From Oscillospiraceae bacterium (lineage in GTDB: Bacteria; Bacillota; Clostridia; Oscillospirales; Oscillospiraceae): DNA of 36,865 nucleotides. Where the stretch lies: assembly GCA_015068365.1 (NCBI GenBank), contig SVKR01000175.1:1-36865 (forward strand), given 5' to 3'. Of the stretch, positions 1 to 36,865 are shown one piece after another (within the stretch, counting starts at the first letter, position 1; the number at the start of each line of letters is the position of its first letter). Position numbers and translations under genes: made by a program. Under the pieces are notes generated by a model, which did no database searches, was not told the origin of the DNA, and worked only from the letters and a program-made list of their open reading frames with translations.

Positions 1-1
1 C

Positions 2-88
2 AGGAAGGGTCTCTCGATTCTCGGCAGCGCCGCGGCGGACGCAAAGCCGCAGGCCGAACGCTGGCTGAAGGCCAACGGCGTGATTTGA
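2..88 (+). CDS. C-terminal end of a flavodoxin-like protein (partial)
   Basis: The reading frame open from the left edge ends with TGA at 86-88 and encodes 28 residues ending in AERWLKANGVI. The pattern of a Gly-Ser-Ala-rich stretch followed by an amphipathic helix with a Trp near the end (AERWLKANG) resembles the last strand and helix of short-chain flavodoxins of anaerobic Firmicutes, which carry FMN and transfer electrons in the cytosol. Only the C-terminus is visible, so the family call is tentative. The next gene starts 10 bases downstream on the same strand, so the two are probably co-transcribed. Confidence 0.5.
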   Translation, partial: RKGLSILGSAAADAKPQAERWLKANGVI

Positions 89-98
89 GGTGACTGAG

Positions 99-683
99 AT
101 GGATTACAAGCCCGGATACGTATATGACCTGATGGACGCGGGCGGCCCGACCGACGTGCGCGAGCCGTATTTCCGCGAAGCGGTGGACGAGATGATGCGC
201 GCCCGCACCCTCTGCGCCAGGGCGAACGCCGCCATGCCGGACGACCCGACCTACGTGACCTATCTGGAGGCGCTCTTCGGGCGAAAGCTCGACGACGTGC
301 GCATCCTCACGCCGTTCATCTGCGACTTCGGCAACCGCGTGAAGTTCGGCAAGGGCGTCTTCATCAACCACTCCGCGATCCTCTCCGCCTCCGGCGGCAT
401 CGAGTTTGACGACGGCTGCATGGCCGCGCCCGGGCTGCGGATCGCCACCATCAACCACGATATGAATCAGCGCCACACGCTCTACACCTACGGCAAGGTG
501 CGCATCAAGAAAAACGCCTGGATCGGGATGAACGTCACCATCTGCCCGGGCGTCACGATCGGGGAGTACGCCGTGGTGGCCGCCGGCGCTGTCGTCACGA
601 AGGACGTGCCGGATCACGCCATGGTGGGCGGCGTCCCGGCGAAGGTCATCCGCTATCTCGACCCGTCCGAGCAGAGGGAATGA
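99..683 (+). CDS. sugar O-acetyltransferase (maltose/galactoside acetyltransferase type)
   Basis: A 194-residue left-handed beta-helix (hexapeptide repeat) acetyltransferase that would move an acetyl group from acetyl-CoA to a sugar hydroxyl in the cytosol. The N-terminal Mac-type helical segment (about residues 12-60) is followed by hexapeptide turns; the family signature with the catalytic His is seen in IATINHD, and the trimer-type end GAVVTKDVPDHAMVGGVPAKVIR is typical of LacA/Maa/NodL enzymes. Length matches the family. ATG at 99 is preferred over the in-frame GTG at 90 because GAGG at 87-90 sits 8 bases upstream of it. It follows the flavodoxin-like gene closely and is closed by the hairpin terminator at 727-772. 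The true substrate is unknown. Confidence 0.88.
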   Translation: MDYKPGYVYDLMDAGGPTDVREPYFREAVDEMMRARTLCARANAAMPDDPTYVTYLEALFGRKLDDVRILTPFICDFGNRVKFGKGVFINHSAILSASGGIEFDDGCMAAPGLRIATINHDMNQRHTLYTYGKVRIKKNAWIGMNVTICPGVTIGEYAVVAAGAVVTKDVPDHAMVGGVPAKVIRYLDPSEQRE

Positions 684-726
684 ACATGGACGAGACCGAG
701 ACGATCCGGGAACACAACAAAACAAA

Positions 727-772
727 GCGCCCGACCGTCGGTGACGAAACCGACGGTCAGGCGCAGTTTTTA
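727..772. terminator. bidirectional intrinsic terminator
   Basis: Two 16-base arms (727-742 and 749-764) pair with one mismatch around a 6-base loop and are followed by TTTTTATTT on the plus strand; on the minus strand the hairpin is followed by TTTGTTTTGTT. It ends both the acetyltransferase transcript and the convergent sirtuin transcript, whose TAA stop (772-770) lies within the T tract. Confidence 0.85.
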
Positions 773-1756
773 TTTGAGCTGCTCCAGGATCGCACCGGCG
801 TCTCCGTCAATGCAGATGGAGCGGTCCTCGATCTTCCTGGGGCAGAAGGCCTCGCTGTAGTTCAGGCAGGCGTACACCGCCTTCGGGTTTTCCGCCGTCA
901 TCGCCCAGAAGGGGTATTTGATGATGACCGGGGTGTTGGCGCCGACGCCGATCTCCAGAAAGAGCGTGTGCGAATCTGCGTGCCGGCGGAGGAAGTCGGC
1001 ATACGCGGCCGAGGCGCGGTGCCAGCCCTCGTCCTCCACGAAGGAATCGTCCGCGCGCAGGTTCATGGCGACGTCCGATCCGTCGTCGGGGCACTTCGGG
1101 ATCAGAGAGGACGGGATACGCATGGCGACGCCCGCAGACCCGGGCTGGAAAACGCCGCCGGCGTCGCGGACAAAGCCCTGCGCCTCCATGGCCCGCATGA
1201 CCCAGTCCTCGTTGTCCCAGGTCTTCCGGATCGCGGGATCGACGCTCTGGAACAGGCCGTAGTCCCCCTGCGTGTAGAAAAGGCGCTTTTTGTCGAATCC
1301 GGCGCGCTGGAACTGGTGATCCACGTTGGTGGTGATGACGAAGTAATCCTTATCGCGCACCGTCTCCAGCAGCGTTTGGTAAACGCGCTTCGGCGCGTCG
1401 ATATAGCGGTTATAGTAGATGTGCCGCGCCCACCAGGCCCAGCGTGTCTCGGCGTCCGGGAAGGGATAAAACCCGCCGGAATACATATCCCGGATGCCGA
1501 AGCGCGCCGCGAAGTCCCCGAAGTATCGGTCAAAGCGCTCGCCGGAATAGGTGAAGCCGGCCGCGGTGGACAGCCCGGCTCCGGCGCCGATGACGAGCGC
1601 ATCCGCGCGCCCAATCTCCGCTTTCAGGCGCGCAAGCTGCTCCTCCCGGCTTCCGGCGCCGCGGGAAACGCCGGACGGAAAGGCGCGGACGGCAGCGATC
1701 CCTTTCCGGATCGTCTCCTGATAGCCGTTCGGTCTGATTTGATTTTGCTTCATCAT
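770..1756 (-). CDS. class M sirtuin (SirTM-like, NAD-dependent ADP-ribosyltransferase/deacylase family)
   Basis: A 328-residue SIR2-family protein using NAD+. The NAD-binding motif GAGAGLSTAAG is at residues 57-67 and TTNVDHQF at 142-149. Where canonical sirtuins have the catalytic His (LHG), this protein reads TQGDYG (162-167) with Gln163; this replacement is the hallmark of class M sirtuins, which in Staphylococcus and Streptococcus ADP-ribosylate a lipoylated GcvH-like carrier. The usual four-Cys zinc site is not evident. In known SirTM loci a macrodomain hydrolase, GcvH-L and a lipoate ligase are neighbours; none is here. Instead it is the last gene of a minus-strand unit behind a 26-residue ORF and a 53-residue Cys-rich protein. 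AAAGGTG lies 5 bases before the ATG at 1756. Substrate is not predictable. Confidence 0.85.
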   Translation of the reverse strand: MMKQNQIRPNGYQETIRKGIAAVRAFPSGVSRGAGSREEQLARLKAEIGRADALVIGAGAGLSTAAGFTYSGERFDRYFGDFAARFGIRDMYSGGFYPFPDAETRWAWWARHIYYNRYIDAPKRVYQTLLETVRDKDYFVITTNVDHQFQRAGFDKKRLFYTQGDYGLFQSVDPAIRKTWDNEDWVMRAMEAQGFVRDAGGVFQPGSAGVAMRIPSSLIPKCPDDGSDVAMNLRADDSFVEDEGWHRASAAYADFLRRHADSHTLFLEIGVGANTPVIIKYPFWAMTAENPKAVYACLNYSEAFCPRKIEDRSICIDGDAGAILEQLK

Positions 1757-1760
1757 GGAT

Positions 1761-1841
1761 TCACCTTTGCTGAAGATTTCTTCGGTGCCGGGCCGCGCGC
1801 AGCAGCGCGACGCGGGGGCTGATGGGGCTTTTCTGATACAT
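1761..1841 (-). CDS. 26-residue small ORF upstream of the sirtuin
   Basis: An ATG at 1841 with a strong GGGAGGG ribosome binding site 5-6 bases upstream opens a 26-residue, Arg-rich frame beginning MYQKSPISPRVALLR and stopping at 1761, four bases before the sirtuin start. The last codons (CAAAGGTGA) supply the ribosome binding site of the sirtuin, so translation of the two is probably coupled. It may be a leader peptide or a gene remnant; the PRV..LR start faintly resembles N-termini of glycyl radical enzymes, which I do not regard as evidence of function. Real translation is likely from the RBS, function unknown. Confidence 0.45.
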   Translation of the reverse strand: MYQKSPISPRVALLRAARHRRNLQQR

Positions 1842-1887
1842 GGTGCTCCCTCCCGTAATGTGTGTCGTGCGCTTTGCCGCAGGCGGC

Positions 1888-2049
1888 TCAGCTTTGTGCC
1901 GCCTCCGGCCAGCGGCAGGTGTTGTCGCGGTCAGAGAAGTGCCTGCACACCTCGCAGTATTCCGGCTCCTCGATGAGCGAGGTGCTGCAGCGGTCAAACC
2001 GCGGGCAAAAGCCCTCCGGGGAGACGCGGGGGTAAGTATTCTGTTCCAT
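1888..2049 (-). CDS. 53-residue Cys-rich small protein
   Basis: Not recognised. The frame encodes 53 residues with five cysteines, including a CxxxxxC pair near residue 15-21 (GFCPRFDRCS), a CxxC (YCEVCRHF) and a later Cys (NTCRWPE), a spacing that suggests a small metal- (zinc or Fe-S) binding domain. ATG at 2049 is chosen because GGAGG (2060-2056) is 6 bases upstream; the ATG at 2055 abuts the RBS. It is the first gene of the minus-strand unit that continues through the 26-residue ORF to the sirtuin, so it may be a partner or substrate of that enzyme. No signal peptide. Codon use fits the GC-rich chromosome. Confidence 0.65.
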   Translation of the reverse strand: MEQNTYPRVSPEGFCPRFDRCSTSLIEEPEYCEVCRHFSDRDNTCRWPEAAQS

Positions 2050-2098
2050 GTCCATCCTCCGTTCCCGATGCGCCGATGCGCTTGCTGCGATCTACAAT

Positions 2099-2125
2099 AT
2101 CATATCACAGCGGCGGCTGAAATGG
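2099..2125 (-). promoter_or_regulatory. possible promoter of the Cys-rich protein/sirtuin unit
   Basis: On the minus strand TATGAT (2104-2099) lies in a suitable place about 50 bases upstream of the first gene, with only a weak -35 (TTCCAT type) about 17 bases further up. It is back to back with the HxlR promoter. Confidence 0.35.
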
Positions 2126-2144
2126 AAGCGCCGCGCCCGGCGCA

Positions 2145-2174
2145 TTGACAAAATCTGCCCGCAGCGGGTATAAT
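2145..2174 (+). promoter_or_regulatory. sigma-A-type promoter of the HxlR gene
   Basis: A consensus TTGACA (2145-2150) and a consensus TATAAT (2169-2174) are separated by 18 bases, 28 bases upstream of the ATG at 2202. Confidence 0.85.
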
Positions 2175-2201
2175 CGGGAAAGCAAAGGGGGGAGACACGG
2201 A

Positions 2202-2591
2202 ATGCTGGACGAGATGCTGGATGAGATTGAGCAGTATGTCCGCTCCTGCGTGGACAATCACATCGGCCTGCCGGCCATTGAGATCATCGGCTCGAAATGG
2301 CAGATGCGGATCCTGTTCCACATGTGCCGCAAGAGCCCGCGCCGCTTCGGGGAGCTGAAACGGCGGCTTCCGGGGATCTCCAATGCGGCGCTGGCCGCGA
2401 CGCTGCACACGCTGCATTCCTACGGGCTGATCACCCGCACGGAGTATGACGAGCTGCCGCTTCGGGTGGAGTATTCCATCACGGAAGCGGGGGTGGAGCT
2501 GATGAAGCTGGACCACAAGATCGTGGAGTGGGAAAAGAAATACTGCAAGCCGCCGATCACGGAGGCAAAACAAAGGGATGAGCTCATTTGA
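2202..2591 (+). CDS. HxlR-family winged-helix transcriptional regulator
   Basis: A 129-residue DNA-binding regulator with the HxlR pattern: IEIIGSKWQMRILFHM (opening helix), RRFGELKRRLPGISNAALAATLHTLHSYGLITR (recognition helix region) and the wing YDELPLRVEYSITEAGVEL. Members bind as dimers and often sense redox or electrophile stress; the strictly N-terminal redox Cys of some HxlR sensors is not present, but Cys17 lies before the helix-turn-helix. ATG at 2202 follows GGGGGGAG by 7 bases. It is expressed from its own strong promoter and is divergent from the Cys-rich protein/sirtuin unit, which is therefore the likely target. The stop codon lies inside the terminator hairpin. Confidence 0.88.
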   Translation: MLDEMLDEIEQYVRSCVDNHIGLPAIEIIGSKWQMRILFHMCRKSPRRFGELKRRLPGISNAALAATLHTLHSYGLITRTEYDELPLRVEYSITEAGVELMKLDHKIVEWEKKYCKPPITEAKQRDELI

Positions 2592-2604
2592 GCTCATCCC
2601 TTTT
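2572..2604. terminator. intrinsic terminator between HxlR gene and SLH gene
   Basis: Arms AAAGGGATGAGCTCA (2572-2586) and its exact complement (2589-2603) form a near-perfect hairpin with A and T runs at the two ends, so it works in both directions. The HxlR stop codon TGA (2589-2591) is in the right arm. Confidence 0.85.
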
Positions 2605-2638
2605 GCTGGGGTGGAGAAAAAAGGATGGAGAAGAATTC

Positions 2639-5600
2639 TTACTTCATCACGCGCCACAGGAAGTACACCACGTCGGCGCGGGGGCAGTCCACGCCCGGGG
2701 CGACGGTGATGTCCAGTCCCTCCGTCACGCCGGCGGACTTGGCCCAGGACTCCGCCTCAGCGTACCAGCCGTCCGTGCCGATGCCCTGCGCGCGGTACAG
2801 GAAGGTGAGGATATCCGCCGTGGAGCAGGTCAGCGCCGGGGAGAAGTGAGCGGCATCCGTTCCCTTGGTGATGCCCTTTTCCACGGCCCAGAGCACGGCC
2901 TTGAAGTAGTAGTCCGCCTCGCTCACGTCCGCGAAGGGGTTCGCGGTGCTGCTCGGCTCCGGCTTGCCGGCGGCGCGCCACAGGAAGGTCACCGCCTGGC
3001 CGCGGGTCACGGTGCTCTGCGGGGCGAAGTGGGTGGCGTCCACGCCGTTGGTGACGGCTTTTTCCACGGCCCACTGCACCGCGTCATGGAAATAATCCTC
3101 CGCCTTGACGTCGGCAAAGCTCTGATTGCCCACGTGGATGACGGCATAGGCGTCCGCAGCGCCCTGGGCCTTGACGGCCACGCAGTAGTCGCCCTCCGCC
3201 GGGAAGCTGAGCTGGACCCGGCCGTTCACGGCCTTGGTGCCGCTGTCGACCAGGCTGTCCCAGCTGCTGCCGACGTACACGTCGCCGTTCATGGGGATTT
3301 GTGCGAAGGTGTAGCTGGGCTGGGACTCCCAGGTCCTGGCGATCAGGTTCACCGTCCCGCCGGCGGCGATGCGGGTCTCCTCCAGGTTCACATAGCTGCT
3401 GGTGACCTGGGGGTGGGCGCTGTCAAAGAGGCTGAGATAGTAGCAGTTGCCCGGCTGGGCGGGGTCGGTGACGGCCACGTAGCCGTCGTCGGAGTTCATG
3501 GCCAGGACAAAAGCGCCGTCCACGGTCATTTTCAGGGTGGAGGAGGCCTCCGCCTCATCCAGGCCCCAGACCTTGGTGAAGTAGCCGCGGTTGCCCGCCG
3601 TGACCTCCGGGTTGTCCGTGCCGGGATACTCGGCATCCTGCAGGGCGCGGAAGGCGTCGGCAATGGTCATGTTCTCCCTGTAGGGCACGGGGTAGAGGAT
3701 GATCTTCTCGCCGCTCTTGCCGGTCACGGCGTCGGCGCCGAGGGTCATGGTGAGGTAGACATAGCCCGGGTCACGCAGCACGTCGTAGTCATACTGGGCG
3801 GTGACGACCAGGTGGCGGTTGACCTTGTCAAAGGCGGTGTCCCAGCCGGTGTAGTTGTAGTGGTCGAACTGCGGCACCTCCGGCGCGGTGGCTGCGCCGC
3901 CGGGCTCGACATACTCGGTCTTCAGCGTGGCGTACTCCACGCCGTCGCGGAATTCCACATAGTACGGGCCGTTCTCATGCAGCACATGGCCGTCCATGTC
4001 GTAGTAATCAAAGGTCAGGCTGCCGTCGGGCTCGATGGTGGTGATCAGGCCCTTTGCCAGCACCCAGGCGCTGCCGCCGTAGGCGCCGGTGTACTCCACG
4101 TCGGAGATGCAGCCGGCGGAGAGATAGGTGAAGTTGATCTGGCGGGTGGTGCCGTTCTGGTCGATGGTGATGGTGTCGCCCGGACGGTAGACCATGTCAT
4201 AGCTCTCGTCAAAGTCGGAGTGGTTGTGGCCCCAGAGCACCACCAGGTTCGGGTACTTGTTGAACACATCCAGCAGCTTGTCGGCGTTTTCCTCCTTGCG
4301 GTCGCCCCAGAAGTGGATGGGGAAGTGGGTCAGGACGAAGATCGGCCGGTCGGTGGGGGCGGTGGCCAGATAGGCGTCAGCGCGCGCGATGTCCTCCTCG
4401 CTGTAGCCCTGGCTGTACTTGCTGGCGATGGCGCCGGCACCCAGGCAGTAGATGATGTAATCGTCGGTCTTCATCGCCTCGCCGACGCGGAAAAGACGCT
4501 GGGCAATGGGGTTTTCATAGTACTCCATGTAGTTGCCGCCGGCGTCGGGATACCATTCGTGGTTGCCGAAGGTGAACACCGTCGTGCCGATGGCGCCGGC
4601 GTCCACCTTGCCGTCCAGATAGGAGAAGACGGGCTCCAGGTTGCTCCAGTACTCCTCCGGCGTGGCGCTGTAGGCGCTGCCCATGTCGCCCAGAGAGCCC
4701 ATCGCGTCGATGTAGCCCACCTCTTCGGAGACCTTGTCGAACCAGACCTGAAGGTTGTTCTGCGCGTACTTGGTGGAGTGGTGGATGTCGGTGACGAAGG
4801 CCAGGGTGATGGAGCCGTCGGCGTTCTTCACGGCGGCGCGCTCCACGCAGGGCAGGTCACTGCCGTCGGGGATGAACTTTTCCTCCTTGGCGACCTTGGG
4901 CATCTCCCGGCCGTAGAGGGTGAATTTCGCGGCGTCGGACGCCTCCAGCGACTGGTCGAACTTGCCGGTGGCGGCGTCAAAGGTCAGGTAGTACATCTTG
5001 TGCATGAGGATGGTGCCGGTGGTGGCGTCGTACTCAAAGGTGCGCCCGCCGGTGAAGGTCATCAGACCGTGGCTGCCGGCGAAGATGAAAACGCCCGGCG
5101 TGCCGGCGCTTTCCACCGTGCTGCCCTCGCGTGCCGTCCAGGCCACGGCGGGGGCGGGGGAGGTGATGGTGTCGCCCGCCACGGTGACGGGCTGGGAGGT
5201 CAGCGCCTCGCCGTCATAGGCCAGGGCCGCGCCGGACTCCGTGACGATGACGAACTGGTCATCCTCCGTGAAGGCGTCGGTCTTCGTGAATACCGGAACC
5301 GGCTCATACAGCGTGATGGCAGCGGCCTCGGACGCTTCCAGCGACTCGTCGAACTTGCCGGTCGCGGCGTCGAAGGTCAGATAGTACATCTTGTGCATCA
5401 GCACGGTCTTCGCCGCGGCGTCGTACTCGAAGGTGCGGCCGCCGGTGAAGGTCATCAGACCGTGGCTGCCGGCGAAGATGAAGACGCCCGGCGTGCCGGC
5501 GCTTTCAATGGCGCTGTCCTCGCGCGCGGTCCACACGGCCGATTTGTCGCTGAGCGTGATCACGCCATCGGCCTCGGTGACGGACTGGGATGTGAGCGCC

Positions 5601-5797
5601 TCGCCGTCAAAGGCCAGCGCGAACTTCCCGCCGGCTGTCTCCGCGACGACCAGGTAATCCATCCCCTCCGTCATCGCCTCGGCGGGACGGTAAGCCGTGC
5701 CGGGCTCCGCGGCCAGCGCGGGCGCGCCCAGCAGGGAGCACAGCATTGCCAGCATCAGCAGGAATGCCAGAATGTGGGTTCCGTTTCTCGTTTTCAT
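2639..5797 (-). CDS. secreted SLH-domain metallophosphoesterase
   Basis: A 1052-residue surface protein. A signal peptide (MKTRNG, hydrophobic core, cleavage after ALA near residue 29) is followed by two nearly identical 131-residue modules (about 43-167 and 174-298), a calcineurin-like phosphoesterase domain with the metal ligands VTDIHHS (near 336), GSLGDMG, FGNHEWY (near 412), LTHFPIHF and WGHNHSD (near 523), bacterial Ig-like/DUF4430-like beta-rich regions with WGLDEAEASSTLKMTVDG, and three C-terminal S-layer homology repeats (about 896-1052; FADVKAEDYFHDAVQWAVE type). It would hydrolyse phosphoester substrates while bound to the cell wall. ATG at 5797 has GAGGAGGG about 7 bases upstream and gives a clean signal peptide. 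SLH repeat 3 is shortened. Confidence 0.9.
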   Translation of the reverse strand: MKTRNGTHILAFLLMLAMLCSLLGAPALAAEPGTAYRPAEAMTEGMDYLVVAETAGGKFALAFDGEALTSQSVTEADGVITLSDKSAVWTAREDSAIESAGTPGVFIFAGSHGLMTFTGGRTFEYDAAAKTVLMHKMYYLTFDAATGKFDESLEASEAAAITLYEPVPVFTKTDAFTEDDQFVIVTESGAALAYDGEALTSQPVTVAGDTITSPAPAVAWTAREGSTVESAGTPGVFIFAGSHGLMTFTGGRTFEYDATTGTILMHKMYYLTFDAATGKFDQSLEASDAAKFTLYGREMPKVAKEEKFIPDGSDLPCVERAAVKNADGSITLAFVTDIHHSTKYAQNNLQVWFDKVSEEVGYIDAMGSLGDMGSAYSATPEEYWSNLEPVFSYLDGKVDAGAIGTTVFTFGNHEWYPDAGGNYMEYYENPIAQRLFRVGEAMKTDDYIIYCLGAGAIASKYSQGYSEEDIARADAYLATAPTDRPIFVLTHFPIHFWGDRKEENADKLLDVFNKYPNLVVLWGHNHSDFDESYDMVYRPGDTITIDQNGTTRQINFTYLSAGCISDVEYTGAYGGSAWVLAKGLITTIEPDGSLTFDYYDMDGHVLHENGPYYVEFRDGVEYATLKTEYVEPGGAATAPEVPQFDHYNYTGWDTAFDKVNRHLVVTAQYDYDVLRDPGYVYLTMTLGADAVTGKSGEKIILYPVPYRENMTIADAFRALQDAEYPGTDNPEVTAGNRGYFTKVWGLDEAEASSTLKMTVDGAFVLAMNSDDGYVAVTDPAQPGNCYYLSLFDSAHPQVTSSYVNLEETRIAAGGTVNLIARTWESQPSYTFAQIPMNGDVYVGSSWDSLVDSGTKAVNGRVQLSFPAEGDYCVAVKAQGAADAYAVIHVGNQSFADVKAEDYFHDAVQWAVEKAVTNGVDATHFAPQSTVTRGQAVTFLWRAAGKPEPSSTANPFADVSEADYYFKAVLWAVEKGITKGTDAAHFSPALTCSTADILTFLYRAQGIGTDGWYAEAESWAKSAGVTEGLDITVAPGVDCPRADVVYFLWRVMK
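5038..5560 (-). repeat. tandem 393-bp internal duplication in the SLH phosphoesterase gene
   Basis: The segment around 5041-5120 recurs around 5434-5513 with an exact 393-bp (131-codon) offset; DNA identity is very high around the codons for the AGTPGVFIFAGSHGLMTF stretch and the MHKMYYLTFDAATGKFD stretch. This indicates a recent duplication of a module of about 125 residues. Confidence 0.8.
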
Positions 5798-5858
5798 GAT
5801 AGCCCTCCTCTTTTTCTCGTTTCTCCGGCGGCAGATGACGCCGGGCCGTTTCAAGTTC

Positions 5859-5887
5859 ATTGTAGTTTTACGGCGGAGGGCTTACAA
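5859..5887 (-). promoter_or_regulatory. promoter of the SLH phosphoesterase gene
   Basis: On the minus strand TTGTAA (5887-5882) and TACAAT (5864-5859) are separated by 17 bases, giving a leader of about 55 bases before the ATG at 5797. Confidence 0.7.
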
Positions 5888-5925
5888 GTAGTATTATTTT
5901 TTTTACCAGGCAGAGGGAGAAGCAC

Positions 5926-5960
5926 ATCACCCGCCTCCGGGAATGACGGAGGCGGGTGAT
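5926..5960. terminator. hairpin downstream of azlD
   Basis: Perfect 14-base arms (5926-5939 and 5947-5960) with a 7-base loop lie directly after the azlD stop. The following minus-strand sequence is only weakly T-rich, so the strength as a terminator is uncertain. Confidence 0.6.
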
Positions 5961-5964
5961 GAAT

Positions 5965-6288
5965 TCACATGACACGAATCAAAACCATATAGCAGGCGGT
6001 GCCGGCGATGATGGACAGATACATATTGTTCCGCACTGCCTGCAAAATCACCACCAGCGCGCCCGCGGCGAGCGCCGGGATGCCGTAGGGGGCATTGGCG
6101 AAGGAGGTGTCCCGCAGACAGTAGATGACCAGCACGGTCATGATGGCGGGCGGCAGCACCCGGCCCAGATAGCGCACCACGCCAGGAAGAGGGCGGCTGC
6201 CGAACAGCAGAAAGGGGAAGGCCCGCAGGGCCCAGGTGACCAGCGCCACCACGGCGATGACCGCCGCGGGATAGAGGGCTTCACTCAT
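5965..6288 (-). CDS. azlD: AzlD-family branched-chain amino acid exporter subunit
   Basis: A 107-residue membrane protein with four hydrophobic segments and the AzlD features TWALRAFPFLLFG near the N-terminus and YLGRVLPPAIMTVLVIYCLRD in the middle. With AzlC it forms the two-component exporter of branched-chain amino acids in the cytoplasmic membrane. ATG at 6288 is chosen because it overlaps the azlC stop by 8 bases (ATGAGTGA), a coupled arrangement, and GAAGGTG lies upstream. The gene is followed by the hairpin at 5926-5960. Confidence 0.9.
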   Translation of the reverse strand: MSEALYPAAVIAVVALVTWALRAFPFLLFGSRPLPGVVRYLGRVLPPAIMTVLVIYCLRDTSFANAPYGIPALAAGALVVILQAVRNNMYLSIIAGTACYMVLIRVM

Positions 6289-6976
6289 CCGGCGCACCTT
6301 CTTTCTCCTCAATGCGCCCGCGCAGCAGCACCAGCACCACCAGCGCGCAGGCCAGAGTGGGGATCAGAAAGCTGTCCCGGCCCAGCAGCAGCAGGAAACA
6401 CAGCGCGCACACCGCCGCCGTCAGAAACGGCAGCTTGGAGCGGTGCTGCCGCCACTGGTTCACCACCACGACCAGGAAAAACGCGGTGGCGGCAAAGTCG
6501 ATGCCCCGCATGTCGAACTGCAGCACCCGCCCGGCGCACGCGCCGAGGAAGCAGCCGAAGATCCAGTAGAGGTGGTTGAGCAGGGCGATCAGAAAGGTGG
6601 CCCGGACCTCATTCAGATCGGGGGGAACCTGCACCGAGCAGAGGATGGAATAGGTCTCATCCGTCAGCGACAAAATCATGTAGGGGCAGCGCCAGCCCAT
6701 GGCGCGGAAGCGCTCGATAAAGCCCAGCCCGTAGAAAATGTGGCGGGCGTTGATGATGAGCGTCATCAGCCCCAGCGTGAGAAGCGAGGCGCCGGAGGTC
6801 ATCATGGGCACCATCACCAGCTGCATCGAACCGGCATAGATGAAAACCGCGCTGGCCGTACACAGCGCCACGCTGTAGCCCGCGTCGCTCATGAGGATGC
6901 CGAAGGCGATGCCGATGAACAGATAGGTGAAGAAGATCGGGACTGTCTGCCGCAGCGCAAAGCGCAACTCTTTCAT
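6281..6976 (-). CDS. azlC: AzlC-family branched-chain amino acid exporter subunit
   Basis: A 231-residue polytopic membrane protein with the AzlC signature region: LRFALRQTVPIFFTYLFIGIAFG at the start, FIYAGSMQLVMVPMM, INARHIFYGLGFIERF (the conserved NxRH motif) and LTDETYSI. It would export branched-chain amino acids or analogues together with AzlD. ATG at 6976 has AAAAAGGATG 8 bases upstream and gives the expected family length, so the longer frame starting at 7012 is not used. A good promoter lies at 7012-7041. It is divergent from the cation diffusion facilitator gene. Confidence 0.9.
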   Translation of the reverse strand: MKELRFALRQTVPIFFTYLFIGIAFGILMSDAGYSVALCTASAVFIYAGSMQLVMVPMMTSGASLLTLGLMTLIINARHIFYGLGFIERFRAMGWRCPYMILSLTDETYSILCSVQVPPDLNEVRATFLIALLNHLYWIFGCFLGACAGRVLQFDMRGIDFAATAFFLVVVVNQWRQHRSKLPFLTAAVCALCFLLLLGRDSFLIPTLACALVVLVLLRGRIEEKEGAPDE

Positions 6977-7011
6977 GGGGAAGTCATCCTTTTTCTCTTG
7001 AGAATGACCCA

Positions 7012-7041
7012 ATTATAGCATCGCTCCCGGACGGATGACAA
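7012..7041 (-). promoter_or_regulatory. promoter of azlCD
   Basis: On the minus strand TTGTCA (7041-7036) and consensus TATAAT (7017-7012) with an 18-base spacer precede the azlC start by about 35 bases. Confidence 0.8.
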
Positions 7042-7071
7042 GAAAAAACCGCTGCCCACCGGCGCAAACGC

Positions 7072-7100
7072 TTGCAGCGCGTCCTGCCGCGTGGTAAACT
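7072..7100 (+). promoter_or_regulatory. promoter of the CDF transporter gene
   Basis: TTGCAG (7072-7077) and TAAACT (7095-7100) with a 17-base spacer, 41 bases before the ATG at 7142. It is divergent from the azlCD promoter. Confidence 0.65.
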
Positions 7101-7141
7101 GAGGGCAACAAAACCGGAACGAATACGGAGGCGCAGACAAG

Positions 7142-8281
7142 ATGGAACAGACCAACCCCGCAGCCGCAGCGGTGAGCCGCGACAAAGTCATCATCCGCAC
7201 CAGCATCATCGGCATACTGACCAACGTGCTTTTGGCGGCGTTCAAGGCCGTGATCGGCATCGTGTCCAACTCCATCGCCGTGACACTGGACGCCGTGAAC
7301 AACCTGTCCGACGCCCTCTCTTCCATCATCACCATCGTGGGGACGAAGCTGGCCGGCAAGCTGCCGGACAAGAAGCACCCGCTGGGCTACGGGCGCATCG
7401 AATATCTCAGCGCCATGATCGTGGCGGGCATCGTGCTGTATGCCGGCATCACCTCCGCGGTGGAGTCGGTGAAGAAGATCCTCCACCCGGAGCAGCCGGA
7501 TTACAGCATCGTCTCGCTCGTCATCATCGCCGTGGCGGTGGCGGTGAAGATCGTCCTCGGCCGCTATGTCAAGGCCCAGGGGAAAAAGGTGAACTCCGGC
7601 TCCCTGGTGGCCTCCGGCTCCGACGCGATGTTTGACGCCATTTTGTCCGGCTCCGTGCTGCTTTGCGCCATCATCTTTCTGCTGGCCCATGTCTCGCTGG
7701 AGCCTTACGTGGGCGTGGTCATTTCCGCATTCATCATCAAGTCCGGCATCGAGATGATGATCGAAACGCTCAATGACATTCTGGGCATCCGGGCGGATAA
7801 GGAGACCACCGACCGCATCAAGCAGCTTTTGATGGAGGAGCCCGAGGTGCAGGGGGCCTTTGACCTCATTTTGTACAACTACGGCCCGGACAAGAACCTG
7901 GCCTCCGTGCATCTGGAGCTGCCGGACACCATGAGCGTGCAGGAGGTGGACCGCCTCACCCGGCGGGTGGAGGCGAAGGTCTATAAGGAGACCGGCGTAT
8001 TTTTGACCGGCGTGGGCGTTTATTCCTATAACACCGGCGATACGGAGGCCGCGCGCATCCAGAATGACGTCCGGCAGCGGGTCCTGGCGCACGACTGGGC
8101 CGTCCAGTTCCACGGCTTTTACCTCGACGAAAAAGCACGGCAGATGCGCTTTGACGTGGTCATGAGCTTTGACATCAAACCCTCCGAGGGGCTGCAGATC
8201 CTCTATGATGAGATCGGCAAAGCCTACCCGGACTACAGCCTTCAGATCGCCCCGGACGTGGACGTGTCCGCGTCGGACTGA
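7142..8281 (+). CDS. cation diffusion facilitator transporter (MntE-like, probable Mn2+ efflux)
   Basis: A 379-residue CDF exporter with a six-helix membrane domain (about 15-210) and a cytosolic C-terminal domain. The intramembrane metal site is built from N53xxxD57 in helix 2 (AVNNLSDALSS) and D161xxxD165 in helix 5 (GSDAMFDAILSG). Zinc CDFs have His at these first positions; an Asn-Asp/Asp-Asp site is described for the Mn exporter MntE of Streptococcus, so manganese is the best inference. The C-terminal part is longer than in minimal CDFs and seems to carry two ferredoxin-like modules (about 215-300 and 305-370). CGGAGG lies 9 bases upstream of the ATG. It is monocistronic, between its promoter and the terminator at 8297. 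Confidence 0.9.
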   Translation: MEQTNPAAAAVSRDKVIIRTSIIGILTNVLLAAFKAVIGIVSNSIAVTLDAVNNLSDALSSIITIVGTKLAGKLPDKKHPLGYGRIEYLSAMIVAGIVLYAGITSAVESVKKILHPEQPDYSIVSLVIIAVAVAVKIVLGRYVKAQGKKVNSGSLVASGSDAMFDAILSGSVLLCAIIFLLAHVSLEPYVGVVISAFIIKSGIEMMIETLNDILGIRADKETTDRIKQLLMEEPEVQGAFDLILYNYGPDKNLASVHLELPDTMSVQEVDRLTRRVEAKVYKETGVFLTGVGVYSYNTGDTEAARIQNDVRQRVLAHDWAVQFHGFYLDEKARQMRFDVVMSFDIKPSEGLQILYDEIGKAYPDYSLQIAPDVDVSASD

Positions 8282-8296
8282 AGCGGACAAAAAATC

Positions 8297-8334
8297 AAAA
8301 AGCCTTGGAATTTCAGAGATTCCAAGGCTTTTTT
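8297..8334. terminator. bidirectional intrinsic terminator
   Basis: Arms AAAAGCCTTGGAAT and ATTCCAAGGCTTTT flank a short loop, with TTTTTT on the plus strand and an A-rich flank that gives a T tract on the minus strand. It ends both the CDF gene and the convergent esterase gene. Confidence 0.9.
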
Positions 8335-8348
8335 GCTGCAAATCGGGG

Positions 8349-9260
8349 TCACTTCATTCCAAATACCCGGTCCAGAAATGCAAAGCGGCTGCGCTCATAC
8401 TGCGGCGCGGCATAGTACGGGTGGCCGTGGGTGGCGCCCTGCAGGGATTCCAGCGCCGCGCGCCCTTCGCCGCAGACGGCGTTGACGTGCTTCACCAGCT
8501 CCACCGACGCGGCGTAGGGCACGATCTCGTCGGCGGTGCCCGCCTGGATGAGCATGGGCGGGCAATCGGGCGTGACGTAGGCCGCGGGGGAGGCCAGCGC
8601 CGCCAGGCCCGGGCAGTCACGGCAGACCATGCCGGCAAAGGTGTCCGCAAAATTCGCCAGCTTATTGCCGTCGGGCATGGGCGGGGCGTCAAAGGTGAAC
8701 TGCGACTGCATCGCCAGGTCGTAAACGCCGAACAGACCGATCACCGCCTGCACGGCGCTGTCGCTGTCGGGGCAGCCCATGGTCTTGTCCTCCAGGGCGG
8801 CAACGCCGGCGGACGTGCCCAGAAGCGCCGCGAAATAGGCGCCGGCAGAGTCGCCGGAGGCGGCAAAGCGCGCCGGGTCCAGGCAGTACTTCGCCGCGTT
8901 GGCCCGCAGAAAGCGCACCGCCGCCTTCGCGTCGTACACCGGCTGCGGGAAGATGGTCTCGCCGGTCAGGCGATAGTTGACGTTGACGACGGCATAGCCC
9001 CGGCGGATGCCGTTGATGAGGTAAATGCTCTGGGCGTCGCGCTTGTCGCCGCCGAGAAATGCGCCGCCGTGGAACTGGATCAGCGTGGGGAAGGGGCCGT
9101 CCCCTTCGTCGGGGAGAAAGATGTCCAGCGCCTGGGCGCTGTTTGCCGTTCCGGCATAGGGCACGTCCAGGTATTTGCGCCTGATGCCGCTGACGTCCAT
9201 CTCGGGCTGAATGAAGGGCGGCGTGCCCGGCGGGAGCGGTTTGAAACGGATCTCATCCAT
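8349..9260 (-). CDS. alpha/beta hydrolase (HSL-type esterase)
   Basis: A 303-residue cytosolic serine hydrolase of the hormone-sensitive-lipase/acetyl-esterase type. HGGAF at 64-68 forms the oxyanion hole, GDSAGA contains the nucleophile Ser138, GTADEIVP carries the acid and ATHGHPYY the catalytic His near the C-terminus. The order and spacing are right for the family; the substrate (short acyl or carbohydrate-linked ester) is not predictable. The start codon follows AAGGAG by 11 bases. It lies 80 bases downstream of the hypothetical gene at 9341 on the same strand; a GC-rich hairpin (ACGCCGCGCAC near 9290-9315) without a T run lies between them, so partial co-transcription is possible. Confidence 0.88.
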   Translation of the reverse strand: MDEIRFKPLPPGTPPFIQPEMDVSGIRRKYLDVPYAGTANSAQALDIFLPDEGDGPFPTLIQFHGGAFLGGDKRDAQSIYLINGIRRGYAVVNVNYRLTGETIFPQPVYDAKAAVRFLRANAAKYCLDPARFAASGDSAGAYFAALLGTSAGVAALEDKTMGCPDSDSAVQAVIGLFGVYDLAMQSQFTFDAPPMPDGNKLANFADTFAGMVCRDCPGLAALASPAAYVTPDCPPMLIQAGTADEIVPYAASVELVKHVNAVCGEGRAALESLQGATHGHPYYAAPQYERSRFAFLDRVFGMK

Positions 9261-9340
9261 AGAAGCATCGTCTCCTTATTCTTCTTTACGGCGGGACGCC
9301 GCACAAGGGTGCGCGGCGTTCCGGGGCGTTTCTATGCGGT

Positions 9341-9871
9341 TCATTCCGGCAGGATGTAGCCGTCCTCCCGGATCATCTGCTTGCACTCTTCAATGGCGGC
9401 GGCCCAGTCCGGCTTGATGTCGGCGGGCGGGTTGAACAGCTTGACGCGGTCAACGCAGAAATCGACCTCGTTGGAGATGTCGTTGTAGAAATACCAGCGG
9501 CGCTTGCGCTCCCGCAGGTGGTACACATCGTCCGGCGCATCGTCGATGGCCTTCCAGTTCACCTTGTAGGCATAGGCCGGGTCTTCCCGGATGCGCTCCA
9601 TGGCGGTGGTGATCTTCTCATCCCGGATGCTCATCAGCTTGTGCTGAAATGCCTTCCCGTTGACAAAGCGCGCGGTGCATTTGCTCTCGACCCGCTCGAT
9701 CTCCTCCGGGGTGTAGCTGTGCTTCAGAACCACGATGGGGACAAGCTCGCCGTGGTCCCATTCGTAACCGTTGCCCGGCTCGCAGAACAGGCGGTTATAG
9801 CAGTCCGCGCGGTTCTTGAACAGCTTCGGGAACTTGTCGTACATACGCTGGATTGTCATTTCAACGTTCAT
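9341..9871 (-). CDS. hypothetical protein, 176 residues
   Basis: Not recognised. A soluble, charged protein rich in aromatic residues, with MTIQRMYDKFPKLFKNRADCYNRLFCEPGNGYEWDHGELV near the N-terminus and a basic RERKRRWYFYNDISNEVDFCVDRVKLFN segment. No signal peptide or membrane span. ATG at 9871 has AAGGAG 7 bases upstream; the open frame continues upstream into the structured repeat (9891-10094) only by chance. The gene has its own promoter at 10110-10138, so its mRNA would carry a leader of about 230 bases that consists almost entirely of the multi-hairpin repeat. This placement suggests post-transcriptional control. Confidence 0.75.
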   Translation of the reverse strand: MNVEMTIQRMYDKFPKLFKNRADCYNRLFCEPGNGYEWDHGELVPIVVLKHSYTPEEIERVESKCTARFVNGKAFQHKLMSIRDEKITTAMERIREDPAYAYKVNWKAIDDAPDDVYHLRERKRRWYFYNDISNEVDFCVDRVKLFNPPADIKPDWAAAIEECKQMIREDGYILPE

Positions 9872-9890
9872 TGTTGCGCTCCTTTTCGTG

Positions 9891-10094
9891 ATAATGATTA
9901 TCGGATGGCGAAAACAATCGTTACTTCGATTGTTTTCGCTGCCAAACGACACGTTTGGCAGCGAATGATTTGAAAAATCATTCGCCCGATGCTCATTGCA
10001 ATGAATACATGACAAAACAGCGTTGCTGTTTTGCTGCACCGCAAAGCGGTGCGGCGGAACGCTTTGCGGCGTTTCGCCATCATGTAATCATTAT
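9891..10094 (-). repeat. structured repeat element, copy A (204 bp)
   Basis: About 190 bp are shared with copy B at 13204-13392, nearly identical in sequence. Copy A has a 15-bp insertion near 10053-10070. It contains a run of perfect hairpins: 9908-9939 (13-bp stem), 9940-9960 (9-bp stem), 9961-9985 (10-bp stem), the palindrome CATTGCAATG at 9994-10003, 10014-10032 (8-bp stem) and 10036-10052 (7-bp stem). Its ends ATAATGATTA...TAATCATTAT are terminal inverted repeats extended by GATGGCGAAA. It forms the 5' leader of the gene at 9341-9871. It is either a MITE-like mobile element or a repeated leader RNA. Confidence 0.85.
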
Positions 10095-10109
10095 GACTGC
10101 GTTGCTTAC

Positions 10110-10138
10110 AGTATAGCACAGATTCCTTCGTTTGTCAT
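10110..10138 (-). promoter_or_regulatory. promoter reading into repeat copy A
   Basis: On the minus strand ATGACA (10138-10133) and an extended -10 TGCTATACT (TATACT 10115-10110) are 17 bases apart. Transcription would begin near 10103 and run through repeat copy A into the gene at 9871. Confidence 0.7.
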
Positions 10139-10171
10139 TATCGGCTTTCAAAACAGGCGCTGCCGCCGGGC

Positions 10172-12193
10172 TTATTTCACGTAAGAATAGCGCACCTCGG
10201 CGGTGACGGTGCCGCCGTAGGTCAGATGCTCGGAGGCGCGGCCGTCGTGGGAGTTGCCCTGCTGGGTGATGACGGGGTGCAGCTGGCCCATTGCCCCGCG
10301 CAGCTGCGCCTCCCGCACGGCCTGGGCCGCGGCGGCGGCGCGCGCGATCTCCGTGGCCTCCTCCAGATCCCGGTGCTTTTCGCTGCCGTCGGGGGTGTGC
10401 ACCATATAGGTCACGCCGCCCTCGTCCCACTGGGTCACGGTGACGCTGGCCCGGGCGATCAGCTCCGCCATCACGGAGCCGATGGCGTTGCCGATCTCGG
10501 CGTGTTCCGGCAGGATGCAGCGCGTCCCCAGCGCCTTCGCCACCTCCGGGAGGAACACATGCGCCGGGGCGCCCATGCCCAGAAGCACCATGTCGGTGCG
10601 AATGGGCGTGTCGATCAGCGCAAAGCCCTCCTGCCCCCGGCGGTTCCAGGCCTGCTCGGCCAGAAGCTCGACCTGCGGCTCCAGAGCGCTGTCAAAGGCC
10701 GCTCCGTAAGCCTTGGCCAGCAAAATGCGCACCAGATTTGTGTACAGCTTCCGGCCCACGGCGCTGTAGGCGGCCTCTGCCAGCGCCGCGACGTCCTCCG
10801 GGGCGTGGGGCAGGTTGCTGTTTTTCAGCTCGCACTCCGCCGCCAGAAGCGAGGCTTCCCGGTCAAATTCGGTGTAATCGCCCTTGATGTGCATGAAGTC
10901 CGTCGGCGTCAGGCCGCAGCGCATGACGACGCCCTCCTGCTCCAGCCGCTCGGTGTCCCGGATGTAAGAGCCAAGGCCCTTTTCTTCCTTCAGACGGAAG
11001 ACGGACAGCGGCCCGTCGCGCAGCGCGTCCACCAGCTTCAGCTCCTGGGCGCTGTAGCGGCCGCGGTCCGCCGGGTCTCTCATCAGAGCGTAAAACTCAT
11101 GGAAGCGGTAGCGCTCGGTGGAATAGCCGTTTTGCAGCACGTCCCGGAGCATGGGCACGATCTGCGGCCAGCGTGCCGCGGCGGAGCACAGCGGGATCGC
11201 CCGCCGGGGGTGGACCGTCAGCACGCCCTTTTCGATGCGGATGGTGCTGTCGCCGCCCAGGGCGAAGGTGTCGACGAACACGCCGTCCACCGAGGTGCGC
11301 CAGCCGCCCACGCGGATGCCCTGGGCCTCGTTCACGGTCTTGCCGCCGCAAACCATGGAGACGTCCGTGGTGGTGCCGCCCATGTCCACGACCATGTAGT
11401 TTTCCTCGTCGGTGAAGGCCTTGCCCGCCAGGATGCTGGCCGAGGGGCCGGAGAGAATGGTCTCCACGGGCTTGAGCATGGTGGCGTCGGTGCTCATCAG
11501 GCTGCCGTCGCTGCGCACGACCATGACCGGCGCGGTGCAGCCCCGGGCGCGGATGTCCGCCAGCGCCACGGCGATGAACTCGCGGATGACGGGCAGCAGC
11601 CTGGCGTTCAGCAGCGCGGTGGCGCCGCGCTGGATCACGTCGATGCGGTCGGTCAGCTCGTTGGCGCAGACGCAGGAAAGCCCGTGGCGGGCCAGCAGCT
11701 GTGCCTTGAAGGCCTTTTCGCAGGGCGCGCCGGTGTTGGCGCCGTAAAGCTCCGCCGCGGCCATGTAATCCGTCTCCGCGATCCAGGGGTCATAGTCCCG
11801 GAACAGCGCGTCCCAGTCCGGCTCGTCGATGAAGCTGCCGTCGGCGCTGCTGTGGGTGTCCACACAGCGGACGGCGCTGCGCTGAATGCCGTACTGCGCC
11901 TCAACGCCCAGCCGCTCCATCAGCTCGTCCGTCAGCCCGAAGATCACCAGCTTGGCGCGGGCGCCCTTGTTCTCCACGCAGGCGTTGGTCGCCAGCGTGG
12001 TGGAGAGGGAGACGAGCACCGCGTCGCGGATGTAGTCCTGGGGCAGCGTGTCCAGCGCCTTGGCGATCCCGATGGACAGGTCCTCGCGCGTCGTCAGGGT
12101 CTTGCCCTTCGCCAGCACGCGGTTTTCGCTGTAGTCGTATGCGACGGCGTCCGTACAGGTGCCGCCGGTGTCGATGCCGATCGCTATTTTCAT
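10172..12193 (-). CDS. HyuA-like hydantoinase/oxoprolinase-family protein
   Basis: A 673-residue member of the ATP-dependent hydantoinase/5-oxoprolinase A family (actin-like fold). IAIGIDTGGTCTD at residues 3-15 is the phosphate-binding loop of the N-terminal domain, and MVVDMGGTTTDVS is the second, internal loop typical of the HyuA core. The enzyme would use ATP to open a cyclic amide such as a hydantoin or 5-oxoproline. Most HyuA subunits pair with a HyuB subunit; none is next to it, and the protein carries an extra helical C-terminal half ending in a TYGGTVTAEVRY strand. ATG at 12193 has AGGAAAGG about 8 bases upstream. It follows the rhodanese lipoprotein gene by 17 bases and is probably co-transcribed with it. 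Confidence 0.85.
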   Translation of the reverse strand: MKIAIGIDTGGTCTDAVAYDYSENRVLAKGKTLTTREDLSIGIAKALDTLPQDYIRDAVLVSLSTTLATNACVENKGARAKLVIFGLTDELMERLGVEAQYGIQRSAVRCVDTHSSADGSFIDEPDWDALFRDYDPWIAETDYMAAAELYGANTGAPCEKAFKAQLLARHGLSCVCANELTDRIDVIQRGATALLNARLLPVIREFIAVALADIRARGCTAPVMVVRSDGSLMSTDATMLKPVETILSGPSASILAGKAFTDEENYMVVDMGGTTTDVSMVCGGKTVNEAQGIRVGGWRTSVDGVFVDTFALGGDSTIRIEKGVLTVHPRRAIPLCSAAARWPQIVPMLRDVLQNGYSTERYRFHEFYALMRDPADRGRYSAQELKLVDALRDGPLSVFRLKEEKGLGSYIRDTERLEQEGVVMRCGLTPTDFMHIKGDYTEFDREASLLAAECELKNSNLPHAPEDVAALAEAAYSAVGRKLYTNLVRILLAKAYGAAFDSALEPQVELLAEQAWNRRGQEGFALIDTPIRTDMVLLGMGAPAHVFLPEVAKALGTRCILPEHAEIGNAIGSVMAELIARASVTVTQWDEGGVTYMVHTPDGSEKHRDLEEATEIARAAAAAQAVREAQLRGAMGQLHPVITQQGNSHDGRASEHLTYGGTVTAEVRYSYVK

Positions 12194-12210
12194 CGCAGGG
12201 TCCTTTCCTT

Positions 12211-12945
12211 TTATGGCGCGCTGCGCGCCTCGTCGGATTCCATCGCCACGTTCAGCGCCTCGTCGACGACGGCGGTATAGTACAGGTCTTCCTCCTCCAT
12301 GATGGGGGAGCGGCTGTGCACGCACACGGCGGTGGTGCCGGGCTTCAGCCCGGTGAAGGTGAGGATGACATCATAGGGCGAGCCGTCCTCCGGCTCGTCC
12401 CGGCGGGTGCCGTAGTCCCGCTCCATGGTGCAGGAGAGCAGGGCAGGGTCCGCGATCTCCACGGAGTATTCCGGCCCGCCGCCGTCAAAGGAGGACAGGC
12501 GCAGCACGGCGTTTTGCGGCGCTTCCGGCGCCGGCCCCGTCACGATTTCGCCCGTCCAGTCGATGATCCCGCCGAACTCATAGACCCGGGTGTAGCCCAT
12601 GCCGGCCAGCTTCTCCGCCGCCTGCTTGCTGCGGTTTCCGCTGCGGCAGTATATGAGCAGGATCTGGTCATAGTCCGGCAGAGCCTCCGGCGCGTCGCAG
12701 CCGATGAGCTCATTCGGGACCAGTATGGCGCCGGGGATGTGGCCGGCGTCATATTCCTCCTGCCGGCGCACGTCCACGACGACGTGGCCGTCCTCGCGGG
12801 CCATCATCTCCTTCGCGGTCTCCTGGTCGATCTGGGTGTAGCCTTGCTTCGGCATGTCATCACCTTCCTTGCCTGAATGCGCGGAATCAGAGCCGCAGCC
12901 TGCGAACAGCAGGACAAAAATCAAAAGAAACAGCGCTTTTTTCAT
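12211..12945 (-). CDS. rhodanese-domain lipoprotein
   Basis: A 244-residue lipoprotein: the lipobox LFAGC gives lipidated Cys17, anchoring it outside the membrane. Residues about 36-135 are a rhodanese domain (VVVDVRRQEEYDAGHIPGAI; active-site loop CRSGNRS with Cys100; GYTRVYEFGGIIDW), a sulfur-transfer or thiol-redox module. Residues about 140-244 form an unrecognised beta-rich domain (YSVEIADPALLSC...YDVILTFTGLKPGTTAV). The ATG overlaps the TGA of the DUF1653 gene (ATGA), so the two are translationally coupled; the hydantoinase-like gene follows. The fused C-terminal domain is seen in secreted Clostridia rhodaneses in my general knowledge only loosely. Confidence 0.88.
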   Translation of the reverse strand: MKKALFLLIFVLLFAGCGSDSAHSGKEGDDMPKQGYTQIDQETAKEMMAREDGHVVVDVRRQEEYDAGHIPGAILVPNELIGCDAPEALPDYDQILLIYCRSGNRSKQAAEKLAGMGYTRVYEFGGIIDWTGEIVTGPAPEAPQNAVLRLSSFDGGGPEYSVEIADPALLSCTMERDYGTRRDEPEDGSPYDVILTFTGLKPGTTAVCVHSRSPIMEEEDLYYTAVVDEALNVAMESDEARSAP

Positions 12946-13169
12946 AGCTTTTCAAACCTCTGAAACGTTGTTCCGTCCCGCGTGACGGTCTCCAGCCACA
13001 TGTCCGCCGGGCGTACCCACATGCCGCCGTCGCCGTAAAGGGCGCGGTACACGACCATGGCTTCCTCGGTCTCGGAGTGGCGGGCGAGCGCGAGCACTTC
13101 ATATTCCCTGCCCTTGAAATGGCGATAGCGGCCGGGCGCGATCTGGGCCGATGCTTCCTCATAGGTCAT
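12942..13169 (-). CDS. DUF1653 family protein
   Basis: A 75-residue protein with the DUF1653 pattern: PGRYRHFKGREYEVLALARHSETEEAMVVYRALYGDGGMWVRPADMWLETV. Members are small, cytosolic and of unknown function; the fold is a beta-barrel-like module. AAAGGCGGTG lies about 9 bases upstream of the ATG. It is the first gene behind the promoter at 13388-13416 and repeat copy B, and it overlaps the rhodanese lipoprotein gene by 4 bases. Confidence 0.9.
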   Translation of the reverse strand: MTYEEASAQIAPGRYRHFKGREYEVLALARHSETEEAMVVYRALYGDGGMWVRPADMWLETVTRDGTTFQRFEKL

Positions 13170-13203
13170 GGCTTTTCACCGCCTTTGCTTCATTAGAATC
13201 ATT

Positions 13204-13392
13204 ATAATGATGATCGGATGGCGAAAACAATCGTTACTTCGATTGTTTTCGCTGCCAAACGACACGTTTGGCAGCGAATGATTTGAAAAATCATTCGCCC
13301 GATGCTCATTGCAATGAATACATGGAAAAACAGCGTTGCTGTTTTGCTGCACCGCAAAGCGGTGCGGCGTTTCGCCATCATGTAATCATTAT
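13204..13392 (-). repeat. structured repeat element, copy B (189 bp)
   Basis: Second copy of the element at 9891-10094, in the same orientation, with the same chain of hairpins and the same terminal inverted ends (ATAATGAT...TAATCATTAT). It lacks the 15-bp insertion of copy A and differs at a few single bases (for example CATGG instead of CATGAC). Read on the minus strand it starts within the -10 box of the promoter at 13388-13416 and ends 34 bases before the DUF1653 start, so it is the 5' leader of the DUF1653-rhodanese-hydantoinase unit. Confidence 0.85.
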
Positions 13393-13416
13393 AACGGCGC
13401 GCTGCGCAGATTTCAA
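13388..13416 (-). promoter_or_regulatory. promoter of the DUF1653-rhodanese-hydantoinase unit
   Basis: On the minus strand TTGAAA (13416-13411, overlapping the mnmM stop codon) and consensus TATAAT (13393-13388) are 17 bases apart. The TATAAT is made partly from the end of repeat copy B. Confidence 0.8.
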
Positions 13417-13988
13417 CCTGCCGCGCCGCCGGATGCCTCCCGCCACAGAAAGACCGCGATGGGCGGGTTGCCGGGGCGGTTGCGCCAGTCACAGCAAAGG
13501 ACGCTGAAGCGCTGCGCGTCCACGCCCCGGAGATAGTCCAGCAGCGCGTCGCGCTCCTCAAAGCCGTTCGCCCCGCCGTAATAAAGCGCCAGCGCCATCA
13601 CGCCGCCGGGCTTGAGCAGCCTGAGCCCGGCGTCCACCGCGGCGACGGAGGTGTCCGCCCGGGTCATGATCTGCGCATCGCCGCCGGGCAGCCGCCCGAA
13701 GTTGAACACGATGCAGTCCACGCTGCCCGCTGCGGCGTAGGTTTCCATGTGTACGTGGCTGTCCAGATGCAGCTCGGCGTGCAATCCCTCGGCGGTGAGC
13801 AGCGCCGCGGTCTGCTCCAGGGCAGCGGGCTGAATGTCAAAGGCCAGTACGCGGCCGTCCGGCCCGGAAAGGCGGCAGAGCAGCGCCGTGTCCCGCCCGC
13901 GGCCGGCGGTGGCGTCGATGCACAGCGCCCCGGGGCGCACATGCTGACGCAAAAAATCGTGCACCATGGCAAGGGTGTTTCGTTCCAT
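13413..13988 (-). CDS. mnmM: YtqB/MnmM-family SAM-dependent RNA methyltransferase
   Basis: A 191-residue class I methyltransferase. DATAGRGRDT (residues 25-34) is the SAM-binding motif I in the form typical of YtqB, followed by VLAFDIQPAAL (motif II acid) and VDCIVFNFGRLPGGDAQIMTRADTSVAAVDAGLRLLKPGGVMALALYYGG, the family-specific NxGxLPGGD-type stretch. B. subtilis YtqB was shown to be MnmM, which methylates 5-aminomethyl-2-thiouridine at tRNA position 34; that function is inferred by family. ATG at 13988 follows GGGAG by about 10 bases; the frame upstream of it contains no supporting features. It is followed at once by the promoter and repeat copy B of the next unit. Confidence 0.85.
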   Translation of the reverse strand: MERNTLAMVHDFLRQHVRPGALCIDATAGRGRDTALLCRLSGPDGRVLAFDIQPAALEQTAALLTAEGLHAELHLDSHVHMETYAAAGSVDCIVFNFGRLPGGDAQIMTRADTSVAAVDAGLRLLKPGGVMALALYYGGANGFEERDALLDYLRGVDAQRFSVLCCDWRNRPGNPPIAVFLWREASGGAAG

Positions 13989-14102
13989 CTGCCTGCACTC
14001 CCAACGCGATCGATCGGATGGCCCCATTCTACCATTTCCGAAGCGAGTTGACAACCGCTTACCAGAGGAGAAAAGGGAAATCCGCCGCCGTGACTTTTCC
14101 TC

Positions 14103-14131
14103 TTCAAAAACGGAAGCGGATGTGCTATACT
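14103..14131 (+). promoter_or_regulatory. extended -10 promoter of the ATP-cone gene
   Basis: TTCAAA (14103-14108), 17 bases, and TGCTATACT (TATACT 14126-14131), giving a leader of about 75 bases. A second candidate -35 TTGACA is at 14048 without a partner -10. Confidence 0.6.
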
Positions 14132-14211
14132 GGATAAAACCAATCGCTCTCTTCTGCCTTTTAACAAAAACGGAAGAGCATTCCTGAAAACTGAAAGGAT
14201 GGGACGGCACT

Positions 14212-14478
14212 GTGAAGATTATGAAACGCTCCGGCAACCTGGTGTTTTTCGACGATGAGAAACTGGTCAGCAGCATTATGAAGGCCAACGAGGGGACAGG
14301 CGAGACGCTGTCGCCCAAGGCCGCGGAATACCTGGCGGACGCCGTGCTGGGCCGCCTGGTGAAGAACAATGCCATCGTCACGACGCAGATGATCAGCGAA
14401 GGCGTCTACGAAGCGCTGAACGAGCGGGACTTGTGGCTGACGGCGAGACAGTACAGGGAATTCAAAAAAGACGCATGA
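14212..14478 (+). CDS. stand-alone ATP-cone domain protein
   Basis: An 88-residue protein that consists only of an ATP-cone-like domain: KRSGNLVFFDDEKLVSSIMKANEG (the V-F-D-x-x-K-L-x-x-x-I pattern), a helix AAEYLADAVLGRLVKN, then IVTTQMISEGVYEALNERDLWLTARQYREFKK. ATP-cones are the nucleotide-sensing lobes of ribonucleotide reductases and NrdR; here no enzyme or zinc ribbon is attached. It could be a nucleotide-binding regulator or a partner of a reductase encoded elsewhere. Translation starts at GTG 14212 with AAAGGATGGG upstream; the ATG at 14221 lacks a well-spaced RBS. The gene is flanked by its promoter and the terminator at 14489. Confidence 0.85.
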   Translation: MKIMKRSGNLVFFDDEKLVSSIMKANEGTGETLSPKAAEYLADAVLGRLVKNNAIVTTQMISEGVYEALNERDLWLTARQYREFKKDA

Positions 14479-14488
14479 ACGGACAAAG

Positions 14489-14518
14489 AAAAGGCCGCCC
14501 GAAGAAGGGCGGCCTTTT
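14489..14518. terminator. bidirectional intrinsic terminator
   Basis: Arms AAAAGGCCGCCC (14489-14500) and GGGCGGCCTTTT (14507-14518) with loop GAAGAA. It serves the ATP-cone gene and the convergent NifX-FKBP gene. Confidence 0.92.
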
Positions 14519-14538
14519 CCATATCCGGATATCCGGGA

Positions 14539-15402
14539 TCAGTCGCGGACCTCCACCAGCTCGATGGTGAAATTCAGCTCTTTTCCGGCCATCTCATGGT
14601 TGGCGTCAAAGGTGATGGTTTTGTCGTCCTTGGCGGTGACCTTCACGGGCACATGGCGGCCGTAGGCGTCCTGCAGATACACCTGGTCGCCGACGGAAAC
14701 GTCCTCCGCGCCGGGAAGCTCGGCGATCGGAACCGTGAAGATGGCGCTGGGATCGACCTCGCCGTAGGCCTCCGCGGGCGTGAGGTGCACATTCACCGTC
14801 TGCCCCACGTCCATGTTGGCGACGGCGGCGTCAAAGCCCGGGATCATCATGCCCGCGCCGCAGACGAACTCCAGCGGCTCGCCCCGGGTATAGGAGGAGT
14901 CGAACTGCGTGCCGTCGTTGAAGGTGCCTCTGTAGTGCGTCCGGCAGGTTTTCCCCACGTTTTTGCCCTCGATCTGCGGGCCGTGGCAGCCGCCGTGGCA
15001 CCCGCCGGAGCAGCCGCCGCAGCCGCCTGCCTCGCCCTGCGCGTGGCCGCCGCAGGCGTGCTCCTCACCGTGGCGGTGGTCGCAGTTGACGCCGGTGTCC
15101 ACCAGCTCGCCCCGGAGATAGGCTGCAACCGCCTTGTCCGCATCGCCGGCGGCCCCGGCGCACAGCTCGATGCCCTCAGCCGTCAGCGCCGCGTGCGCCC
15201 CGTCGCCGATGCCGCCGCAGATCAGCACGTCCACCTTGTGCCCGGCCAGAAGCGCCGCCAGCGCCTCGTGGCCGCTGCCGTCCGTGCCGATGATCTCGCT
15301 GGAGGCGACGGCACCGTCCACGATGTCGTAGAGCTTGAACTGCTCCGTGTGCCCGAAGTGCTGGAAGACCATTCCGTCTTCATAGGTGACTGCAATTTTC
15401 AT
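14539..15402 (-). CDS. NifX/NifB-like domain fused to a SlyD-type FKBP peptidyl-prolyl isomerase
   Basis: A 287-residue fusion. Residues 1 to about 100 (MKIAVTYEDGMVFQHFGHTEQFKLYDI... VDVLICGGIGDGAHAAL) are a dinitrogenase Fe-Mo-cofactor-type domain of the NifX/NafY fold. A linker of about 40 residues (107-145) is packed with six Cys and six His in CxGGC/CHGGCHG patterns. Residues about 150-287 (THYRGTFNDGTQFDSSYTRGEPLEFVCGAGMMIPGFDAAV...TPAEAYGEVD...VPIAEL) are an FKBP domain with the insert-in-flap arrangement of SlyD. SlyD proteins combine a prolyl isomerase with metal-binding tails, so a metal-handling chaperone is a fair inference. GAGGGG precedes the ATG. It lies 39 bases behind corA, same strand. 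Confidence 0.88.
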   Translation of the reverse strand: MKIAVTYEDGMVFQHFGHTEQFKLYDIVDGAVASSEIIGTDGSGHEALAALLAGHKVDVLICGGIGDGAHAALTAEGIELCAGAAGDADKAVAAYLRGELVDTGVNCDHRHGEEHACGGHAQGEAGGCGGCSGGCHGGCHGPQIEGKNVGKTCRTHYRGTFNDGTQFDSSYTRGEPLEFVCGAGMMIPGFDAAVANMDVGQTVNVHLTPAEAYGEVDPSAIFTVPIAELPGAEDVSVGDQVYLQDAYGRHVPVKVTAKDDKTITFDANHEMAGKELNFTIELVEVRD

Positions 15403-15441
15403 GTTTCAACCCCTCAAATTCATGGATTCATATCAAAACGG

Positions 15442-16365
15442 TCAGAGCCATTTTTTCTTTTTGAAGAAGATCAGACAGAAGACCACGATGGCGACGCTGA
15501 CGGCGATCACGACGGGGTAGCCGTAGGGCCAGTTCAGCTCCGGCATATAGCGGAAGTTCATGCCGTACCACCCGGCGATCAGCGTCAGGGGCATGAAGAT
15601 CGTGGTCACAACGGTCAAAAGCGTCATGGTGCGGTTCTGCCGCACCTCCAGCTGGGCGTTGTACAGATCGCGCACCTGGATGGTGTGGTCCCGCAGGGAG
15701 ACGGCGGAATCGTGCCGCCGGGCCATGCGGTTCATGAACAGGTGCATATAGCGCAGATTCGCCTCGCTGAAAAAGCCGTTTTCGTTCTCCTCCAGCTCCT
15801 GGGTCATGTCGATGATCTGCTCATAATGCACCAGAAGCTCGCGCACGTCGCTGCGGATGACATTGACGCGGGCCATGTCGTTCTGCCCGGCTTCCGCCAG
15901 AAGCTCATCCTCGATCCGGTCCAGCTCCGATTCATAGCGCTCCATGATCGGCAGATCGCCGTCCACGATTGGCTCCAGAAAGTCGTAGAGAAAGCGCTCC
16001 AGACTCGGCTCCCGCCAGCGCTTGGTGCGCTGGATCGCGGCGATCATCTCCTCGGCCTTTCCGCTGTCGTCAATGAAGACGATGCCCTTTTCATCCAGGG
16101 CGAAGGCAAAGCAGAACGCCCGCTCCCGCAGATTTGTGCGGTCGGGGATCTGGAAGGTGCCGGTGAGGGAATCGTAGTTGACCTCGGCTTTCGTGTTGTG
16201 GATGTTGTCCGCGTCCGGCTCCAGCTCGATGCCCATGTCAAAGCGATCGCGCTCGCGCTGCCACTGCGGCGTGGTGAGCACGGCGACGTACTTCCGCCCG
16301 GCCTCGGCGAACAGCGCTTCGGGTGCGCAGGCGCGGATGCGCTCGTCCAAAAGATAGTATCCCAT
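15442..16365 (-). CDS. corA: CorA-family Mg2+/divalent cation channel
   Basis: A 307-residue CorA protein: a large cytosolic N-terminal domain (alpha/beta sandwich then long helices, about 1-245) and two C-terminal membrane helices. The selectivity motif GMN is at 268-270 within LIAGWYGMNFRYMPEL, and the basic tail KKKKW follows the last helix. It would admit Mg2+ as a pentamer in the membrane. GAGGAGC lies about 8 bases upstream of the ATG. It has its own promoter at 16405-16433 and may extend into the NifX-FKBP gene. Confidence 0.93.
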   Translation of the reverse strand: MGYYLLDERIRACAPEALFAEAGRKYVAVLTTPQWQRERDRFDMGIELEPDADNIHNTKAEVNYDSLTGTFQIPDRTNLRERAFCFAFALDEKGIVFIDDSGKAEEMIAAIQRTKRWREPSLERFLYDFLEPIVDGDLPIMERYESELDRIEDELLAEAGQNDMARVNVIRSDVRELLVHYEQIIDMTQELEENENGFFSEANLRYMHLFMNRMARRHDSAVSLRDHTIQVRDLYNAQLEVRQNRTMTLLTVVTTIFMPLTLIAGWYGMNFRYMPELNWPYGYPVVIAVSVAIVVFCLIFFKKKKWL

Positions 16366-16404
16366 GCTGTATGCTCCTCATGATCGAGATCCCTGTCTGG
16401 ACTT

Positions 16405-16433
16405 ATTTTACACTCTATTCCGCGTGGAATCAA
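16405..16433 (-). promoter_or_regulatory. promoter of corA
   Basis: On the minus strand TTGATT (16433-16428) and TAAAAT (16410-16405) with a 17-base spacer, 40 bases before the corA ATG. Confidence 0.75.
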
Positions 16434-16588
16434 CTGTTTCAGACTGTTAAAAAGCCGTGCTTCGGCGCAACAATTACGGAGCAGCAGGGGAGTCCGAGGG
16501 GGCCTTGCCCCATCGGGTCGAATTATTGACAAAGTCAATCAGCGCCGCCCTGTATGGGCGGCGCTGAAAAAACTGAGAGGATTTCGGC
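16434..16588. other. intergenic region with hairpins after the glycyl radical enzyme
   Basis: No gene is seen. It holds GGGGCcttGCCCC, ATTGACaaaGTCAAT and the strong hairpin AGCGCCGCCC/GGGCGGCGCT at 16541-16564. The last follows the glycyl radical enzyme gene but the T run on the minus strand precedes the hairpin, so it is not a textbook terminator. Confidence 0.5.
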
Positions 16589-19066
16589 TTACAGGGCCAT
16601 CTCCGTGCGGGAGATCAGGTCGTCCTGGCAGCCCTTGAACACCTCGACAAAGTAGGCGGAGAAGCCGGCCACTCGCACGACGAGGTCCCGGTAATTGTCC
16701 GGGTGGGCCTGCGCGTCGCGCAGCGTGTCGGCGGAGACGATGTTCAGCTGCAGCTCCATGCCGCCCCGGTCGAAGTAAGTGCATATGACGCCCTTGAGCT
16801 TTTCCAGCCCGCCCGCGCCCTGCAGGGCCGTGGGATGGAACTTCATGTTGCACAGCGTTCCGTTGCCGTAAAGCCCCTGGTCAAAGTTCAGCACGGAGTT
16901 GATGAAGGAAAGCGGCCCGTTCTTGTCCATGCCCTGCACGTTGGAGATGCCGTCGGTCAGCGGGTCGCCGAAGCGGCGGCCGTCGGGCGTGGCCCAGGTG
17001 AACCAGCCGAAGATGACGTTGGCCGTCACCGGATAGCAGCCCGCGGCGAAGCCGCCCCGGGGGCCGGTGGCGCGGTTGATGGCCTTGGCGTAGGTGCTGG
17101 CGGTGAAGTCCACGTATTTGTCCGCCTCGGGGTTGCCGTTGCCGTAGCGCGGCACGCGGCCGTTGATGATCTGGCGCAGGTCCTCATAGCCCTCCCAGTT
17201 GTGCATGATGGCGTCATACATCTCCCGGGTGGTGGCCAGCTTTTCCCTGAAGCAGACATAGTCGATGACGTTCAGCGAGTCGGCCACGTTGCCGAGGCCG
17301 ATGCAGCTGTTGCCCGTGGAATTGTACTTCGCGCCGCCCCACATGACGTCCTTGCCGGAGTCCATGCAGCCTTCCATCGTGGCGGACACCATGGGCAGCG
17401 GGTTGTGGAACGCGGCCATGGATTCCCACATGTTGATGTTGGTGCACTGCCACTTGCAGAAAAAGTCGAACTGGGTCTTGACGGCGGCGAGCACCTCATC
17501 CATGGACTGCATCTCATAGAGATAGCCCGTGGCGGGACCGGTGCGCTGGGCCTCCATGGTCTCGGGGGCTTTGCCGCTCTGCTCGTCGGCCTCGGTCAGC
17601 AGCATGTTGCCGGACTTGGGCATGCCCATGGGGTTAATGCCGTTGTTGATGGCCAGGAGCATGGCGTTGGCGATGTTGAGATAGCTCTCGGTGCCGGTGC
17701 CGCCGGGCTGGGCCCACTCATAGCCGCCGATGCCCGGCTCCACACAGCCGTGCAGGCTGTAATTCCGGGCGTCCTCCAGCGGGATGCCGCGGCTCATCAG
17801 TGCCTTGATGATGATCTGGTCGGACTCAAAGGTCGGCACGCCGCCGGCGCGCTTCGTGGTCTCGATGGCGGCCTCCCACAGCTCCGGCGGGGTGCCGGGG
17901 TGGATGCGCAGGGCCTGGGGCGGATCGTGCAGCACCAGGCGGCCGGAGGACTGGAGCATCATATAGGTGACCGGGTTGGTGGCGTCGTTGCCGTCGCGGT
18001 CCACGCCGCCCAGGGTCATGAGCTGGCCGGAGGTGTAGCCCGGGCCGGACTTGGTGGCGCCCTCGGACCAGATCTTGTTGCACTCCGCCACCTTCAGATA
18101 GAACAGGTCCAGGATCTCCTGGGCGTACTCCGGGGTGATGGTGCCGTTTGCGATGTCCTGCTCGTAGTAGCGGCCCAGATACTGGTCTACGCGCCCGTAG
18201 CTGATGCCGTGCATCTGCCCGTCCATGCACATGGCAAGCTGGTAGAGATAGATGCACTGCACCGCGTCATGGAAGTTGCGGCAGGGGTTTTTCATGATCC
18301 AGTTCAGGCAGTCGGCCATCTCCAGCAGTTCCTTTTTGCGGGCCGGGTCGGTGCACGCTTCCGCCTGGCGGGCGCACTCGGCAGCGTAGCGCTCGGACCA
18401 GTGGATCAGCCCCTCGCACACGATGGAGACGGCGCGGTAGAAGCTGTACTTATTGTTGTTGTCGCCGAAGATGCCCTCTTCCTCCATCTGAGCCATCTTC
18501 TCCTCCGCCTCGCGCTGGATGGCGCCGAAGCCCTTCTGGGTGGCCGTCCAGAAGTTGGCGGTGAAGTGGCCGACAGGGGACTGGCAGTTGTCCTTCGGGC
18601 CGAAGAACAGCACGCCGTTGCCGGTCATGTGGTCCCGGTGATAGCGGGGCATGTACTCGTCCACGATGGCGGACATGGAGTTCTTGTCCCAGAAATCGCC
18701 GGTTTCCAGCAGGTAGCGCTCGTCCTCCGGGTCGATGTCATAGGGGTCCTGCTCCCGCTTGGGGATGGAGCCGGCGCGCAGCTCCTTCATGAACCAGTTG
18801 AAGCTGGTTTCCGGGTACAGCGCGCAGCAGCGGTAGGTCTTGCCCTGCCAGCCGACGATGATCTCATCCTCGTTGACCAGAACGGGCATGTTTTCAAACA
18901 GGTTGCGCAGATTCTTTGCCCGCTTGAGAATGCCGGTAAGCTGCGGGTTGTTCATATAAAACTCCGTCACCAGCCGGTAGCGGCTGATGTCGATGCGCGG
19001 GCGGGTGCTGCGGTATTTCGCGCGGACGCGCTGCACACGCTCGGTGACCGGTTTCCACTCAAACAT
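16589..19066 (-). CDS. glycyl radical enzyme (pyruvate formate-lyase-like, dehydratase/lyase class)
   Basis: An 825-residue glycyl radical enzyme of anaerobes. The thiyl Cys and general base Glu lie in SLHGCVEPG near residue 440, and the radical Gly is Gly801 in RVAGFSAYFVEV (usual RVAGYSA). GCVE, rather than the two-Cys motif of true pyruvate formate-lyase, places it with the C-O/C-N/C-S lyases (glycerol/propanediol dehydratase, CutC, HypD, IslA, and uncharacterised groups); the substrate cannot be assigned by eye. Such enzymes need a radical-SAM activase, normally adjacent; none is in this window, so activation in trans is required. GGAGG lies upstream of the ATG at 19066. Promoter at 19130-19158; the gene is monocistronic. 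Confidence 0.92.
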   Translation of the reverse strand: MFEWKPVTERVQRVRAKYRSTRPRIDISRYRLVTEFYMNNPQLTGILKRAKNLRNLFENMPVLVNEDEIIVGWQGKTYRCCALYPETSFNWFMKELRAGSIPKREQDPYDIDPEDERYLLETGDFWDKNSMSAIVDEYMPRYHRDHMTGNGVLFFGPKDNCQSPVGHFTANFWTATQKGFGAIQREAEEKMAQMEEEGIFGDNNNKYSFYRAVSIVCEGLIHWSERYAAECARQAEACTDPARKKELLEMADCLNWIMKNPCRNFHDAVQCIYLYQLAMCMDGQMHGISYGRVDQYLGRYYEQDIANGTITPEYAQEILDLFYLKVAECNKIWSEGATKSGPGYTSGQLMTLGGVDRDGNDATNPVTYMMLQSSGRLVLHDPPQALRIHPGTPPELWEAAIETTKRAGGVPTFESDQIIIKALMSRGIPLEDARNYSLHGCVEPGIGGYEWAQPGGTGTESYLNIANAMLLAINNGINPMGMPKSGNMLLTEADEQSGKAPETMEAQRTGPATGYLYEMQSMDEVLAAVKTQFDFFCKWQCTNINMWESMAAFHNPLPMVSATMEGCMDSGKDVMWGGAKYNSTGNSCIGLGNVADSLNVIDYVCFREKLATTREMYDAIMHNWEGYEDLRQIINGRVPRYGNGNPEADKYVDFTASTYAKAINRATGPRGGFAAGCYPVTANVIFGWFTWATPDGRRFGDPLTDGISNVQGMDKNGPLSFINSVLNFDQGLYGNGTLCNMKFHPTALQGAGGLEKLKGVICTYFDRGGMELQLNIVSADTLRDAQAHPDNYRDLVVRVAGFSAYFVEVFKGCQDDLISRTEMAL

Positions 19067-19092
19067 CGGTCGGTTTCCTCCTTTTTTGGCTG

Positions 19093-19158
19093 TTCTATGT
19101 CTGTAAGATAGAATGACTGTGCTGTAGTCGTTATATCATTATTCTATCACATGATAAA
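19093..19158 (-). promoter_or_regulatory. promoter and inverted-repeat operator of the glycyl radical enzyme gene
   Basis: On the minus strand an extended -10 TGATATAAC (TATAAC 19135-19130) with a weak -35 TTTATC (19158-19153), 17-base spacer. GATAGAAT (19107-19114) and ATTCTATC (19141-19148) are perfect inverted repeats on both sides of the -10, with another TTCTAT at 19093-19098. This looks like a binding site for a dimeric regulator not encoded nearby. Confidence 0.5.
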
Positions 19159-19198
19159 TAAAATTGCATCTGTTTTTTGCAAAAAAGCGATGACAGTT

Positions 19199-19285
19199 TC
19201 AGGCATCGAGAAAGCCCAGGTATTCGTTGAAGACGTTGAACAGCCACCTCGCCGGCGCAGACGCGCCGCTCGGTCTCGTCAGCGG
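19199..19285 (-). pseudogene. possible C-terminal gene remnant
   Basis: Between the esterase and the glycyl radical enzyme promoter a minus-strand frame without a start codon ends ARWLFNVFNEYLGFLDA and stop (19201-19199). The sequence is protein-like and its codon use matches the region, but it is cut off upstream, so it is read as a leftover tail of a lost gene. It may also be chance. Confidence 0.3.
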
Positions 19286-19938
19286 TCTTCAGCATGACTG
19301 CCTCCACAGCACCTGAGCTGCTCCAGCGCGCAGGCAAAGGCGTTCGCCGTGCGCCCCTCCGGGTCTTTGAAGTGGCCGCCCGGATTCCACTCCAGCGCGC
19401 AGGGGATGCCCTGCGCGCGCAGAAGCTGCTGCGTTTCGCGGATGCGCTCGCCTACGGTGCGCATCACGGGGTGGGCGGTCCTCTCCTCCTTATCGCCGAG
19501 GCTCAGGCTGACCGCCCGGACGCGGGGCGGATTATCCCGCAGATAGTCCACGAAGCCGGGGAACCACACCGAAGGCGAGGCGGCCGCCACGGCGGAAAAA
19601 CGGTCCGTGCAGCAGGCTGCCCAAAGCGAAAAAAGACCGGCAAGCGAATAGCCGCCGATGATGTACTGCCGCCCGTCGTCCGGGCAGAGGGTCAGAATGT
19701 CTGCCAGCGTCTCCGCTGCGCCGCCGCCGAAGGCTTCCCCGCGGAAAACCGCCTCCGCGCGCCAGGGCGACAGGTCGCGGCTCCAGTCCGCGACGGGCAC
19801 CGCCGCCAGGCGGAAGGCCAGGCCGGTCTTGCGCCGGATGGCGGCGGACTCGCGCTCCATCCCGGCAAGCTCGCGCGCGTCCACCGGCTGGATCAGCACG
19901 CTGTCCGCCGCAGCGTCGCCGAATTCGTAAATCTCCAT
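19279..19938 (-). CDS. alpha/beta hydrolase, putative esterase (esterase D/siderophore esterase-like)
   Basis: A 219-residue serine hydrolase. GYSLAGL (Ser98) is the nucleophile elbow, preceded by YIIGG; FSAVAAASPSVWFPGF is the stretch after it seen in the putative esterase (PF00756-like) group; LSLGDKEER supplies the acid and PGGHF the His. Short for the family but all triad motifs are present. No signal peptide. GGAGCGGAA precedes the ATG at 19938, and the AlkZ-related gene ends 16 bases upstream, so it is the fourth gene of the operon starting at 23332. The C-terminus is Cys-rich (LRCCGGSHAEDR). Confidence 0.85.
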   Translation of the reverse strand: MEIYEFGDAAADSVLIQPVDARELAGMERESAAIRRKTGLAFRLAAVPVADWSRDLSPWRAEAVFRGEAFGGGAAETLADILTLCPDDGRQYIIGGYSLAGLFSLWAACCTDRFSAVAAASPSVWFPGFVDYLRDNPPRVRAVSLSLGDKEERTAHPVMRTVGERIRETQQLLRAQGIPCALEWNPGGHFKDPEGRTANAFACALEQLRCCGGSHAEDR

Positions 19939-19954
19939 TTCCGCTCCGTTTCCG

Positions 19955-20653
19955 TCAGTGCAGAAACCGTTTCAGTTCCTTTTCCGTCGCCGCCGGGAAA
20001 AGCCCGTGCAGAAACTCCGTCAGCTTCTGGCGGGACTGCTCCGGCGGGCAATGATAGACCTGCTCCGAAAAGGCGCTGCCGAAGGCCTTTTCCGGGGTGG
20101 AGTACTGCGCCGCGCCCCAGCCCCGCAGCTTTCCCGATTTGTCCCGGGAAAAGACGAAATCGCTGGTGATGACGTAGCACTGCTCCTGCAGCCGGGTGAT
20201 GGCAGCGTCAAAGCCCTTGATGCCCTCGGTCTTCTGCCAGCGCCCGTTGTAGGCGTAGCCGCCGAAGTCGCGCAAAAACTTGCTGACCACCGGCGCGTTG
20301 GCGTCGATCAGGTCAAAAAGCTGCTTGTCCTGATAGCGGGCCAGGCCGTCTTCATAGCGGGCGTCGAAGTCATAGCCGTCGCGCCGGTAGTTCGCCAGGT
20401 CCAGAAAGAGGTCCTGCCGGACGTAGGCGGCCTTTTTCCCGAAAAACTTGCCGTAGGCGCAGCCGGTCTCCCGGATGACCGGCCCTTTCCAGAACCAGGA
20501 GTTTTCCTCACCGTCATTGAACAGCATGGCCGGGTGGCAGTGCTCCTCCAGGGAAAAGCCGGGGATGGAGGAGGAAAAATAGGGGATGATGCCGTATTCC
20601 CGCACCGCGTCGATCAGATCCTGCTTCGTCCGAACATAAAAATCATAGGCCAT
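19955..20653 (-). CDS. AlkZ-related (winged-helix) protein
   Basis: A 232-residue cytosolic protein. The segments WFWKGPVIRETGCAYGKFFGKKAAYVRQDLFLDLANYRRDGYDFDARYEDGLA and GFDAAITRLQEQCYVITSDFVFSRDKSGKLRGWGAAQYSTPEKAFG match my recollection of a Firmicutes family annotated as AlkZ-related, distantly resembling the winged-helix DNA glycosylase YcaQ/AlkZ. The catalytic QxQ/QxD motif of AlkZ glycosylases is not clear here, so enzymatic activity is doubtful. GGGAG lies upstream of the ATG; the MATE-HATPase gene ends 22 bases upstream and the esterase follows, making it gene three of a four-gene operon. Confidence 0.75.
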   Translation of the reverse strand: MAYDFYVRTKQDLIDAVREYGIIPYFSSSIPGFSLEEHCHPAMLFNDGEENSWFWKGPVIRETGCAYGKFFGKKAAYVRQDLFLDLANYRRDGYDFDARYEDGLARYQDKQLFDLIDANAPVVSKFLRDFGGYAYNGRWQKTEGIKGFDAAITRLQEQCYVITSDFVFSRDKSGKLRGWGAAQYSTPEKAFGSAFSEQVYHCPPEQSRQKLTEFLHGLFPAATEKELKRFLH

Positions 20654-20675
20654 GAGGTCTCCCGAAAACGTCCTT

Positions 20676-22472
20676 TCAGATCGTGATGATCAGATTGTTG
20701 GTGTTCATGGTGTTGGTATAGGCGACATCCTTCGCCACGCGCATGATCATGCGGATGCCGATGTTGCGCTCCGGATGCTCCGGGTCGGGCTGCCAGCTGG
20801 CTGCCTTCTCCCGCAGGTCAAACTTGCTGCAGTCGTCCCGCAGGCGCAGGACCACGGTGCCGTCCTTCACCAGCACGCGCACGTCCAGATGGTGGGGCTT
20901 TCCGTCAGCAAAGCCGTGCTCGATGACGTTGCCCGCCATCTCCTCGATGCACAGCGCCAGCCGGTTCGCGGTCTTCACGGCGATGCCGCGCTCGGCGCAG
21001 AAGGGGACGACCTCGCCGGACAGGGCGACCACCTCGTCCACGCTGTGGAGCGAGCGCTCGATGCAGTCGTGCGCGGGGATGCCGAAGTCTTTCGGCAGCA
21101 GCATGTGCGATTCCAGCCCCGTCCGCCCGCTGTCCCTGGACAAGAGCATCCGCAGCACGAGGAACAGGCTCAGCACGGCCTGGCCCGCCGCATAGGCGAT
21201 CCAGACGCCGGCGGCGCCCAGGAAGGAGCTGAGCAGATAGGCCGCCAGCGCGGTAAACACGACCTCGATGTCAATGTTCACGATGTTGGCATCCAGCGTT
21301 CTGGAGACCACCTGCAGATAGTTCGCCATCGTGACGTTGAAGGCCAGAAACGGCAGGCAGATGGCATAGCAGCGCACGAAGGCCAGCGCCATGGACTGCG
21401 CCTCGCCGCCGTCGGGGACGAAAAGCACGGCGATGTACCTTGCGCAGAGAAAGACCACCGCCGCCAGCGCGATCACGCCGATAAGAATATCCGTCAGCGC
21501 CGTTTTCATGACCGTGCGGAGCCCCTTGACGTCCTGCTCGCCGATCATCATGCCGCCCATGATGAGCACCGCGCCGCCGATGCCCCAGCCCAGCGCGCCG
21601 ACGATGAAGCTGGAGTTGATCATGGCGGAGAGCGCCGTCACGCCCGCGTCGCCCGCAAGGCGGAGCAGCAGCGTGTTCAGCAGAATGGGCAGAAGCCCGC
21701 GGCTGAGCATGCACATCGCCCGGGGCAGACCGTCCCGGAGCAGGGGGGAGAGGGTGCCCTTCTGGATGGCGCGGAAAGAGAAGTGAAAGAGGCTGCTCTT
21801 TTTCAGAAAATGGGACGCCACGATCAGAAACGCCACATAGTGACTGATGCTGCTGGCCAGCGCCATGCCGAACATCCCGCCCCGGAAGACAAAGACGTTC
21901 AGCAGATCGCCCGCCACGTCCGTGACGGCGCAGGCGATGCTGGCGATCTTCGGGCGGAGCGCGTCGCCGTCAAGCTGCAAGATCGGCGTCAAAATGACGT
22001 ACAGGATAAAGCCCGGCGCGCCGAGGAACAGGCCCCGCAGGTACGCCGCGGTCTGGGTGAATACCTCCTCCGTCGCGCCCTTCGCGCCGAAGAGCAGCGC
22101 GAACTGCCCCGGCATCCCGGCGCCGAAGGCGGCCAGAAGCACGGACAGCGCGACGCCCAGCGTCAGCGTCAGGGAAAAGACGCAGTTCAGCCCGTCCCGG
22201 TCGCCCCGGCCGATGGCCTTGGTGCTCAGGTTCGTGCAGCCGACCATCAAAATCCCGCTGATGATGGAGGCAACGCTGTAGTACGGCGAGCCCAGGCCGC
22301 TGACGGCAAGCGCCGTGGTGCCCAGGTATCTGCCGACCAGAATGCCGTCGATGATCGCCGTGACGCCGCCGGTCAGCTCCGCGATCACCATGGTGATCAT
22401 GGTCTTCTGGAAGAGCTTTCTGGTGATGACGCCGTCGGCATGGGGGCCTTGCGATGTGCGATTGAGTTTCAT
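20676..22472 (-). CDS. MATE-family transporter fused to a C-terminal HATPase (anti-sigma-kinase-like) domain
   Basis: A 598-residue fusion. Residues about 15-450 are a 12-helix MATE/MVF-type transporter (GGVTAIIDGILVGRYLGTTALAVSGLGSPYYS near the start). Residues about 465-598 are a GHKL ATPase of the RsbW/SpoIIAB group: N-box EEMAGNVIEHGF near 514, a degenerate G1 box RLRDDCSKF and G2 box NIGIRMIMRVA near 573. This joins an efflux-type membrane domain to a domain that normally binds ATP and phosphorylates or sequesters protein partners. ATG at 22472 overlaps the stop of the HD gene (ATGA), so expression is coupled. It is gene two of the operon. Confidence 0.9.
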   Translation of the reverse strand: MKLNRTSQGPHADGVITRKLFQKTMITMVIAELTGGVTAIIDGILVGRYLGTTALAVSGLGSPYYSVASIISGILMVGCTNLSTKAIGRGDRDGLNCVFSLTLTLGVALSVLLAAFGAGMPGQFALLFGAKGATEEVFTQTAAYLRGLFLGAPGFILYVILTPILQLDGDALRPKIASIACAVTDVAGDLLNVFVFRGGMFGMALASSISHYVAFLIVASHFLKKSSLFHFSFRAIQKGTLSPLLRDGLPRAMCMLSRGLLPILLNTLLLRLAGDAGVTALSAMINSSFIVGALGWGIGGAVLIMGGMMIGEQDVKGLRTVMKTALTDILIGVIALAAVVFLCARYIAVLFVPDGGEAQSMALAFVRCYAICLPFLAFNVTMANYLQVVSRTLDANIVNIDIEVVFTALAAYLLSSFLGAAGVWIAYAAGQAVLSLFLVLRMLLSRDSGRTGLESHMLLPKDFGIPAHDCIERSLHSVDEVVALSGEVVPFCAERGIAVKTANRLALCIEEMAGNVIEHGFADGKPHHLDVRVLVKDGTVVLRLRDDCSKFDLREKAASWQPDPEHPERNIGIRMIMRVAKDVAYTNTMNTNNLIITI

Positions 22473-23332
22473 AGTGTCTTGATCTCCACTTGTTCCTGCG
22501 TGATCCGGAGATCGGAGCACGCCTCCGCCGCACGGCGGCATTCGTCCAGTGTCTGCTGTATTTTTTTGCGCAATTCTTCGATCAGCGGGACAAATTCCGG
22601 TGCTTTCGGCCTGACGTAGAGGAGAATGCGCTCCGGCGTCACCTCCACGCGGCGGATCGATTCGTGCGTCCCGAAGGCTTCAATGCCGCGCTGCGTTGTC
22701 ACGGCGGAGCTGTCGAACAGCAGCTCCGGGTTCCGGTCCGTCCCGACGTCGATCTCGTCGGCCAGGCGGATGATCGCCGCGAGAAAGGCCGTGCGGATGA
22801 CGCCGTAGGGCGTGTGCAGCTCCGGGTATTCCGCGCTGTCGAGCAGATCTGTTTTCCTGTGGCCGCGGGAGGTCTGGATGACGGCAAAGAGAATGTCCCC
22901 CGCCGGGATCTCCAGCAGCTCGGCATACTTGCGGATGAACAGGCCGCTGTATTCGTTGTGAAAATCGCGGATCGTCTGCGCAGTGTCCGCCTTGTCATGG
23001 GTCTCAAAATAGTCGCCGAAGTCGATGGAGCGCGAGAACACCTCATAGTCCTTCTGGCTGATCCCCATCCCGATGTCGTGCAGGTAGCAGGCCATGATCA
23101 GCACGAAGCATTCGCCGGTGCTGAGGCGGCACATCTGCTCCTGCCCCAGGATGCGGTTGGCGTAATCCAGCACATCCATGCTGTGCAGAAGGGAGTGGTC
23201 CGTGAAATCGGGGAAGCGCGGGAGGAACGATTCCAGAATCCCCTGGAGCATGAAAACGCTGTCCCGCACGCGCTGATGAAGCTCCGGCGCTTCATCCTTC
23301 AGTTTTCGTTCAAGAAAAAAATCCGTATCCAT
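22469..23332 (-). CDS. HD-domain metal-dependent phosphohydrolase
   Basis: A 287-residue cytosolic protein with an HD domain: His46 and His50 in TDHSLLHSMDVL, the His85-Asp86 pair in YLHDIGMG, and a late acidic motif LADEIDVGTDRNP. This is the arrangement of metal-binding HD hydrolases acting on nucleotides or signalling molecules; a C-terminal helical and beta region (about 215-287) is of unknown role. ATG at 23332 is preferred over the TTG just before it; AAAGGAA is 10 bases upstream. It is the first gene of a four-gene operon (HD, MATE-HATPase, AlkZ-related, esterase) behind the promoter at 23372-23400. Confidence 0.85.
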   Translation of the reverse strand: MDTDFFLERKLKDEAPELHQRVRDSVFMLQGILESFLPRFPDFTDHSLLHSMDVLDYANRILGQEQMCRLSTGECFVLIMACYLHDIGMGISQKDYEVFSRSIDFGDYFETHDKADTAQTIRDFHNEYSGLFIRKYAELLEIPAGDILFAVIQTSRGHRKTDLLDSAEYPELHTPYGVIRTAFLAAIIRLADEIDVGTDRNPELLFDSSAVTTQRGIEAFGTHESIRRVEVTPERILLYVRPKAPEFVPLIEELRKKIQQTLDECRRAAEACSDLRITQEQVEIKTL

Positions 23333-23371
23333 CAATCTCTATTTCCTTTGTGATGAAACTGCTTTTTTCAT

Positions 23372-23400
23372 ATTCTATCATTATTGGAAAGTGTCGGCAA
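23372..23400 (-). promoter_or_regulatory. promoter of the HD/MATE-HATPase operon
   Basis: On the minus strand TTGCCG (23400-23395) and TAGAAT (23377-23372) with a 17-base spacer. The -35 is part of the hairpin that ends glsA. Confidence 0.65.
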
Positions 23401-23428
23401 CCTGCCGGAGGGCTGCCGGGCACTTTTT
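23388..23428 (-). terminator. probable terminator of glsA
   Basis: AAAGTGCCCGGCA and TGCCGACACTTT form an imperfect long stem directly after the glsA stop. It overlaps the promoter of the next operon. Confidence 0.5.
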
Positions 23429-23429
23429 T

Positions 23430-24389
23430 TTAGTCAAAGACGTTCAGACGCAGCAGATGGGACATGTGCTGCAGCGCGGCGATGCCGCCGGCGCTGTTGC
23501 CCTTCGCGTCCAGCGCCGGGCCATAGGTGCCGATGCCCCAGCGCCCGGAGACCGAGGCGGTGATGCCGCCGCCCACGCCGCTTTTGGAGGGAATGCCCAC
23601 CAGAACGCCGTATTCCCCGGACTCGTCATAGAGCCCGCAGGTGTACATGAGGCTGCGGATGGTGCGCACATAGCCGGGGTGGAGCACATGCTTCCCGGTA
23701 AAGGGATTCCGGCCCGCGTTCGCGATCAGCAGTCCCATGTTGGCAAGCGTCCGCGCGCTGACGTTCAGCGAGCACATTCTGAAATACAGGTCCAGCGTTT
23801 TTTCCGCATCGCCTCGCAGCACGCCCTTGCTTTTCAGCAGATAGACGATGGCGCGGTTGCGGTCGCCCGTCTCGGATTCCGAGCGGTAGACCGCCTCGTT
23901 CAGCACGATGTCGTCGTCCATGCAGAAGGCTTTGGCAAAGCCCAGCAGATCGTCAAAGTCCATGATGTTGGACAGCGTGCCCATCACCTGGATGGCGCCG
24001 GCGTTGATCATGGGGTTGAAGGGCAGCTCGCTGGCGGCGTCCAGCTTCAGAATGGAGTTGAACGGGTCGCCGGAGGGTTCCATCATCACATGGGAAAAGG
24101 TCTCCCGGAAGCCGAGATATTTCAGCGACGCGGCGAGATTGATGACCTTGCTGATGCTCTGGATGGAAAAGCGCTTCTCCGTCTCGCCGAGGGCGATGAC
24201 CGTGCCGTCCGGAGCGCACACGCAAAGGCCAAAGTCCTCCGCGCTGGCCTTTTTCAGCTCCGGGATGTAGTCCGCCACCGTTCCGGCGCGGGCGCTCTCC
24301 CTGCCGTTGCAGTAGGCTTCCTCGATGACGCGGCGGATCTCCTTCGGGTCGGAAATGTCAAAATCAGGGCGTTCATAGGTGAAATACAT
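23430..24389 (-). CDS. glsA: glutaminase A
   Basis: A 319-residue serine-dependent glutaminase that converts glutamine to glutamate and ammonia. The beta-lactamase-like active-site motif S78xxK81 is in FSIQSISKVINLA, followed by the substrate-binding FNPMINAGAIQVMGTL, the RSE(S) stretch, YFRMCSLNVSARTLANMG and the C-terminal YGVLVGIPSKSGVGGGI, all standard for GlsA. Length is typical. GGGAGG lies 7 bases upstream of the ATG. It is divergent from the type B carboxylesterase gene and ends at the hairpin 23388-23428. It may serve acid resistance or glutamate supply. Confidence 0.96.
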   Translation of the reverse strand: MYFTYERPDFDISDPKEIRRVIEEAYCNGRESARAGTVADYIPELKKASAEDFGLCVCAPDGTVIALGETEKRFSIQSISKVINLAASLKYLGFRETFSHVMMEPSGDPFNSILKLDAASELPFNPMINAGAIQVMGTLSNIMDFDDLLGFAKAFCMDDDIVLNEAVYRSESETGDRNRAIVYLLKSKGVLRGDAEKTLDLYFRMCSLNVSARTLANMGLLIANAGRNPFTGKHVLHPGYVRTIRSLMYTCGLYDESGEYGVLVGIPSKSGVGGGITASVSGRWGIGTYGPALDAKGNSAGGIAALQHMSHLLRLNVFD

Positions 24390-24425
24390 GGCAAACCTCC
24401 CTTATTTGTTCGGCTTCGCAAACCT

Positions 24426-24434
24426 ATTGTATCA
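24426..24434 (-). promoter_or_regulatory. extended -10 promoter of glsA
   Basis: On the minus strand TGATACAAT (TACAAT 24431-24426) lies 37 bases before the glsA ATG; no good -35 is seen. Confidence 0.45.
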
Positions 24435-24464
24435 TATCTGTCAATGAATCGGGCGGCGTATCTA

Positions 24465-24493
24465 TTGAAAAAAGTGCGGGAAAACGATATAAT
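24465..24493 (+). promoter_or_regulatory. promoter of the carboxylesterase gene
   Basis: TTGAAA (24465-24470) and consensus TATAAT (24488-24493) with a 17-base spacer, 50 bases before the ATG. Confidence 0.85.
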
Positions 24494-24543
24494 GGAACCC
24501 GATCAGACGCAACAATATCATCCTTATCCGGGAGGAGACGACT

Positions 24544-26052
24544 ATGGAGACGAGCCTGATTGTATCGACAAGCTGCGGCCCCGTGGAGGGCTTTGCGGAA
24601 AACGGCATCCGCCGCTGGTTCGGCATTCCCTTTGCCGCCCCGCCGGTGGGCGCGCTCCGCTTTCGCCGGGCGCAGCCCCCGGAACCCTGGACGGAGGTGC
24701 GCCCATGCAAGGCCATGGGCCCGTCCCCGGTGCAGTTCGCCGCCGGCCCCATGGCAGAGACGATGACGCACTTCTCGCCCCCCAGCGAGGACTGCCTGTA
24801 TCTGAACGTCTGGGCGCCGGAGCAGGCCGAGGGCGCGCCGGTGTTCGTTTACATCTACGGCGGGGCGAATCACATGGGCGAGTCCGCCGCGCCGGACCAT
24901 GACCTCTCCGCCTTCGCCCGTGACGGCATCGTGGGCGTCAGCTTCAACTACCGGCTGGGCGCGCTGGGCTTTTATGACTTCTCCGCGCTGGGGGAGGGCT
25001 TTGACTCCAACTGCGCGGTGTCGGACATGCTGTGCGCCATGAAGTGGGTGCATGAGAACATCGCGGCCTTCGGCGGCGACCCCGGCAACGTCACCATCTG
25101 CGGCGAATCCGCCGGCGGCACCGGCGTCTACTGCCTGCTGGCTGCCCCGGCGGCACAGGGCTGCTTCCAGAAGGCCATCCCCATGAGCGGCCTGGCCGGC
25201 AACGTCACGCCCCGCTATGTCCATACGCTGAATAACGCGCTGTTCTTTGAAGCGCTCGGCCTTTCCCCGGCCGAGGCCGCGGCGGCGCTGAAGACCATGC
25301 CGGTGGCGGAGCTGGTGCGCGGCGGCGGCGCGGTCATGGCCGGGCACAACGACGCGCACCAGGGCATCTTCCTCACCGGCCCGGTCATCGACGATCTGGT
25401 GCCGGACTACCCCTGGCGGATGCTGGAGCGGGGCAGCGCAAAGGACGTCTCCCTGCTGGTGGGCACCTGCCGGGACGAGGGCGGGCTCTTCTGCATGATG
25501 GGCTGCGTGCCGCGCACCTGGGCGGACATCGAGACCTGCCTGCGCCAGGGCGGCGGCACGGCGTATCTGGAGGGCTTCCGCCGGGTCTACGGCGGCAAGC
25601 CGGAGCACGACGCGGTGGTGGACTGGGTCACCGACCGCATGTTCTGGGTGGACGCCACCCGCTGCGCCCTGGCGCAGACCCGGTTCAACCGCGTGTACGC
25701 CTACCGCTTCGACTTCGTCCCGGCGCTGTGCGCCAAAATGGGCATCGGCGCCACCCACTCCATGGACATCGCCCCGGGGCTGGACACCTACGCGGTCTCT
25801 CCCATGTCCTTTTATAACGAAACGCCCATGGCCGAACAGGAGCGCATCCACGCAAAGCTGCACGGCGCCTTCGCGGCCTTTGCCAAAACGGGCCACCCCG
25901 GCAACCCCGCCATCGAGCAGGACTGGGAGCCCTTCACCCCGGAGACACGCGCGGCCATGACCATCGACACGGTCAGCACGCTTTTGCGCAATCCCAATGC
26001 CGAGCGCCTGGCCGCCTGGGGCGACCTGGTCCTCTACGACCACGCGATGTAA
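24544..26052 (+). CDS. type B carboxylesterase
   Basis: A 502-residue serine esterase of the carboxylesterase B/cholinesterase family. SEDCLYLNVW (81-90) is the family signature, VYIYGGAN (102-109) the oxyanion region (Tyr replaces the common His), FGGDPGNVTICGESAGG holds the nucleophile Ser189, RDEGG the acid and ATHSMDI the catalytic His. No signal peptide is present, so it acts in the cytosol on ester substrates not predictable here. GGGAGGAG lies 7 bases upstream of the ATG. Strong own promoter, own terminator; monocistronic. Confidence 0.93.
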   Translation: METSLIVSTSCGPVEGFAENGIRRWFGIPFAAPPVGALRFRRAQPPEPWTEVRPCKAMGPSPVQFAAGPMAETMTHFSPPSEDCLYLNVWAPEQAEGAPVFVYIYGGANHMGESAAPDHDLSAFARDGIVGVSFNYRLGALGFYDFSALGEGFDSNCAVSDMLCAMKWVHENIAAFGGDPGNVTICGESAGGTGVYCLLAAPAAQGCFQKAIPMSGLAGNVTPRYVHTLNNALFFEALGLSPAEAAAALKTMPVAELVRGGGAVMAGHNDAHQGIFLTGPVIDDLVPDYPWRMLERGSAKDVSLLVGTCRDEGGLFCMMGCVPRTWADIETCLRQGGGTAYLEGFRRVYGGKPEHDAVVDWVTDRMFWVDATRCALAQTRFNRVYAYRFDFVPALCAKMGIGATHSMDIAPGLDTYAVSPMSFYNETPMAEQERIHAKLHGAFAAFAKTGHPGNPAIEQDWEPFTPETRAAMTIDTVSTLLRNPNAERLAAWGDLVLYDHAM

Positions 26053-26068
26053 TTTACGGAATATGACG

Positions 26069-26106
26069 AGTTCCCGGTTCTCATCTCTGAGAACCGGGAA
26101 CTTTTA
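26069..26106 (+). terminator. intrinsic terminator of the carboxylesterase gene
   Basis: Perfect 15-base arms (26069-26083 and 26088-26102) with a 4-base loop, followed by TTTTA. Confidence 0.9.
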
Positions 26107-26453
26107 TCGGGAGCGTCGCTCAATCCCGGGTGACGGCCCCCATGCTTTTCAGCAGCATGCAACAAACATGATACGTCGCGTCGCTGTCCCATAGAAAGGA
26201 CAGATCGGGGCGGCGAGAAGCAGAAACGCCTTGAACCGAGTTTCGATCCAAGGTGTATGCGATTCAAGATCGTTTTGTTTTCTGTTGCAGGAGCTATCCC
26301 GGCAAAACGCAGGCGTAGGAAAACAAAATTAGAACATAAAAAACGCATATTAAAAAGATATAAGAAGAATAATTATGTGATGATCCGCACGGGAAATCGT
26401 CAAGGAAGATTAAGCCATATATCAAAATCGCAGAGCATGTCGGAGACCTCAAA
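26107..26453. other. intergenic region without a recognisable gene
   Basis: About 350 bases. The left half is GC-rich; from about 26320 it turns AT-rich (ATTAAAAAGATATAAGAAG). Small frames on both strands lack ribosome binding sites and protein-like composition. I see no terminator for the pump gene at 26454 and no RNA gene. Confidence 0.5.
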
Positions 26454-27812
26454 TTACACTTTGATCGCGCTCCACTTTCCGGACCGAAACCGCAGCATGC
26501 CGAGGAGGCAGCGGAAAAACTGATCCGCCAGAACGCCGAACCAGATCCCGACAATGCCGAGACGCAGCACATTGCCGAAGAGAAACGACACGCCGGTGCG
26601 GATGATCACAACCGAAAAAATCGCGACCTTCGTTGTGTACCGGATATCGCCCGCGCCGCGCAGGCATCCGATATAGACGACCATGAGGACCTGAAAGACA
26701 ACCGTCAGAATCAGAGACGGCATTAAGCGGAGCCCGATCGCAATGATCTCCTCTTCCCGGAAGAACAGGGAATAGAGCATTCTGGCGCTGAAGGCCAGCA
26801 GCACGGCCAGCGCGGCGGAAATGACGAGTCCATAATTGCGGCAGGCTTTCCCGTACGCTTTTGCCGCCTCCGGCCTGCCCTCGCCCAGACTGCGCCCGAC
26901 CAGCGCGACGGACGCCGCCTGCAGGCCGTCCCCGAACGCGTAGGAGATCACGAGGATATTCATGGCGACCTGATGCGCGGCCATCGCGTTGTTTCCGCAG
27001 GCCGCCGCCAGGATCGAGGTCGCCACAAGCCCGACACGGGTCAGGATCTGCTCGATGGCGACGGGATAGCCGATATGGACGATCGTGCCCAGATCGCGCC
27101 TGCTTGCGCGGAGCTTTTCCCTGCGCATAAACGGGATGCTGAGGAATCCGTCTTTTTTCAGAAGGGAGCCCAGGCTGATGAAGCACCCGACCGCGGTTCC
27201 GATCACGGTGGCGATGGCGGCGCCGCGGATCCCGAGCGCGGGGAAGCCGAAGCGTCCCCCGATCAGCAGATAGTCAAAAATGATATTCACGAGATTGGCG
27301 GCCATGTTGGTGCGCATGGTGATCTTTGTATTTCCCGCGCCCCGCTGGGCGGCGTTGACGACCATCTGAATGCAGGAAAACAACATGCAGCCCATCACGA
27401 TCCGGTAATAGGCGCTTGACGGTTCGAGCGTCTCCGGCGTTGCGCCGCAGACGCGCATGATCGGCGCGGCGAACAGCGCGAGCAGGAGCCCCATTGCCGC
27501 CGAGAGCAAAGCCGCCAGAGTAACCGCCGTCAGCGCCAGCGAGTTTGCCCCGATCCGGTTTTTCTCACCGTTTCGGCGGGCGACCAGGGTCGCAATGGCG
27601 ATATTCACGGCGTAAAACAGCGTGAATCCGGCGTATTTCGGCTGATTGGTCAGTCCGATCGCAGCCACGGCATTTGCGCCCAGGGAGCTTACCATGAACG
27701 AATCCACGAAGCCGATGATGGCTGTGAACAGGGATTCCGCGATCGCGGGCAGCGCGATCCGGATCGTTTCTGAAAGCATCTCTCTTTTTATCTCGTGCTT
27801 TACAGCAGGCAT
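26454..27812 (-). CDS. MATE-family multidrug efflux pump (MepA-like)
   Basis: A 452-residue membrane transporter with about 12 helices in two related halves. IRIALPAIAESLFTAIIGFVDSFMVSSLGANAVAAIGL opens the first half and IGYPVAIEQILTRVGLVATSILAAACGNNAMAAHQVAMNI the second, with the conserved AAHQ and the RGAGNTK loop. It would expel cationic compounds using an ion gradient. GGAGG is 8 bases upstream of the ATG at 27812. Its promoter is overlapped by a GTTAG-N6-CTAAC palindrome, the type of site that MepR uses at mepA in Staphylococcus, so it is likely repressed until a drug binds a MarR-family regulator. That regulator is not in the window. Confidence 0.92.
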   Translation of the reverse strand: MPAVKHEIKREMLSETIRIALPAIAESLFTAIIGFVDSFMVSSLGANAVAAIGLTNQPKYAGFTLFYAVNIAIATLVARRNGEKNRIGANSLALTAVTLAALLSAAMGLLLALFAAPIMRVCGATPETLEPSSAYYRIVMGCMLFSCIQMVVNAAQRGAGNTKITMRTNMAANLVNIIFDYLLIGGRFGFPALGIRGAAIATVIGTAVGCFISLGSLLKKDGFLSIPFMRREKLRASRRDLGTIVHIGYPVAIEQILTRVGLVATSILAAACGNNAMAAHQVAMNILVISYAFGDGLQAASVALVGRSLGEGRPEAAKAYGKACRNYGLVISAALAVLLAFSARMLYSLFFREEEIIAIGLRLMPSLILTVVFQVLMVVYIGCLRGAGDIRYTTKVAIFSVVIIRTGVSFLFGNVLRLGIVGIWFGVLADQFFRCLLGMLRFRSGKWSAIKV

Positions 27813-27868
27813 ATCAGCATCCTCCGGAACAGCCCATCCGCGTTCAAAGCGTTTGCAGCCCAGCGTAA

Positions 27869-27922
27869 GTTAGTCAATTCTAACTGACATCGCATTTTAT
27901 CCCACGCACGGAAGAAAATCAA
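27869..27922 (-). promoter_or_regulatory. promoter and operator O1 of the MATE pump gene
   Basis: On the minus strand TTGATT (27922-27917) and TAAAAT (27899-27894), spacer 17 bases. The palindrome GTTAG-tcaatt-CTAAC (27869-27884) lies over the expected start of transcription, a repressor position. Confidence 0.8.
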
Positions 27923-27978
27923 TAGGAGTATCGTCCTTCTATATGTAGAGCGAAGAATACTTTTCAATAAATCCCCTC

Positions 27979-28030
27979 TTGATTCCTTCCGGGAATGGAT
28001 TATTATAGAGTTAGGTTAGATGACGCTAAC
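27979..28030 (+). promoter_or_regulatory. possible plus-strand promoter with operator O2
   Basis: TTGATT (27979-27984) and TATTAT (28001-28006), spacer 16, are followed by GTTAG-atgacg-CTAAC at 28015-28030. The layout copies that of O1 at the pump promoter, in the opposite direction. Confidence 0.6.
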
Positions 28031-28061
28031 CAGTGTTGACCGTCGCATCCTGAGAGACTTG

Positions 28062-28117
28062 CGGATGGGAGAAATGGACGAGTTCCTGCGGAGAAAGGAT
28101 CGGATGGGAGAAATGGA
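28062..28117 (+). repeat. 17-bp direct repeat pair between operators O2 and O3
   Basis: CGGATGGGAGAAATGGA occurs at 28062-28078 and 28101-28117, 39 bp apart. The region 28040-28143 is open in one plus frame (LRDLRMGEMDEFLRRKDRMGE type) but lacks a start with RBS, so it could be the tail of a lost gene. Confidence 0.6.
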
Positions 28118-28137
28118 TTTTCTTTTTTTGCATAATG

Positions 28138-28153
28138 GTTAGCCATAGCTAAC
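28138..28153 (+). promoter_or_regulatory. operator O3
   Basis: GTTAG-ccatag-CTAAC, the third copy of the 16-bp palindrome, lies next to CATAAT (28131-28136), a possible -10, and 20 bases before the ATG at 28174. Confidence 0.65.
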
Positions 28154-28173
28154 GTATGCGGGAGGTGATTCAT

Positions 28174-28233
28174 ATGTTTTTCAATGAATATGGAAACAGG
28201 AGCGATTCGGCCATCAGGGGGGGCGCACGATGA
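28174..28233 (+). pseudogene. 19-residue ORF, probable N-terminal remnant of an alpha/beta hydrolase gene
   Basis: ATG 28174 has an excellent GGGAGGTG ribosome binding site 6-7 bases upstream. The frame (MFFNEYGNRSDSAIRGGAR) begins like the first strand of many alpha/beta hydrolases (F..EYG....P.I.L.HGG) and then ends after the point where HGG would come. Its TGA overlaps the ATG of the next gene (ATGA). I read it as a truncated operator-controlled hydrolase gene joined to a downstream gene by deletion; a coupled leader peptide is the alternative. Confidence 0.4.
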
Positions 28234-28910
28234 AAAAGCTGACTTCAAGACAAAAGATCCTGTTTGGCGTATATGCCATGATCCTGGCCATGATCGGAGA
28301 TTATCTGCTCGGATTTGGCACATTCGGTTTTTCGGATTCCCCGGACGCCTATATGGGCATGACCGCCAATGTGGTGCCGGACTGGCGGTATGCTGTCTCT
28401 TCTTTTCTCGGCTTTCTCTGCGCTGCCCTGTTTGCGGTGGCAGCAACGGAACTGATGAAGGTCATGGAGAAAAAATACAGCCTTGCGGACAGCAGACTGT
28501 ATCAGCTCTTTCAGATCGCGAACTGGGGCGGGATCCTGTACTTTGCCTTCATTCATATCGGGATCTGCATGCTGCCGGTCGTGTTCAATGCGGGAATGGA
28601 AGCGACCGGCAGCCTGCAGGCATCGATCAACATGGTCCTCCGCGTATTGAAAAGCATTGCAGTGCCGTTGGGACTTGGCTTTGTGATCTGCGATGTGTTC
28701 GTAACGATCGCATGGATCGGGTTCGTCGTCAAAGGAAAGCTCCCGCTCAGAAAGATCGCCCTGATCTGCAACCCGGTCATCATCTCGCTTCTCGGGCAGC
28801 TGATGAATTATATCGCGGAAGGCCTGGACTCCGGCTTCGAATCCTTCGGGTGGCTGCTGATGTATCTCGTATGCGCATGGAAGCTGGTCGATGGAACGGA
28901 AAAGGTCTGA
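28230..28910 (+). CDS. small integral membrane protein, unknown function
   Basis: A 226-residue protein with about six to seven hydrophobic segments (ILFGVYAMILAMIGDYLLGF; AVSSFLGFLCAALFAVAATEL; WGGILYFAFIHIGICMLPVV; IAVPLGLGFVICDVFVTIAWIGFVV; LICNPVIISLLGQLMNYIAEG; FGWLLMYLVCAWKLV). I know no function; it resembles uncharacterised Firmicutes membrane proteins of similar size. AGGGGGGGC precedes the ATG and the start overlaps the stop of the 19-residue ORF, so it may be under the O3 palindrome. Codon use is less GC-rich than in the first 26 kb. Confidence 0.75.
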   Translation: MKKLTSRQKILFGVYAMILAMIGDYLLGFGTFGFSDSPDAYMGMTANVVPDWRYAVSSFLGFLCAALFAVAATELMKVMEKKYSLADSRLYQLFQIANWGGILYFAFIHIGICMLPVVFNAGMEATGSLQASINMVLRVLKSIAVPLGLGFVICDVFVTIAWIGFVVKGKLPLRKIALICNPVIISLLGQLMNYIAEGLDSGFESFGWLLMYLVCAWKLVDGTEKV

Positions 28911-28955
28911 TAATCGGCCCTGAAAGTGCATTTTCAAAGCATATCAATTCATCCG

Positions 28956-28976
28956 TATGGTTACTATATGGTTACT
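28956..28976 (+). repeat. 11-bp-spaced direct repeat, left of the att core
   Basis: TATGGTTACT occurs twice, at 28956-28965 and 28967-28976. Short direct repeats with one helical-turn spacing near a tRNA-end core resemble arm-type sites of tyrosine recombinases. Confidence 0.55.
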
Positions 28977-29037
28977 GTTTTGAGATGCTTGCAACTTTTC
29001 GGGCCGCTTAACGCCGAAAACCAGCCGAAAACAAAAG

Positions 29038-29063
29038 AAATCCACACTTTTCAGTGTGGATTT
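29038..29063 (-). terminator. terminator following the tRNA 3' fragment
   Basis: AAATCCACACT and AGTGTGGATTT (29038-29048, 29053-29063) form a perfect hairpin followed on the minus strand by CTTTTGTTTT. It is probably the original terminator of the tRNA gene. Confidence 0.75.
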
Positions 29064-29065
29064 CC

Positions 29066-29090
29066 TGGTGGACGATACAAGACTCGAACT
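29066..29090 (-). other. tRNA 3'-end fragment, probable attR core of an integrated island
   Basis: On the minus strand TTCGAGTCTTGTATCGTCCACCA is the T loop, T-stem 3' strand, acceptor 3' strand and encoded CCA of a tRNA. The upstream side (above 29090) does not supply the complementary T-stem or acceptor 5' strand, so only the 3' end is present. Integrases commonly recombine at tRNA 3' ends; the element then lies on the 5' side of the fragment, that is, at 29091 and beyond. The tRNA identity is not assigned. Confidence 0.75.
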
Positions 29091-29347
29091 GCAAATTGTC
29101 CGTGTTAGCGCATACCGTGCGATCCCGCAACGTGTTGAAAACACACGGTTTTTCGCATTTCTCCATTTTATTGTGTACCGTTTCATAACCGCTCATTTTG
29201 TGCGGTTAAGGGAAAAATAAGGGAAAACATTTTGAGTGTTGCGCAGAATATGTCAGCTATTTTCATCTCATGCTTAATTAGGAGTGCGAAGAATATGAGT
29301 CAAGGCAGCTTGGCCAATCAAGGAGCACATGAATTCACCAGGAATTA
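29091..29347. other. island end without a gene; paired direct repeat
   Basis: TAAGGGAAAA occurs at 29207-29216 and 29218-29227 (11-bp spacing), again like recombinase arm sites. No integrase or other gene is visible here. Confidence 0.5.
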
Positions 29348-29746
29348 TCAACGGTATATATCTGGCCGCTGAGCAAACCTAGAATGAAGACACTCTGCTT
29401 TTTGTTTTATCACATCAAACCGTCTAAACCAGTCGTCAATCTGCTCTCTGGTGATTTCATCAAAAGCGTTAGGATTGATGGCTTTGATTTCGCTCATTGC
29501 TTGTCCAGACTTTCTGAGAGCTACAAAGCATTGATAAACGGCAAGGGCTCTATCTTCCACATCATCTTTATAGCCTGGATGGCTTTCTGCCTCATAGCTG
29601 GCCATTAGTCTTTCGGCGTTGGCTATCTTGTTTTCTATGTCTGCAGGATTCCTGATGGAACGGTAAAAACTTTCATCATAAGAATCTGGTTTTACAAAAT
29701 GATATTGAGAAATACGTTCATTTACATATTTTTTCAGCTCATTCAC
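29348..29746 (-). CDS. hypothetical protein, 132 residues
   Basis: Not recognised. A soluble, helical, charged protein (VNELKKYVNERISQYHF..., ADIENKIANAERLMASYEAE, EITREQIDDWFRRFDVIKQKAECL). GTG at 29746 is chosen because AGGAGG is 9 bases upstream. It is the gene closest to the att core on the island, with more AT-rich codons than the chromosome to the left. No partner gene is coupled to it. Confidence 0.7.
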   Translation of the reverse strand: MNELKKYVNERISQYHFVKPDSYDESFYRSIRNPADIENKIANAERLMASYEAESHPGYKDDVEDRALAVYQCFVALRKSGQAMSEIKAINPNAFDEITREQIDDWFRRFDVIKQKAECLHSRFAQRPDIYR

Positions 29747-30150
29747 TTTTTTCTTCCTCCTGATTCTACCACCACTCGTTGGCTTCATTTATATTTTATA
29801 TTCATAATCTGGATTCTAAGATACTTCAAACAAATGATGTATTTAATACCCGTAAACAGCCATTCTGTTTGCTTGAATAAAGAGGCGAGGATTACTCCCC
29901 GCCTCCCGATATACTCTGCGAAGATCAAATGCCGATTTACGATCTCCATTGCCCTGTTCCGAGTATTGTTCATTCTCTGTACCCACAGCATTTTTATTCT
30001 CTGACTTCAGCTGCTCGGTCACGTCCTCGCTGGCGGCCATCTGATCGGCCAGATGAAAGAACATATCTTCCACCGCTCGGATTTTAAAGGGCTGAAGTGA
30101 GGCCACTTCCTAACGAAGTGCCTCACTTGGAAGGGAAGCTTATGTTGGTA
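29747..30150. other. intergenic region with a possible gene fragment and a hairpin
   Basis: About 400 bases. A minus-strand frame at 29843-30106 (87 residues, LQPFKIRAVEDMFFHLADQMAASEDVTEQL..., then RLFIQANRMAVYGY) looks protein-like but starts at a GTG inside a hairpin with a poor RBS, so I treat it as a possible remnant. The hairpin (30095-30109/30115-30128, one bulge) follows the gene ending at 30151 and may end its transcript. Confidence 0.4.
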
Positions 30151-30993
30151 TCAAAAAAGACTAAGCTGCTCGTGTTCAGGCGGCATGGGAAGAGGAAATA
30201 CGCCAATCACAATAAAGGGATTCTTTGAAATATAATGGTTGCTTAGCGTGGTGCCAAGGAAAAAATACGTATCCCGTTTAGTATATTCGTCATAGAATTT
30301 ATGTTTTACTTTTTCAATGGCTGTTTTTTCATCATTTCTTTTTAAGCAATTCAAATAGAGCATTCCAATTTCCCAGTCCTCTATCGTTGCTCTAGACCGC
30401 TTTCCTTCATCATCTTCAAATACATAGTAAAAGGTGTATGGAATCTTTTGAACAACGCGGAATTCCTCTTCCCTTTCCTGTTCTGTTTGAAAAAGGTTCA
30501 TTTGCCGTGCTTGGGCTGCAAGGCTTTCCAGCTTGTTCGAATCCCAATTCGGATCACATCGTTCACAGTCGACACTGATGATTTTTGCCGGCTTGAAAAT
30601 GGCCAAAGACATTGGCGATTCTTTGCTTTTTGCTTTATCAATAATTGTTTGCAGATTCGTGTAGACTTCGCTGTTTCCTAAAACGATTCTACGTCTTTCG
30701 TTCCAGTCAACATGGCCAGATTTTTTATACACATGATGGACCTCAATGCTCTCTAGCTGTGGACGATATGACTCTATGCGAAAATCACTTGTGTTTTTTT
30801 CGACTTCCACTTCTATCCATGAGTACTTGGGATACTTTTGTTCATCATTGAGCAGACGATATGGCATTGGATAAAGACGTATCCAAGATCCATCTTCCAT
30901 AATACCTGCCGTACAAACAAGTTCAGCGTATTTTCTTGAAATGGTAGGGTATGTCTTGACAGTAATATAGACTTTTACCTTGCCACTTATCAT
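30151..30993 (-). CDS. hypothetical partner of the DUF488 protein, 280 residues
   Basis: Not recognised by function. A soluble beta-rich N-terminal half (KVYITVKTYPTISRKYAELVCTAGIMEDGSWIRLYPMPYRLL) reads like a small nucleic-acid- or RNA-binding barrel, a central CxxC (VDCERCDPNW) could hold metal, and the end (YFFLGTTLSNHYISKNPFIVIGVFPLP) is conserved-looking. It overlaps the DUF488 gene by 4 bases (ATGA) and is the second gene of that unit, so the two products very probably act together. Located on the island near CRISPR-Cas, hence possibly defence or DNA/RNA-processing related. Confidence 0.8.
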   Translation of the reverse strand: MISGKVKVYITVKTYPTISRKYAELVCTAGIMEDGSWIRLYPMPYRLLNDEQKYPKYSWIEVEVEKNTSDFRIESYRPQLESIEVHHVYKKSGHVDWNERRRIVLGNSEVYTNLQTIIDKAKSKESPMSLAIFKPAKIISVDCERCDPNWDSNKLESLAAQARQMNLFQTEQEREEEFRVVQKIPYTFYYVFEDDEGKRSRATIEDWEIGMLYLNCLKRNDEKTAIEKVKHKFYDEYTKRDTYFFLGTTLSNHYISKNPFIVIGVFPLPMPPEHEQLSLF

Positions 30994-31883
30994 AAATCAG
31001 CACTCCTAATAGTATACTTTGAACACATATAATCACGAATAACATGGCGGTGGCACATTTGAGGGTCTTTTTCAAAACACATTAGTGCTACTCTGCTTTC
31101 TGCTTTTATAATACGATATAGCTTATCTAACTCTTTCGTCAGTTTAGGCAATGTCTTTTCGTAATCGGAAAAAAGACTAGTATAGTCTTCTATTCCACTC
31201 AGATTCTTTCGCTTTTCCGATTCAATGCCCAATGCTGAGATAGAAATATATTTAATTGGGATACCCTTCATTCCCTGCATTACTTGTTCTAATTTCTCCC
31301 GGGAAAATCCAAACTTACGGCTATAAGTGTTCTTTCGAACATCGCATAATACTCGAACATCGTTTTCAATCAATGTATTAACAAACGCTTCCAGACTACG
31401 TCCTTCGTATCCTATCGTGAATAGCACCTCATCGTCTTGTTTATAACGCTCGCGTTCATCCAGCAATTTCTGTAGTTCTTTTTGTTTATTTCCAAATAAT
31501 CTGTTGAGAATCTCGCTATTGATTGTATAGTACGGATATGCACTATACGTTCTTCTCATAAGTGCATCTCCACGTTCCTTTGGAATGGAATAATCAGTTT
31601 CTATTTCTCCATCCAAATCTAAATCGCGGGATAGCGTGATTCTGTGTGTGACATCAGATAAAAAGCCATTCTTTCGGAGAACAGCGACATCTTCTGCTAA
31701 TTGAAAAGAATACGGTCCATAATGATAAGGCACGAACTCATAATCAGTCCGCTTATACTGCATCATGAACAAGAACATAAGCTTTTGAAAATCCGTTGCC
31801 GATGCTGGCTCGTCAAGCTTGTCCGCGATGGCAAGCAAAAGACGCTGGCGCTTATATGTTGGCAGATCTTTGTTCGTGCTCAT
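30990..31883 (-). CDS. DUF488 domain protein with N-terminal Panacea/SocA-like domain
   Basis: A 297-residue two-domain protein. The C-terminal half has the DUF488 features: FTIGYEGRSLEAFVNTL, VLCDVRKNTYSRKFGFS, YISISALGIE, and RVALMCFEKDPQMCHRHVI with the conserved Cys/His end (C..H). The N-terminal half (LLAIADKLDEPASATDFQKLMFLFMMQY...FVPYHYGPYSFQLAEDVAVLRKNGFLSD) resembles Panacea/SocA-type domains, which occur in antitoxins and phage-defence loci. DUF488 is thought to act on nucleic acids or nucleotides but no reaction is established to my knowledge. ATG at 31883 has GGAGGAAG upstream. Promoter at 31940-31968; translationally coupled to the next gene. Confidence 0.82.
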   Translation of the reverse strand: MSTNKDLPTYKRQRLLLAIADKLDEPASATDFQKLMFLFMMQYKRTDYEFVPYHYGPYSFQLAEDVAVLRKNGFLSDVTHRITLSRDLDLDGEIETDYSIPKERGDALMRRTYSAYPYYTINSEILNRLFGNKQKELQKLLDERERYKQDDEVLFTIGYEGRSLEAFVNTLIENDVRVLCDVRKNTYSRKFGFSREKLEQVMQGMKGIPIKYISISALGIESEKRKNLSGIEDYTSLFSDYEKTLPKLTKELDKLYRIIKAESRVALMCFEKDPQMCHRHVIRDYMCSKYTIRSADL

Positions 31884-31939
31884 TGTTCTTCCTCCAACAA
31901 AATAAGTCGTTTGTTCATCATGCTGTGTTTTAATAATAT

Positions 31940-31968
31940 ATTTTACACTATTATCAAGCCGTTTGCAA
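31940..31968 (-). promoter_or_regulatory. promoter of the DUF488 unit
   Basis: On the minus strand TTGCAA (31968-31963) and TAAAAT (31945-31940), spacer 17 bases. Confidence 0.7.
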
Positions 31969-32021
31969 TCATTATTCATTCTAGAAGTGAAGGTAAAATG
32001 AAAAATGTAATCTTCCAATAA

Positions 32022-32064
32022 GCGAAAAGCGGTGGCCGCAGGAATCCGCAGCCACCGCTTTTCG
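32022..32064 (-). terminator. hairpin terminator after the GNAT gene
   Basis: GCGAAAAGCGGTGGC (32022-32036) and its complement (32051-32064) form a long stem directly after the GNAT stop, with T-rich sequence following on the minus strand. Confidence 0.75.
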
Positions 32065-32083
32065 GAGGGAAGCCATATTCATT

Positions 32084-32674
32084 TTACGCTAAATGTTGAT
32101 ACATAAAGATGCAGGATTCGTCATAGGCCGGCTTCAGCCGAGCGTGCAGGCTATCCTCCGACTTTTCATCCAGGCGCTTGAAGCCGTAAGCTTCATATCG
32201 GTTAATCAGCTTCTCAAACGGCAACGCAAAGATATACACCACGCGGACGCCAATATCCTTGGAGATCCGCTCAATGATCGGGATGACGAACTCCGAAAAG
32301 ATGATGGCGCCGATTCCCTTGTAATCCGGGTGGGCATCGATGTAGGCGCTGTTGACGGCAAAGTTGGCCAGCTCCACGCCGGGGAGTGTGTCGAATTCGA
32401 TATGCCCGTCCCGCTCCTGCTCATTGCCGGAAATCAGACCGGCCTTCAGCGAAAAATAGCCAACGAGCTCATCTGTTTCGCAGGAACGGACAAGATATGT
32501 CCGCATTGTGCTGGCGTTCTCTTCCGGGAACGCATAGAATTTGATGTACCGTTCCAGCCCAATGCCAGCCGTTTCTTTGATGTAGAAATGGTTGGCAATA
32601 TCATCCTCGTCCCGCTTCAGTGCGCCGAGATGATCGCAGTAAAAGGGATAGCTTTGAATTACACCTTTAGGCAT
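32084..32674 (-). CDS. GNAT-family N-acetyltransferase (possible toxin of a pair)
   Basis: A 196-residue acetyl-CoA-dependent acetyltransferase. DELVGYFSLKAGLI and VELANFAVNSAYIDAHPDYKGIGAIIFSEFVIPII give the beta-4 strand and the acetyl-CoA pyrophosphate loop (Y-K-G-I-G), then VRVVYIFALPFEKLINRYEAYGFKRL is the GNAT beta-5/helix/GF motif. Its ATG overlaps the stop of the 61-residue gene by 8 bases (ATGCCTAA), so the two are coupled. Acetyltransferase toxins (TacT type) are paired with small antitoxins in this order; whether this is a toxin is inference. It ends at the hairpin 32022-32064. Confidence 0.85.
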   Translation of the reverse strand: MPKGVIQSYPFYCDHLGALKRDEDDIANHFYIKETAGIGLERYIKFYAFPEENASTMRTYLVRSCETDELVGYFSLKAGLISGNEQERDGHIEFDTLPGVELANFAVNSAYIDAHPDYKGIGAIIFSEFVIPIIERISKDIGVRVVYIFALPFEKLINRYEAYGFKRLDEKSEDSLHARLKPAYDESCIFMYQHLA

Positions 32675-32852
32675 TTGGCCGCTTCTCACTTTCCATCTGT
32701 TCTACGATCTTTTTGCGGAGCTCAGCGGACTCCGCTTTCATCTTCTCCCGGTCGGGGGCAGGCGTGTCCATGATCTGCTTCATGATGCTCTTCCCCAACT
32801 CCCCGGAAAGATTCGCCATATTGGGCTTTCCATATCTAACGGCTTGATCCAC
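32667..32852 (-). CDS. 61-residue small protein coupled to the GNAT gene
   Basis: Not recognised. A highly charged helical protein (SIMKQIMDTPAPDREKMKAESAELRKKIVEQMESEK) with a coiled-coil-like C-terminal half. GTG at 32852 has AGGAGG 7 bases upstream. It precedes and overlaps the GNAT acetyltransferase gene, the layout of an antitoxin-toxin pair, but no ribbon-helix-helix or other DNA-binding domain is obvious, unlike the DUF1778 antitoxins known for GNAT toxins. Promoter at 32909-32937. Confidence 0.7.
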   Translation of the reverse strand: MDQAVRYGKPNMANLSGELGKSIMKQIMDTPAPDREKMKAESAELRKKIVEQMESEKRPNA

Positions 32853-32908
32853 AGTACTACCTCCTAACACGTTAGACTATGCGGTGAAGACTCCTTCATT
32901 GCAATCAT

Positions 32909-32937
32909 ATTATATCACAAAGCATTTTGATACGCAA
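32909..32937 (-). promoter_or_regulatory. promoter of the 61-residue protein/GNAT unit
   Basis: On the minus strand TTGCGT (32937-32932) and consensus TATAAT (32914-32909), spacer 17 bases; leader about 55 bases. Confidence 0.7.
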
Positions 32938-32975
32938 ATAGTATTACTCACCAGTTGCCAAATAATGAGGACTAA

Positions 32976-33010
32976 CGCCCTGTGCGGTCTCAACTTGACT
33001 GCACAGGGCG
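32976..33010 (-). terminator. hairpin after the XRE gene
   Basis: CGCCCTGTGC and GCACAGGGCG (32976-32985, 33001-33010) pair with a 15-base loop just beyond the XRE stop; the T run is poor. Confidence 0.5.
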
Positions 33011-33016
33011 CTTTCA

Positions 33017-33358
33017 TCATTCATCCGTTGTCGCAAACGCTTCCAAAAGATTGCCCATCACATCGCTTGCAATCCTAAACTGCTTGGGCGTCAGCAGGGC
33101 GAGGCGGGCACTCAATTCAGATACATCATTCTTTTCCTGAGCGCCAAATAGCAGCGTGTCACATGAGATAGAAAGCGTTGTACAGATTTTCCTTAATGTC
33201 GTCAAAGAAACACCAACGGTGCCGCGCTCGACTGCAGAAAGACTCTTTGTCCCCAGCCCAATCATTTCTGAGAACTGGTCTTGCGTTAAGCCAACCTTTT
33301 CCCGCTCTTTCTTGATGTTCTGCCCAATCACAATATTGATCTCTTTCTTCTCACTCAT
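33017..33358 (-). CDS. XRE-family transcriptional regulator
   Basis: A 113-residue repressor-like protein with one helix-turn-helix: IGQNIKKEREKVGLTQDQFSEMIGLGTKSLSAVERGTVGVSLTTLRKICTTL (about residues 11-62), the standard Cro/CI pattern, followed by a helical tail (LSARLALLTPKQFRIASDVMGNLLEAF) that may dimerise. ATG at 33358 has AAGGTGGTG upstream. It is divergent from the SLOG gene and the cas genes, so it could control them or itself. Confidence 0.88.
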   Translation of the reverse strand: MSEKKEINIVIGQNIKKEREKVGLTQDQFSEMIGLGTKSLSAVERGTVGVSLTTLRKICTTLSISCDTLLFGAQEKNDVSELSARLALLTPKQFRIASDVMGNLLEAFATTDE

Positions 33359-33416
33359 GTCAGCACCACCTTGTAACATTAGTTTATGTAATGGTGATGT
33401 TGACTAAAACACATTA

Positions 33417-33445
33417 TTGACATTAGAATTAATCGCATTAATAAT
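33417..33445 (+). promoter_or_regulatory. promoter of the SLOG gene (and possibly cas operon)
   Basis: Consensus TTGACA (33417-33422) and AATAAT (33440-33445), spacer 17 bases, 37 bases before the GTG at 33483. Confidence 0.75.
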
Positions 33446-33482
33446 ACGACTATTTATCCAATAATGACGAGGAGTAACTGCT

Positions 33483-33947
33483 GTGCGCACAAAAACCTGC
33501 TTCTTCATCGGCCACCGGGATGCACCTGATGTGCTGTGTCCGTTGCTGTCCGATGCCGTGGAACGACATATCATCGAATATGGGGTAACAGAATTCATTG
33601 TTGGGCATTACGGACGCTTTGATGCAATGGCAGCAAGTGCGGTACGTAAAGCAAAGGAGCGCCACCCGGAGGTGACGCTCACTCTTCTAATACCGTATTA
33701 TCCCCCAACCTGCGACACGTCCGATTATGACTGCACATATTATCCAGAGGGAATGGAGAATGTTCCAAGGCCTTTTGCTATCGTTAAGGCGAATGAACAC
33801 ATGATCCGGCACTGTTCATTTTTGATATGCTACAGTTGCGACTATATTGGAAACACTCGTCGGCTGGTGGAATATGCCAAGTCGTGTGAAAAGCGTGGAA
33901 ACTTGAAAGTTGAAAACCTGGCAGACCTGAATGCTGTTTATTTCTGA
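33483..33947 (+). CDS. short SLOG-family (DUF1273-like) protein
   Basis: A 154-residue Rossmann-like protein. CFFIGHRDAP (Gly-His-Arg at 10-12) and FIVGHYGRFDAMAASAVRKAKER are the two ligand-binding loops of SLOG proteins of the YpsA/DUF1273 group; RPFAIVKANEHMIRHCSFLICYSCDYIGNTRRLVEYA is the C-terminal conserved part. SLOG domains bind nucleotide-derived ligands and occur in some defence systems; the role of this short form is unknown. GTG at 33483 has GAGGAG 8 bases upstream. It is 71 bases before cas3 on the same strand. Confidence 0.82.
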   Translation: MRTKTCFFIGHRDAPDVLCPLLSDAVERHIIEYGVTEFIVGHYGRFDAMAASAVRKAKERHPEVTLTLLIPYYPPTCDTSDYDCTYYPEGMENVPRPFAIVKANEHMIRHCSFLICYSCDYIGNTRRLVEYAKSCEKRGNLKVENLADLNAVYF

Positions 33948-33965
33948 AAGTGTGTATGCTACAAT
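33937..33965 (+). promoter_or_regulatory. possible cas operon promoter
   Basis: Extended -10 TGCTACAAT (TACAAT 33960-33965) with weak TTTATT (33937-33942), spacer 17, just after the SLOG stop. Confidence 0.45.
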
Positions 33966-34018
33966 AATACCAAACAAAAAGCCTCGAAAAATTATCTGTG
34001 ATAGATGGAGCCAATGCA

Positions 34019-36571
34019 ATGGAACTAAACAGATTCTGGGCAAAAACAGAACCTTTCCAATCTGTTCTGACGCATGCATTTGTCAGTGGCAGCGTTGCTC
34101 AATACTTGTTGCGTGATTTGCTTTCAGAAGGTGACAGAAGACAACTGCGTGCCAACCTTGGATTGAGCGCGGATTCATTGTCCGGTTTTGTAGGATACCT
34201 TGTCTCTCTGCACGATATAGGCAAGCTGGAATACAGTTTTCAATGTCAAGATGCGTTCTACAGAGATATGATTGCGGGAAATAGCAACCTCCAGGGGCTC
34301 TTTATCGCAGGTGTCCGACATGAAAAAACCAGTCAATCCTGTATGAGTGCACTGTGGAAGCAGCAAGGAGAAAACAGAGCATCGTCTGCGCTGCTGTCAA
34401 AGATTATCGGTGCACATCACCAAGGAAAGACCGGAAACGGGAATTTCAAGAGATCGTCCGGTTGGTTTGAACTACAAAGTGAGCTGGAAGGAACAATGCG
34501 GCGTCATTTCCTCGGTGCAGAAGGCGTTATGCTTCCCGAAATAGAGAGATTGCATCAAGGTCCTGCGGCTGTATTGCTGCTTGGTCTCATGATTCTGGCA
34601 GACTGGATATCATCCGGAAGCATGTTTTCCGACGCGGAAGCGTGGATTGGATGCCCAAATCAGGATATACATATCGAAGAAGCAACCAAAGAGTTTCTGA
34701 ACAGGAGCGGATTGAACCCGCAAAAAATAATTTGGCCTCCGGCATTTTCCGATGTATGGCCAAACATCCCATATGACGGTCAGCGCCCGCTGCAGAGAAC
34801 TGTGGAAACTGTCTTGCATGAAATGGAACTGCCAGCACAGTTGGTCTTGATTGAAGCTCCGATGGGAGAGGGCAAAACCGAGGCTGGCGTTTACGCTGCG
34901 CTGCATATGGCAATGCAATGGGGAAAAGACGGACTCTATGTCGCTTTGCCGACGGCAGCCACATCCAATCAGATGGTTGGAAGAATACGGGCATTGCTAG
35001 ATCTTCATGGTTTGTCCGATTCCGTTCGGCTCCTTCATTCCATGGCCTGGCTGGAGAAAGCGGAAGAATACCGCCCGAACTCCCCGGATGAACATGATGA
35101 GATCGCCTCCTGGCTTGCTCCGGTCAAACGAGGCTTGCTCGGTCAATATGCAGTCGGAACAGTCGATCAGGCCATGCTTGCAGCGACCAATGTGAAATAC
35201 GGCGTACTCCGACTGCTCGGACTGTCCAACAAAGCATTAATCATCGATGAGATCCACTCCTATGATGCATATATGTCGGAGATCATTGTTCGTCTTCTGG
35301 AATGGTGCAAAGCGTTGGAGATTCCGGTTGTAATGCTTTCCGCGACGCTTCCGCCGATGCTGAAGGAGAAGTTACTAAAACCGTACGCTTCCCATCGTTT
35401 TTCGGAAGCATATCCGCTGATCACGGCAATAGACCAGGACGGAAGAGTGATCGAACGAGAAATCGGACAAACGAGTCACCGGCTTAATGTCCAGGTCCAG
35501 CTTACCCCGTTGCTTGGTGACGCAGATCAGATCGCGGAACTCGCAGTAAACGAGGTCGCTGATGGAGGCTGCATCTGTGTTCTGATGAACACAGTTCGGG
35601 AAGTGCAGGCCGTATATTCGTCCATCAAAAAACGATATCATGGCGACTTGCTTCTGTTCCATGCACAGTTTCCGGCAGGACAGCGCGCCGAGCTTGAAAC
35701 AGAGTGTATTTCACGTTACGGGAAGGATAAAAGCCATCGTCCGAAGCAGTCTATACTGGTCGCCACGCAGGTCGTGGAGCAGTCTTTGGATGTGGATTTT
35801 GATTTCATGATCACAGCGATAGCACCGATCGATTTGCTGCTGCAAAGAATGGGCCGTGTATTCCGGCATGACGACAGCCCACGCCCAGCAAGCCATGTTC
35901 ACGCAGGTATGACGGTCCTGGTTCCGAAAGAGGGCTCCGGATTCGGATCCAGCGCCTATGTCTATCCCGAGTGCCTGTTGAACAGCGCGATTCGTCTATT
36001 GAAAGACCGAACACACATTCAGATACCTGAGGATATGGCCCAGCTGGTGCGTGAAGGGTACGATCCTTCCTTTGCCCCGGAAGAGGAGGCTCGGCAATGG
36101 CTTGAGAACCAGATCAAAGAGCAGGCTGAAGCCGGCGCAAGCCAGCAGTATCTCCTGAATCCTCCGGACAAGCTATACTCTGCGCTGAATGAAGAATTCC
36201 TTTACGAAGATGATGAGAACTCTTATCGCCTCTCTGCAAAAACTCGTTTGGGCGAGCCGACAGTTCGAATTGCGCTTCTTACTGAGGAAGAAATGGCGCA
36301 GCTTTATCCGTTTATTCAGACAAAGAACGGGAGACAGGTTGCAAATGTCTGGGATCGAAAGACAGCAGAACTGGTAATGAAGAGAAGCGTTTCCGTAAGA
36401 ATTCGAAGACTGGATGGGAATCTGTCCGGATTATCGGACATTCAAGGCGCTATGCTTCTATCGGGCTTGAAAATACTGCCGCTTAAAGATGGCGTGTATC
36501 GGACGGAAAAAGGAAGAATCATCCGTTTTGACACAGCGCTTGGATTGTTAATTGAAGAGGGTGTGTCATGA
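34019..36571 (+). CDS. cas3: CRISPR-associated helicase-nuclease Cas3 (type I-E)
   Basis: An 850-residue Cas3: an N-terminal HD nuclease domain (His19 in LTHAFVSG; His65-Asp66 in VSLHDIGKLEYSFQ; IIGAHHQGKTG), then a superfamily 2 helicase with Walker A APMGEGKTEA (about 281-290), DEIH at 410-413, SATLPPM near 441, QVVEQSLDVDFD and motif VI LLLQRMGRVFRH near 609. It is recruited by Cascade to unwind and degrade foreign DNA. ATG at 34019 is chosen because GGAG is 8 bases upstream; the GTG at 33998 has no RBS. The stop overlaps the start of the next gene by 4 bases. The neighbour cas8e fixes the subtype as I-E. Confidence 0.95.
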   Translation: MELNRFWAKTEPFQSVLTHAFVSGSVAQYLLRDLLSEGDRRQLRANLGLSADSLSGFVGYLVSLHDIGKLEYSFQCQDAFYRDMIAGNSNLQGLFIAGVRHEKTSQSCMSALWKQQGENRASSALLSKIIGAHHQGKTGNGNFKRSSGWFELQSELEGTMRRHFLGAEGVMLPEIERLHQGPAAVLLLGLMILADWISSGSMFSDAEAWIGCPNQDIHIEEATKEFLNRSGLNPQKIIWPPAFSDVWPNIPYDGQRPLQRTVETVLHEMELPAQLVLIEAPMGEGKTEAGVYAALHMAMQWGKDGLYVALPTAATSNQMVGRIRALLDLHGLSDSVRLLHSMAWLEKAEEYRPNSPDEHDEIASWLAPVKRGLLGQYAVGTVDQAMLAATNVKYGVLRLLGLSNKALIIDEIHSYDAYMSEIIVRLLEWCKALEIPVVMLSATLPPMLKEKLLKPYASHRFSEAYPLITAIDQDGRVIEREIGQTSHRLNVQVQLTPLLGDADQIAELAVNEVADGGCICVLMNTVREVQAVYSSIKKRYHGDLLLFHAQFPAGQRAELETECISRYGKDKSHRPKQSILVATQVVEQSLDVDFDFMITAIAPIDLLLQRMGRVFRHDDSPRPASHVHAGMTVLVPKEGSGFGSSAYVYPECLLNSAIRLLKDRTHIQIPEDMAQLVREGYDPSFAPEEEARQWLENQIKEQAEAGASQQYLLNPPDKLYSALNEEFLYEDDENSYRLSAKTRLGEPTVRIALLTEEEMAQLYPFIQTKNGRQVANVWDRKTAELVMKRSVSVRIRRLDGNLSGLSDIQGAMLLSGLKILPLKDGVYRTEKGRIIRFDTALGLLIEEGVS

Positions 36572-36865
36572 AAGCAAGTTTTTCTGTTTTGGATCAGGCA
36601 TGGATCCCCGTTGTTTCTCTTGACGGAGAGGAAAAGTTTCTCGGTATCCGCCAGGTGCTGGAACATGCCCATGAGCTGCGGGAAATCAGCTCTGCATCTC
36701 CATTGGAGGAATACAGCGTTTATCGTTTCCTCGGCTTGTTCCTGATGGATGCGCTCCGCCCGGAAACAGAGTTACACATTGAAGACCTACTGGACGCGGG
36801 GCGATTCGACATGAAGCAGGTGGAGGCATATATTGCCCTGTGCGAAAGCGAGGGCGTCAGCTTCG
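36568..36865 (+). CDS. casA: Cascade large subunit Cas8e/Cse1, N-terminal part (cut by window end)
   Basis: The 99 visible residues begin MKASFSVLDQAWIPVVSLDGEEKF..., then IRQVLEHAHELREISSASPLEEYSVYRFLGLFLMDAL, which is the classic Cse1/CasA start (F.LL...WIPV, then L..A..L..I.. and P....A..RLL). Cas8e recognises the PAM as part of Cascade. ATGA overlap with cas3 shows coupling. The frame is open to the window edge. Confidence 0.9.
   Translation, partial: MKASFSVLDQAWIPVVSLDGEEKFLGIRQVLEHAHELREISSASPLEEYSVYRFLGLFLMDALRPETELHIEDLLDAGRFDMKQVEAYIALCESEGVSF

Follow-up and report, generated by a model that had tools for sequence, protein, structure and literature searches.

A probable promoter-invading, MITE-like inverted dimer of cloverleaf-forming units that rebuilds -10 boxes in Oscillospiraceae

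Mobile elements usually either disrupt promoters or supply additional, outward-facing ones. Among the closest described systems is CREE/NEMIS of Neisseria, which is short, contains no genes, has imperfectly inverted ends and occurs in discrete size classes (mostly 104-108 or 153-157 bp), with many copies 5' of genes (PMC2649163). Its ends read TATAG[CT]GGATTAA, its target is TA, it can be transcribed as a leader, and it takes part in two kinds of promoter: (i) the 'Snyder promoter', in which a native -35 is used with a -10 in the element's first bases; and (ii) the 'Black promoter', in which a -35 of the element is completed by the flank (PMC2649163). In Firmicutes, the pneumococcal BOX and RUP are interspersed hairpin-forming repeats between genes that were probably moved in trans (PMC3049150, PMC10969869). 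REPs are 20-40 nt long, with a GTAG or CGTC tag in most of them (PMC3733652).

The element described here is present as copies A and B in the window, i.e., the whole stretch of 36,865 nucleotides that was analysed (Table 1). Like CREE, it is gene-less, has inverted ends, falls into size classes, lies 5' of genes and combines a native -35 with a -10 in its own first bases. On the other hand, it has no sequence relation to CREE (its ends are ATAATGATNATNNGATGGCGAAA instead of TATAG[CT]GGATTAA), measures ~98 or ~204 bp, and contains two covarying cloverleafs. It does not follow the TA rule (flanking T in 36/46 copies and flanking A in 32/46, with an almost invariant terminal AT), its target is often the Pribnow box itself, as shown by empty orthologs, and the host bacterial lineages are unrelated. 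With BOX and RUP it shares a Firmicute host, hairpin formation, intergenic location and probable mobilisation in trans. BOX is modular (A-B-C), whereas this element joins cloverleafs in a fixed inverted dimer and targets promoters. Like REP/BIME, it is intergenic and has hairpin units arranged as inverted pairs, but the GTAG/CGTC tag of most REPs is absent from its ends. Taken together, the element is quite likely a new, Correia-like, promoter-invading MITE, a non-autonomous inverted dimer that inserts into -10 boxes and rebuilds them.

The ends of the copies were set by comparing the flanks of ~27 matches in the same genome and its relatives. This gave the ends common to many copies, ATAATGATTA...TAATCATTAT (also written ATAATGATNAT...GATGGCGAAA), and exact coordinates within the window. 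Copies A and B have 171 nt in common at 97%, plus a second aligned block, and 15 nt of the first hairpin of copy A are missing from copy B. A sequence-only reading had described two near-identical elements here, each between a good promoter and a start codon 19-34 nt away, with the copy B -10 built from the repeat end; the alignment, promoter scan and start positions bear this out. Scored with generic sigma-70 matrices chosen by the analyst, the copy B promoter TTGAAA-17-TATAAT (13416-13388) reaches 11/12 and the copy A promoter ATGACA-17-TATACT with TG (10138-10110) 10/12. These are the sole two matches in 4 kb, with 0.5 expected. Copy A starts 15 nt past its -10, close to the expected transcription start, and ends 19 nt before the start codon, the corresponding distance being 34 nt for copy B. 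At copy B, the host T (13393), AT and the far-side AAT (13201-13203) rebuild the split native -10 as T-AT-AAT, giving TTGAAA-17-TATAAT. At its gene-side junction, TTGTTT (13225-13230), a candidate -35 of an outward promoter, lies 18 nt from a TATAAT at 13206-13201. No intrinsic terminator was found within the element.

Table 1. Positions of the two copies, their structural units, promoter motifs and neighbouring genes in the window.
Feature	Position	Strand	Length	Basis or remark
Copy A, full element (ATAATGATTACATGATGG...CCGATAATCATTAT)	9891..10094	-	204 bp	
Copy A unit 1: closing stem P1 and hairpins H1-H3, four-way junction	10000..10092	-		pair counts, covariation
Copy A unit 2: closing stem P2 and hairpins H4-H6, four-way junction	9893..9997	-		pair counts, covariation
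-35 ATGACA 5' of copy A	10133..10138	-		promoter scan
-10 TATACT, extended (TG), 5' of copy A	10110..10115	-		promoter scan
Gene 3' of copy A, no Pfam match	9341..9871	-		ortholog in G001, 83% aa
Gene 5' of copy A, hydantoinase/oxoprolinase	10172..12193	-		
Copy B, element with 15-nt deletion in hairpin 1	13204..13392	-	189 bp	
Copy B unit 1, hairpin 1 mostly deleted	13313..13390	-		alignment
Copy B unit 2	13206..13310	-		alignment
Native -35 TTGAAA 5' of copy B	13411..13416	-		promoter scan
Copy B -10 TATAAT: T of host, ATAAT of element end	13388..13393	-		arrangement recurs in many copies
AAT on far side of copy B	13201..13203	-		rejoined-site comparison
Candidate outward -35 TTGTTT in copy B	13225..13230	-		weak, inferred
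Gene 3' of copy B, DUF1653	12942..13169	-		
Gene 5' of copy B, rRNA-methylase-like	13413..13988	-		

The window copies are two of at least 16 in this MAG, in which at least 16 left ends and at least 16 right ends were counted. Most of them lie at contig ends, which explains why the assembly is broken at so many places. Of 401 genomes sampled from the same taxonomic family, most of them fragmented MAGs, 14 carry the element, and no copy was seen outside that family. It is short and non-coding, with inverted ends and many near-identical copies that share those ends; the copies cluster by genome, as genome-specific bursts, and both occupied and empty orthologous sites exist. Its distribution and the empty sites establish that it is mobile. 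Because of the sharp common ends, the bursts, the empty orthologous sites and the lack of a detected transposase, the element behaves as non-autonomous, MITE-like mobile DNA. Neither a transposase nor an autonomous partner with the same ends was present in the matches listed per genome for 5 + 401 genomes, MAGs being assemblies that lose IS elements. Nor did these matches include a widely spaced end pair, as a larger element with the same ends and a transposase would show. Carriage on phage, plasmid or viral contigs was looked for and none was found.

The two copies have predicted folding energies of -102.4 kcal/mol (copy A, z = -9.4) and -95.4 kcal/mol (copy B, z = -8.6), and 0 of 200 shuffles fold as well. 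Structurally, the element consists of two four-way-junction (cloverleaf) units of ~98 nt each, arranged as an inverted dimer. In the element alignment, 97.5% of cells pair, and compensatory changes affect 35 of 80 pairs, which 0 of 500 shuffles match; covariation is thus very strong and the fold is conserved. Formation of a single large hairpin through end-to-end pairing of the inverted ends was rejected, its covariation not exceeding that of shuffles. The terminal inverted ends of the sequence-only reading stand as matching ends, though not as mutually paired ones, each forming the outer arm of its own closing stem.

A target bias toward promoters is evident under the same generic matrices. 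Roughly a third to half of the oriented copies lie inside a -10 hexamer, while about half, copy A among them, are not in a recognisable -10. The upstream side scores >=10 as a promoter in 31 of 51 copies, versus 9% in shuffles, and in 24 of these 31 the junction falls between the T and the ATAAT of the -10. Rejoined sites have a mean promoter score of 7.64, versus 4.07 when read the opposite way and 1.31 for AT sites elsewhere; the far flank adds to the score beyond permutation (z = 3.4) only with 'AT' restored. The sequence YTATAR is ~5x denser between genes than within them, and 42% of upstream YTATAR sites score >=10 as promoters. Two carriers, L056 and L057, have each received an insertion, independently and in opposite orientations, in one and the same promoter (TTGACC-16-TATAAT), that of an AAA+ gene. 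The TATAAT at this site is intact in four empty orthologs (L146, L147, L150 and L151), and the L057 flanks rejoined with AT read TATAATAGT, as in L146. In both insertions, the element-terminal ATAAT rebuilds the -10 at native spacing. A classic 2-9 bp target duplication beside the ends as first drawn showed no convincing excess over permuted pairs, and no duplication >2 bp is present; 'AT' fits the empty sites and 0-1 bp fits too, the target and the element ends sharing AT. A TA duplication as in IS630/Tc1 was rejected, since only the inner AT is nearly invariant, the T and A outside it being conserved at 70-80%.

From these features, a putative enzyme would move a non-autonomous element, in which a cloverleaf-forming unit of ~98 nt is present as an inverted dimer, into a preferred target YT-AT-AR, which is common in the Pribnow boxes of these GC-rich genomes, adding ~202 bp net with a target duplication of <=2 bp ('AT'). 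Since the ends read ATAAT...ATTAT, insertion into TATAAT would restore TATAAT at an unchanged distance from the native -35, so that the promoter would survive and transcription would probably start a few nucleotides inside the element. Whichever way it is oriented, the whole element would then form a 5' leader of ~190 nt that is rich in hairpins, and insertion just 3' of the -10, as for copy A, would lead to the same outcome. Where the far junction reads AAT, the right end may supply a second, outward -35. Start sites and promoter activity of the element copies are predicted here from sequence. As with Correia elements, the most likely effect on expression would be through processing by RNase III or a change in mRNA stability, and the fold may be kept mainly for mobilisation, not as a riboregulator. 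More tentatively, it is possible that the integration machinery recognises the Pribnow box, as sequence or as opened promoter, and restores the invaded promoter, with the cloverleafs kept for this reaction as folded single-stranded DNA or cruciforms and not as RNA. By splitting a -10 hexamer and then restoring it, the element could spread through promoters with little damage, giving the same structured leader to dozens of unrelated messages. This raises the questions of how transposition systems exploit promoter base composition and how such leaders affect the expression of genes in gut bacteria that cannot be cultured. It also directs attention to the enzyme, which would have to move DNA containing a pair of conserved four-way junctions while duplicating hardly any of the target.

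The copies are not scattered at random relative to genes. According to a home-made gene caller, which reproduced the known genes of the window, a gene start adjoins the element in 60 of 64 cases, with a median distance of 38 nt to the start codon, and convergent gaps are depleted of copies (p = 4e-5). The proposal of a mobile, repeated, promoter-proximal element, equipped with a -10 box of its own and ending up as 5' leader for unrelated genes, is supported, while the opposition drawn between a MITE and promoter-proximal placement falls away, the element being MITE-like with a target preference resembling the Pribnow box. A leader position, a short distance to the start codon and very strong covariation would also be expected of a dispersed riboregulator, in which the folded RNA would set the translation or stability of the gene that follows, with selection acting on the RNA. 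However, relative to the gene, the copies are oriented at random (22 sense versus 18 antisense, p = 0.64), the same-sense placement in the window being due to chance, and G-U is not favoured over A-C either over all copies (30 versus 40 cells) or in sense-leader copies (8 versus 12), so that nothing shows RNA-level selection on the fold. In addition, the downstream genes are unrelated to each other, the Shine-Dalgarno lies outside the element, the gene after copy A has an ortholog without the element, and there is no Rfam match at E <= 1. These data make a dispersed riboregulator highly improbable and speak against the earlier suggestion that the element controls translation; it is a leader by position, and a role as regulator is unproven.

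The promoter bias could in part stem from selection against harmful insertions. Carried further, an ordinary MITE would insert at random and the survivors would be those insertions that spare genes and promoters, which would account for the avoidance of convergent gaps and coding regions, as expected under purifying selection, and for the YTATAR sites within genes that exist yet are almost never hit. This is rather doubtful, as junctions at a -10 with native 16-17 spacing are too frequent, with a single offset in the 24 of 31 strong cases, and real -10 hexamers are split, their second half lying beyond the element (z = 3.4; empty sites). It is also unlikely that the main selected effect is that of a portable promoter at the right end (TTGTTT/TTGATT-18-TATAAT) that drives outward transcription of the gene next to it. 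Correia elements do act in this manner (PMC2649163), and, with a -10 completed by the flank, 18 of 66 right ends reach an outward score of >=10. In contrast, the left end has such a promoter in only 1 of 65 cases, although it is turned toward gene starts nearly as frequently, and the junction of copy A lacks a completed -10.

The preferred reading, insertion into -10 boxes by a Correia-like MITE, is accompanied by several observations on individual loci. A lone end at C21:9482 is a remnant, situated between ABC-transporter substrate-binding and histidine-kinase genes according to ORF translations. An old shared insertion in the rpsT leaders of two genera (L108 and L115) was set aside, since the two copies are not closest relatives and shared descent is unproven. 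In G001, the ortholog of the gene downstream of copy A has no element upstream; the region is too diverged for the exact empty site to be read. Homologs of the gene downstream of copy B were also found.

Flank comparison across all matches in the same MAG (2.25 Mb, 189 contigs) gives the element sharp common ends, ATAATGATTACATGATGGCGAAA...TTTTCGCCATCCGATAATCATTAT, and the positions that the sequence-only reading had assigned to copies A and B in the window hold. Copy A is a complete element of 204 bp, and copy B is missing 15 nt from its first hairpin; both fold far better than shuffled sequence (z = -9.4 and -8.6 for the two window copies). The MAG contains at least 16 left ends and at least 16 right ends, and because most of these sit at contig ends, the assembly evidently breaks at the element. 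Copies within the MAG are mostly 98-99% identical (contig C160 excepted), and this near-identity points to a recent burst. Related copies with 76-93% identity occur in genomes G001, G006, and G049, as well as in a pair of MAGs from the rumen (ONPF01000006.1, CACXAQ010000019.1). Across the family, 14 of the 401 genomes sampled carry the element, with no match in any other genome among the 394 sampled from the order, nor on the phage, plasmid, or viral contigs searched. The copies group largely by genome in a tree, as would be expected for lineage-specific transposition bursts. A related type of about 220 bp with similar ends (ATAACTATGATCGGATGGCGAAA / ATAATGATCATCGGATGGAGAAA) is present at C14:7867-8086 and C70:6640-6859 of G276, a genome missed by the full-length search. 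Two copies in a single genome, L126 (G339:C7) and L130 (G339:C8), have both flanks in common (left, ...gctacgcgct; right, taaaaagyagccatttttcaaatgtctrctttttaaagaaaatcagtatga), a pattern that would fit an element lying within a larger repeated sequence.

An alignment of 41 distinct copies supports two tandem units joined by GC, each consisting of a closing stem and three hairpins. The covariation proposed as a check by the sequence-only reading is strong: 97.5% of cells pair, and 35 of 80 pairs have changed on both sides, measures that none of 500 shuffles reached. Slid versions of the structure pair in only 32-47% of cells, and the outer inverted repeats display no covariation as an end-to-end stem in the alignment. 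The layout of unit 1 (ATAATGATNATNNGATGGCGAAA, three hairpins, ...TCATT) recurs in unit 2 when the latter is read as its reverse complement, which makes the element look like an inverted dimer; monomers of about 98 bp with the same ends exist (L117 and L136). At four loci (L138, L131, L139, and L056), single hairpins, or most of one, are missing with their neighbours intact, as if hairpins were lost as units. Selection as RNA on one strand should favour G-U pairs. Watson-Crick pairs fill 3124 of 3235 cells, and G-U (30 cells) is not favoured over A-C (40), nor is it in sense-leader copies alone (8 vs. 12). The pair data thus do not reveal such selection, though a large number of copies may be too recent for it to show.

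Genes were called by codon usage, with a caller that reproduced the genes of the window. Of the 64 copies with both neighbours, 22 are leaders in sense orientation and 18 in antisense, 20 sit in divergent gaps, and 4 in convergent gaps; the same-sense placement seen in the window is therefore not general, and there is no orientation bias. At the same loci, 26% of the intergenic length is convergent, so that four copies is a deficit (p = 4e-5). The nearest start codon lies at a median distance of 38 nt. In two different genera, an antisense element (L108 of G401, 1501-1706; L115 of G123, 1501-1703) directly precedes the Shine-Dalgarno sequence of a gene that by appearance is rpsT (product starting MANIK...). 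These two copies are not closest relatives, which suggests that insertion at a single hot spot may have been repeated.

Upstream-side flanks scored at least 10 as sigma-70 promoters (generic matrices of our choice) in 31 of 51 cases, compared with 9% of shuffles, and the flank facing the gene end has little junction-promoter signal. In 24 of those 31, the -10 is T|ATAAT, one host base followed by the first five bases of the element, with a native -35 at the correct upstream distance. This bears out the earlier proposal of an element-borne -10 box, and the two promoters named there are the sole two within 4 kb in a simple scan. Rejoining the flanks with a shared AT restores normal promoters (TTGACT-16-TATAAT; TTGAAA-17-TATAAT for copy B; TTGACT-17-TATAAT; TTGCCT-17-TATAAT with TG), as well as the natural -10 variants TATACT, TATGAT, and TACAAT. 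In the majority of them, the element separates the final three hexamer bases from the rest, and these no longer serve that promoter. When the far flanks are permuted, the score falls (z = 3.4), and does so only with the AT restored. Insertions within a -10 are estimated at a third to a half of oriented copies, because 16 of 44 score at least 10 on rejoining and 24 score at least 8. Copy A is not among them, as it starts 15 nt past its TATACT.

The flanks reveal a symmetric target preference, YT-AT-AR, which is equal on the upstream and downstream sides and so is not merely promoter selection. There are 41 YTATAR sites in 38.6 kb of intergenic sequence and 48 in 219 kb of genes, and 42% of such sites 5' of genes score at least 10 as promoters, near the 54% found where the element itself occupies a YTATAR site. 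Because the motif concentrates between genes and is often promoter-like, a simple sequence preference together with loss of harmful insertions would be enough for the pattern. Recognition of an opened promoter is possible and not needed. At non-YTATAR element sites, 29% score at least 10, vs. 9% for any AT, an excess that would leave room for more than sequence preference.

Two rumen MAGs have the element, oppositely oriented, at an AAA+ ATPase gene (MPTTWNRSPEEFHKIYLANTDAFYRIG...; named by Walker-type motifs, not by domain search). Comparison of these occupied sites with four empty orthologs shows that the same native TATAAT was split by two independent insertions at different AT steps; the net gain per full copy is about 202 bp. 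The ortholog of the gene behind copy A in G001 (83% amino acid identity) is also without the element.

Features of the window and occupied or empty sites at the AAA+ ATPase gene
Feature	Position	Strand	Sequence or remark
Copy A	9891-10094	-	
Copy B	13204-13392	-	
MATE-type transporter fused to HATPase_c_2 (histidine-kinase-like ATPase) domain	20676-22541	-	single frame
DUF488 protein	30990-32018	-	long N-terminal extension
Cas3 nuclease-helicase (HD + helicase domains)	33998-36571	+	near contig end
L056, occupied			TTGACCCGGGCGGGATTTGGATT / element / AATGAAAGG
L057, occupied			TTGACCCGGGGCGGATTTGGATTATA / element / AGTATGG
L146, without element			TTGACC...GGATTATAATAGTTCT
L147, without element			...GGGCTATAATAGAG
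L150, without element			...GGTTTATAATACG
L151, without element			...GGATTATAATAATGG

With the promoter retained and the element just downstream, transcripts would start inside the element and carry a leader of about 190 nt of hairpins. The Shine-Dalgarno sequence lies outside the element, and in folded leaders it is paired weakly at most. The Correia element of Neisseria is the closest precedent and works alike: its Snyder promoter joins a native -35 to a -10 located within the element's first six bases, its Black promoter uses a -35 from the element that is completed by the flank, and RNase III can cleave the copies that are transcribed (PMC2649163). At the right end, 18 of 66 copies have a possible outward promoter of the Black kind, which is almost never present at the left. 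Given this precedent and the possible outward promoter, the element would be expected to alter mRNA stability or level modestly, rather than to serve a dedicated riboswitch-like function. However, the outcome was negative in both the Correia sequence test and the Correia target test, and the element is therefore not a member of that family. It matches no Rfam family, and no description of its sequence or of such a double cloverleaf was found in the part of the literature covered.

Among the other genes of the window, the Cas3 gene probably opens a type I CRISPR-Cas operon that is truncated in the assembly. An unmatched gene of 280 aa (30151-30993) comes directly after the DUF488 gene, and the two possibly form a defence-type pair.
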